Of a stretch of 33,079 bases of DNA, positions 1 to 33,079 are shown one piece after another. This DNA is from Anaerolineales bacterium (lineage in GTDB: Bacteria; Chloroflexota; Anaerolineae; Anaerolineales; Villigracilaceae). The notes beneath the pieces were generated by a model. The model was not told the DNA's origin. It saw only the letters and a program-made list of their open reading frames with translations, and made no database searches. Both the position numbers and the translations under genes were made by a program. The DNA lies in the NCBI GenBank assembly GCA_021462845.1, contig JAJTXU010000025.1, forward strand, positions 1 to 33,079, given 5' to 3'. How positions within the stretch are numbered: position 1 is the first letter of the stretch; the number at the start of each line of letters is the position of its first letter.

Positions 1-230
1 GGTCCGCCCACCGCGCCGAGCAAAACCGCATCGGAGGCTTTGCAATCCGCCAGCGTTTCATCGGTCAATGAAGAGCCGTATTTATCAATCGAGCAACCGC
101 CCATCAAGCGTTCTTGAAAATTGAAGGTGTGGTCATATTTATTTGCAATGGCGTCCAACACTTTGGTCGCTTCGCCGACCACTTCGGGACCAATGCCATC
201 GCCAGGTAAAAGAGTGATTTTGAAATTCAA
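1..230 (-). CDS. leuB: 3-isopropylmalate dehydrogenase LeuB, N-terminal part (cut by window edge)
   Basis: The first 76 codons of LeuB are visible. The enzyme oxidatively decarboxylates 3-isopropylmalate with NAD in leucine synthesis; in an operon with cimA it probably also acts on 3-methylmalate for isoleucine. The N-terminus reads LNFKITLLPGDGIGPEVV, the nucleotide-binding start of the isocitrate/isopropylmalate dehydrogenase family, and later LLGAVGG is seen. I chose a TTG start at 230 because AAAGGA lies 7 bases upstream and no ATG fits. It is the last visible gene of the operon, 119 bases downstream of cimA, and that gap holds a large inverted repeat. The rest of the gene lies outside the window. 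Confidence 0.93.
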   Translation of the reverse strand, partial: MNFKITLLPGDGIGPEVVGEATKVLDAIANKYDHTFNFQERLMGGCSIDKYGSSLTDETLADCKASDAVLLGAVGG

Positions 231-246
231 GATATTTTCCTTTGTT

Positions 247-343
247 ATGTCGTTGCGAGGGCGCTCTTGTTCTTCGCCCGAAGCAATCTCCAACTAATCA
301 GGAGATTGCTTCGTCGTCGCTCCGCTCCTCCTCGCAACGACAT
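247..343. repeat. REP-like inverted repeat between cimA and leuB
   Basis: Outer arms ATGTCGTTGCGAGG (247-260) and CCTCGCAACGACAT (330-343) are perfectly complementary. Inner arms GAAGCAATCTCC (280-291) and GGAGATTGCTTC (301-312) are also perfect, around a 9-base loop. It resembles the dispersed bacterial repeat built on TTGCGAGG/GAAGCAATC that I know from many genomes. It lies inside an operon, so it will be transcribed as a long hairpin between cimA and leuB. Confidence 0.85.
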
Positions 344-349
344 GATATT

Positions 350-1912
350 TTAGTGCGCCACCATCAACCCATATTCAACCGCGTCAGATAACGCGCGCCA
401 AGAGGCTTCGATGATGTTCGTGCTTGCGCCGACCGTGCTCCAGCGCGAGGTGGTGTTGCGCGTGTCTATCAATACGCGCGTGATCGCTTCCGTGCCGTGA
501 TCGGAATCTAAAATCCTTACTTTGTAATCGGACAAATGGAATTTTTCGATTTGCGGATAATACCCGATCAGCGCTTTTCGCAGAGCAAGATCAAGCGCGT
601 TGACGGGACCGTTCCCTTCGGCAGCGGTATGAAATAGTTCGCCTTGCACTTTCACTTTGACAGTCGCTTCGGCTAAAAGTCCGCGCCCCTGACGATGCTC
701 CACGTTGACGAAGAAATCCACCAACTCGAACGGCGGCTTGTATCCGTATTCCTGCCGCTTCAACATCATCGTCACCGAGGCTTCGGCGGCTTCAAATGAA
801 AAGCCGCGCGATTCCAATTCTTTGATCTCGTTCAACACAGGCAGAACTTCCGCGCTTTCCACTTCCACGCCATGCTCTTCGGCTTTGCTGAGCAAATTTC
901 CGCGCCCCGCCAAATCCGAAACCACCACGCGCATTTTATTACCCACGAGTTCAGGCTCGATGTGTTGATACGATTGCGCGTTGCGCCTCATCGCCGCCAC
1001 ATGCACGCCGCCCTTGTGGGCAAAAGCGGACTTTCCAACGAACGGCAAATGCTCGTCGGGCGTAAGGTTCGCCACCTCCGCCACAAAATGCGACAGGTCA
1101 TATAACTTGCTGATATTCCCCTTCGGCAAACACGCGTAGCCCATTTTCAATTCAAGATCAGCCATGATGGAAACGAGATTAGCATTACCGCAACGTTCGC
1201 CCACGCCGTTGATCGTGCCTTGCGCTTGAATAGCGCCCGCGCGAATCGCGATTAATGAATTGATGACCGCGCATTCAGAGTCGTTGTGCGTGTGAATCCC
1301 AAACGGATGAAGAACCGCCTCTTTCACCACGCTGACAATTGATTCGACCTCCCAGGGCATTGTCCCGCCGTTCGTATCGCACAACACGACAGTCTCCGCG
1401 CCGCCGCGGATGGCGGCTTGCAACGTCTCGAGCGCGTACACTGAATCGAGTTTATAGCCGTCGAAGAAATGTTCGGCATCGTAGATAACTCGTTTGTCAT
1501 TGGCTTTGAGATACGCGACAGACTGCTCGATGATTCGCAGGTTGTCTTCATTGGTCGTGAGTAAAACTTCTTTCACATGCAATGTGGACGATTTGCCGAA
1601 GATGGTGCAAACGGGCGTGTGCGAATCGATCAGCGCTTTGATGTTGGCGTCGTCTTCGGGTCCGCCTTTGACGCGGCACGTGGAGCCGAACGCCGCGATG
1701 AGCGAATTCTTCCATTGCATATCGCGCGCGCGCTCGAAGAACTCCACATCTTTGGGGTTCGAGCCAGGCCAGCCGCCTTCGATGAATGCGACTCCAAGTT
1801 CATCAAGTTTTTGCGCGATGCGGATTTTATCGTTCGCCGAAAGGTTGAAGCCTTCGGATTGGGTGCCATCGCGGAGGGTGGTGTCGTAGATTTGGATGAG
1901 GGGTAAGGTCAT
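350..1912 (-). CDS. cimA: (R)-citramalate synthase CimA
   Basis: 520 aa. Condenses acetyl-CoA with pyruvate to (R)-citramalate, the entry to the threonine-independent route to 2-oxobutyrate and isoleucine. The N-terminal TIM barrel opens with IYDTTLRDGTQSEG, the metal- and substrate-binding start of the DRE-TIM family. HTHNDSECAV holds the metal-binding histidines, and GVGERCGNANL and GGVHVAAM follow. A C-terminal LeuA-dimer/regulatory domain lies from about residue 390. The GWPGSNPKD segment and length match the CimA branch (about 520-535 aa) rather than LeuA, and a separate, clearly distinct leuA lies in the same operon. Homocitrate synthase is less likely given the leu/ilv context. Confidence 0.92.
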   Translation of the reverse strand: MTLPLIQIYDTTLRDGTQSEGFNLSANDKIRIAQKLDELGVAFIEGGWPGSNPKDVEFFERARDMQWKNSLIAAFGSTCRVKGGPEDDANIKALIDSHTPVCTIFGKSSTLHVKEVLLTTNEDNLRIIEQSVAYLKANDKRVIYDAEHFFDGYKLDSVYALETLQAAIRGGAETVVLCDTNGGTMPWEVESIVSVVKEAVLHPFGIHTHNDSECAVINSLIAIRAGAIQAQGTINGVGERCGNANLVSIMADLELKMGYACLPKGNISKLYDLSHFVAEVANLTPDEHLPFVGKSAFAHKGGVHVAAMRRNAQSYQHIEPELVGNKMRVVVSDLAGRGNLLSKAEEHGVEVESAEVLPVLNEIKELESRGFSFEAAEASVTMMLKRQEYGYKPPFELVDFFVNVEHRQGRGLLAEATVKVKVQGELFHTAAEGNGPVNALDLALRKALIGYYPQIEKFHLSDYKVRILDSDHGTEAITRVLIDTRNTTSRWSTVGASTNIIEASWRALSDAVEYGLMVAH

Positions 1913-1939
1913 AATCCATTCCGTGTTGCGTGATGAAGA

Positions 1940-1985
1940 GTAATTGGTAAGTAGTAAGTAGTAATTACCAATTACTAATTACGCG
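1940..1985. repeat. AATTACC-word repeat at the leuD 3' end
   Basis: The gap between leuD and cimA is built from permutations of AATTACCAATTAC, GTAATTGG and AAGTAGT. The leuD stop codon (TAA, minus strand, 1979-1981) lies inside the word. Similar words recur at 4907-4930, 7921-7945 and 8581-8596. The function is unknown. Confidence 0.7.
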
Positions 1986-2560
1986 CCTTGTTCAAACGCC
2001 GCAATCTCTTTCTCGAATCCCATGATGTAGCCAAGTTCATCCACGCCATTGAGCAGGCATGTTTTGCTGAACGAATCGATTGGGAAGGTGAAAGAACCCG
2101 CAGGGAAGGAAACTGTTTGGGTAGCCAGATCAACTGTCAGTTCGGCGCGAGGCGCTTCGTCAAATAGATCGAGGAGCGTCTTGTGAGTCGCTTCATCCAC
2201 GACGATGGGAATCAATCCGTTCTTCAAAGCGTTGTTGCGGAAGATGTCCGCAAAGGATGTGGAGATGACGGCGCGAAAGCCGTAACTGGTGAGCGCCCAC
2301 GGCGCGTGCTCGCGGCTCGAACCACAACCGAAGTTATCGCCAGCCAATAAAATTTGCGCGCCTTTCGACTCGGGCTTGTTGATGATGAAATCTTCTTTCG
2401 GAGATTTATCGTCGTTGTAACGCCAGTGATAAAAGAGGACATCCGCCAAGCCGTTTTTATCCGTTACTTTGAGAAATTGCGCGGGGATGATCTGATCTGT
2501 GTCAATGTCGTTGACGGGGAGAGAGATCATGCGGGAGGTTAAGTTTGTGAATTGAGCCAT
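1979..2560 (-). CDS. leuD: 3-isopropylmalate dehydratase small subunit LeuD
   Basis: 193 aa from the ATG at 2560. With LeuC it forms isopropylmalate isomerase (and probably citramalate isomerase here). The start is set by AAGGAA about 9 bases upstream and by alignment of the family start, MAQFTNLTSRMISLPVNDID; the frame stays open upstream to 2710, but that part overlaps the divergent HNH gene and looks non-coding. Family motifs are DIDTDQIIPAQFL and the swivel-domain segment GDNFGCGSSREHAPWAL. It is separated from leuC by 772 bases holding the opposite-strand HNH gene; normally leuC and leuD abut. Confidence 0.95.
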   Translation of the reverse strand: MAQFTNLTSRMISLPVNDIDTDQIIPAQFLKVTDKNGLADVLFYHWRYNDDKSPKEDFIINKPESKGAQILLAGDNFGCGSSREHAPWALTSYGFRAVISTSFADIFRNNALKNGLIPIVVDEATHKTLLDLFDEAPRAELTVDLATQTVSFPAGSFTFPIDSFSKTCLLNGVDELGYIMGFEKEIAAFEQGA

Positions 2561-2584
2561 AAATTTATTTCCTTTTCGACTTGA

Positions 2585-2590
2585 TATAAT
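2585..2590 (+). promoter_or_regulatory. -10 box (TATAAT) ahead of the HNH gene
   Basis: A perfect TATAAT lies 29 bases before the HNH ATG. A GGAG ribosome-binding site sits between them at about 2610. No convincing -35 is seen 16-18 bases upstream. It suggests the endonuclease has its own promoter opposing the leu operon. Confidence 0.45.
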
Positions 2591-2619
2591 CTTTATTACA
2601 CTTTGCCAAGGAGTGAACA

Positions 2620-3336
2620 ATGGCAATTGTCTATCAAAACAGTATTGCAGGAAAAATTTGCGCAAATCCTGAATGTGGCTGGAAACCTTTAAGCGAATTT
2701 GCTCCAGCACGATTATTTGGGCTCAAAGTTGGCGATGGGTATAAATCGCGTTGCAGAATTTGCTGGAATGCGCAAAAGCGAGCACAACGAACCGCCAACC
2801 CTGAAAAACACAGAGAAACTGCAAGAAAGTACGTCGAAGCTAACAAAGAGCGTATTCAAAATCTCAAACGTAAGCACCAAGCAGAAAACTCTGAAAAATA
2901 TGATGAGGCTCTTCGCAAGTATCGTGAGACTCACCGCGAAGAAATCAATACTGCCGCTCGAGAACGCCGCCAACAAAACCTTGAACACTATCGAGAAATT
3001 GGTCGTAATTCTTATGAACGCCATGCCGAAGAACGTCGTAAATATTCTCTTGAATATTACAAGCGCTTTCCCGAAAAATCAGTAGCCGCAACAAATCGTC
3101 GGCGTGCATTAAAACTCTCTGCTGAAGGCGCTCACACTGAAGAACAATGGCAGGAGTTGAAGTCTTTTTACAACTTCAAATGCCTTCGATGCGGAAAACA
3201 AGAGCCTGAAATCAAGTTGACTCGTGATCACATCATTCCACTAACGCAGGGCGGTTCTGATTCAATTGATAATGTTCAACCTTTATGCGCTCGTTGCAAC
3301 AGCAAAAAGAACAACAAACATATTGATTACCGTTAA
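2620..3336 (+). CDS. HNH endonuclease, free-standing, antisense within the leu operon
   Basis: 238 aa. The C-terminal HNH domain (about residues 180-238) shows CLRCGKQEP, then the catalytic [11 protein letters not shown], then [11 protein letters not shown], giving two CxxC zinc knuckles around the DH motif. The N-terminus (about 14-50) has a second candidate zinc-binding unit with CANPEC and CRIC around a KPLSEF segment, a layout known from phage and homing-type HNH proteins. Residues 60-160 are highly charged and helical with about 15-residue repeats rich in E, R, K and Y. The gene is visibly more A-rich than its neighbours. Its TAA and the leuC TAA share the palindrome TTAA (3333-3336). 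It looks like a mobile endonuclease gene inserted between leuC and leuD; the target site is unknown. Confidence 0.88.
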
Positions 3337-4736
3337 GACATCATGGTTCGCGGATCGGTAACCATGCCATTAATGGCTGATGCCGCCGCAGTGATCGGAC
3401 TTGCTAAGAACGTGCGCGAGCCTTTTCCTTGTCGTCCTTCAAAATTTCTGTTCGATGTGCTAACGCAATATTGACCTGCTGGAATCACATCGGCATTCAT
3501 TGCGATACACGACGAGCATCCCGCCTCGCGCCATTCCGCGCCAGATTCTTTGAAAACTTTATCAAGCCCTTCTTGCTCGGCTTGCTTCTTGACATCCTGC
3601 GAGCCAGGGACGACCATAACGCGCGTGCTTTCCGAAACTTTTTTGCCTTTGAGAAATGCCGCCGCGAGACGTAGATCGGAAATGCGCGAGTTGGTGCATG
3701 AGCCGATGAAGACCACGTCCACTTTTTGACCGAGCAGGGATTGACCAGGTTGAAGCCCCATGTAATTCATGGCTTTTTCAAACGCGGCTTTTTGCGACGC
3801 TTCTTTGAACGAATCAACGGTTGGGATGCGGTCGGTGATCCTCATGCCCATGCCTGGATTCGTCCCGTAGGTGATCATCGGTTCAAGTTCGGAGGCGTTG
3901 AGCGTGATGGTCTTATCGTACGTCGCGCCTTCATCGGAGGGAAGCGTTCGCCACTTGGCGACAGCCTTATCCCATTCTTCACCTTTGGGGGCGAACTCGC
4001 GTCCTTTGAGATATTCAAAAGTCGTTTCATCGGGAGCGATCATGCCAGCCCGCGCGCCGCCTTCAATGGACATGTTGCAGATCGTCATGCGTTGTTCCAT
4101 TGATAATCCGCGAATCGCTTCGCCCGTATATTCAAAGACATGACCCGTTCCCCCACCCACTCCGATCTTGGCAATGATCGCCAAGATAATATCTTTGGCT
4201 GAAACGCCGTTCGGCAATTTTCCATCCACGCGGACTTCGCAGGTTTTCGGTTTCTTTTGGAGTAGACATTGAGTCGCAAGCACATGCTCCACTTCGCTGG
4301 TGCCGATGCCGAACGCCAACGCGCCGAACGCGCCGTGCGTGGCGGTGTGACTGTCGCCGCAGACGATGGTCATGCCTGGTTGCGTGCGACCCAGTTCAGG
4401 TCCGATGACGTGAACGATGCCGCGATGCGGGCTGGTCATGCCGTGCAATGTGATTCCAAACTCAGCGGCGTTGACTTCCATCTGTTTGATCTGCGCCGCC
4501 GCCATCGCGTCGGTGATGGGGACATCTATCGGCGTGGTCGGGATCGAATGATCCATCGTCGCCAGAGTCTTATCGGGTCGGCGGACTTTCAGCCCGCGCT
4601 GGCGGAGCCCTGTAAAGGCTTGAGGCGACGTCACTTCGTGGACCAGGTGCAGGTCAATGTAAAGAACCGCTGGCGCATCCGCCTGTTCGGTGACGACGTG
4701 CGAATCCCAGATTTTTTGAAAAAGTGTTTTCGGCAT
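3333..4736 (-). CDS. leuC: 3-isopropylmalate dehydratase large subunit LeuC
   Basis: 467 aa from the ATG at 4736. Aconitase-family [4Fe-4S] subunit that isomerises 2- to 3-isopropylmalate, and citramalate to 3-methylmalate when CimA is present. The cluster ligands are visible in [13 protein letters not shown] and in CSSCIAMN, and [21 protein letters not shown] is the family active-site region (given here in part). I prefer [10 protein letters not shown] over the ATG six codons upstream because AAAAGGAAACTT lies directly before it. It follows leuA after a 249-base gap filled by a paired-hairpin repeat and word repeats. Confidence 0.95.
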
Positions 4737-4759
4737 AAGTTTCCTTTTATCCAAACCTC

Positions 4760-4902
4760 GTTGGTCGAGTAGTGGCGCGTGATCGTCGCGCCACGTATCG
4801 AGACCAACAGGTCACGAGAGATATTCTTGTAACTAAAATTACTTTACGGCGTGGTGGTCTCGATACGCCCTCGGCTATTGCCTCGGGCTACTCGACCACC
4901 GA
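4760..4902. repeat. Paired-hairpin repeat, copy A (TGGTCGAGTAG family)
   Basis: Two hairpin units in inverted orientation. Unit 1 runs from TTGGTCGAGTAG to CGTATCGAGACCAA with the inner stem TGGCGCG/CGCGCCA. Unit 2 runs from GGTGGTCTCGATACG to CTACTCGACCACC with the inner stem GCCC/GGGC. An AT-rich spacer of about 45 bases separates them. Copies B (7773-7919) and C (27650-27790) share the outer arms but have different, still complementary inner stems. Confidence 0.85.
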
Positions 4903-4985
4903 ATTACCATTTACCAATTACCAATTACTCAATCTCCAATCTCCAGTCTCTAATCTCTAATTCTCCAATCCTCTAATTCTCTCTC
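4903..4985. repeat. Word repeats downstream of leuA
   Basis: The spacer is made of AATTACC/CAATTAC words, then CTCTAATC, CCAATCTC and CTCTAATTC words, running up to the leuA stop codon. No ORF or promoter is evident. Confidence 0.65.
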
Positions 4986-6626
4986 TTATCCAAGCATCAC
5001 CCCAAAATCATTCGCCACGCGCTCGTGCGATTCCGTCTGCGCGATGATGAGTTTATTGACGGCATTGATATACGCCTTCGCGCTGGCGACGATGATATCG
5101 GTGTCCGCGCCGTGACCGCCATACACGCGCGGATAGTTCATTTCGCTTTGCGCGTCCATGGAGGTGTGACCGTTCGCGCCCTGAATGCGGACAGTCACTT
5201 CGCCGAGCGCGTCAATGCCTTCGGTGATGGCATGGATGTTAAACTCCAGCAATTCGCACGGCACATTGACGATGGCGTTGATGGCTTTGTACACCGCATC
5301 TACTGGACCAGCGCCGACGACGGCTTGCGTGTGAATCGCCCCATCGGGTCCGCGCAGACGCACGGTTGCAGTCGGCATTCCCATCGTCCCGCATGTCACT
5401 TGCATATCGTTGAGCAAATACACATCGCGCGGACGATAAAACTCATCGGCGATCAACGCTTCCAAATCTGCATCCACAATAACTTTCTTGCGGTCAGCCA
5501 ATTCTTTGAATCGCGCAAACGCTTTATCCAATTCAACTTCATCGAGCGAGTGACCCAACTCTGCGAGCCGCGTGCGAAGCGCATGGCGTCCCGAATGTTT
5601 TCCCAACACCAACTTCGTTTGATTCACGCCGACATCTTCAGGGCGCATGATCTCGTATGTGGTTTGATGTTTCAACATGCCGTCTTGATGAATGCCCGCT
5701 TCGTGCGCGAACGCATTCGCGCCGACAATGGCTTTGTTCGGTTGCACAACGATGCCCGTGTAATTGCTCACCAATTTACTGACGCGCGAAATTTGTTTGG
5801 TTTCAATTCCAGTTTCCAATCCAAACACAGGATGACGAGTCTTCAACGCCATCACAACTTCTTCCAGCGACGTGTTGCCCGCGCGCTCGCCGATTCCGTT
5901 CATCGTCACTTCGGCTTGCCTCGCCCCCGCGCGAATCCCCGCCAGCGTGTTCGCCGTCGCCAATCCCAAGTCATCATGGCAATGCACAGAAATTGTTATG
6001 CCGTCATGCATCCCTGGCGTGTGCTTGATGATGCCGTCTATCAACGCGAAAAATTCGTCGGGCGTTGTATACCCGACCGTGTCGGGAATGTTCAACGTCG
6101 TCGCGCCCGATTTGATCGCCTCGCCCAACACCACATATAAAAATTCTGGGTCCGAGCGCCCCGCGTCTTCGGGCGAAAATTCCACGTCATCGCAAAACGA
6201 CTTTGCATATGCCACCATTTCAGAAACGCGCGCCACAACTTCTTCGGGATCCATCTTCAACTTGTGCTTCATGTGGATCGGCGACGTCGCCAAAAACGTA
6301 TGGATGCGCGGATGCTTCGCAGACTGCACCGCCTCCCACGCTTTATCAATATCGGATTTATTTGCCCGCGCCAACCCCGCGATGATCGGGACTCTCGCTT
6401 CAGGCGACGGGGAGGCTGGGTTGCCCACCTCAGCCGCTATCTGGCGGACAGCTTCCAAGTCGTCGGGCGAGGCGGCGGGGAATCCCGCTTCGATGATATC
6501 CACGCCCATCATCGCCAGCGACCGCGCCACCTCCAGCTTTTCAGCGGACGTCATCGTCGCCCCTGGTGATTGCTCGCCATCTCTTAATGTCGTGTCGAAA
6601 ATCCTAACGTAGTTATTGGTTGTCAT
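4986..6626 (-). CDS. leuA: 2-isopropylmalate synthase LeuA
   Basis: 546 aa. Condenses acetyl-CoA with 2-oxoisovalerate, the committed step to leucine. The DRE-TIM barrel begins [18 protein letters not shown]. The metal-binding site is in [15 protein letters not shown], followed by [18 protein letters not shown] and the acyl-CoA-side segment [17 protein letters not shown]-terminal LeuA-dimer regulatory domain (from about 410) is complete, so leucine feedback is expected. Length is slightly above the usual 510-530. AAGGATGAGACC precedes the ATG. It sits between ilvC and leuC and is distinct from cimA in the same operon. Confidence 0.96.
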
Positions 6627-6639
6627 GGTCTCATCCTTT

Positions 6640-6693
6640 CAATGAAGAGACTGGAGACTAGAGACTAATCTCCAGTCTCTAATCTCTAATCTC
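6640..6693. repeat. AGAGATTAG-word repeat at the ilvC 3' end
   Basis: The 59-base ilvC-leuA gap is permutations of GAGACTGGAGACTAG and AGAGATTAG. The last two ilvC codons and its stop (AGA GAT TAG) are themselves one copy of the word. An inverted pair GAGACTGGAGA...TCTCCAGTCTC is visible at 6647-6679. Confidence 0.7.
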
Positions 6694-7744
6694 TCTTGCC
6701 CCAATTCTCTGGTCTCAACGACCTCACCGCCGCGCCTGTCTGCCACATTTCCGAATCGCGGATGGCGGCGAGTTCTTTATCCAACTTCTCACGATAATCG
6801 GGTTTGCTGTTCGCCTCCAACGTGATCCGCGCTTCGTCTCCCGATGTAACACTCTTGTATAAATCGCTGAACACAGGCGCAACCGCATCGCGGAATTTGT
6901 TTTTCCAATCCAATGCGCCGCGTTGCGCGGTGGTGGAGCAGTTGGCATACATCCAATCCATGCCGTTCTGCCCAACCAAACGGATCAGCGACTGCGTCAA
7001 CTCTTCCACCGTTTCATTGAACGCCTCGGAGGGAGAATGTCCGTTCTTGCGGAGTTCGTTGTACTGCGCTTCCATCACGCCCGCCAACGCGCCCATCAAC
7101 ACGCCGCGCTCGCCTGTAAGATCGCTGTACACTTCGTTTTGAAACGTCGTCGGGAATAAATATCCCGCGCCGATGGCGATGCCCAATGCAATCGTCCGTT
7201 CCTTCGCTTTGCCCGTCGCATCTTGATGGACTGCAAAACTCGCATTGATCCCCGAACCGTCGAGGAAATTCGTCCGCACACTGCGACCCGACCCCTTCGG
7301 CGCGACCAACGCCACATCCACATGAGGCGGAGGGATGACGCCCGTGTCATCCTTAAACGTGACCGAGAATCCGTGCGAGAAATACAGCATGTCGCCTTCG
7401 TTTAAATTTTCAACGATCTTCGACCACTGCGAGCGTTGACCCGCATCGGATAACAAATATTGAACGACAGTCCCTTTCTCCGCCGCTTCCTCCACCGAAA
7501 AAAGCGTCTCGCCTGGAACCCAGCCATCTGCCACAGCCTTATCCCAATTCTTCGTCCCCTCGCGCTGACCGACGATCACCTTGATGCCGTTGTCGCGCAT
7601 GTTCATCGCCTGTGCAGGTCCCTGCACGCCATAACCAAGCACCGCCACCACCTCATCCTTCAACACCTCGCGCGCTTTATCCAACGAAAATTCATCGCGC
7701 GTAACAACTTCCTCTTCCACACCGCCAAAATTTATCTTTGCCAT
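6686..7744 (-). CDS. ilvC: Ketol-acid reductoisomerase IlvC, long-type class I
   Basis: 352 aa. Isomerises and reduces acetolactate or acetohydroxybutyrate with NAD(P)H. The Rossmann motif is VLGYGVQGPAQAMNMRDNG. The substrate and Mg region is DLTGERGVLMGALAGVMEAQ, and the catalytic C-terminal half has HSPSEAFNETVEELTQ, MDWMYANCSTTAQRGALDW and SKPDYREKL. The start MAKINFGGVEEEVVTRDEF and the GPAQ/STTAQRGALDW style match the about 350-aa form I know from Bacteroidetes and fungi rather than the about 330-aa form of most bacteria. GAGGATCAACA precedes the ATG. Upstream is repeat copy B. Confidence 0.95.
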   Translation of the reverse strand: MAKINFGGVEEEVVTRDEFSLDKAREVLKDEVVAVLGYGVQGPAQAMNMRDNGIKVIVGQREGTKNWDKAVADGWVPGETLFSVEEAAEKGTVVQYLLSDAGQRSQWSKIVENLNEGDMLYFSHGFSVTFKDDTGVIPPPHVDVALVAPKGSGRSVRTNFLDGSGINASFAVHQDATGKAKERTIALGIAIGAGYLFPTTFQNEVYSDLTGERGVLMGALAGVMEAQYNELRKNGHSPSEAFNETVEELTQSLIRLVGQNGMDWMYANCSTTAQRGALDWKNKFRDAVAPVFSDLYKSVTSGDEARITLEANSKPDYREKLDKELAAIRDSEMWQTGAAVRSLRPENWGKRD

Positions 7745-7772
7745 TGTTGATCCTCATTAATTTTTATATGTC

Positions 7773-7919
7773 GGTGGTCGAGTAGTCCCGCATGATCTTC
7801 GCGGGACGTATCGAGACCACCACGCTTCAAAAACACTTTTGTAACAAAATTTTGTATGCGTACTTGTGGTCTCGATACGCTCGCAATGGCGTCTCGGCGC
7901 CACTCGCTACTCGACCACC
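7773..7919. repeat. Paired-hairpin repeat, copy B
   Basis: Unit 1 is GGTGGTCGAGTAG, inner stem TCCCGC/GCGGGA, CGTATCGAGACCACC. Unit 2 is the inverse, GTGGTCTCGATACG ... CTACTCGACCACC, with a differently sequenced centre. The spacer (about 7822-7865) is AT-rich with CAAAAACAC and CAAAATTTTG. It lies between ilvN and ilvC inside the operon. Confidence 0.85.
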
Positions 7920-7990
7920 GAATTACTATTTACCAATTACAAATTACGCAGTACGCAGCACGCAACACTCTTTCATCCTTCATAATTCAT
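7920..7990. repeat. Word repeats between ilvN and ilvC
   Basis: AATTACTATTTACC and CAATTAC words are followed by CGCAGTACGCAGCACGC and TTCATCCTTCATAATTCATCC. The CGCAGTACG word recurs at 26939-26985. Confidence 0.6.
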
Positions 7991-8000
7991 CCTTTCCCCA

Positions 8001-8552
8001 TCACGGCGTCATCTCCGCCAGGTCCATCACCTGCTCGATGCCATTCATCCCGATCCGCCGCACGCCATCGTGAACTCCGCGCGTCATCGAGACCTGCCCC
8101 GTGCGCACCATTTCAACGATTCCAATAGGGCGCAGCAACTCGATCATGCCTTCAATTTTGTCCTCTGTGCCGGTGATTTCAACGACGACCGAATCAGCCG
8201 CCACGTCTACAATGCGGGCGCGGAAGATCTCCGCCAGCCCATTCACCTCCGCGCGGCGCTCGGGAACGACTCGCACCTTGATCAGCGCCAAATCGCGGGC
8301 TACGGTAGATTGATGCGTTACGTCCTGCACGTCAATCACGTTGACCAACTTGTACAAATTGGCTTCGATGCGATGCGCGTCAATATCGCCGTTTGGGCAT
8401 TCCGCAACGATCGTCATGCGCGACACTTCGGGATCCTCCGTCGTCCCCGCGTTGAGCGACACAATATTGAAATTACGCCGCCGAAACAAAGACGTTACCC
8501 GATTTAACACGCCGGGTTTATTTTCTGCCAAAGCAATAAACGTGTAATTCAT
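8001..8552 (-). CDS. ilvN: Acetolactate synthase small (regulatory) subunit IlvN/IlvH
   Basis: 183 aa from the ATG at 8552. It activates the IlvB catalytic subunit and carries the valine feedback site. An N-terminal ACT domain begins MNYTFIALAENKPGVLNRVTSLFRRRNFNI, of which the conserved core is ENKPGVLNRV and RRRNFNI. A C-terminal ALS-small domain includes ALIKVRV and IEGMIELLRPIGIVEMVRTG. Length is slightly above the usual 160-175. The internal ATG is preferred to an upstream TTG (8585) because the ACT domain starts there and GGAG lies 11 bases upstream. It follows ilvB directly, as expected for the holoenzyme pair. Confidence 0.95.
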   Translation of the reverse strand: MNYTFIALAENKPGVLNRVTSLFRRRNFNIVSLNAGTTEDPEVSRMTIVAECPNGDIDAHRIEANLYKLVNVIDVQDVTHQSTVARDLALIKVRVVPERRAEVNGLAEIFRARIVDVAADSVVVEITGTEDKIEGMIELLRPIGIVEMVRTGQVSMTRGVHDGVRRIGMNGIEQVMDLAEMTP

Positions 8553-8555
8553 AAT

Positions 8556-8640
8556 TTTCAATTCTCCAATTCTCTTAATCGCCAATTACCAATTACTTGT
8601 ATCTCGTAACTTGTATCTCGTAACTCGCAACTCGCGCGTC
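8556..8640. repeat. Word repeats between ilvB and ilvN
   Basis: The 88-base gap has CAATTCTCCAATTCTC and CCAATTACCAATTAC words, then near-tandem TGTATCTCGTAACT units (8597-8630) and GCAACTCGCG, ending at the ilvB stop. It also carries the ilvN ribosome-binding site. Confidence 0.65.
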
Positions 8641-10326
8641 TTACGCCTTCACCGGCCTCTGCATCATCTCATCCAACGCCGCGCCTGCGGGAACCATCGG
8701 ATAGACCGCTTCTTCCTGCTCCACGCGGAACTCCAGCACCACTGGACCTTGGGTCTTCCTCGCCCAGTCAATCGCTTCGTCCACTTCCTCAGGCTTGGTC
8801 ACCCGCCGCGCAGGGACTCCGTGCGCCTCCGCCAGTTTCACAAAATCGGGCGTGAGCATGTTCACGGCTGAATATCTTTTCTCAAAGAAAAATTCCTGCC
8901 ACTGCCGCACCATGCCTAGGTATTGATTGTTCATGATCGCCACTTTCACGTTCGCGCCTTCCTGCACGGCGGTCGTCAACTCGGCGGCGGTCATCTGGAA
9001 TCCGCCGTCGCCCGCGATTGCCCAGATCTCCTGATCCTTCGCCGCGAACCACGCGCCGATCGCCGAAGGGAGACCAAAGCCCATCGTCCCCGCGCCGCCC
9101 GAAGTCAGCCAGCGATTCGGTTTCTCCAGAAAATAATATTGCGCCGCCCACATCTGATGTTGACCCACGTCGGTCGCTACGATGGCGTTTCCATCGGTGG
9201 CTTTCCAGATATCCGCGATCATGTGCGCCGCGTGTAATTTGCCGTCGTCTTCCCACTTCATAATACTGCGCGCGTCGGCTTCGGCTTTCCACGCGCCGAT
9301 TTCCTCCTTCCACTCATCGTGGTCGTATTCATCCACCAGCGGAATTAGATCCGTGAGCACATTTTTCAGATCGCCGACCAGCGGCACATCCACAAAAACA
9401 TTTTTATGAATTTCAGACGGATCGATCTCGATGTGGATCTTTTTCGCGCGCGGCGCGTATGTTTTCAGCGTGCCGGTCACGCGGTCGTCAAAACGCATAC
9501 CAAACGCCAAAATCAAATCCGCATTTTGAATCGCCATGTTCGTATGCACTTCGCCGTGCATACCCATCATGCCCAAACTTAATTCATGCGAAGCGGGGAA
9601 CGCGCCCAAGCCCAACAATGTGCTGGCAACCGGCGTTTGAGTCTTCACCGCGAATTGCATCAACGCCTCTTCAGATTTCGACATCAACACGCCATGCCCG
9701 CACAAAATGATCGGCTTCTTTGCCTTTTCGATCAACGACACGGCTTGGTCTAACAAATTTCTGGGTGAGCGCATCACAGGTTGATAGCCCGGCAATTTCA
9801 CCTCTTCAGGGAAAACAAACTCGCACGATTCGATCTGCGCGTTCTTGCAAATATCAATCAGCACGGGTCCAGGTCTTCCACTGCGAGCAATATAAAACGC
9901 TTCACGAATCGTTTCGGCAATTTCTTCTGCGCGAGTTACTAAATAATTATGTTTTGTGATCGGCAAGGTGATTCCCGTCACGTCGGTTTCTTGAAAGGCG
10001 TCGCCGCCGATCAAATGCGCCGCCACCTGACCCGTGATGAAAACGGTCGGCACCGAATCCATCATGGCAGTGCAAATGCCCGTCACCAAATTCGTCGCGC
10101 CCGGACCCGATGTCGCCATCGCCACGCCGACCTTCCCGGAAACGCGAGCGTATCCGTCCGCCATGTGCGCCGCGCCCTGCTCATGCCGCACCAACACATG
10201 ATGCACCGGGTAATTCAGCATCGCGTCGTAGATCGGCATGTTCGCGCCGCCGGGGTAGCCGAACACAACCTCCACGCCTTCGCGGGTCAAACATTCCCAA
10301 ACAATTTCTGCGCCTTTTAGTTTCAT
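8641..10326 (-). CDS. ilvB: Acetolactate synthase large (catalytic) subunit IlvB
   Basis: 561 aa from the ATG at 10326. ThDP-, FAD- and Mg-dependent enzyme joining two pyruvates, or pyruvate plus 2-oxobutyrate. The catalytic Glu is in [16 protein letters not shown]. The ThDP-binding motif runs from GDGGFQM through [21 protein letters not shown] (given in parts). The start [10 protein letters not shown] is set by AAGGAGAAGAT directly upstream; the frame remains open 37 codons further into the ilvD gap without family similarity. It follows ilvD by 32 bases, so the two are probably co-transcribed under the leader attenuator. Confidence 0.96.
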
Positions 10327-10358
10327 ATCTTCTCCTTTAAATAATCCGTTTCTATCCG

Positions 10359-12041
10359 TTAGTCCGTGACAGAGTCCGTTGATAAAACCGCGCCCGTATC
10401 CGCGCTCGTGACAAAATGCGAATATCGCTTCAACCACTTCGATGTTGTTTTGGATTTAAACTCCGGCAGCGCCTCCAGCCGACTTTGGATCTCCGCCTCG
10501 CTCAACCCGACGTTCAGACTGCGCGCCGCCAAATCAATCTGAATCACATCCCCAGCCTTCAACGCCGCTATCGGACCGCCCGCCGCCGCTTCCGGCGACA
10601 CATGACCGATACACGCGCCGCGCGTCCCGCCGCTGAATCGTCCATCGGTGATCAACGCGACCTTATCGCCGAGTCCCTGCCCCATGATCGCGGACGTGGG
10701 CGACAACATCTCCTGCATCCCCGGTCCGCCTTTTGGACCTTCGTATCTCACCACCACACAATCACCCGCTTTCACTTTGCCAGCCAAAATTCCAGCCATC
10801 GCCTCATCTTGCGATTCAAAGATCACGGCTGGTCCCTCAAACTTCATCATCGTCTCGCTCACCCCGCCGACTTTTACCACCGCGCCCTTCGGAGCGAGGT
10901 TGCCGAACAGGATCGCCAGCCCTCCGCGTTTGGAATGTGCGTTGCCATATCTGCGGATCACTTCTTCGTCCTGAATATCTTTGCCCTGAATCGATTCGCC
11001 CAAGGTTTTTCCAGTCACTGTCAATCGGTCAAAATGCAACATGCCCGTCCCCCATTGGATCTCGTTCAATATCGCAGGGATTCCCCCCGCGCGATGGACA
11101 TCTTCCATGTGCCACTTGCCTGCCGGGCTCACCTTGCAAATATGCGGAACCTTATCCGCCACCGCGTTGATTCTTTCTAATGGATAATCCACGCCCGCTT
11201 CGTTCGCCAATGCCAGCGTGTGCAACACCGTATTCGATGAGCCGCCCATCGCCATGTCCAACGCGAACGCATCGTCAATCGCTTCGGCTGTGACGATGTC
11301 TCTCGGCTTGAGGTCGCGCTCGATCAGAGTCACAACTTGAGCGGCGGCTTGTTTTGCTAACGCTTCCCGTTCAGGAGTCTTTGCCAACGCGGAACCGTTG
11401 TACGGCAATGCCAAGCCCAACGCTTCCATGAGACAGTTCATCGAATTGGCGGTAAACATCCCCGAACATGACCCACACGATGGGCATGCAAATTTTTCCA
11501 ATATGGATAATCGCTTCTCGTCAATCTTGCCCGCTGAAAATGCCCCCACGCCTTCAAACACTGAGATCAAATCTATCGTCTCGCCTTCGGGAGTCATCCC
11601 CGCTTTCATCGCCCCGCCAGAGACAAAGATGGTCGGGATGTTGACTCGCATGGCTCCGAGCAACATGCCCGGCACGATCTTGTCGCAGTTCGGGATGCAC
11701 ACCATCGCGTCAAACCTGTGCGCCTCGATCATCGTCTCCACGCAGTCCGCAATCAATTCCCGCGAAGGAAGCGAGTACTTCATCCCCATGTGACCCATCG
11801 CGATACCGTCATCCACGCCGATGGTGTTGAACTCAAATGGCACGCCTCCCGCCGCGCGGACGGCGTCCTTGACCAGTTTGCCGAAATCCTGCAAATGCAC
11901 ATGCCCCGGCACCACATCCACATACGAGTTGACAATGGCAACGAACGGCTTGTTGAAATCGTCATCCTGCAAACCCGTAGCGCGAAGCAACGCGCGATGC
12001 GGCGCTTTATCGAATCCTTTTTTGACTGTGTCGGAACGCAT
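10359..12041 (-). CDS. ilvD: Dihydroxy-acid dehydratase IlvD
   Basis: 560 aa. Dehydrates 2,3-dihydroxy acids to the 2-oxo acids of Val and Ile. Fe-S cysteines are in [12 protein letters not shown] and in [23 protein letters not shown] (in part). [20 protein letters not shown] is the C-terminal active-site signature. Length is typical (about 555-560). AAGGAGTCAT directly precedes the ATG. It is the first structural gene after the leader peptide and attenuator; about 250 bases separate its start from the predicted transcription start. Confidence 0.97.
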
Positions 12042-12117
12042 ATGACTCCTTGTTGACGATTGACCATTGACGATGGACGATATTTTATGGTCTACGGTCT
12101 ATCGTCCATGGTCTAAG
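12042..12117. repeat. GTCTACGGTC/TCGTCC word repeats in the ilvD leader
   Basis: Between the attenuator terminator and the ilvD ATG, permutations of GGACGAT, GACCATTG, GGTCTAC and GGTCTATCG fill the leader. A 9-bp inverted pair ATGGACGAT/ATCGTCCAT is visible. It belongs to the same word-repeat style as other gaps in the operon and could add secondary structure before ilvD. Confidence 0.6.
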
Positions 12118-12120
12118 CAG

Positions 12121-12153
12121 ATAACAAAAAAGCCGCCCGTGGTTAGGGCGGCT
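12121..12153 (-). terminator. Intrinsic terminator (attenuator 3:4 hairpin) before ilvD
   Basis: On the minus strand AGCCGCCC (12153-12146), a 7-base loop and GGGCGGCT (12138-12131) form a perfect 8-bp GC-rich stem followed by a T run (TTTTTTGTTAT counted from the last stem base). It lies 20 bases after the leader-peptide stop and 80 bases before ilvD, so it would end transcription before the operon unless prevented. Confidence 0.93.
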
Positions 12154-12245
12154 CTTTGCGTTTGTTTTGAGATTTACTTCACTCTCACCGTTGCCATCCT
12201 AACCGAAAATAGTCCTTTAATAATAAGGACTACAATAAGGATCGC
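12131..12245 (-). promoter_or_regulatory. Four-segment transcription attenuator of the ilv-leu operon
   Basis: Segment 1 GCGATCCTTATT (12245-12234) can pair with segment 2 GGTTAGGATGGC (12204-12193), 10 of 12 positions with two G-U. An inner perfect stem AGTCCTT/AAGGACT (12231-12225 with 12217-12211) sits inside that hairpin. Segment 2 can instead pair with segment 3 GCCGCCCTAACC (12152-12141), 11 of 12 with one G-U, which destroys the terminator (segments 3:4). Segment 1 coincides with leader codons 11-14 (Ala-Ile-Leu-Ile), so a ribosome stalled on Ile/Leu/Val codons would free segment 2 and permit read-through. Pairing was found by eye; the logic follows enteric ilv/leu attenuators. Confidence 0.88.
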
Positions 12246-12275
12246 AATAAGGGAGAGGGACAAAAGTGTGTTCAT
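12174..12275 (-). CDS. Branched-chain amino acid leader peptide (IlvL-like)
   Basis: A 33-codon ORF, ATG at 12275, TAA at 12174. Residues 4-19 read LLSLSLIAILIVVLII, 13 of 16 being Leu, Ile or Val; 17 of 33 overall. It is followed after 20 bases by a perfect intrinsic terminator and then ilvD, the geometry of enteric ilvL/leuL leader peptides. It begins about 16 bases after the predicted start of transcription and has no clear Shine-Dalgarno. The peptide itself probably has no function; its translation is the sensor. The alternative of a small membrane protein is less likely because the coding segment doubles as RNA pairing segments 1 and 2. It shows no similarity I can recall to IlvL outside composition. 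Confidence 0.88.
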   Translation of the reverse strand: MNTLLSLSLIAILIVVLIIKGLFSVRMATVRVK

Positions 12276-12297
12276 TTGGCTTTGGATATTTCGCCCG

Positions 12298-12325
12298 ATT
12301 ATAGGACGATTTGTAAATTCGTCAA
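12298..12325 (-). promoter_or_regulatory. Promoter of the ilv-leu operon
   Basis: On the minus strand TTGACG (12325-12320), a 16-base spacer, then a perfect TATAAT (12303-12298). Start of transcription is predicted near 12291, giving a 16-base 5' end before the leader ATG. It is the best promoter match in the window. Confidence 0.85.
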
Positions 12326-12364
12326 GGGTCACGAAAACGACAGTGTGGTTTTCTCGTTATTGTT

Positions 12365-12440
12365 AGACAAAACCAATTTCTGTACGCGGATTGCACGGAC
12401 GACACGGAACGTTCTGTGAAAAAACGAAAAAATCCGTTCA
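12365..12440. repeat. Imperfect inverted repeat (CACGGA words)
   Basis: TGTACGCGGATTGCACGGA and CACGGAACG words on the left and AAATCCGTTCACTCTGTACA on the right form an imperfect hairpin. It is the same style as the CACGGATT repeat at 26495-26580. It lies between the toxin gene and the ilv promoter; nothing else is seen in 12326-12489. Confidence 0.45.
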
Positions 12441-12489
12441 CTCTGTACACCCGAGAGATTGAATCTCAGACTTTGAGAAAGCCATGCCC

Positions 12490-12846
12490 TTACTTTTTGA
12501 AATCGTTCAACCATCGAACCGCGCCAAGCCAATCGGAATCTTCGGTTTGAGTTAAAGCATGGTCAAGCGATTCGATCAATTGACTGATTGTCCAACGGCT
12601 TTGAACGGCGAGGAGAATTCCGTGATGTGTGGAATATCCTTTTGACAAGACAAGAAAATCGCGGACGTTGAACGTGAAGAGCGCGCGTCCCTGCGCGGTT
12701 GCGCCGAGTAATTGCGCTTTGTCGTCGGCGTCGAACGTTATCCAATCGTTGGGAGTGCGCATGACATCGTGACCGCGTTCGCGCAGCGCGTTGTACACAG
12801 CTTTGATGGACGCGTCTGCATCGAGGTGCAAACGCGCTTTAGCCAC
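12490..12846 (-). CDS. DUF5615 PIN-like toxin (predicted ribonuclease)
   Basis: 118 aa. The N-terminus MAKARLHLDADASIKAVYNALRERGHDV (acidic D8/D10 region LDADAS) and the following DDKAQLLGATAQGRALFTFNVRDFL match the DUF5615/COG4634 PIN-like fold, in which the acidic residues are thought to bind metal. Length is typical. Its ATG lies inside the last codons of the upstream DUF433 gene (8-base overlap), so translation is coupled. The COG4634-COG2442 pair is a predicted type II toxin-antitoxin system; activity has not been shown here. Confidence 0.82.
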   Translation of the reverse strand: MAKARLHLDADASIKAVYNALRERGHDVMRTPNDWITFDADDKAQLLGATAQGRALFTFNVRDFLVLSKGYSTHHGILLAVQSRWTISQLIESLDHALTQTEDSDWLGAVRWLNDFKK

Positions 12847-13237
12847 CCCTCAGCTCCAACGCGGATTCGGATTCGATGTCCGCGTCTATTTCTTCTTTGT
12901 GCGCATCGTAGAATGCCTGCGCTTCTTTCACCTGCGCTTCAGGGATGTTGAACTGGTCGGCGATTTCAGATGGAGATAACTTCCACTTGTCGGTGGCAGT
13001 CACGATGGTTTGGACGCGAATGCCGGTTCCGCTGAGAACAGCCGTCGGGCGGCGAGAGGCGCCGCGTCGGTAGGTGATGCGCGGAAAGTTGGGATCATCC
13101 ACGTTCGAGCGGAGCGATCCCAGTTTTTCGGCGACCGCCCAAAGGATGAACTGGTTGAGCGAAACGCCCTGCCGCGATGCCCATTCTTCGGCTTCTTTCT
13201 TGAGTTGTTGGGGGAGACTAAGCGCATATCGTGACAT
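12839..13237 (-). CDS. Antitoxin: ribbon-helix-helix-like N-terminus plus DUF433
   Basis: 132 aa from the ATG at 13237, preceded by GGAGG 4 bases away. Residues 1-45 (MSRYALSLPQQLKKEAEEWA, then VSLNQFILWAVAEKLGSL) resemble the RHH/Arc-type DNA-binding segment of HicB and related antitoxins. Residues 55-125 contain DUF433 features: RPTAVLSGTGIRVQTI, KLSPSEIADQFNIPEAQVKEA and FYDAHKEEIDADIE. Most DUF433 antitoxins I know are about 75-110 aa, so the added N-terminus may provide operator binding. It is expected to neutralise the downstream DUF5615 protein and repress its own promoter. Confidence 0.8.
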   Translation of the reverse strand: MSRYALSLPQQLKKEAEEWASRQGVSLNQFILWAVAEKLGSLRSNVDDPNFPRITYRRGASRRPTAVLSGTGIRVQTIVTATDKWKLSPSEIADQFNIPEAQVKEAQAFYDAHKEEIDADIESESALELRGG

Positions 13238-13252
13238 ACGACCTCCAGCGGC

Positions 13253-13281
13253 ATCATATATCACATCGTATGCGATGTCAA
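13253..13281 (-). promoter_or_regulatory. Promoter and palindromic operator of the toxin-antitoxin pair
   Basis: On the minus strand a perfect TTGACA (13281-13276), a 17-base spacer and TATGAT (13258-13253). The spacer contains the palindrome ACATCG-CATA-CGATGT (13278-13263), overlapping the -35, a plausible operator for the RHH antitoxin. Start of transcription would be about 10 bases before the antitoxin ATG. Confidence 0.75.
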
Positions 13282-13385
13282 GAATTTCCACCTTCCATCT
13301 TCTCATACGACATGATCAACTCACACGCGCTTGCTTTGACGTAATACACGCGATACTTTTCGCCTTCTCTGAACGTGTGGCTCAT
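13278..13385 (-). pseudogene. 35-codon ORF or gene remnant containing the 71-bp repeat, copy 1
   Basis: The frame reads MSHTFREGEKYRVYYVKASA and on to a TGA at 13278. The central part, KYRVYYVKASACELIMSYEK, recurs almost unchanged in copy 2 (14370-14300), where it ends EGstop after no evident start. I do not recognise the family. It could be the tail of a decayed gene duplicated in both places, or a short leader peptide. No ribosome-binding site is convincing. Confidence 0.35.
13291..13361. repeat. 71-bp direct repeat, copy 1
   Basis: Identical to 14300-14370 at 68 of 71 positions. It lies 53 bases upstream of the DUF433 antitoxin start. The three differences are at 13300, 13324 and 13335 (approximately), all transitions. 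Confidence 0.9.
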
Positions 13386-13427
13386 ATTCTCTGTGAAGCC
13401 GAAGCGCTTCCTGCTCACTCGCACGCT

Positions 13428-13463
13428 ACAGACTTCGGAAGTTTTCAAACTTCCGAAGTCTGT
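13428..13463. repeat. Perfect 17-bp palindrome after the nucleotidyltransferase gene
   Basis: ACAGACTTCGGAAGTTT (13428-13444), two central bases, then its exact complement to 13463. It begins 5 bases after the nucleotidyltransferase stop (13469-13471). No T run follows on the minus strand, so it is a dispersed palindrome that may act as an mRNA 3' hairpin rather than a classic terminator. Confidence 0.85.
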
Positions 13464-13468
13464 CTTTG

Positions 13469-14053
13469 CTATTCTTGGCGCTTTATAATTTTTTCGATTT
13501 GCCCCCACAGTTCGGGCGTTTCCATGAGTTCCGAATAATCTTTTACCCATCTTTTGATGCGGGCAAAGTCGAGATTGGTATATTTTGCCGCTAATGTTCG
13601 AATATCTTCCAAATCCTTTGGGCGACTGGCAATCGCTTTCATAATAATCAGGTCTTCGGGAGTAGGAAGTCGCACTTGAAGAGCGCCCTCAAACTCGCGC
13701 ACCGAACTTCGTTCAATCACTTCCTGTTCGAAGGGCATTATTCCAAGCGATATATCAATATTGGTGTCAGTGACAATATGCCGCAAGAGAAGCACGCGAC
13801 GCCTTCGCGCAAAGTCTGCCGCATTTTCGATTCTAGGCGCGATACCTTCTTGTTCGGCTTCATCAAGAAATCGTGGAATATCCTGCGTGGAAAGTAAAAA
13901 CATGGCATCCACATCTTCGGTATATCTGGCTCGCCCCAAGACGCTGGCGGCAATGCCGCCGATGACGACGCCGCGATGATCGAAACGAGAAATCAGCCTT
14001 TGAACAGCCTCGAGCGGGTCATGGTATGTCTGTAGTTCTTCGGGAAGCTTCAT
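13469..14053 (-). CDS. Nucleotidyltransferase, AbiEii/DUF6036-like
   Basis: 194 aa. HRGVVIGGIAASVLGRARYTEDVDAMF shows the Pol-beta-type nucleotidyltransferase signature: a GG-I-A helix then the acidic pair in EDVDAMF. NIDISLGIMPFEQEVI supplies a third acidic position. PTPEDLIIMKAIASRPKDLEDIRTL is the C-terminal helix motif common in AbiEii-type toxins and MNT-like proteins. Its start overlaps the upstream 81-aa gene by 35 bases, suggesting coupling. The pair may be a toxin-antitoxin or phage-defence module; a plain nucleotidyltransferase cannot be excluded. Confidence 0.8.
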   Translation of the reverse strand: MKLPEELQTYHDPLEAVQRLISRFDHRGVVIGGIAASVLGRARYTEDVDAMFLLSTQDIPRFLDEAEQEGIAPRIENAADFARRRRVLLLRHIVTDTNIDISLGIMPFEQEVIERSSVREFEGALQVRLPTPEDLIIMKAIASRPKDLEDIRTLAAKYTNLDFARIKRWVKDYSELMETPELWGQIEKIIKRQE

Positions 14054-14264
14054 ATTTTTCCTTCAATTTAGCCCATCTCAGGAACACTTCCATTTCGCCA
14101 TCGTCATCGTTACGCGACAACCCCAATAATTTGGCGCGGATCATGATCTCGTTTAGTTTCTTCCAATTTTGCTGTATTGTAGAGGCGCGTAATTCCTGCC
14201 GTTCGATCTCCTCGACGGCTTTCCAGCGACCGCGCAGATGGTAGCGGATTTCTTCGGCGTTCAT
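14019..14264 (-). CDS. Small hypothetical protein, partner of the nucleotidyltransferase
   Basis: 81 aa, charged and predominantly helical (NAEEIRYHLRGRWKAVEEIE, then LNEIMIRAKLLGLSRNDDDG, then EVFLRWAKLKEKYEA). I do not recognise a named domain. Its end overlaps the nucleotidyltransferase start by 35 bases and it comes first, the usual position of an antitoxin. A TATAAT (14276-14271) ends only 6 bases before the ATG and no Shine-Dalgarno is present, so the transcript may be leaderless. Copy 2 of the 71-bp repeat lies 35 bases upstream. Confidence 0.7.
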   Translation of the reverse strand: MNAEEIRYHLRGRWKAVEEIERQELRASTIQQNWKKLNEIMIRAKLLGLSRNDDDGEMEVFLRWAKLKEKYEASRRTTDIP

Positions 14265-14299
14265 AGGTTAATTATAGCATGGCAGAATGAACGTTCTAC

Positions 14300-14370
14300 C
14301 CTTCCATCCTCTCATACGACATGATCAACTCATACGCGCTTGCCTTGACGTAATACACGCGATACTTTTC
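14300..14370. repeat. 71-bp direct repeat, copy 2
   Basis: 68 of 71 identical to 13291-13361. On the minus strand it reads EKYRVYYVKASAYELIMSYE and ends in TAG with no start visible. It lies between the exonuclease stop and the 81-aa gene. Confidence 0.9.
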
Positions 14371-14380
14371 CCAGATGCCA

Positions 14381-14395
14381 AGACCTCACAGGTCT
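14381..14395. repeat. Small palindrome on the exonuclease stop codon
   Basis: AGACCT-CAC-AGGTCT. Its last two bases (plus strand) are part of the exonuclease TAG (14394-14396). Other palindromes sit on stop codons at 18037 and 23031. Confidence 0.65.
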
Positions 14396-15203
14396 AACTC
14401 CCTTCCTCCACCTGCACATCCGTGATTCGATCCAAACGAAAACTGCGCTCTTCCTCCCTCAAATGACAATATGCCTGCAAATAGACGTAATCCTTCAAGC
14501 CCGTCACCTGTTTCGGCGTGATCCAGCGCTCGGTCTGTTCGCCGTCGCCGTCAACATATTTGATGAACATGCGTTTGTTGCTGTAGATCGCCTCGCCCAG
14601 TTCGGTCGGCAGTTCGATGCCCTCGTTGGGCCACGCGGGCGAGTTGTAAATGCCGATGTACTCATCGAGTGGCTTGTTGAACTCCTTCATCTGTTCCATC
14701 ATCGCGAAGAAGATTCCCCGCGCCGCCAACGCGCCGTCGAGGGCGCGATGCTTTACCGTCATCGGCAAGTGAAACGACTCGGCGATGAACCCCAAACTAT
14801 ACGACGGCATCTCGTAATATTGACGCGCCAGCATCAGCGTGTCTATCAAATTGGGGATTTGGATATCGCGCCCAAGCCGCTTGAACTCGCTATCAAGGAA
14901 TTGCAGATCGAACTTCGCGTTGTGACAGACGACCACCGCTTCATTCACCAAGTCGACGATTGATTCAGCCACCTCAGCGAATCGCGGCGCCAACGACAGC
15001 TCGGCATCCGTCAACCCGTTCGTGCTGACCGCCCCCACCGAAAGCGGACGTTCAGGATTCACCAACTGTTGATATTGTTGCTTGATCCGCTTCCCCTCCG
15101 TGACGACGATTCCCACCTCGCACACGCGGTCGCCAAACCACGGAGAGAGTCCTGTTGTTTCTAAATCGAGAAATGCAAAGCGAGCAGAGGAGAGATCGAA
15201 CAT
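14394..15203 (-). CDS. DnaQ-like 3'-5' exonuclease fused to a WYL-like domain
   Basis: 269 aa. Residues 8-175 are a DEDDh exonuclease: FLDLETTGL (Exo I), VVCHNAKFDLQFLDSEF (Exo II) and HRALDGALAARGIF (Exo III). Residues about 205-265 (MFIKYVDGDGEQTERWITP, YVYLQAYCHLREEERSFRLD, RITDV) match the WYL domain pattern: a beta strand with IKY, a central YLQAYCHLR and the closing FRLDRI. WYL domains bind nucleic acid or ligands in regulators of defence and DNA-damage functions. No DNA polymerase III or UvrC-like part is present. Role is unknown; repair or defence is an inference from the domain pair and the neighbouring toxin-like genes. Confidence 0.85.
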   Translation of the reverse strand: MFDLSSARFAFLDLETTGLSPWFGDRVCEVGIVVTEGKRIKQQYQQLVNPERPLSVGAVSTNGLTDAELSLAPRFAEVAESIVDLVNEAVVVCHNAKFDLQFLDSEFKRLGRDIQIPNLIDTLMLARQYYEMPSYSLGFIAESFHLPMTVKHRALDGALAARGIFFAMMEQMKEFNKPLDEYIGIYNSPAWPNEGIELPTELGEAIYSNKRMFIKYVDGDGEQTERWITPKQVTGLKDYVYLQAYCHLREEERSFRLDRITDVQVEEGS

Positions 15204-15210
15204 GTTAGTT

Positions 15211-15362
15211 ATAACTCCGAAGGAGTGAAATGATTATAAATTCGAGATGTTTTAACCTAAACCCCGAAGGGGTGTCATAAATTTACACAACCATGTCATC
15301 CCTTCGGGATTAGAAAACGCGTTGTCGATTTTCTACAATCCTACTATCCTTTCGGGATTGCT
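15211..15362. repeat. Four-unit CCGAAGG/CCTTCGG repeat module
   Basis: Two units in one orientation (ATAACTCCGAAGGAGTG at about 15211; TAAACCCCGAAGGGGTGTC at about 15258) face two in the other (TGTCATCCCTTCGGGATT at about 15294; CTATCCTTTCGGGATTG at about 15344). Each core is a small self-complementary CTCCGAAGGAG-type stem. The module fills the gap between the exonuclease start and the S51 peptidase stop. Confidence 0.75.
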
Positions 15363-15367
15363 AGATT

Positions 15368-16054
15368 CTAAACCGAAAACGCATTTCCAACTTTATAAAT
15401 TTCCACACGACCCTCGCGATACAACGTCGCCTCCCCCGCGCCGTAGACATTCCACATCCCATGTTCGCCGTCGTTCAACATGCCGGTTTGCTCGTCAATG
15501 CCGATCAATGTGACGTTGGGAATCTCTTTTGTGAGTCGCGGCGCCCAGCCTTTGCCGAACGTGTTGTGATGCGGCAGAACGAGCGAATTGTTCACCAGAT
15601 TCAATCCCTCGTGAATTGTCCCTTCATGCGGATCATAATAAAACTCACACATCACCATCGCGCCCGCGCTGGAGCCTGCGATCACCGCTCCGTTTTCAAA
15701 GGCTTCGAGACACGCTTGCCATGCGAGGCTGTCTTTCAGTGTTTGACCGAGATAATGCGTAAAGCCGCCGAGCAGGTAGATCAACTTTGCTTCGCGTAAA
15801 GATTTCGCAATCGAATCATCATTTGCGCTGGCTTTGTCAATCAAAGGAATTGATTCAACATCCCTCGCGCCGAGTGACTCGAACCAGCGAACGCCAAAGC
15901 CTCCAGCGCGGACGTGGTTCCGATCCGGCGCGGCAGCCGCAGGGACGATGCGAAGCGGGGCGTCGAATCCGCCCGCCAGTTCGAGCGCGCGGAGATCGGG
16001 GTCCCGCATCCGCCCGCCGAATTCCGATCCGCCTTCTAAAAGCAAGAAGCCCAT
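15368..16054 (-). CDS. Peptidase family S51 (dipeptidase E/cyanophycinase-like)
   Basis: 228 aa. The nucleophile elbow AVIAGSSAGAMVMCEFYYD is the family S51 signature with the catalytic Ser in GSSAG. YLLGGFTHYLGQTL precedes it, and LVLPHHNTFGKGWAPRL supplies a conserved His. ALPIVPAAAA-like (APLRIVPAAAAPDRNH) is the N-terminal substrate loop. Length fits dipeptidase E (about 230) rather than cyanophycinase (about 270 or more). There is no signal peptide, so it is cytoplasmic. Substrate is unknown: aspartyl dipeptides are possible. It is transcribed divergently from the GGDEF gene. Confidence 0.85.
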   Translation of the reverse strand: MGFLLLEGGSEFGGRMRDPDLRALELAGGFDAPLRIVPAAAAPDRNHVRAGGFGVRWFESLGARDVESIPLIDKASANDDSIAKSLREAKLIYLLGGFTHYLGQTLKDSLAWQACLEAFENGAVIAGSSAGAMVMCEFYYDPHEGTIHEGLNLVNNSLVLPHHNTFGKGWAPRLTKEIPNVTLIGIDEQTGMLNDGEHGMWNVYGAGEATLYREGRVEIYKVGNAFSV

Positions 16055-16108
16055 GACGGCATCATAACTTCTTTCAGAATTGCAGACAAGCGAATCATAT
16101 CTCGGCTG

Positions 16109-16114
16109 TATAAT
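16109..16114 (+). promoter_or_regulatory. -10 box (TATAAT) of the GGDEF gene
   Basis: A perfect TATAAT lies 25 bases before the ATG at 16140; AAAGGAG follows at about 16125. The -35 at proper spacing is weak (a TTGCAG is 23 bases away), so an activator may be involved. Confidence 0.5.
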
Positions 16115-16139
16115 TCAGCCAACAAAGGAGAGATACGCC

Positions 16140-17570
16140 ATGCCAAAGCCAGCGGCTGGGGATCATTTCGAAAGTCTCTTTGAATACGCTCCCATTTCGT
16201 TGTGGGAGCAGGATTACAGCGGGATAAAAAAATTCCTCGACGAATTGCGCGCAAGCGGGGTCACCGATTTCGATTCGTTTCTCAATAAGCATCCTGAAGA
16301 CATTGATCGAACGCTTAGGCTGATCAACGTAACGCACGTCAACCGCGAAACGATCAACCTGTTCGGCGCAAAGACCGAGCAGGAATTGCTCGCTAACCTC
16401 GACAAAATGTTCCGCGATGAAATGCGCGAGCACTGGCGCGCGGAATTGACCGCGCTGTGGAACGGCGAGATGAGTTGGTCGGGAGACGGCATCAATTATC
16501 GGCTGGACGGCGAAGCGCTTCACATCCGTTTGCATTGGCGCATTTTGCCCGAGTGCGAATCGAATTGGGAGTGCGTGCTGGTGGCGCTCGAAAACATCAC
16601 CGCGTTGAAACAGGCTGAAAAACGATTCCGCAATTTGTTCGAGTACGCGCCGATCTCGTTATGGGAGGAAGACTACTCGGCGATCAAACAGGAATTCGAC
16701 TCACTGCGCGCGCAAGGGGTTACGGATTTGAAATCGCATCTCAATTCGGACCCTCAATCTGTTCGCCGCTTCATGGGCATGATCCGCGTCCTCGACGTGA
16801 ACCGCAAAACCCTCAGCCTGTTCGAGGCGATGGACAAAGACTCGCTGCTCGCCAACCTCGGCAAAGTTTTCCGCGACAGCATGGGCGAGCATTTCAAAAA
16901 CGAACTTGTGGATATGTGGGAAGGCAAAACATATTACGAGCGCGAGGGGATCAATTATTCATTGACCGGCGAACCCGTGAACGTGCATCTGCATTGGACG
17001 TTGATGCCCGGTCACGAAAACGATTTCAATTGGGTGCTGGTGGCGCTGCAAGATGTGACCGCGCGAAAGAAAGCGGAGGAATATCTCCGCTACCTCGGCA
17101 CGCACGACGTGATGACCGCCTTATATAACCGCGCTTTCTTCGAAGAGACTCTGCAAGACCTCGAGGCGAGCCGCAAAGACCCGATCAGTTTTATCATCGT
17201 GGATCTGAACGGGCTGAAGCTGGCAAACGATACGTTCGGTCACAGCACGGGAGATAAATTGATCCGCCGCACAGCCGAAGTATTGAAAGCCAGCATCGAA
17301 GATGGGACAATTGCCGCGCGCATCGGCGGCGACGAGTTCATCCTCATCATGCCCGGCGCGGAAGAACATGCGGCAAAGGAAATGATCGAGCGCGTGGAAT
17401 CGCTGGTGGTGATGAACAACAAATATTATCGCGAGCCCGAACTCAGCGTGTCTATCGGCTCTTCGACGAGCGCGCCGGGCTTTTCGTTATTGAAATACAT
17501 CAGCCTCGCCGACGATGAGATGTATAAAAACAAAGGCATCCACCATCGCCGCCGCAGGGATGATGCTTGA
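16140..17570 (+). CDS. Tandem PAS-like sensor diguanylate cyclase (GGDEF)
   Basis: 476 aa from the ATG at 16140 (AGGAG nine bases before it). Residues 10-156 and 163-309 are two copies of one domain, each opening LFEYAPISLWE(Q/E)DYS and ending in VALENITALKQAE or VALQDVTARKKAE, the usual PAS-to-effector hinge. Residues about 320-470 are a GGDEF domain with FIIVDLNGLKLANDTFGH and an intact ARIGGDEFILIM (GGDEF at 396-400), so c-di-GMP synthesis is likely. No RxxD inhibitory site is seen before GGDEF. There is no transmembrane segment; it is a cytoplasmic sensor with unknown ligand. It ends one base before the convergent Nudix gene stop. Confidence 0.92.
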   Translation: MPKPAAGDHFESLFEYAPISLWEQDYSGIKKFLDELRASGVTDFDSFLNKHPEDIDRTLRLINVTHVNRETINLFGAKTEQELLANLDKMFRDEMREHWRAELTALWNGEMSWSGDGINYRLDGEALHIRLHWRILPECESNWECVLVALENITALKQAEKRFRNLFEYAPISLWEEDYSAIKQEFDSLRAQGVTDLKSHLNSDPQSVRRFMGMIRVLDVNRKTLSLFEAMDKDSLLANLGKVFRDSMGEHFKNELVDMWEGKTYYEREGINYSLTGEPVNVHLHWTLMPGHENDFNWVLVALQDVTARKKAEEYLRYLGTHDVMTALYNRAFFEETLQDLEASRKDPISFIIVDLNGLKLANDTFGHSTGDKLIRRTAEVLKASIEDGTIAARIGGDEFILIMPGAEEHAAKEMIERVESLVVMNNKYYREPELSVSIGSSTSAPGFSLLKYISLADDEMYKNKGIHHRRRRDDA

Positions 17571-17996
17571 CTATAGTTTGTATTCGTCGAACGGAACACC
17601 GTTCCGATGATTCGCCAACGCCTGCCGCACATACGGCACGGTGTTAATCGGCAAAGCGTCCACGTTCACCCAGCGCAAGTCGTCGCATTTATCAGGTTCG
17701 GCGTTGAACGGCTCGCCCTCCCATTGATCCACCACCACAAAAAAATCCACGCGCTCTTCGTCTTCGATGCGGTGCATGACGGTGGAAAACGTCATTCCGC
17801 TTAATTGGATTCGGACGCCCGCTTCTTCCGCACCTTCACGCGCCGCGGCTTCCATCACCGTTTCTCCCCCTTCCAAATGCCCCGCAGGGACGCTGTACTC
17901 GCCATCTCGAAATCCGGTGTTGAATCGGCGCAGTAACAGGATTTGATCCTCGCGGAAGAAAAATAAATGGACTGTGACGGGAAATCTGGCGCGCAT
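17571..17996 (-). CDS. Nudix hydrolase (MutT-like)
   Basis: 141 aa. The Nudix box is complete from GHLEGGETVMEAAAREGAEEAG to V, fitting Gx5Ex7REUxEExGU. The preceding VPAG and the following MHRIEDEERVDFFVVV agree with the fold. It hydrolyses a nucleoside diphosphate derivative whose identity cannot be told. Its stop abuts the GGDEF gene stop (17568-17570) tail to tail. It lies downstream of adenosine deaminase on the same strand with a palindrome between them. Confidence 0.92.
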   Translation of the reverse strand: MRARFPVTVHLFFFREDQILLLRRFNTGFRDGEYSVPAGHLEGGETVMEAAAREGAEEAGVRIQLSGMTFSTVMHRIEDEERVDFFVVVDQWEGEPFNAEPDKCDDLRWVNVDALPINTVPYVRQALANHRNGVPFDEYKL

Positions 17997-18004
17997 GATT
18001 AGCT

Positions 18005-18037
18005 AACCTTGCGAAGGCTCTCAGCCTTCGCAAGGTT
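18005..18037. repeat. Perfect 15-bp palindrome on the adenosine deaminase stop codon
   Basis: AACCTTGCGAAGGCT (18005-18019), loop CTC, exact complement 18023-18037. The outermost base is the last base of the deaminase stop codon (TAA, 18039-18037 on the minus strand). No T run follows. Confidence 0.85.
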
Positions 18038-19050
18038 TATAAAAAATACCTTTCCCAAATTCTTTGCTTCTCAACCTCGGGAATGAACGACGCTTCATAC
18101 GCGTTGCGATTGCAGGCGGCGATCTCATCCATGCTCATGCCGAGAACTTCATGCGCGATGCGATATTCGTTGTTGAGATTCGTTTCCAGCACTTCGGGGT
18201 CGTCGGAGTTGATCGTCACTTTCACGCCGAGATCGAATAACTTTTTGAGCGGATGCTCTTCAATCATTCGCACGGAGTTCGTGAGGTAATTGCTCCACGG
18301 GTTGACTTCAAGCGTGATGCCGCGTTCCTTGATGAGTTCCACAACGCCCATATCTTCAATCGCATGGATTCCATGTCCGATGCGGTCGGGGCTGGCAAGT
18401 TCAATCGTCTCTTTGACGAATGATGCGGGCGTATCCTCGCCGGTGTGGATGGTCACTTTAAAGCCTGCTTCTTTGGCTTTCATGATCGAGGGGACAAACT
18501 CGCGCAGTGGAAAATCCCGCTCACTGTCGGCGAGGTCAATCGCGGGGATGTGATCCTTATGCCGAATCGCCCAGTCTACTGTTTTGACGCACGACTCGGG
18601 TCCCAGACTTCTCGAGGTGATGGCAATGTAGCAGATCGCCATGTCGAATTCCTTCTCCGCGCGGGCTTTGGCGCGGAGCAGACCTTCGAGGCAGGCATCC
18701 CAGTCGAGGTTGTGCCCGCTAAACGCCCAGTCGGGAGAGAAGCGAACTTCAAAGAGTTTGATATTTTGCTTCGCCGAGTCTTTGAACAACTCCCACGCGA
18801 TCCGCTCGACGGCTTTCGGCGACGCGATGCTGTTTTGAAAAATGCCGAATGCCTTCAACACGGTTTCCAGGTCGTGCAGTTGATCGTAGACTTTGACGTG
18901 CTTATCCAACTCATCCGCTTCATACGCCGGCAGTTTCAGGTGGTGCTCTTTGGCGATGTCAATGATCGTCCGCGTGCGGATCGAACCTTCGAGGTGGATG
19001 TGGATTTCGGTTTTGGGAATAGAGTTATATTTGGGGTCGAAGTTTTTCAT
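18037..19050 (-). CDS. add: Adenosine deaminase
   Basis: 337 aa. Zn-dependent deamination of adenosine or deoxyadenosine to inosine in purine salvage. KTEIHIHLEGSIR carries the N-terminal zinc histidines, KVTIHTGEDTP the catalytic Glu and a metal His region, RIGHGIHA another conserved His, and TINSDDPEV the catalytic Asp pair. Length is typical (about 335-345). A TAAAAT box (19061-19056) lies 5 bases before the ATG and there is no Shine-Dalgarno, suggesting a leaderless mRNA. Adenine or aminodeoxyfutalosine deaminase activity is a possible alternative in this superfamily. Confidence 0.92.
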   Translation of the reverse strand: MKNFDPKYNSIPKTEIHIHLEGSIRTRTIIDIAKEHHLKLPAYEADELDKHVKVYDQLHDLETVLKAFGIFQNSIASPKAVERIAWELFKDSAKQNIKLFEVRFSPDWAFSGHNLDWDACLEGLLRAKARAEKEFDMAICYIAITSRSLGPESCVKTVDWAIRHKDHIPAIDLADSERDFPLREFVPSIMKAKEAGFKVTIHTGEDTPASFVKETIELASPDRIGHGIHAIEDMGVVELIKERGITLEVNPWSNYLTNSVRMIEEHPLKKLFDLGVKVTINSDDPEVLETNLNNEYRIAHEVLGMSMDEIAACNRNAYEASFIPEVEKQRIWERYFL

Positions 19051-19078
19051 GGCTTATTTTACCGCTGACAGATATAAA

Positions 19079-19170
19079 CCATTCCGAAGGTTTTGAAGGC
19101 TCAACAGTTTTTTCAAAGATACCCTTCGACGGGCTCAGGACAAGCCTTCGGGACGTTTTGTAAGAAAAAG
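19079..19170. repeat. CCGAAGGTT...CCTTCGGGACG repeat with a nested REP-like insert
   Basis: CCGAAGGTTTTGAAGGCTCAACA on the left (in parts CCGAAGGTT and GGCTCAACA) and CCTTCGGGACGTT on the right match the element at 32903-32972. Between the arms lies CCCTTCGACGGGCTCAGGAC, a REP-like unit also found, inverted, at about 24031-24055. Confidence 0.6.
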
Positions 19171-19211
19171 CGGAGGATGTCAGTCTAACCATCGCGTGAT
19201 CTAATTCATAC

Positions 19212-19244
19212 AGGTGACAGTCACTTCAAAAGTGACTGTCACCT
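19212..19244. repeat. Perfect 15-bp palindrome directly upstream of the DsbA-like gene
   Basis: AGGTGACAGTCACTT (19212-19226), loop CAA, exact complement 19230-19244. It ends 3 bases before the GAGG ribosome-binding site of the gene starting at 19257, so in the transcript it forms a strong 5'-UTR hairpin. It could be a dispersed repeat, a regulator of translation, or both. Confidence 0.85.
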
Positions 19245-19256
19245 TTCGAGGACAAC

Positions 19257-19865
19257 ATGGATTTCAAACTAACTATCTTCTCCGATTATATCTGACCGTG
19301 GTGTTATGTCGGCCAGGGTGTGGTCGAGAGGTTGAAAGAAGAATACCAAGTGGATGTGGAATGGCGTCCATTCTATTTGTATTTCGATACGCCGCCCGAG
19401 GGACGCGATCTGCCGGAGCATATTCGTCGCGCCCGCGCCAACGGTTCGGAGGAGCGGCTCGCTTCCATCGCTGGGATGTATGGGATGCCCTTCCGTTCGA
19501 CGGATCGAGTGTACAACACGCGCCTCGCGCACGAAGCGACGGAATACGCGCGCGTGCATGGCAAAGGAAACGAGTTTCACAAAATACTTTTCCGCAAAGT
19601 GTATGCGGAGGGATGCGATCCGAGTCAATGGGATGTCCTTCGCGCCGCCGCCGAGGAAGCAGGCTTGAACGCGGACGAGATGCAGACCGACATGGAAAAT
19701 GAAAAATACACCGCCGATGTAGTGGATAAAGTGCGCTGGGCGTATCAGATCGGCGTGACGGGCGTGCCGACATACGTGATCAACGACCGTTATGCGATCG
19801 TCGGCGCTCAGCCGTATGAAGTATTCAAAGACGCGCTAACGAAGATATTGAGCGAGAAAAAATAA
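19257..19865 (+). CDS. DsbA/FrnE-type thiol oxidoreductase with in-frame TGA (probable selenoprotein)
   Basis: With TGA read through, 202 aa. ATG at 19257 has GAGG 5 bases upstream. The frame reads MDFKLTIFSDYI, TGA (19293-19295), PWCYVGQGVVERL and on without interruption to TAA. FrnE/DsbA-family proteins carry CPWCYxG here, so TGA takes exactly the place of the first, nucleophilic Cys; the second Cys is present. The rest is a full thioredoxin-like protein: helical insert (about 45-150) and GVTGVPTYVINDRYAIVGAQPY with the cis-Pro loop. A short G-looped hairpin follows the TGA at selenocysteine-insertion distance. TGA is an ordinary stop elsewhere in the window. Alternatives are a recent nonsense mutation or a sequence error; a GTG start at 19320 would lack the active site. 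Confidence 0.8.
19309..19327 (+). promoter_or_regulatory. Candidate bacterial SECIS hairpin
   Basis: TCGGCC (19309-19314) pairs with GGTCGA (19322-19327), six pairs including one G-U, around the loop AGGGTGT. The loop has G at its second position and begins 19 bases after the TGA, inside the 16-37-base range described for bacterial SECIS elements. The lower stem is weak (G-G and A-G mismatches), so this is suggestive only. Confidence 0.5.
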
Positions 19866-19889
19866 TCTTGACGATTTCGCGCAATGTGT

Positions 19890-19965
19890 TTTGGACGCTG
19901 AAGAACGCTGAAAACGCAGATTCAGGGCGTTTTCTCGGCAGAGTCCTCAAAATAATCTGCGTTCA
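19890..19965. repeat. GAACGCTGA/CGCAGATT word repeat
   Basis: GGACGCTGAAGAACGCTGAA and AACGCAGATTCAGG on the left face AATCTGCGTTC on the right. Related words occur at 22956-22985 and 25874-25945. It fills the gap between the DsbA-like gene and the large membrane protein gene. Confidence 0.6.
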
Positions 19966-19997
19966 AAAACAAAGTGTAAGGCAATCAGTGGCTAACC

Positions 19998-22682
19998 CTA
20001 TTTTGTTAGAAACGTTCTGTTGTTTACATATTCAACAACAGGCCTACCGACTTCCATCGTTTCATGTGTCAAATACCTATAAATTCTTCTCAAGTTAGCG
20101 TTCTTTTCCATACCGCTCAATAACACTTCCAAAACTTCTTGTGTAAGCGGTGGAACGGTTCCCGCCCCGGCTGCCTTCGCTCGAGCCAGTGAAACAGATT
20201 CTGTTACCGTCTTGATGTGTTCCCAAATTTCTTTTGTTAATTCTACAAGAGGAGCCGATTCCTCTTTAGTGGTTTTTTCTTTTTCTACCAACTTCTTGAG
20301 TTTGCCTTCACTCTCATCCGTGAATAAGCTTGCTAATTTATCCATATCGCCAACAACATCCGCGAGGGTTGAATCCGCTTTGATTGATGTCTGGGCGCTC
20401 TGCGCCGTTTCCGCCAATTTCTTGAAGGCGTCCTTCGCTGTTTGGGGAACGCTTACTGGATCGGTACTGCCATCGGCGCTGGCCTTCAGAGCGTTGATTT
20501 GATCTTCAAATGCCTTGGCGGCTGTTTCGACATCGGTCAGCGGTTGTTCGATTTTATCGAGCGAGTCCACCAAAGTTTTGACTAGCGATTTGGCGTCCGG
20601 ATCTTTTGTCGTTTCCTGGCTCAATACGCTGATGGCTGATTTCAGTTCGCTCAATTCAGAGAGTTTTTTCGATACGTCAACTTCTTTCATCTGCTCTGTA
20701 ACTTTTTGCGTTTTTTCGTCCAAACCTTTGAAACGCGCCTGAAGGGATGTGGCGGCATCCACAGCATCTTTTAGAATATCATTGCCGGCTTTCACTTTTT
20801 CCAAGGCGGTGTCCGAAAGAACTTTAGATTCCTGAACGAGGCTAACCGCAGATTCTATATCCGACTTGAAATCTTTGAGCGTTTTATCCTTGTTCTCATC
20901 TTTGGCTACGTTATCCGAAACCTGCTTAACTTTATCCTGGGTATCCTTTATTTTGAGATTGGCTCTCAATGCCGCAAGTTGCGCGGAGGAGATTGGGTCT
21001 TCCGCTTCAGACTCGCCAATGGCTTTGGCCGCGGTGACGATTCGTTTGACACCGCCTGGTTCGTGCGCAGCATCCAGCAGGTCTGTTGCGCCGCGCAATC
21101 CCAGCGTGCGGAAGGTTTTTGCATAGGATTTATCTGGTTCGGCGCCCGTCGTTAGAAACAAAATGGCTTGATCCACCCAATCCACAATTTGCGATGTTGG
21201 GAAGGGAGTCCAGACAATCAATTGCGCAATGTCACAGGTCGCCAGTCCCTGCATGCCGATAATCCCTTCCTCTTCGATGCGTTCCACATCAAATTCATCC
21301 AGATCGTCCAGTGTCGCAAGTTCGTGGCGTGGAAATAGCCGTTTGGATAGGTTAGATCCCCATTCGGCTTTCCTATCCGAGTCGATTTGTTTTATCCATT
21401 TGTCGATCCAAGCCTGAATTAAGGCTTGAGCGCCATTCACAATTATCCCAATGGTTTTCAGGGGAAAAACACCCGCCAGAATGCCCCAAAAAATGGGCCA
21501 CCAACCCGCCTCTTCTGTTCCAGTCGTTGGCAATGCCGTAACTACAAGGCCAATCAAGAAGGCCAACAACAATCGCTTGACCGCCTCCAGGAACGTGTTG
21601 GGAGTAATGTCGTATCGGCAATAACGGCGAACCATTTGATATACAACGAAGATATACGCCGTGACTACCGCGACCACCGCAGGTCCCACAGCGGCTATAA
21701 CGTCTGAGAAATAAACGTGCATACCGGTCTTGCCGCCCGTCCCAAAAATCGCCGCGCTCACGAAGCCCGCGGCGCTCGCGGGCCAAAATACCCATGCAAA
21801 GTTGATCGAGAGGAGTAACGTCAGCACGACCAGCGGAAGAACGTACTCGTACCATCCAAATCTTCCGGCAATGAGTTGCTCGTACTTATCCGCGCGCAAT
21901 GTCGATGCCTCTTGTTCTTCGCGCTTTTTTTCCGAGACTTGAAAATCCTGATATGAAGATGTTGCCAAGCCCCATTTTGATTCGGAAATCCCTTCCGGTG
22001 GGTTAGGCGCATCTTCGACTTCAGGATTCCACATCATCAGAGATTCGATCGCTCGAAAGATCGCGTCCTGTGATTTTTTTTCTTTACCATCTGATAATAT
22101 TTTTTTGATTTCTTCTCTGTTTTTTGCCAAGCGGTTGAGGCGATTAATCTCCAATTCGGCTTCGTCGGGCGTGATACCCAGCTTTATCAAATCGTTCTTA
22201 TGCTCTTTGGTTAACTTATCCGTTTGGTGAAATGCGAAACCGAAGAAAATGAAGGCGGGCAGCAGGATCAAAATACCCGCCATGGTTGCCAGAATTGCGA
22301 AGTACTGCGCCCCGGCTGATACGGCTTGATCTTTAAGACCAGAGGAATCAACTGCAGATGTTTGAACAACTGACGCAGTTTGTGTCGCTGTGGTTGTTGC
22401 GCCGGGAGTTGCCGTGAACTGGTTAGGGGTAGATGTAGGTTCTGGAGTTGCTGAGAAGTGGTAGTTAATGCTTTTCTCGGTCTGTCGCCAACCTACATCC
22501 CCCAAGAAGCCAAGCCCCACAAGGAATAAAAGCAAGAGAATTAATGCAACGACTTGCAACGAACGAGTGGTTTTCTTTCGTTTTTCATCCCATTGTTTTG
22601 CTTCATCCAGCCCGATCTCACCCCAATCCTCCCACCCCTTGGGTTCGTCATACCAACCATCTGAAGGATCTTTTGTTCCCAT
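19998..22682 (-). CDS. Large membrane protein of unknown function with long helical tail
   Basis: 894 aa from the ATG at 22682, chosen because AAAGGTGG lies 5 bases before it. Residue numbers here count from a GTG three codons earlier. TM1 about 44-64; a Thr/Pro-rich linker about 80-115 (ATPEPTSTPNQFTATPG); TM2 131-155; a charged helical region 160-270; TM3-TM6 about 282-303, 330-352, 372-390 and 395-420. Around 460-515, LDDLDEFDVERIEEEGIIGM and DIAQLIVWTPFPTSQIVDWV look like a helix-hairpin-helix-type segment I have seen in other uncharacterised membrane proteins. Residues 560-830 are Ala/Lys/Asp/Ser-rich helix with coiled-coil character. I recognise no family and propose no function. It appears to stand alone. 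Confidence 0.8.
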   Translation of the reverse strand: MGTKDPSDGWYDEPKGWEDWGEIGLDEAKQWDEKRKKTTRSLQVVALILLLLFLVGLGFLGDVGWRQTEKSINYHFSATPEPTSTPNQFTATPGATTTATQTASVVQTSAVDSSGLKDQAVSAGAQYFAILATMAGILILLPAFIFFGFAFHQTDKLTKEHKNDLIKLGITPDEAELEINRLNRLAKNREEIKKILSDGKEKKSQDAIFRAIESLMMWNPEVEDAPNPPEGISESKWGLATSSYQDFQVSEKKREEQEASTLRADKYEQLIAGRFGWYEYVLPLVVLTLLLSINFAWVFWPASAAGFVSAAIFGTGGKTGMHVYFSDVIAAVGPAVVAVVTAYIFVVYQMVRRYCRYDITPNTFLEAVKRLLLAFLIGLVVTALPTTGTEEAGWWPIFWGILAGVFPLKTIGIIVNGAQALIQAWIDKWIKQIDSDRKAEWGSNLSKRLFPRHELATLDDLDEFDVERIEEEGIIGMQGLATCDIAQLIVWTPFPTSQIVDWVDQAILFLTTGAEPDKSYAKTFRTLGLRGATDLLDAAHEPGGVKRIVTAAKAIGESEAEDPISSAQLAALRANLKIKDTQDKVKQVSDNVAKDENKDKTLKDFKSDIESAVSLVQESKVLSDTALEKVKAGNDILKDAVDAATSLQARFKGLDEKTQKVTEQMKEVDVSKKLSELSELKSAISVLSQETTKDPDAKSLVKTLVDSLDKIEQPLTDVETAAKAFEDQINALKASADGSTDPVSVPQTAKDAFKKLAETAQSAQTSIKADSTLADVVGDMDKLASLFTDESEGKLKKLVEKEKTTKEESAPLVELTKEIWEHIKTVTESVSLARAKAAGAGTVPPLTQEVLEVLLSGMEKNANLRRIYRYLTHETMEVGRPVVEYVNNRTFLTK

Positions 22683-22789
22683 GCGAGCCACCTTTGTTTG
22701 CGACGAATAGTCGGCGTTTTGAAGCGTCTATAGATACTATACAACAAATTCTGCGAATTGCAACATCCAATTTCCGTTCAACCGAACTC

Positions 22790-22926
22790 TATTTGAATGT
22801 GCGGATTCTGTCCTTGCGGACGAGGAATCGAAATTGCTGAAAGACTTTACCCGCGCCGACGACGAGCGCGGGACGGGGGAAGAGTATGCGAGGGTTGCGG
22901 AGGAGTTGGCGGGCTGGGGAGTGTGA
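22790..22926 (+). pseudogene. Possible coding remnant (C-terminal fragment)
   Basis: An open frame without a start reads LADEESKLLKDFTRADDERG, then TGEEYARVAEELAGWGV and TGA at 22924-22926. Its codon use and composition look like real protein, unlike the surrounding AT-rich spacer. I do not recognise the family. The rest of the 348-base gap (22683-23030) holds a GAACGCTGATCTCGCTGATT word repeat and the palindrome at 23010-23031. Confidence 0.3.
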
Positions 22927-23009
22927 CGGATTAGATTCTATCGGAAATATGGGGCGCAGAAGAACGCTGATCTCGCTGATTCAAAAGAAAGAAAGTTTCA
23001 ACAGAAACC

Positions 23010-23031
23010 GCCGACGGTAGAGAACGTCGGC
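23010..23031. repeat. Palindrome on the glycosyltransferase stop codon
   Basis: GCCGACG-GTAGAGAA-CGTCGGC, 7-bp perfect stem. Its outer base is the last base of the glycosyltransferase TAG (23033-23031 on the minus strand). Third example of a palindrome seated on a stop codon. Confidence 0.7.
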
Positions 23032-24011
23032 TACACCAATGGAGATGACAACGGCTCTCTCGGCACGGATCGCAGATCAATCTCGATTGCCGCGAGCAGT
23101 AACTGAATCCCCAGCAGGACCGAAAGCGTGGGGAGCATCACTGTCCCTGTGGGCGCGGGAATGTTGAGGCTGGCGTATTGAATCCATTTGACGGCGCCGA
23201 AGATCAGACCGAAGAGGAACAGCGGAGTCCCTACCAGAAGGTAAATGCTTCCCATCGTGAAATCGTAAATGAAGTTCTTGAGGATGACGCGCTTGACTAG
23301 CGTGCGGAATAACTTGGGCGGGAATTGGAACAGGATGCGATGGAGGAGCATGTTCGACACTTCGCCTCGGTAACGCGCGGGCATGGGAACGTCTTTCACC
23401 ACCGCGCCGAGCAGGTACAGATTCGCCAACATCGAAGTTTCAAAAAAATAACTTTTATCAATTCCCCTCAACGGCAGTTGCGACAAGGCTTCGGAACGGA
23501 TGGCGACAAACCCGTTCGTGGGGTCGAAGAGATTCCAGTAACCCGTTGCGGCTTTGGAGAGGAAACCCAGCCCCATATTCCCGATGCGCCGGATCAACGG
23601 CATTTGTTGCAGTGACTGAAAATCGCGGAAGCGATTCCCTTTGGTGTAATCCGCTTGTCCGTGAATCAGCGGCGCGATCAATTCGGGCAGGTGAGTCGTG
23701 TCCATTTGCCCGTCGCCGTCTATCTTGACGACGATCTGCGCGCCGAGTTCAAGCGCTTTGCGGAACCCCATCACCATGGCGCCGCCCACGCCTTGATTCG
23801 ATTCGTGACGGATCAATGTGATGCGTTTATCTTTTTTAGCAATTGCCTCAACGATGTTTGATGTTGAATCAGGCGAAGCATCATCCACAACGATGATATG
23901 TTTGATGTATTTGGGAATCCCCTGCAACACGGATTGAATCTCCCGCTCCACGCGATAGCAGGGAACTACGACAGAGATGTTATATTTTTGAAGGGTGGGA
24001 GTGGATGGCAT
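23031..24011 (-). CDS. Family 2 glycosyltransferase (polyprenyl-phosphate sugar transferase-like)
   Basis: 326 aa. The GT-A domain begins NISVVVPCYRVEREI, with IIVVDDASPDST (nucleotide-binding Asp pair) and VKIDGDGQMDTTHL (the DxD-like metal motif). DYTKGNRFRD is typical of the dolichyl/undecaprenyl-phosphate mannose or glucose synthase branch. Two C-terminal TM helices follow (about 245-268 and 290-312). It probably loads a sugar on a lipid carrier at the cytoplasmic face of the membrane. The sugar cannot be told. No linked polysaccharide genes are nearby. Confidence 0.88.
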   Translation of the reverse strand: MPSTPTLQKYNISVVVPCYRVEREIQSVLQGIPKYIKHIIVVDDASPDSTSNIVEAIAKKDKRITLIRHESNQGVGGAMVMGFRKALELGAQIVVKIDGDGQMDTTHLPELIAPLIHGQADYTKGNRFRDFQSLQQMPLIRRIGNMGLGFLSKAATGYWNLFDPTNGFVAIRSEALSQLPLRGIDKSYFFETSMLANLYLLGAVVKDVPMPARYRGEVSNMLLHRILFQFPPKLFRTLVKRVILKNFIYDFTMGSIYLLVGTPLFLFGLIFGAVKWIQYASLNIPAPTGTVMLPTLSVLLGIQLLLAAIEIDLRSVPREPLSSPLV

Positions 24012-24014
24012 TTA

Positions 24015-24115
24015 TCTTTTTGAACCGCGAAGCCTTGCACTGAGCTTGTCGAAGTGACGCAAAGATCGCGAAGTTTAATTTTTTTCTTTGCGCGCTTTGC
24101 GCCCTTAGCGGTACA
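24015..24115. repeat. ACCGCGAAG/CGCAAAG word hairpin with nested REP-like unit
   Basis: AACCGCGAAG and GACGCAAAGATCGCGAAG on the left face CTTTGCGCGCTTTGCGC and CCTTAGCGGT on the right. CCTTGCACTGAGCTTGTCGA (24031-24050) inside the left arm is the inverse of the REP-like unit at 19124-19147. Confidence 0.6.
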
Positions 24116-24117
24116 TA

Positions 24118-25785
24118 TTACTCGACCGAAATAATAAATTGATAATGTTCCTGCCCGCCCTCTTGCACTTCGATGTCCTGCTCGCTGTATTTTTTGCGCA
24201 TCACATCCGCGATGCGATTGGCTTCGGCGGGAGGCATGTCTTGTCCGAAATAGAAAGTGATGAGTTCATGCTCCGCCGCTTCCGCTTTTTCGAGGAAGAC
24301 CGTGACAGCCTCTTCGACCGAATTGGATGAAGCAACCAGTTTGCCGTCGAGCAGTGCGATGACCTGACCCTCTTTCACGTTCACGCCGTCAATCTCCACG
24401 TTGCGGACCGCGACGGTGATGTCGCCGGTCTTCACGGCGGCTAGGGCTTTGATCATCTTCTCCGCGACCGAATCAACCTCCCCGTCGGGTTGAAGCGCGA
24501 GCATCGCCGTGAGTCCCTGCGGAACGGAGCGAGTCGGCACCACCGCGACCTGTTTTACCGTCACATCCTTTGCCTGGTTCGCCGCCATGACGATGTTCTT
24601 GTTGTTCGGCAGGATGATGACTTTATCGGTGGGCAAATTTTCGAACGAACTCAAAATATCCTGCGTGGAGGGGTTCATCGTCTGCCCGCCTTTGACGACC
24701 GCCGCCGCGCCGAGGCTGGCGAAGATGCGGCTCAAGCCGGCGCCCGGCGAAACGACCACCACCGCAATATGACCCGGCTCGACCGGCGCGAACGAGATCG
24801 CGCCCGCTTTGCTTTTTTGAATGTCGTCCATTTGCGCGAGCAGATTTTCCATCGCCACTTTGGTGATCGTGCCAAGCCCCATGATGTAATCAATCGGCTC
24901 ATATCTTTTTTCGAGCGGCACGTGGATGTGCATGCGATACATGCCCTCGCCCTCGCCCACTTGAATGGACGTGCCCATCTCCTCGAGCCGCCCATAAAAT
25001 TTTTGCAGATCAAAGTTTTGCGGCGGCATAAAATCCACGACCACTTCGTAATCTTGTCCCTCTTCCACTTCTTCGAGCGCGCCTTGCAAGTTCATCGCCG
25101 AGATCGGTTGCACGCTCATCAACGGCGCGTCGAGCGACTCGCCATACACGTGGCGCAGCATTCCCTCCAAAATAAAAAACAAACCTTTGCCGCCCGAATC
25201 GACGACGCCGGCTTGTTTGAGCAGAGGCAGGAGATCGGGAGTCCGCTGGACGGCTTCGTCTGCCGCGCGCACCGCCACTTCGAGGATGGTGATCGCGTCG
25301 CTCGTGGACTGGAGGGCTGCTTCAGTCGCGTCAGCCACTCCGCGTATGACGGTTAGAATCGTCCCCTCCACCGGCTTGACCACGCCTTTGTATGCCGTGT
25401 CGCGCGCTTCGGCGAATCCTTTGGCGAGCGACTCGCCGTCCAATGTTTCGCGTTCATGCACCGCGCGCGCGAACCCGCGCCAAATTTGCGAAAGGATCAC
25501 GCCTGAATTGCCGCGCGCACCCATCAACGCGCCTTTCGCCACGCCTGCCGCCATGTCACTCACCTTACGGTGACTCGAATCTTTGATCTCGTTCCACGCC
25601 GATTGCATGGTCAGCGTCATGTTCGTGCCGGTGTCGCCGTCGGGGACGGGGAACACGTTCAGCGCGTTGACGATCTGCTGGTTGACGCGGAGCCACGTCA
25701 TGCCAGCCTCCACCAGCCGCTTCATAGATTGACCGTTGATGGTCTTTTTACGCAAGCCTTCGACACGTTGGGTATCCACAGTCAT
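24118..25785 (-). CDS. fakA: Fatty acid kinase ATP-binding subunit FakA (YloV, DAK2/DhaL domain)
   Basis: 555 aa. Phosphorylates exogenous fatty acids bound to a FakB/DegV partner. Residues about 35-210 are a DhaL/DAK2 kinase domain with NALNVFPVPDGDTGTNM (metal Asp residues), MGARGNSGVILSQIWRG and GVVDSGGKGLFFILEG. The C-terminal half (about 240-555) is the FakA middle and DegV-like region, ending QEHYQFIISVE. Length matches S. aureus FakA (548). AGGAGA lies about 9 bases before the ATG. Next upstream is asp23, a conserved pairing. No fakB is in the window. Confidence 0.92.
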   Translation of the reverse strand: MTVDTQRVEGLRKKTINGQSMKRLVEAGMTWLRVNQQIVNALNVFPVPDGDTGTNMTLTMQSAWNEIKDSSHRKVSDMAAGVAKGALMGARGNSGVILSQIWRGFARAVHERETLDGESLAKGFAEARDTAYKGVVKPVEGTILTVIRGVADATEAALQSTSDAITILEVAVRAADEAVQRTPDLLPLLKQAGVVDSGGKGLFFILEGMLRHVYGESLDAPLMSVQPISAMNLQGALEEVEEGQDYEVVVDFMPPQNFDLQKFYGRLEEMGTSIQVGEGEGMYRMHIHVPLEKRYEPIDYIMGLGTITKVAMENLLAQMDDIQKSKAGAISFAPVEPGHIAVVVVSPGAGLSRIFASLGAAAVVKGGQTMNPSTQDILSSFENLPTDKVIILPNNKNIVMAANQAKDVTVKQVAVVPTRSVPQGLTAMLALQPDGEVDSVAEKMIKALAAVKTGDITVAVRNVEIDGVNVKEGQVIALLDGKLVASSNSVEEAVTVFLEKAEAAEHELITFYFGQDMPPAEANRIADVMRKKYSEQDIEVQEGGQEHYQFIISVE

Positions 25786-25803
25786 GCAAGTATTCTCCTG
25801 AAA

Positions 25804-26063
25804 CAGTTAGTAAATTCCTGTCCGCAGTTCAACTGCGGACAAATAAAAACTTTGATTGCCTTACACCTTCAGAATCGGGACGCTGATGAACGCAGAAAAA
25901 CGCAGATTTTTTTCTTTTTGTCAGCGTGAATCAGCGTTCACACTTGCACCTGACGCAAGTGCAGGTGTCTGCGTCCAAAAAGGGTTCTGTAAGGTAATCA
26001 GACAAAAGCTCTTGTTAGGGATGCAGTTGTACTGCATCCCAGCCCGCAGTACAACTGCGGACG
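25804..26063. repeat. Cluster of palindromes and word repeats between asp23 and fakA
   Basis: In order: TGTCCGCAGTT-C-AACTGCGGACA (25819-25841); an imperfect hairpin of GGACGCTGATGAACGC with GCGTGAATCAGCGTTC (25874-25945); overlapping CACTTGC/GCAAGTG and CACCTG/CAGGTG pairs (about 25941-25968); GGGATGCAGT-TGT-ACTGCATCCC (26018-26040); CCGCAGTACAACTGCGG (26044-26060). The 298-base gap has no ORF. Confidence 0.8.
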
Positions 26064-26083
26064 AACGAAGATAATTTACACTC

Positions 26084-26440
26084 TTAATCAGTGTCGCTCA
26101 CGCGCAGTCCCGCTACGTGGACGTTCACAGAATTCACTTTCAAGCCAAGCGCCTTCTCCACGTGAAAACGGACGGTGTTCGCCACGCTTTCGGCGACACT
26201 GCTGATGCGCGTGCCGTATTCAACGATAATGTGGATCTCGATGTCAAGCTCTTCGCCGTTGTAGCGCACCGTGATTCCACGCGAGGGGTCGCGCGTAATG
26301 GATTTCATCAACCCGTCCGCGAGGTTGCGAGCCGCCAGCCCCACCACGCCATACGATTCGAGCGTCGCCTGGCAGGCTATCGTCGCCACCGCGTTCGGGG
26401 AGATGTGGATACCTCCCAATGTTGTCGTATCTTCGCCCAT
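26084..26440 (-). CDS. Asp23/Gls24 family envelope-stress protein (YloU)
   Basis: 118 aa. GGIHISPNAVATIACQATLE and GVVGLAARNLADGLMK form the N-terminal half; GITVRYNGEELDIEIHIIVE, YGTRISSVAESVANTVRFHV and VNSVNVHVAGLRV form the Asp23 alpha/beta core. Family members associate with the inner face of the membrane and are linked to cell-envelope homeostasis. AGAGGTAATC precedes the ATG. It is followed by fakA and lies back to back with rpmB, as yloU-yloV and rpmB do in Bacillus. Confidence 0.92.
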   Translation of the reverse strand: MGEDTTTLGGIHISPNAVATIACQATLESYGVVGLAARNLADGLMKSITRDPSRGITVRYNGEELDIEIHIIVEYGTRISSVAESVANTVRFHVEKALGLKVNSVNVHVAGLRVSDTD

Positions 26441-26494
26441 GATTACCTCTTGCTTCTATTTTAACCTGAGTTTCGGTGAAATTAGGGGAATAAA

Positions 26495-26580
26495 ACCTCA
26501 GCCACAGATTACACGGATTTTGGTTTTTTCTGTGAGAATCCGTGCGGCGCGTGGCGCCATGGCGACATAATCCGTGGCAA
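26495..26580. repeat. CCACAGATTACACGGATT word hairpin
   Basis: CCACAGATTACACGGATTTT on the left and GAATCCGTGCGG plus ATAATCCGTGG on the right form an imperfect inverted repeat with a GC-rich palindromic centre (GGCGCGTGGCGCC). It lies between the asp23 start and the rpmB promoter. Confidence 0.65.
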
Positions 26581-26611
26581 AAGATTTTTGACTTTCGGCA
26601 TCGCAAATGGC

Positions 26612-26640
26612 TTGCCTGCCATTAAGTCACGTGGTAAAAT
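26612..26640 (+). promoter_or_regulatory. rpmB promoter
   Basis: TTGCCT (26612-26617), a 17-base spacer and TAAAAT (26635-26640). The leader then has a small GCCTT-CAAC-AAGGC hairpin at about 26645-26658, possibly a ribosomal-protein control site. Confidence 0.65.
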
Positions 26641-26700
26641 GCCGTGCCTTCAACAAGGCAAACGTTTCGGAATTATAGCAAGGAAAGGAAATCGTACGTC

Positions 26701-26886
26701 ATGGCTAAGTGTGCAAACTGCGGAAAATCCACCACCTTCGGGCATAGTCGCTCGTTCTCACAACGCGCCACCAACCGCGCCTTCAAACCCAACCTCCAGA
26801 AGACCATCGTGATGGAAAAGGGTCGCGTGGTGCGCAAGGTGTTATGCACCAAGTGCATCAAGGCGATGAGCAAGTCTGTCGCGTAA
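26701..26886 (+). CDS. rpmB: Ribosomal protein bL28
   Basis: 61 aa from the ATG at 26701. A large-subunit protein. MAKCANCGKSTTFGHSRSFS carries one CxxC and VLCTKCIKAMSKS another, so this is the zinc-binding (C+) form. RATNRAFKPNLQ and EKGRVVRKVLCTKC are family segments. An upstream GTG at 26644 is open but adds an unrelated extension overlapping the leader hairpin. An intrinsic terminator follows. Confidence 0.96.
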   Translation: MAKCANCGKSTTFGHSRSFSQRATNRAFKPNLQKTIVMEKGRVVRKVLCTKCIKAMSKSVA

Positions 26887-26908
26887 GGATTTTATCCCCA
26901 TAAAAAAG

Positions 26909-26932
26909 TCACGGCAAACGCCGTGATTTTTT
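26909..26932 (+). terminator. rpmB intrinsic terminator
   Basis: TCACGGC (26909-26915), loop AAAC, GCCGTGA (26920-26926), then six T. An A run on the other side lets it also serve the convergent rpe gene. Confidence 0.93.
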
Positions 26933-26935
26933 GTT

Positions 26936-26985
26936 TAATACGCAGTACGCAATACGAAGTACTGCGTGCTACGTACTGCGTAATT
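26936..26985. repeat. CGCAGTACG word repeat forming the rpe 3' end
   Basis: Permutations of TACGCAGTACGC, AATACG and CTGCGTGCTACGTACTGCG. The last rpe codons and stop (on the minus strand CGC AGT ACG TAG) lie within it. The word also occurs at 7944-7968. Confidence 0.7.
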
Positions 26986-27637
26986 TTGCTTGCAAACTTC
27001 GGATACCAGCCTTCGTCCCCTTCGGATGCTTGAACACCGCCGTCGCGGCGACGAAGACATCTGCCCCAGCCTTCTTCATTTTCGGGAGCGTCTCCGCGTC
27101 AATGCCGCCGTCCACTTCGATGCGCGCGGACGATCTTAGCGCGTCCAATTTCTTGCGGATCTCTTTCACCTTCGCCACAGCGGACGGGATGAACTTCTGA
27201 CCGGAGTAGCCGGGGTTGACGCTCATCACTAGAATGAGATCCGCGTCGCCCAACACCGCCTCGATCGCGCCGACGGGCGTGCCGGGGTTCAAGGCGACGC
27301 CGGCTCCACACCCCAGCGACTTGATGTGTTGAAGCGTGCGATGAATGTGTGGACAAGCCTCAATGTGAACGGTGATATTGTCCGCGCCCGCGTTGGCAAA
27401 CGACTCGAGGTGACGTTCGGGCTTTTCGATCATCAAATGCGCATCGAGCGGAAGTTTCGTGGCGCGCTTGCAGGCTTCCACGATGAACGGTCCCATGGTG
27501 ATGTTCGGCACGAAATGCCCGTCCATCACGTCAATGTGGATCCAATCGGCTTTAGAGGATTCGCACGCGGCGAGTTCTTCGCCGAGGCGCGTAAAGTCTG
27601 CGGAGAGGATGGAGGGGGCAAGTAGATGTTTGGGCAT
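26969..27637 (-). CDS. rpe: Ribulose-phosphate 3-epimerase
   Basis: 222 aa from the ATG at 27637. Interconverts ribulose-5-P and xylulose-5-P. LLAPSILSADFTRLGEEL is the family start; WIHIDVMDGHFVPNITMGP holds the metal His and catalytic Asp; DAHLMIEKPERHL, LILVMSVNPGYSGQKFIP and EVDGGIDAETLPKM follow in order. Upstream in-frame sequence overlaps the hairpin repeat and is not coding. No clear Shine-Dalgarno is present. The last four residues (LRST) and the stop are encoded by a word repeat, so the C-terminus may have been altered by repeat insertion. Confidence 0.95.
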   Translation of the reverse strand: MPKHLLAPSILSADFTRLGEELAACESSKADWIHIDVMDGHFVPNITMGPFIVEACKRATKLPLDAHLMIEKPERHLESFANAGADNITVHIEACPHIHRTLQHIKSLGCGAGVALNPGTPVGAIEAVLGDADLILVMSVNPGYSGQKFIPSAVAKVKEIRKKLDALRSSARIEVDGGIDAETLPKMKKAGADVFVAATAVFKHPKGTKAGIRSLQAKLRST

Positions 27638-27649
27638 GATAAGCAGGTC

Positions 27650-27790
27650 GGTGGTTGAGTAGTCCCGCATGCAATTCGCGGGACGTATCGAAACCACTAA
27701 TATTCAAAATAGCTTCTCTTTCAAAATTATTTTTGAAACTTGTTGGTTTCGATACGGGCGAGACGAGCACTCGCCCTACTCAACCAACGA
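27650..27790. repeat. Paired-hairpin repeat, copy C
   Basis: Unit 1: GGTGGTTGAGTAG, inner stem TCCCGC/GCGGGA, CGTATCGAAACCAC. Unit 2 inverse: TTGGTTTCGATACG, inner stem GGCGAG/CTCGCC, CTACTCAACCAA. The outer stem carries C-to-T changes relative to A and B on both arms (GGTTGAG with CAACC and GAAACC), keeping pairing. The spacer is AT-rich (AAAATAGC, TTTCAAAATTATTTTTGAAA). Confidence 0.85.
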
Positions 27791-27797
27791 GGTAACA

Positions 27798-28865
27798 CTA
27801 ACGCGGGTTATACACGAAGTAAATATAGATCCAAAATGGGATCAGCCCGCCCACAGAAATGAGCGCGAGCAGGGCAAGCCCAATAGTTGCCCAATCAGCA
27901 TCAAAGGAGGAAGATGCGGAGGGTGGGTAGGCAGGCCGAGGGGTGGAAGGAACCGGTTCGTAGGCTGGGATCGGTTCGGGCTGCTGGTAGGTTGTCACCG
28001 CTTCGGGAGTCAACGCCAGGGCAGGCGCGGGAGTCGATTCGCGTTGGGTCCCGAATTTGAGGAGGACGCGCCCGAGTTGGTCGGCGGTACGATACCGCGC
28101 GGAAGGTTCCTTCGATAACACCTTCATGACGATCTCTTCGAGCGCGGGCGGAATATCGGGAACGTATTCGTTGATGGGAATGGGCTGTTCTTCGAGGTGC
28201 ATGCGGGCGAGTTCGTCGCTGGTGGGGGCGTTAAACGGCAGGGCGCCGGTCAGGATTTCGTATAAGACAATGCCCAGCGAGTACACATCGGAAGCTGGAG
28301 AGGGCGCTTCGCCAACGGCTTGCTCGGGTGAAAAATATTGCGGCGAGCCCCAGACCACATCGGCGCGTTCGTCTGGCATGATCGTGGAGAGGGCGCGGGC
28401 GATACCGAAGTCGGTCACTTTGAGGCGGTTGTCGGGGGTGAGGATCATGTTGTGCGGCTTGATATCGCAGTGGACAAGCCCGGCGCGGTGGGCATAACCG
28501 ATGCCGGCGCAGGCTTGCACCATGATGGGAATCCCCTCCTCCACGCTGAAGCGTCCGCGCTGGCGCAGGATGGTCTTCAAATCTTTGCCAGGGATGTATT
28601 CCATGACGATGTATAACTGCCCGAAGTCGAAGCCGAAATCGTGGACGGTGACGATGTTCGGGTGCGAAAGGTTCGCCGCGGCGCGCGCTTCCATTTTGAA
28701 GCGCTCCTGAAAGGCCGGGTCCTGGGAGTATTTCTCGTGCAAAACTTTAATGGCAACGTTGCGTTCGAGCATCAGGTCGCGCGCGCGATAGACGTTCGAC
28801 ATTCCGCCCGTGCCGAGTTGCTCGAGCAGTTGATAACGTTTGTTGAGAAGCGCGCCGGATTCCAT
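27798..28865 (-). CDS. Membrane-anchored Ser/Thr protein kinase (PknB-like, non-RD)
   Basis: 355 aa. The kinase domain (about 11-270) has LGTGGMSNVYRARD (P-loop), VAIKVL (Lys), HCDIKPHN (catalytic loop, with Cys in place of the Arg of HRD), VTDFGIARAL (DFG) and SDVYSLGIVLYEILTG. A Pro/Thr-rich linker (about 280-320) leads to one C-terminal TM helix (about 327-350) with only a few residues outside, so there is no sensor domain such as PASTA. A TATAAT (28880-28875) ends 9 bases before the ATG with no Shine-Dalgarno between, suggesting a very short or absent 5' leader. The substrate is unknown. Confidence 0.92.
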   Translation of the reverse strand: MESGALLNKRYQLLEQLGTGGMSNVYRARDLMLERNVAIKVLHEKYSQDPAFQERFKMEARAAANLSHPNIVTVHDFGFDFGQLYIVMEYIPGKDLKTILRQRGRFSVEEGIPIMVQACAGIGYAHRAGLVHCDIKPHNMILTPDNRLKVTDFGIARALSTIMPDERADVVWGSPQYFSPEQAVGEAPSPASDVYSLGIVLYEILTGALPFNAPTSDELARMHLEEQPIPINEYVPDIPPALEEIVMKVLSKEPSARYRTADQLGRVLLKFGTQRESTPAPALALTPEAVTTYQQPEPIPAYEPVPSTPRPAYPPSASSSFDADWATIGLALLALISVGGLIPFWIYIYFVYNPR

Positions 28866-28874
28866 GATGAAAAG

Positions 28875-28880
28875 ATTATA
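28875..28880 (-). promoter_or_regulatory. -10 box of the kinase gene
   Basis: Perfect TATAAT on the minus strand 9 bases before the start codon; the -35 is weak. The predicted start of transcription is within about 2 bases of the ATG. Confidence 0.5.
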
Positions 28881-28896
28881 TCATCTCAATTTCAAC

Positions 28897-28927
28897 CAAA
28901 AGCCCCCGCAAAATGCGAGGGCTTTTG
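28897..28927 (-). terminator. Terminator of the phn operon
   Basis: CAAAAGCCC pairs with GGGCTTTTG (9 bp), then one C-A mismatch, then three further pairs around an AAAAT loop. It lies 27 bases after the phnE stop and between phnE and the kinase promoter. Confidence 0.85.
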
Positions 28928-28953
28928 ATATTGAATGCGATCTACATTGCGCG

Positions 28954-30798
28954 TTAGACGTATTTTTCTCGTAACATGGAGGAGATATAGTCCATGCTGG
29001 CGACCACAATAGCGATGGCAAGCATTTGCGCGCTGGCGGCGCGATAGTTGAGCAGGTTAATGTTCTGCTGTAACAGGAAGCCGATGCCGCCGCCGCCCAC
29101 AAAACCGATGATGGTGGACATGCGCACGTTGATATCCCAGCGATACATGGTGTACGAAATATACGGCGGCACGATCTGCGGGATCACCGCATAGATGATG
29201 GTCTGCAAGCGATTTGCGCCGGTGGCTTGAATCGCTTCCAATGGACCGGGCTGGATACTTTCCACTTGTTCGGAATAGAGTTTCGCCAGGCTGACAATGG
29301 TGTGCAAGCCGAGCGCCATCACGCCGGCGAAGGGACCGATGCCCACCGCAATCACAAAAACGATCGCCATCACCAGCGCCTCGACAGAACGCAAGCCGTT
29401 GAGGATCGTGCGTGTCACATAATAGATGACCATGCCGGTGGAAAGCGTATCCTTGGGTTTGGTGATCAACGCTATAACCAACCCGAGCAAGCCTCCAACA
29501 ATGAGCGGACCCCATAGCACATAAACGGACTGACCAATCTGGTACAACCATTCAACCAACCACCCAAATAGCCCGAACAGCGTCGCGCCGGCGAGGGTGG
29601 CAAATAGAATGTTGAGCAGACGTATCGCGCTGGGCGCCAGTCTTTCAGAAGCGCGCTGACCCGTCCGTCCCAGAAAACTGCTCAACGCGCTGCCGGTCGC
29701 CAGACCTCCCAGCACGGGGGTTGTGATTGCGATAATATCGCCAAGTTGGAACAGAAAGTTTCCCAAAAATGCCAGCGAACCGAGCCCGGCAATCCCCAAC
29801 AAGCCTACATTGATCGCCAAGTGGGCAAGTTGGAACAAGCCGTAAAAGGCAACCAGCACTGTAATAAACAAGACGATCAGACGCAGAATTTGGGTTGTTT
29901 TATTCGGCTTGGAGGTTTCTTCCTCGGGCAAAGCCCAGCGTAACCCCAGAGAAGCAAGGATCGGGGTCAACACAACAAAAAGCACGTTGACGGGAATATT
30001 CTCCGCAAAAGGAGCGCTCAACGTTCCAACCCAACTCACCAACAAATACCCCACAGCAATTCCAAGGGGCCAGCCCAACAGAGATAATGAAATACTCGTC
30101 AGCGGGCTTCTCACAGATTTCATCAGGTTACGCGCGGCAATGAAACTAAGCGGGATGGCAAGAATAGTGCCGAGAGTGGTCGCCAATAAGGCGAGAAACA
30201 CGGTTTCGATGATCTTGTTCCATGTGTCCCGCGCGGTTTGGGTGAACTGCGGGGTGCCCACATTTCGCCGCATGGTAACGCGGATAAATTGCACCTCGTC
30301 GCTGGGACGTTTAGGCAGTTTGATCGCCACGGCAAAACTTCCATCCGCGTCAGTGGTGGCAGTATCGTTGCCCAGTTCCACTACATTGGTCGGGTCGCTC
30401 CCCGGCACAAAGCGAACCGGTCCGCTGGAATTAGGGACGAATTTAAAACCCTCCACTGTGACCATTTCCCCCGGTTCCGCGCAGGACGGGGTGACTGTCA
30501 CGTACGGACCCGACGTATCCGGCGCCTCGACGATTCCGCCGTCCGCCGGGCAAGTCACATAGACGGGGGCAGTGAAGGCTTCGGCAACCTGCTCGTATTC
30601 GAATATATCCGGCTGAGCCAACGCGCGCGTCACGCGCACGAGGCTTTCCTGGCGTCGTTCGCTGCGCAGTTGTTCAAGATCGATCTTGGTGATCTGGAAG
30701 CCGTACGCATAAACGATCAAGCCTGCCAGAACGGCAAGCCCCGTGCCCAGAGATTTCCAGGGGGATGATTTTTTCTCGTTCTTATTGGGTTCCTTCAT
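28954..30798 (-). CDS. phnE: Phosphonate/phosphite-type ABC transporter permease PhnE, enlarged
   Basis: 614 aa against about 260-290 for typical PhnE. TM1 about 18-36. Residues about 60-190 are an extracytoplasmic domain whose PYVTVTPSCAEPGEMVTVEG and NDTATTDADGSFAVAIKLP segments resemble an Ig/TIG-like beta domain with two Cys. The permease core resumes at DTWNKIIETVFLALLATTLG and is split by about 200 residues with some five extra TM helices (about 235-440). The coupling loop is LEAIQATGANRLQTIIYAVIP, and the end is IGFVGGGGIGFLLQQNINLL (in part). It starts 3 bases after phnC. The whole could be a fusion or an expanded lineage-specific permease. Confidence 0.88.
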   Translation of the reverse strand: MKEPNKNEKKSSPWKSLGTGLAVLAGLIVYAYGFQITKIDLEQLRSERRQESLVRVTRALAQPDIFEYEQVAEAFTAPVYVTCPADGGIVEAPDTSGPYVTVTPSCAEPGEMVTVEGFKFVPNSSGPVRFVPGSDPTNVVELGNDTATTDADGSFAVAIKLPKRPSDEVQFIRVTMRRNVGTPQFTQTARDTWNKIIETVFLALLATTLGTILAIPLSFIAARNLMKSVRSPLTSISLSLLGWPLGIAVGYLLVSWVGTLSAPFAENIPVNVLFVVLTPILASLGLRWALPEEETSKPNKTTQILRLIVLFITVLVAFYGLFQLAHLAINVGLLGIAGLGSLAFLGNFLFQLGDIIAITTPVLGGLATGSALSSFLGRTGQRASERLAPSAIRLLNILFATLAGATLFGLFGWLVEWLYQIGQSVYVLWGPLIVGGLLGLVIALITKPKDTLSTGMVIYYVTRTILNGLRSVEALVMAIVFVIAVGIGPFAGVMALGLHTIVSLAKLYSEQVESIQPGPLEAIQATGANRLQTIIYAVIPQIVPPYISYTMYRWDINVRMSTIIGFVGGGGIGFLLQQNINLLNYRAASAQMLAIAIVVASMDYISSMLREKYV

Positions 30799-30801
30799 GG
30801 C

Positions 30802-31554
30802 TTAACCCACCCTTTCCGCGTCGCGGCCATAAATATCTTTAAATTTTTTGTCATCGATCTCGCTGGGCAAACCTTCAAACACCAGTTTCCCCTCGTTCAA
30901 AGCGATCACGCGGTCGGCATATCGATGAACCAGATCGAGGAAGTGCAGGCTGCATAACACCGTTACGCCGTCCTTTTTATTGATCTCCTCAAGATGCTTC
31001 ATGATGCTGTGCGCCAGGACCGGATCGAGGCTGGCAACCGGTTCATCGGCAAGAATGATTTCGGGGTCCTGCATGAGCGCGCGCGCGATCCCCACGCGTT
31101 GTTGTTGACCGCCGCTCAATTCGTCGGCGCGCTGGTTTGCCTTATCCGCGATGCCGACGCGCTCGAGTTGTTGGAGCGCCTTTGCCATATCTTCTTTTGG
31201 AAAACGGTTAAGGAGACTCCAGGCGGGGTTGACGTACCCGAGCCGCCCAGCCAGCACATTGGTCAATACTTTGGAGCGGTGTACCAGATTGAAGTGTTGA
31301 AAGACCATGCCGATCTTGCGGCGGATGCGGCGCATCTCCTCCGGGTTGGCGGCGGTGATATCCTCCCCGTTCCACAGAATTTGCCCTTCGGTGGGATCGA
31401 TCAGGCGGTTGATACAGCGCAAGAGCGTGGATTTGCCCGAGCCGCTCAAGCCGATCACAGCCAGGAACTGTCCTTTGGGCGCGTCGAATGTAACATTGTT
31501 CAGCGCTTTGACGCCCCCATCGTATATCTTTGTCAGGTTCTTTACTTGGAGCAT
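30802..31554 (-). CDS. phnC: Phosphonate/phosphite-type ABC transporter ATPase PhnC
   Basis: 250 aa from the ATG at 31554. Walker A is GLSGSGKSTLLRC, the Q-loop is in VFQHFNLVHR, the signature is LSGGQQQRVGIARAL and Walker B is IILADEPVASLDP. The PhnC hallmark RSKVLTNVLAGRLGY is present. The frame is open 19 codons further upstream but homology begins at MLQVKNLTKIY. It powers import with PhnE. A pair of hairpins separates it from phnD upstream. Confidence 0.94.
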   Translation of the reverse strand: MLQVKNLTKIYDGGVKALNNVTFDAPKGQFLAVIGLSGSGKSTLLRCINRLIDPTEGQILWNGEDITAANPEEMRRIRRKIGMVFQHFNLVHRSKVLTNVLAGRLGYVNPAWSLLNRFPKEDMAKALQQLERVGIADKANQRADELSGGQQQRVGIARALMQDPEIILADEPVASLDPVLAHSIMKHLEEINKKDGVTVLCSLHFLDLVHRYADRVIALNEGKLVFEGLPSEIDDKKFKDIYGRDAERVG

Positions 31555-31610
31555 GGTGGGTTCTCGCAATCTATGATTTGATAATGAGCATACCAGCCTG
31601 TATTGCCCCA

Positions 31611-31673
31611 TTATAAAAAGAAAAAGGTCTTTAATAAAGACAATTCGAGCAGGGAATTTTCCCTGCTCGAATT
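31611..31673 (-). terminator. Tandem hairpins between phnD and phnC
   Basis: On the minus strand a perfect 15-bp stem (AATTCGAGCAGGGAA with its complement, 31673-31642) is followed by GTCTTT-ATT-AAAGAC and then CTTTTTCTTTTT. It lies just after the phnD stop. It could partly terminate transcription, so that the binding protein is made in excess of PhnC/PhnE, as is common in ABC operons. Confidence 0.8.
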
Positions 31674-31692
31674 ATCTTGCTGACGTAAAACT

Positions 31693-32790
31693 TTAGCGGA
31701 GCGATTCGATCGTGGTTCCAGATTCCACAACCAGCTTGCGGATGAAGTCATATTCCGCATCTTCGGCAGGTTGCATACCAGACCAACCATAGAAGTCTTC
31801 GCTACCCAGCGACGTTCCCCATGCTTCAGATTCGGCAAACGCCTGAAGAGCCGCTTCGATCTGGGCGCGCACATCGGCAGGGAATTCGGGACCGAAGGAC
31901 ATGGTGTCATTCGGGATTTCCGGGGAGAGCATCAGGATGCGCACCTTGGAGATCACATCCGGGAACTCTTCACGGATATTGGCGCGGGCATCGAGAACGC
32001 GGTAGCCTTCGCAAAGCAGTTTGCTCTTGTCTTCGTTGAGCGCGCAGGAATTCACATCTACCGGAACTTCAGGATCGTCGCCGATCGCCCACGGGGTGCC
32101 GCCTTCAGGAGCCGCCCAGGGGCTGTAGAACGCGGCGGCAAAATCTGCTTCACCGGTATACACAGCGCGGACAGCCTGCGGGTGGCCGCCGGCTTCGAGT
32201 TCTTCGCCAACCGTCACGCCCGCTTCCTTGAGCATCACGGAAGGAACGAGGTAACCGGAGGTGGAACCGGCATCGGGGAAGGCGAACTTCTTGCCGTTCA
32301 GGTCATCGATGGAATCGATGTCGCTGTCGCGGGCGACCACAAGCATGGTCCAGTACACGCCCCAACCGCGACGCACCGCTTTGAACGCAACATCCACGCC
32401 GCAGAGGTCATTGGCAAGCACATAACCGAAAGCGGGGATGAACGCCATCGTGTCTGAAGGCGAGGCGCACATTTCTTCGATCGTGGCGGCGTAGGAGGTG
32501 GGGACGACCACTTCGAAGTTTAGCCCCGTGGCTTCCTTCAAAGCATTCGCCATCACTTCACCGCCGGTGACAATTACGTTCGCATCTACGGAAGGAACGA
32601 ACAACACCTTGATCGGGTGTTCCGGTGAACCAACGGCAGGAGGCGCCTCGGTAGCGGTCGGCGGAACGGCTGTCGGCGGAACCGCTGTGGGAGCAGGCGG
32701 CTCAGTGGCGACCGGGGTGGCGGGCGCGCAGGCAGAAAGCGCCAACGCGAAGACCGTCACCATGGAAAGAAACAGATACATCTTTTTCAT
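31693..32790 (-). CDS. phnD: Phosphate/phosphite/phosphonate-binding lipoprotein PhnD
   Basis: 365 aa. A signal peptide with lipobox LALSAC (Cys 21) is followed by a Pro/Thr/Val-rich linker (about 24-52). The binding domain begins HPIKVLFVPSVDANVI; family segments are EEMCASPSDTMAFIPAFGYV, FAFPDAGSTSGYLVP and GEADFAAAFYSPW. The ligand may be phosphonate, phosphite or another oxyanion; no C-P lyase or ptxD gene is in the window to decide. AAGGAGAAGAAGA precedes the ATG. First gene of phnD-phnC-phnE. Confidence 0.93.
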   Translation of the reverse strand: MKKMYLFLSMVTVFALALSACAPATPVATEPPAPTAVPPTAVPPTATEAPPAVGSPEHPIKVLFVPSVDANVIVTGGEVMANALKEATGLNFEVVVPTSYAATIEEMCASPSDTMAFIPAFGYVLANDLCGVDVAFKAVRRGWGVYWTMLVVARDSDIDSIDDLNGKKFAFPDAGSTSGYLVPSVMLKEAGVTVGEELEAGGHPQAVRAVYTGEADFAAAFYSPWAAPEGGTPWAIGDDPEVPVDVNSCALNEDKSKLLCEGYRVLDARANIREEFPDVISKVRILMLSPEIPNDTMSFGPEFPADVRAQIEAALQAFAESEAWGTSLGSEDFYGWSGMQPAEDAEYDFIRKLVVESGTTIESLR

Positions 32791-32841
32791 TCTTCTTCTC
32801 CTTGATTAATATGTTGGGATATTGATTTTCCCATAGCGTGC

Positions 32842-32870
32842 ATCATACAACCAGAAAACGATTTACACAA
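32842..32870 (-). promoter_or_regulatory. phnD promoter
   Basis: On the minus strand TTGTGT (32870-32865), 17-base spacer, TATGAT (32847-32842). The leader to the ATG is about 45 bases. No Pho-box-like direct repeat is evident. Confidence 0.55.
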
Positions 32871-32902
32871 GTGCCGATTGGTTGAATTAATTACTGAGGG
32901 TA

Positions 32903-32972
32903 CGCACCGTCCCGAAGGTTGGTTTGGCTCAACAAGGTACTTTGAAGGAAACCTTCGGGACGTTCTACGTAA
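32903..32972. repeat. CCGAAGGTT...CCTTCGGGACG repeat, simple copy
   Basis: CGTCCCGAAGGTT and AACCTTCGGGACG are exact inverse arms. Between them lies GGCTCAACAAGG, matching GGCTCAACAG in the element at 19079-19170, which carries an additional REP-like unit. Confidence 0.7.
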
Positions 32973-33007
32973 GGTGAGTTAATCATGACTTACGCAGATC
33001 GAAAACC

Positions 33008-33077
33008 TTTTGCCGCGAATTTCACTAATTCACGCGAATTTTTAAAAAATTAGCGGAAATTCGCGTAATTCGCGGCT
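33008..33077. repeat. GCCGCGAATT/ACGCGAATT word hairpin
   Basis: GCCGCGAATTTCACTAATT and CACGCGAATTTTT on the left face GGAAATTCGCGTAATTCGCG on the right, an imperfect hairpin of about 70 bases at the window edge. The 289-base stretch after the phnD start (32791-33079) otherwise holds only the promoter and the preceding repeat. Confidence 0.7.
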
Positions 33078-33079
33078 TG

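Follow-up and report, generated by a model that had tools for sequence, protein, structure and literature searches.

Structure of the locus

We analysed a stretch of 33,079 nucleotides (the window), which is contig C168 of an Anaerolineales (Chloroflexota) assembly of 4.17 Mb in 362 contigs, 94.6% complete. The coordinates of the studied gene and its elements are presented in Table 1. A single in-frame TGA is found inside the frame: 12 codons starting with the ATG are followed by the TGA, the residues PWCYVGQG and the remaining codons up to a TAA at 19863–19865, and the product has 202 residues when the TGA is read through. The preliminary description had noted an ATG with a good ribosome-binding site, and GAGGA does precede the ATG; its order of 12 codons, TGA and PWCYVG is also correct, but the 189 further codons which it placed after PWCYVG are all the codons that follow the TGA, PWCYVG included. 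Sec or Cys is found at residues 13, 16 and 120 of the protein only. The active site lies 12 residues from the start, and in most orthologues a start codon is found 12 codons before codon 13.

Table 1. Coordinates of the gene and of its elements in the window
Feature	Position	Strand	Basis
Gene of the putative Sec-containing DsbA/FrnE-type oxidoreductase	19257..19865	+	PF01323 match; FrnE is the nearest solved profile relative; 73 orthologous loci
Ribosome-binding site GAGGA	19248..19252	+	Sequence
In-frame TGA, predicted Sec13, residue 1 of UPWC	19293..19295	+	TGA in 69 and TGC in 4 of 73 orthologous loci
Trp15 of UPWC, codon TGG	19299..19301	+	Invariant across the 27 rows of alignment A1
Cys16 of UPWC, codon TGT, presumed resolving Cys	19302..19304	+	Invariant across the 27 rows of alignment A1
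SECIS-type hairpin TCGGCC(A)GGGTG(T)GGTCGA, within coding sequence	19309..19327	+	Silent-site collapse; the stem pairs more than in the synonymous null, but only in Sec rows
Pro171 of GVPT	19767..19769	+	Invariant in alignment A1

Family and predicted structure of the product

The product matches PF01323 (DSBA) over residues 5–194 with 133.8 bits (E 8e-39, cut-off 25.6), and its closest solved relative in a profile search is FrnE (2.3e-35). The predicted structure (mean pLDDT 93) has a thioredoxin fold with a helical insertion; the active site is placed where the first helix begins, residue 13 lying directly before helix 14–30. Its best PDB matches are the Deinococcus FrnE entries 5co3, 5coh, 5xwh, 5cnw and 5cp1 (E about 1e-15), followed by SCO1869 (3gl5). 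The CXXC-type active site is present as UPWC here and as CPWC in the Cys orthologues. Pro171 is presumably the cis-Pro which is expected to face the active site.

FrnE of Deinococcus radiodurans (DR_0659; PDB 5cnw, 5co3) has the same fold and is matched by profile over its full length. According to passages of PMC8945050, FrnE belongs to the DsbA family and is a thiol oxidoreductase with the active site CP(W/F)C that is predicted to be cytoplasmic. The D. radiodurans protein has Cys at the first position of this motif, whereas the Chloroflexota protein has Sec there. The C-terminal CX4C of D. radiodurans FrnE is absent from the Chloroflexota protein, so the regeneration route must differ from the one proposed for the former; according to the same passages, CX4C is also missing in the FrnE of D. 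maricopensis and S. roseofulvus and is not universal (PMC8945050).

Another thioredoxin-fold UxxC selenoprotein model is NF041057 of NCBIfam (Rcas_1661 thioredoxin-like (seleno)lipoprotein, listed as DsbG-like in PMC13188914). The studied protein is not a member, as it reaches 40.2 bits against a cut-off of 190 and matches over the C-terminal half only.

Coding constraint around the TGA

In comparisons with eight close relatives, codons 2–12 have changed only silently: 30 of the 53 summed synonymous sites differ, but none of the 211 non-synonymous ones. Codons 25–200 have a dN/dS of 0.11. Purifying selection thus acts on both flanks of the TGA, which are parts of one protein. Directly after the TGA, codons 14–24 show five synonymous changes over 58.7 summed sites and no non-synonymous ones; this low synonymous change points to an added constraint on silent sites after the TGA. 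Residues T6, S9, D10, Y11, W15 and C16 are invariant in alignment A1 (27 rows). The absence of decay claimed for the gene holds for its orthologues as well, short partial matches aside; the one exception is the locus at G131:C1:118730–119324 (L089), where the 3' part is split over two frames and the TGA and the hairpin sequence are intact. The short partial matches are G115:C89:7827–7976, G146:C92:37629–37733 and G070:C52:6417–6542 (50, 35 and 42 residues, respectively), which are possibly remnants or contig-end pieces.

Sec and Cys at codon 13 among orthologues

Of 150 genomes searched from the family to which the organism belongs, 137 contain matches. The orthologous group consists of 73 loci from 71 genomes, about 56–100% identical, and codon 13 is TGA in 69 loci and TGC in four (genomes G104, G144, G071 and G139), where the active site is CPWC. 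The wider set of 246 loci (L017–L093 and L109–L277) offers 248 places which cover codon 13, repeats included: TGA is found at 208, TGC at 32 and TGT at 8. Locus L135 starts past residue 13 and was left out of this count. Removal of identical rows left 168 unique ones across the phylum, 133 with Sec and 35 with Cys.

A quick maximum-likelihood tree was built from 160 of these 168 unique rows (127 Sec, 33 Cys), with near-copies dropped and codon 13 masked; some of its branches are long, and distant paralogues are among its rows. This tree requires a minimum of 15 changes of the Sec/Cys label (shuffled mean 30.3), counted without direction, and 12 of them are forced by starred branches. The Cys/Sec exchange which the preliminary description had proposed to look for among homologues is therefore seen, with at least 12–15 label changes on this quick tree.

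A hairpin after codon 13 is clear in two Cys genes. In L167 the TGC is followed by TTGGCCAGGGTGTGGTCGAG with 7 of 7 stem pairs, which is the clearest hairpin in a Cys row. The second DsbA-like gene of L172 has a TGT and the hairpin TAGCCTC-GGC-GAGGCTA in another register, and the same hairpin follows a TGA in its sister L173. Judged by these hairpins, both genes look like recent Sec-to-Cys changes.

Further TGA-bearing relatives were noted. A second DsbA-like gene with a U/C-VWC motif is found near the Cys FrnE copy in L172, L173 and L180; its codon is TGA in L173 and L180 and TGT in L172, and a strong hairpin is present in all three. These genes are a candidate second Sec family with a recent Sec/Cys switch. 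In the DsbA-like genes of L092 and L093 (genomes G047 and G082) the TGA is part of a UPFCRIGK motif; both genes are placed on a mostly-Cys branch of the tree. The genome of the window itself contains a second DsbA-family gene (L090:3965–4651, within G000:C224:4170–12685) with an in-frame TGA at UPWC; it is 27.5–30% identical to the first gene and matches PF01323 with 62.9 bits. Several other family genomes contain TGA-bearing matches like it.

The hairpin downstream of the TGA

The stem begins after a gap of 13 bases from the TGA, and the loop AGGGTGT starts at 19315; the 19 bases that separate it from the TGA are exactly the distance given in the preliminary description for a G-containing hairpin loop. 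Among 66 unique Sec orthologues the silent diversity of codons 17–24 is 0.077 vs 0.516 past codon 30, and no 8-codon window of the latter region falls below 0.386.

We separated RNA from protein constraint by comparing the observed 7-pair stem with 500 random synonymous recodings. The 133 unique Sec rows have on average 6.27 of 7 pairs vs 4.63 in the null (z 19.4, reached by 0 of 500 recodings), although this and the following z values overstate independence because the rows are related. The excess is found both in the 77 Sec rows of L017–L201 (6.64 vs 4.82 pairs, z 17.0, 0 of 500) and in the 56 Sec rows of L202–L277, which mostly have other amino acids there (5.77 vs 4.34, z 11.9, 0 of 500). 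In contrast, the 35 unique Cys rows have 4.17 pairs vs 4.05 (z 0.9, 116 of 500), and the 15 Cys rows of L017–L201 have 4.00 vs 3.85 (z 0.6, 161 of 500). When the partner strand is slid by one to three bases, the mean of all Sec rows falls to 1.65–3.27 pairs. Pair 19–27 is formed in several ways (CG 86, TA 14, TG 12, GT 8, GC 5 and AT 5). Neither the variety of pair types nor the difference between Sec and Cys rows depends on a single lineage.

Fewer than five of the seven named pairs are found in 17 of the 133 unique Sec rows, none of them in the orthologous group L017–L089. They belong to divergent copies, of which some form the hairpin in a shifted register. By eye, the divergent L248, L251, L254, L263, L269 and L270 seem to have a short hairpin of another kind, CTCCA-GTT-TGGAG or a variant, a little further along. 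Six or seven pairs are found in 5 of the 35 unique Cys rows. A G in the first two loop positions is present in 125 of 133 Sec rows and in 28 of 35 Cys rows; since it is common in the latter too, the G alone does not discriminate.

Single-sequence folding was considered as proof of a SECIS and set aside in favour of the recoding test, as the stability is modest or unremarkable: in the window, the hairpin region has a z of −0.78 when 59 nt are folded and of −1.71 with 40 nt, and seven relatives folded singly (three Sec, four Cys) give z −0.16 to 1.16, the Sec row L080 favouring another fold. A SECIS search had been suggested for this region, and a SECIS-type hairpin with signs of selection on the RNA is what lies there; in its sequence pattern the hairpin at 19309–19327 behaves like a bacterial SECIS.

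Sec machinery in the genomes

All four sel genes, for which a search of the rest of the genome had been proposed, are present in the assembly. The tRNA-Sec is found at C312:22055–22147 (64.5 bits; ARAGORN call tRNA-SeC(tca)), SelB on C1 (363 bits), SelA on C31 (544 bits) and SelD on C343 (351 bits). The SelD gene itself has one in-frame TGA in a CAG-U-ASK context (L108 position 1531, G000:C343), which we take to be the usual catalytic Sec/Cys position of SelD.

The tRNA-Sec is present in 130 of the 150 family genomes, including all four Cys-copy genomes, which also contain selA and selB. The presence of the machinery therefore does not track the TGA, and a correlation between the TGA and tRNA-Sec, which we considered, is uninformative. 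Among the 67 TGA-copy genomes, 58 have a tRNA-Sec match at E 1e-9; in the other nine, selA is over the cut-off in all and selB in seven, and the two without selB are those with a completeness of 78% and 71%.

Interpretation and alternative readings

We consider it highly probable that the product is a FrnE/DsbA-type thiol-disulfide oxidoreductase, presumably cytosolic, with selenocysteine as its nucleophilic residue. The apparent stop codon is almost certainly read as selenocysteine, which would put selenium into the active site of a protein-disulfide enzyme; the decoding put forward in the preliminary description is supported by the conserved TGA, the selected hairpin, the Sec machinery and the Sec/Cys exchange. 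The product is probably a disulfide oxidoreductase, predicted to be cytosolic.

Three readings without selenocysteine were weighed. Since the assembly is split into 362 contigs, of which the window is one, the TGA might be a misread TGC or TGT or, in a pseudogene, a nonsense mutation; however, 69 of the 73 orthologous loci have it too, the 71 assemblies concerned include some with one to a few contigs, and both the downstream dN/dS and the lack of non-synonymous changes in codons 2–12 among the eight relatives argue against a pseudogene, which makes this reading extremely improbable. We give hardly any credence to the TGA as an ordinary stop with a shorter, redox-dead DsbA-like protein made from a downstream start, for example GTG 19320. 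A 181-aa ORF from this GTG to 19865 is indeed present, but the amino-acid constraint on codons 2–12 and the six residues invariant in alignment A1 would be unexpected, the Cys orthologues read straight across codon 13, and the hairpin and the silent-site constraint past the TGA would be left unexplained. Reassignment of TGA to a sense codon (Trp or Gly) in the lineage would agree with the fact that TGA ends just 1 of 21 picked ORFs of the window. Against it, 18 of the 73 orthologous genes terminate in TGA, the aligned residue of the homologues is Cys and neither Trp nor Gly, the Sec machinery is complete, and the hairpin would be needless; we regard reassignment as barely conceivable.

The activity of the selenoprotein is less firmly indicated. 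The protein may act mainly as an oxidase or isomerase, as a kappa-GST-like enzyme that depends on GSH or in the detoxification of metals or metalloids, and not as a general disulfide reductase: HCCA isomerase (2imd) and kappa GST (1r4w) are among its neighbours in fold, and a passage of PMC8945050 states that cadmium upregulates Deinococcus FrnE and that the mutant is cadmium-sensitive. We consider such an activity unlikely, given that FrnE provides the best profile and structure matches and that Sec together with Cys in UxxC would favour redox exchange over isomerase chemistry.

For the selenocysteine-dependent oxidoreductase, the anatomy of the gene and the known bacterial mechanism suggest that SelB with Sec-tRNA(Sec) would bind the hairpin just 3' of the TGA and deliver Sec in place of release. 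By analogy, Sec13 would attack a substrate disulfide and Cys16 would resolve the intermediate, the UPWC motif cycling between the selenol/thiol and the selenenylsulfide forms. The net role would likely be cytosolic disulfide reduction or reshuffling, a function already put forward for Deinococcus FrnE.

Distribution across Chloroflexota

A scan of named genome contigs gave 128 relatives; among the 80 retained, 75 belong to Chloroflexota by record title and are mostly Anaerolineales/Anaerolineae MAGs. Single MAGs are labelled otherwise, as Planctomycetota (L135), Acidobacteria (L171) and Kiritimatiellae (L182); these labels may be binning errors. In 400 genomes drawn from the phylum, matches at E 1e-25 are found in 117. 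The 123 listed match rows comprise 71 with one TGA and 52 without TGA, and 91 of them were used; the 32 left out are a second copy with TGA in G008 and 31 rows without a stop. This biases the phylum set towards Sec, for which reason its Sec:Cys ratio is not quoted as a frequency. Viral contigs gave four pattern-matching stretches and no relatives. On plasmids, 766 of 72,556 records match, all with less than 60% identity; among the ten plasmid matches listed, identity is 32–35% and nine are annotated as DsbA family oxidoreductases.

We propose tentatively, and as a rather doubtful generalisation, that Sec-FrnE could be an ancient, phylum-wide Chloroflexota selenoprotein and an important client sustaining the Sec machinery in members without a selenocysteine formate dehydrogenase, and that it may have changed repeatedly from Sec to Cys in Sec-decoding genomes, leaving a 'fossil' SECIS behind TGC or TGT (clearest in L167 and the second gene of L172). 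Anaerolinea thermophila is described in part of PMC4959059 as having a Sec elongation factor without an annotated Sec dehydrogenase; Sec-FrnE would be a candidate Sec client there, if present. The Sec/Cys pairs in close relatives form a clean natural set on when selenium is worth keeping; the four Cys-copy genomes retain tRNA-Sec, selA and selB. An internal TGA would easily lead annotators to label a gene a pseudogene or truncated, and a conserved redox function might thereby go unnoticed.

Relation to described selenoproteins

COG2761 is, we assume, the FrnE group. Sec-containing DsbA-like UxxC proteins were reported under this COG in 2005 (passages of PMC1088965), DsbA-like selenoproteins were counted in 2006 and 2016 (in parts of PMC1794560 and PMC5029168), and a 2026 review lists a 'DsbA-like protein form 1, PF01323' (in a part of PMC13188914). 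The passages of PMC1088965 and PMC13188914 describe the same Pfam domain, the same UxxC motif and an in-gene SECIS just after the TGA. They bear out the belief, stated in the preliminary description, that selenoproteins of this family had been reported; since the family has been in print since 2005, its 'new selenoprotein' stands as a new member in Chloroflexota only. The sources of the reported proteins differ from ours: the UxxC reports concern Sargasso Sea metagenomes, and DsbA-like selenoproteins in general are placed in Deltaproteobacteria, Clostridia and Asgard archaea in the parts of these papers concerned. The cited DsbA-like record NIP15863.1 is probably orthologous to the Chloroflexota group.

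A part of PMC1794560 credits Chloroflexi with three selenoproteins of three families, and a DsbA-like one may be among them. In the main texts, figures and supplements aside, neither "Chloroflexi" nor "Chloroflexota" occurs in PMC13188914, PMC9312934 and PMC12013277, and "Chloroflexi" does not occur in PMC5029168. Among the open-access papers searched on selenocysteine or selenoproteins in Chloroflexota, Anaerolineae or Anaerolineales, none is on this protein by title or beginning of the abstract; the passages of the Chloroflexota papers deal with the Sec machinery and with formate dehydrogenases. Neither the breadth in Chloroflexota nor the Sec/Cys exchange record was found described in these open-access papers.

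Gene neighbourhood

In the window, the gene has an adenosine deaminase gene on one side; on the other, downstream, lies an 897-aa ORF on the minus strand (19998–22691) that has no match in Pfam. Neighbours were compared at 56 of the 73 orthologous loci (about 4 kb of flank or up to the contig end, and the window for its own gene), giving 440 neighbour ORFs. No operon partner is evident among them: the commonest neighbour family is found at 17 of 56 loci and the one which includes the adenosine deaminase gene at 12. The neighbourhood is not conserved enough to serve as the distinguishing mark that the preliminary description had seen in it and thus gives no functional clue.

Just upstream of the ribosome-binding site, the window contains a perfect palindrome of 15+15 bp at 19212–19244, AGGTGACAGTCACTT-CAA-AAGTGACTGTCACCT. 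Of the 73 orthologous loci, two (L017, the gene's own, and L027) have its 14-base arm no more than 200 bases upstream. Genome-wide the arm has 15 copies, seven close inverted pairs and one single, vs none for the reversed control; the palindrome is a dispersed REP/MITE-like element and not a conserved part of the gene.
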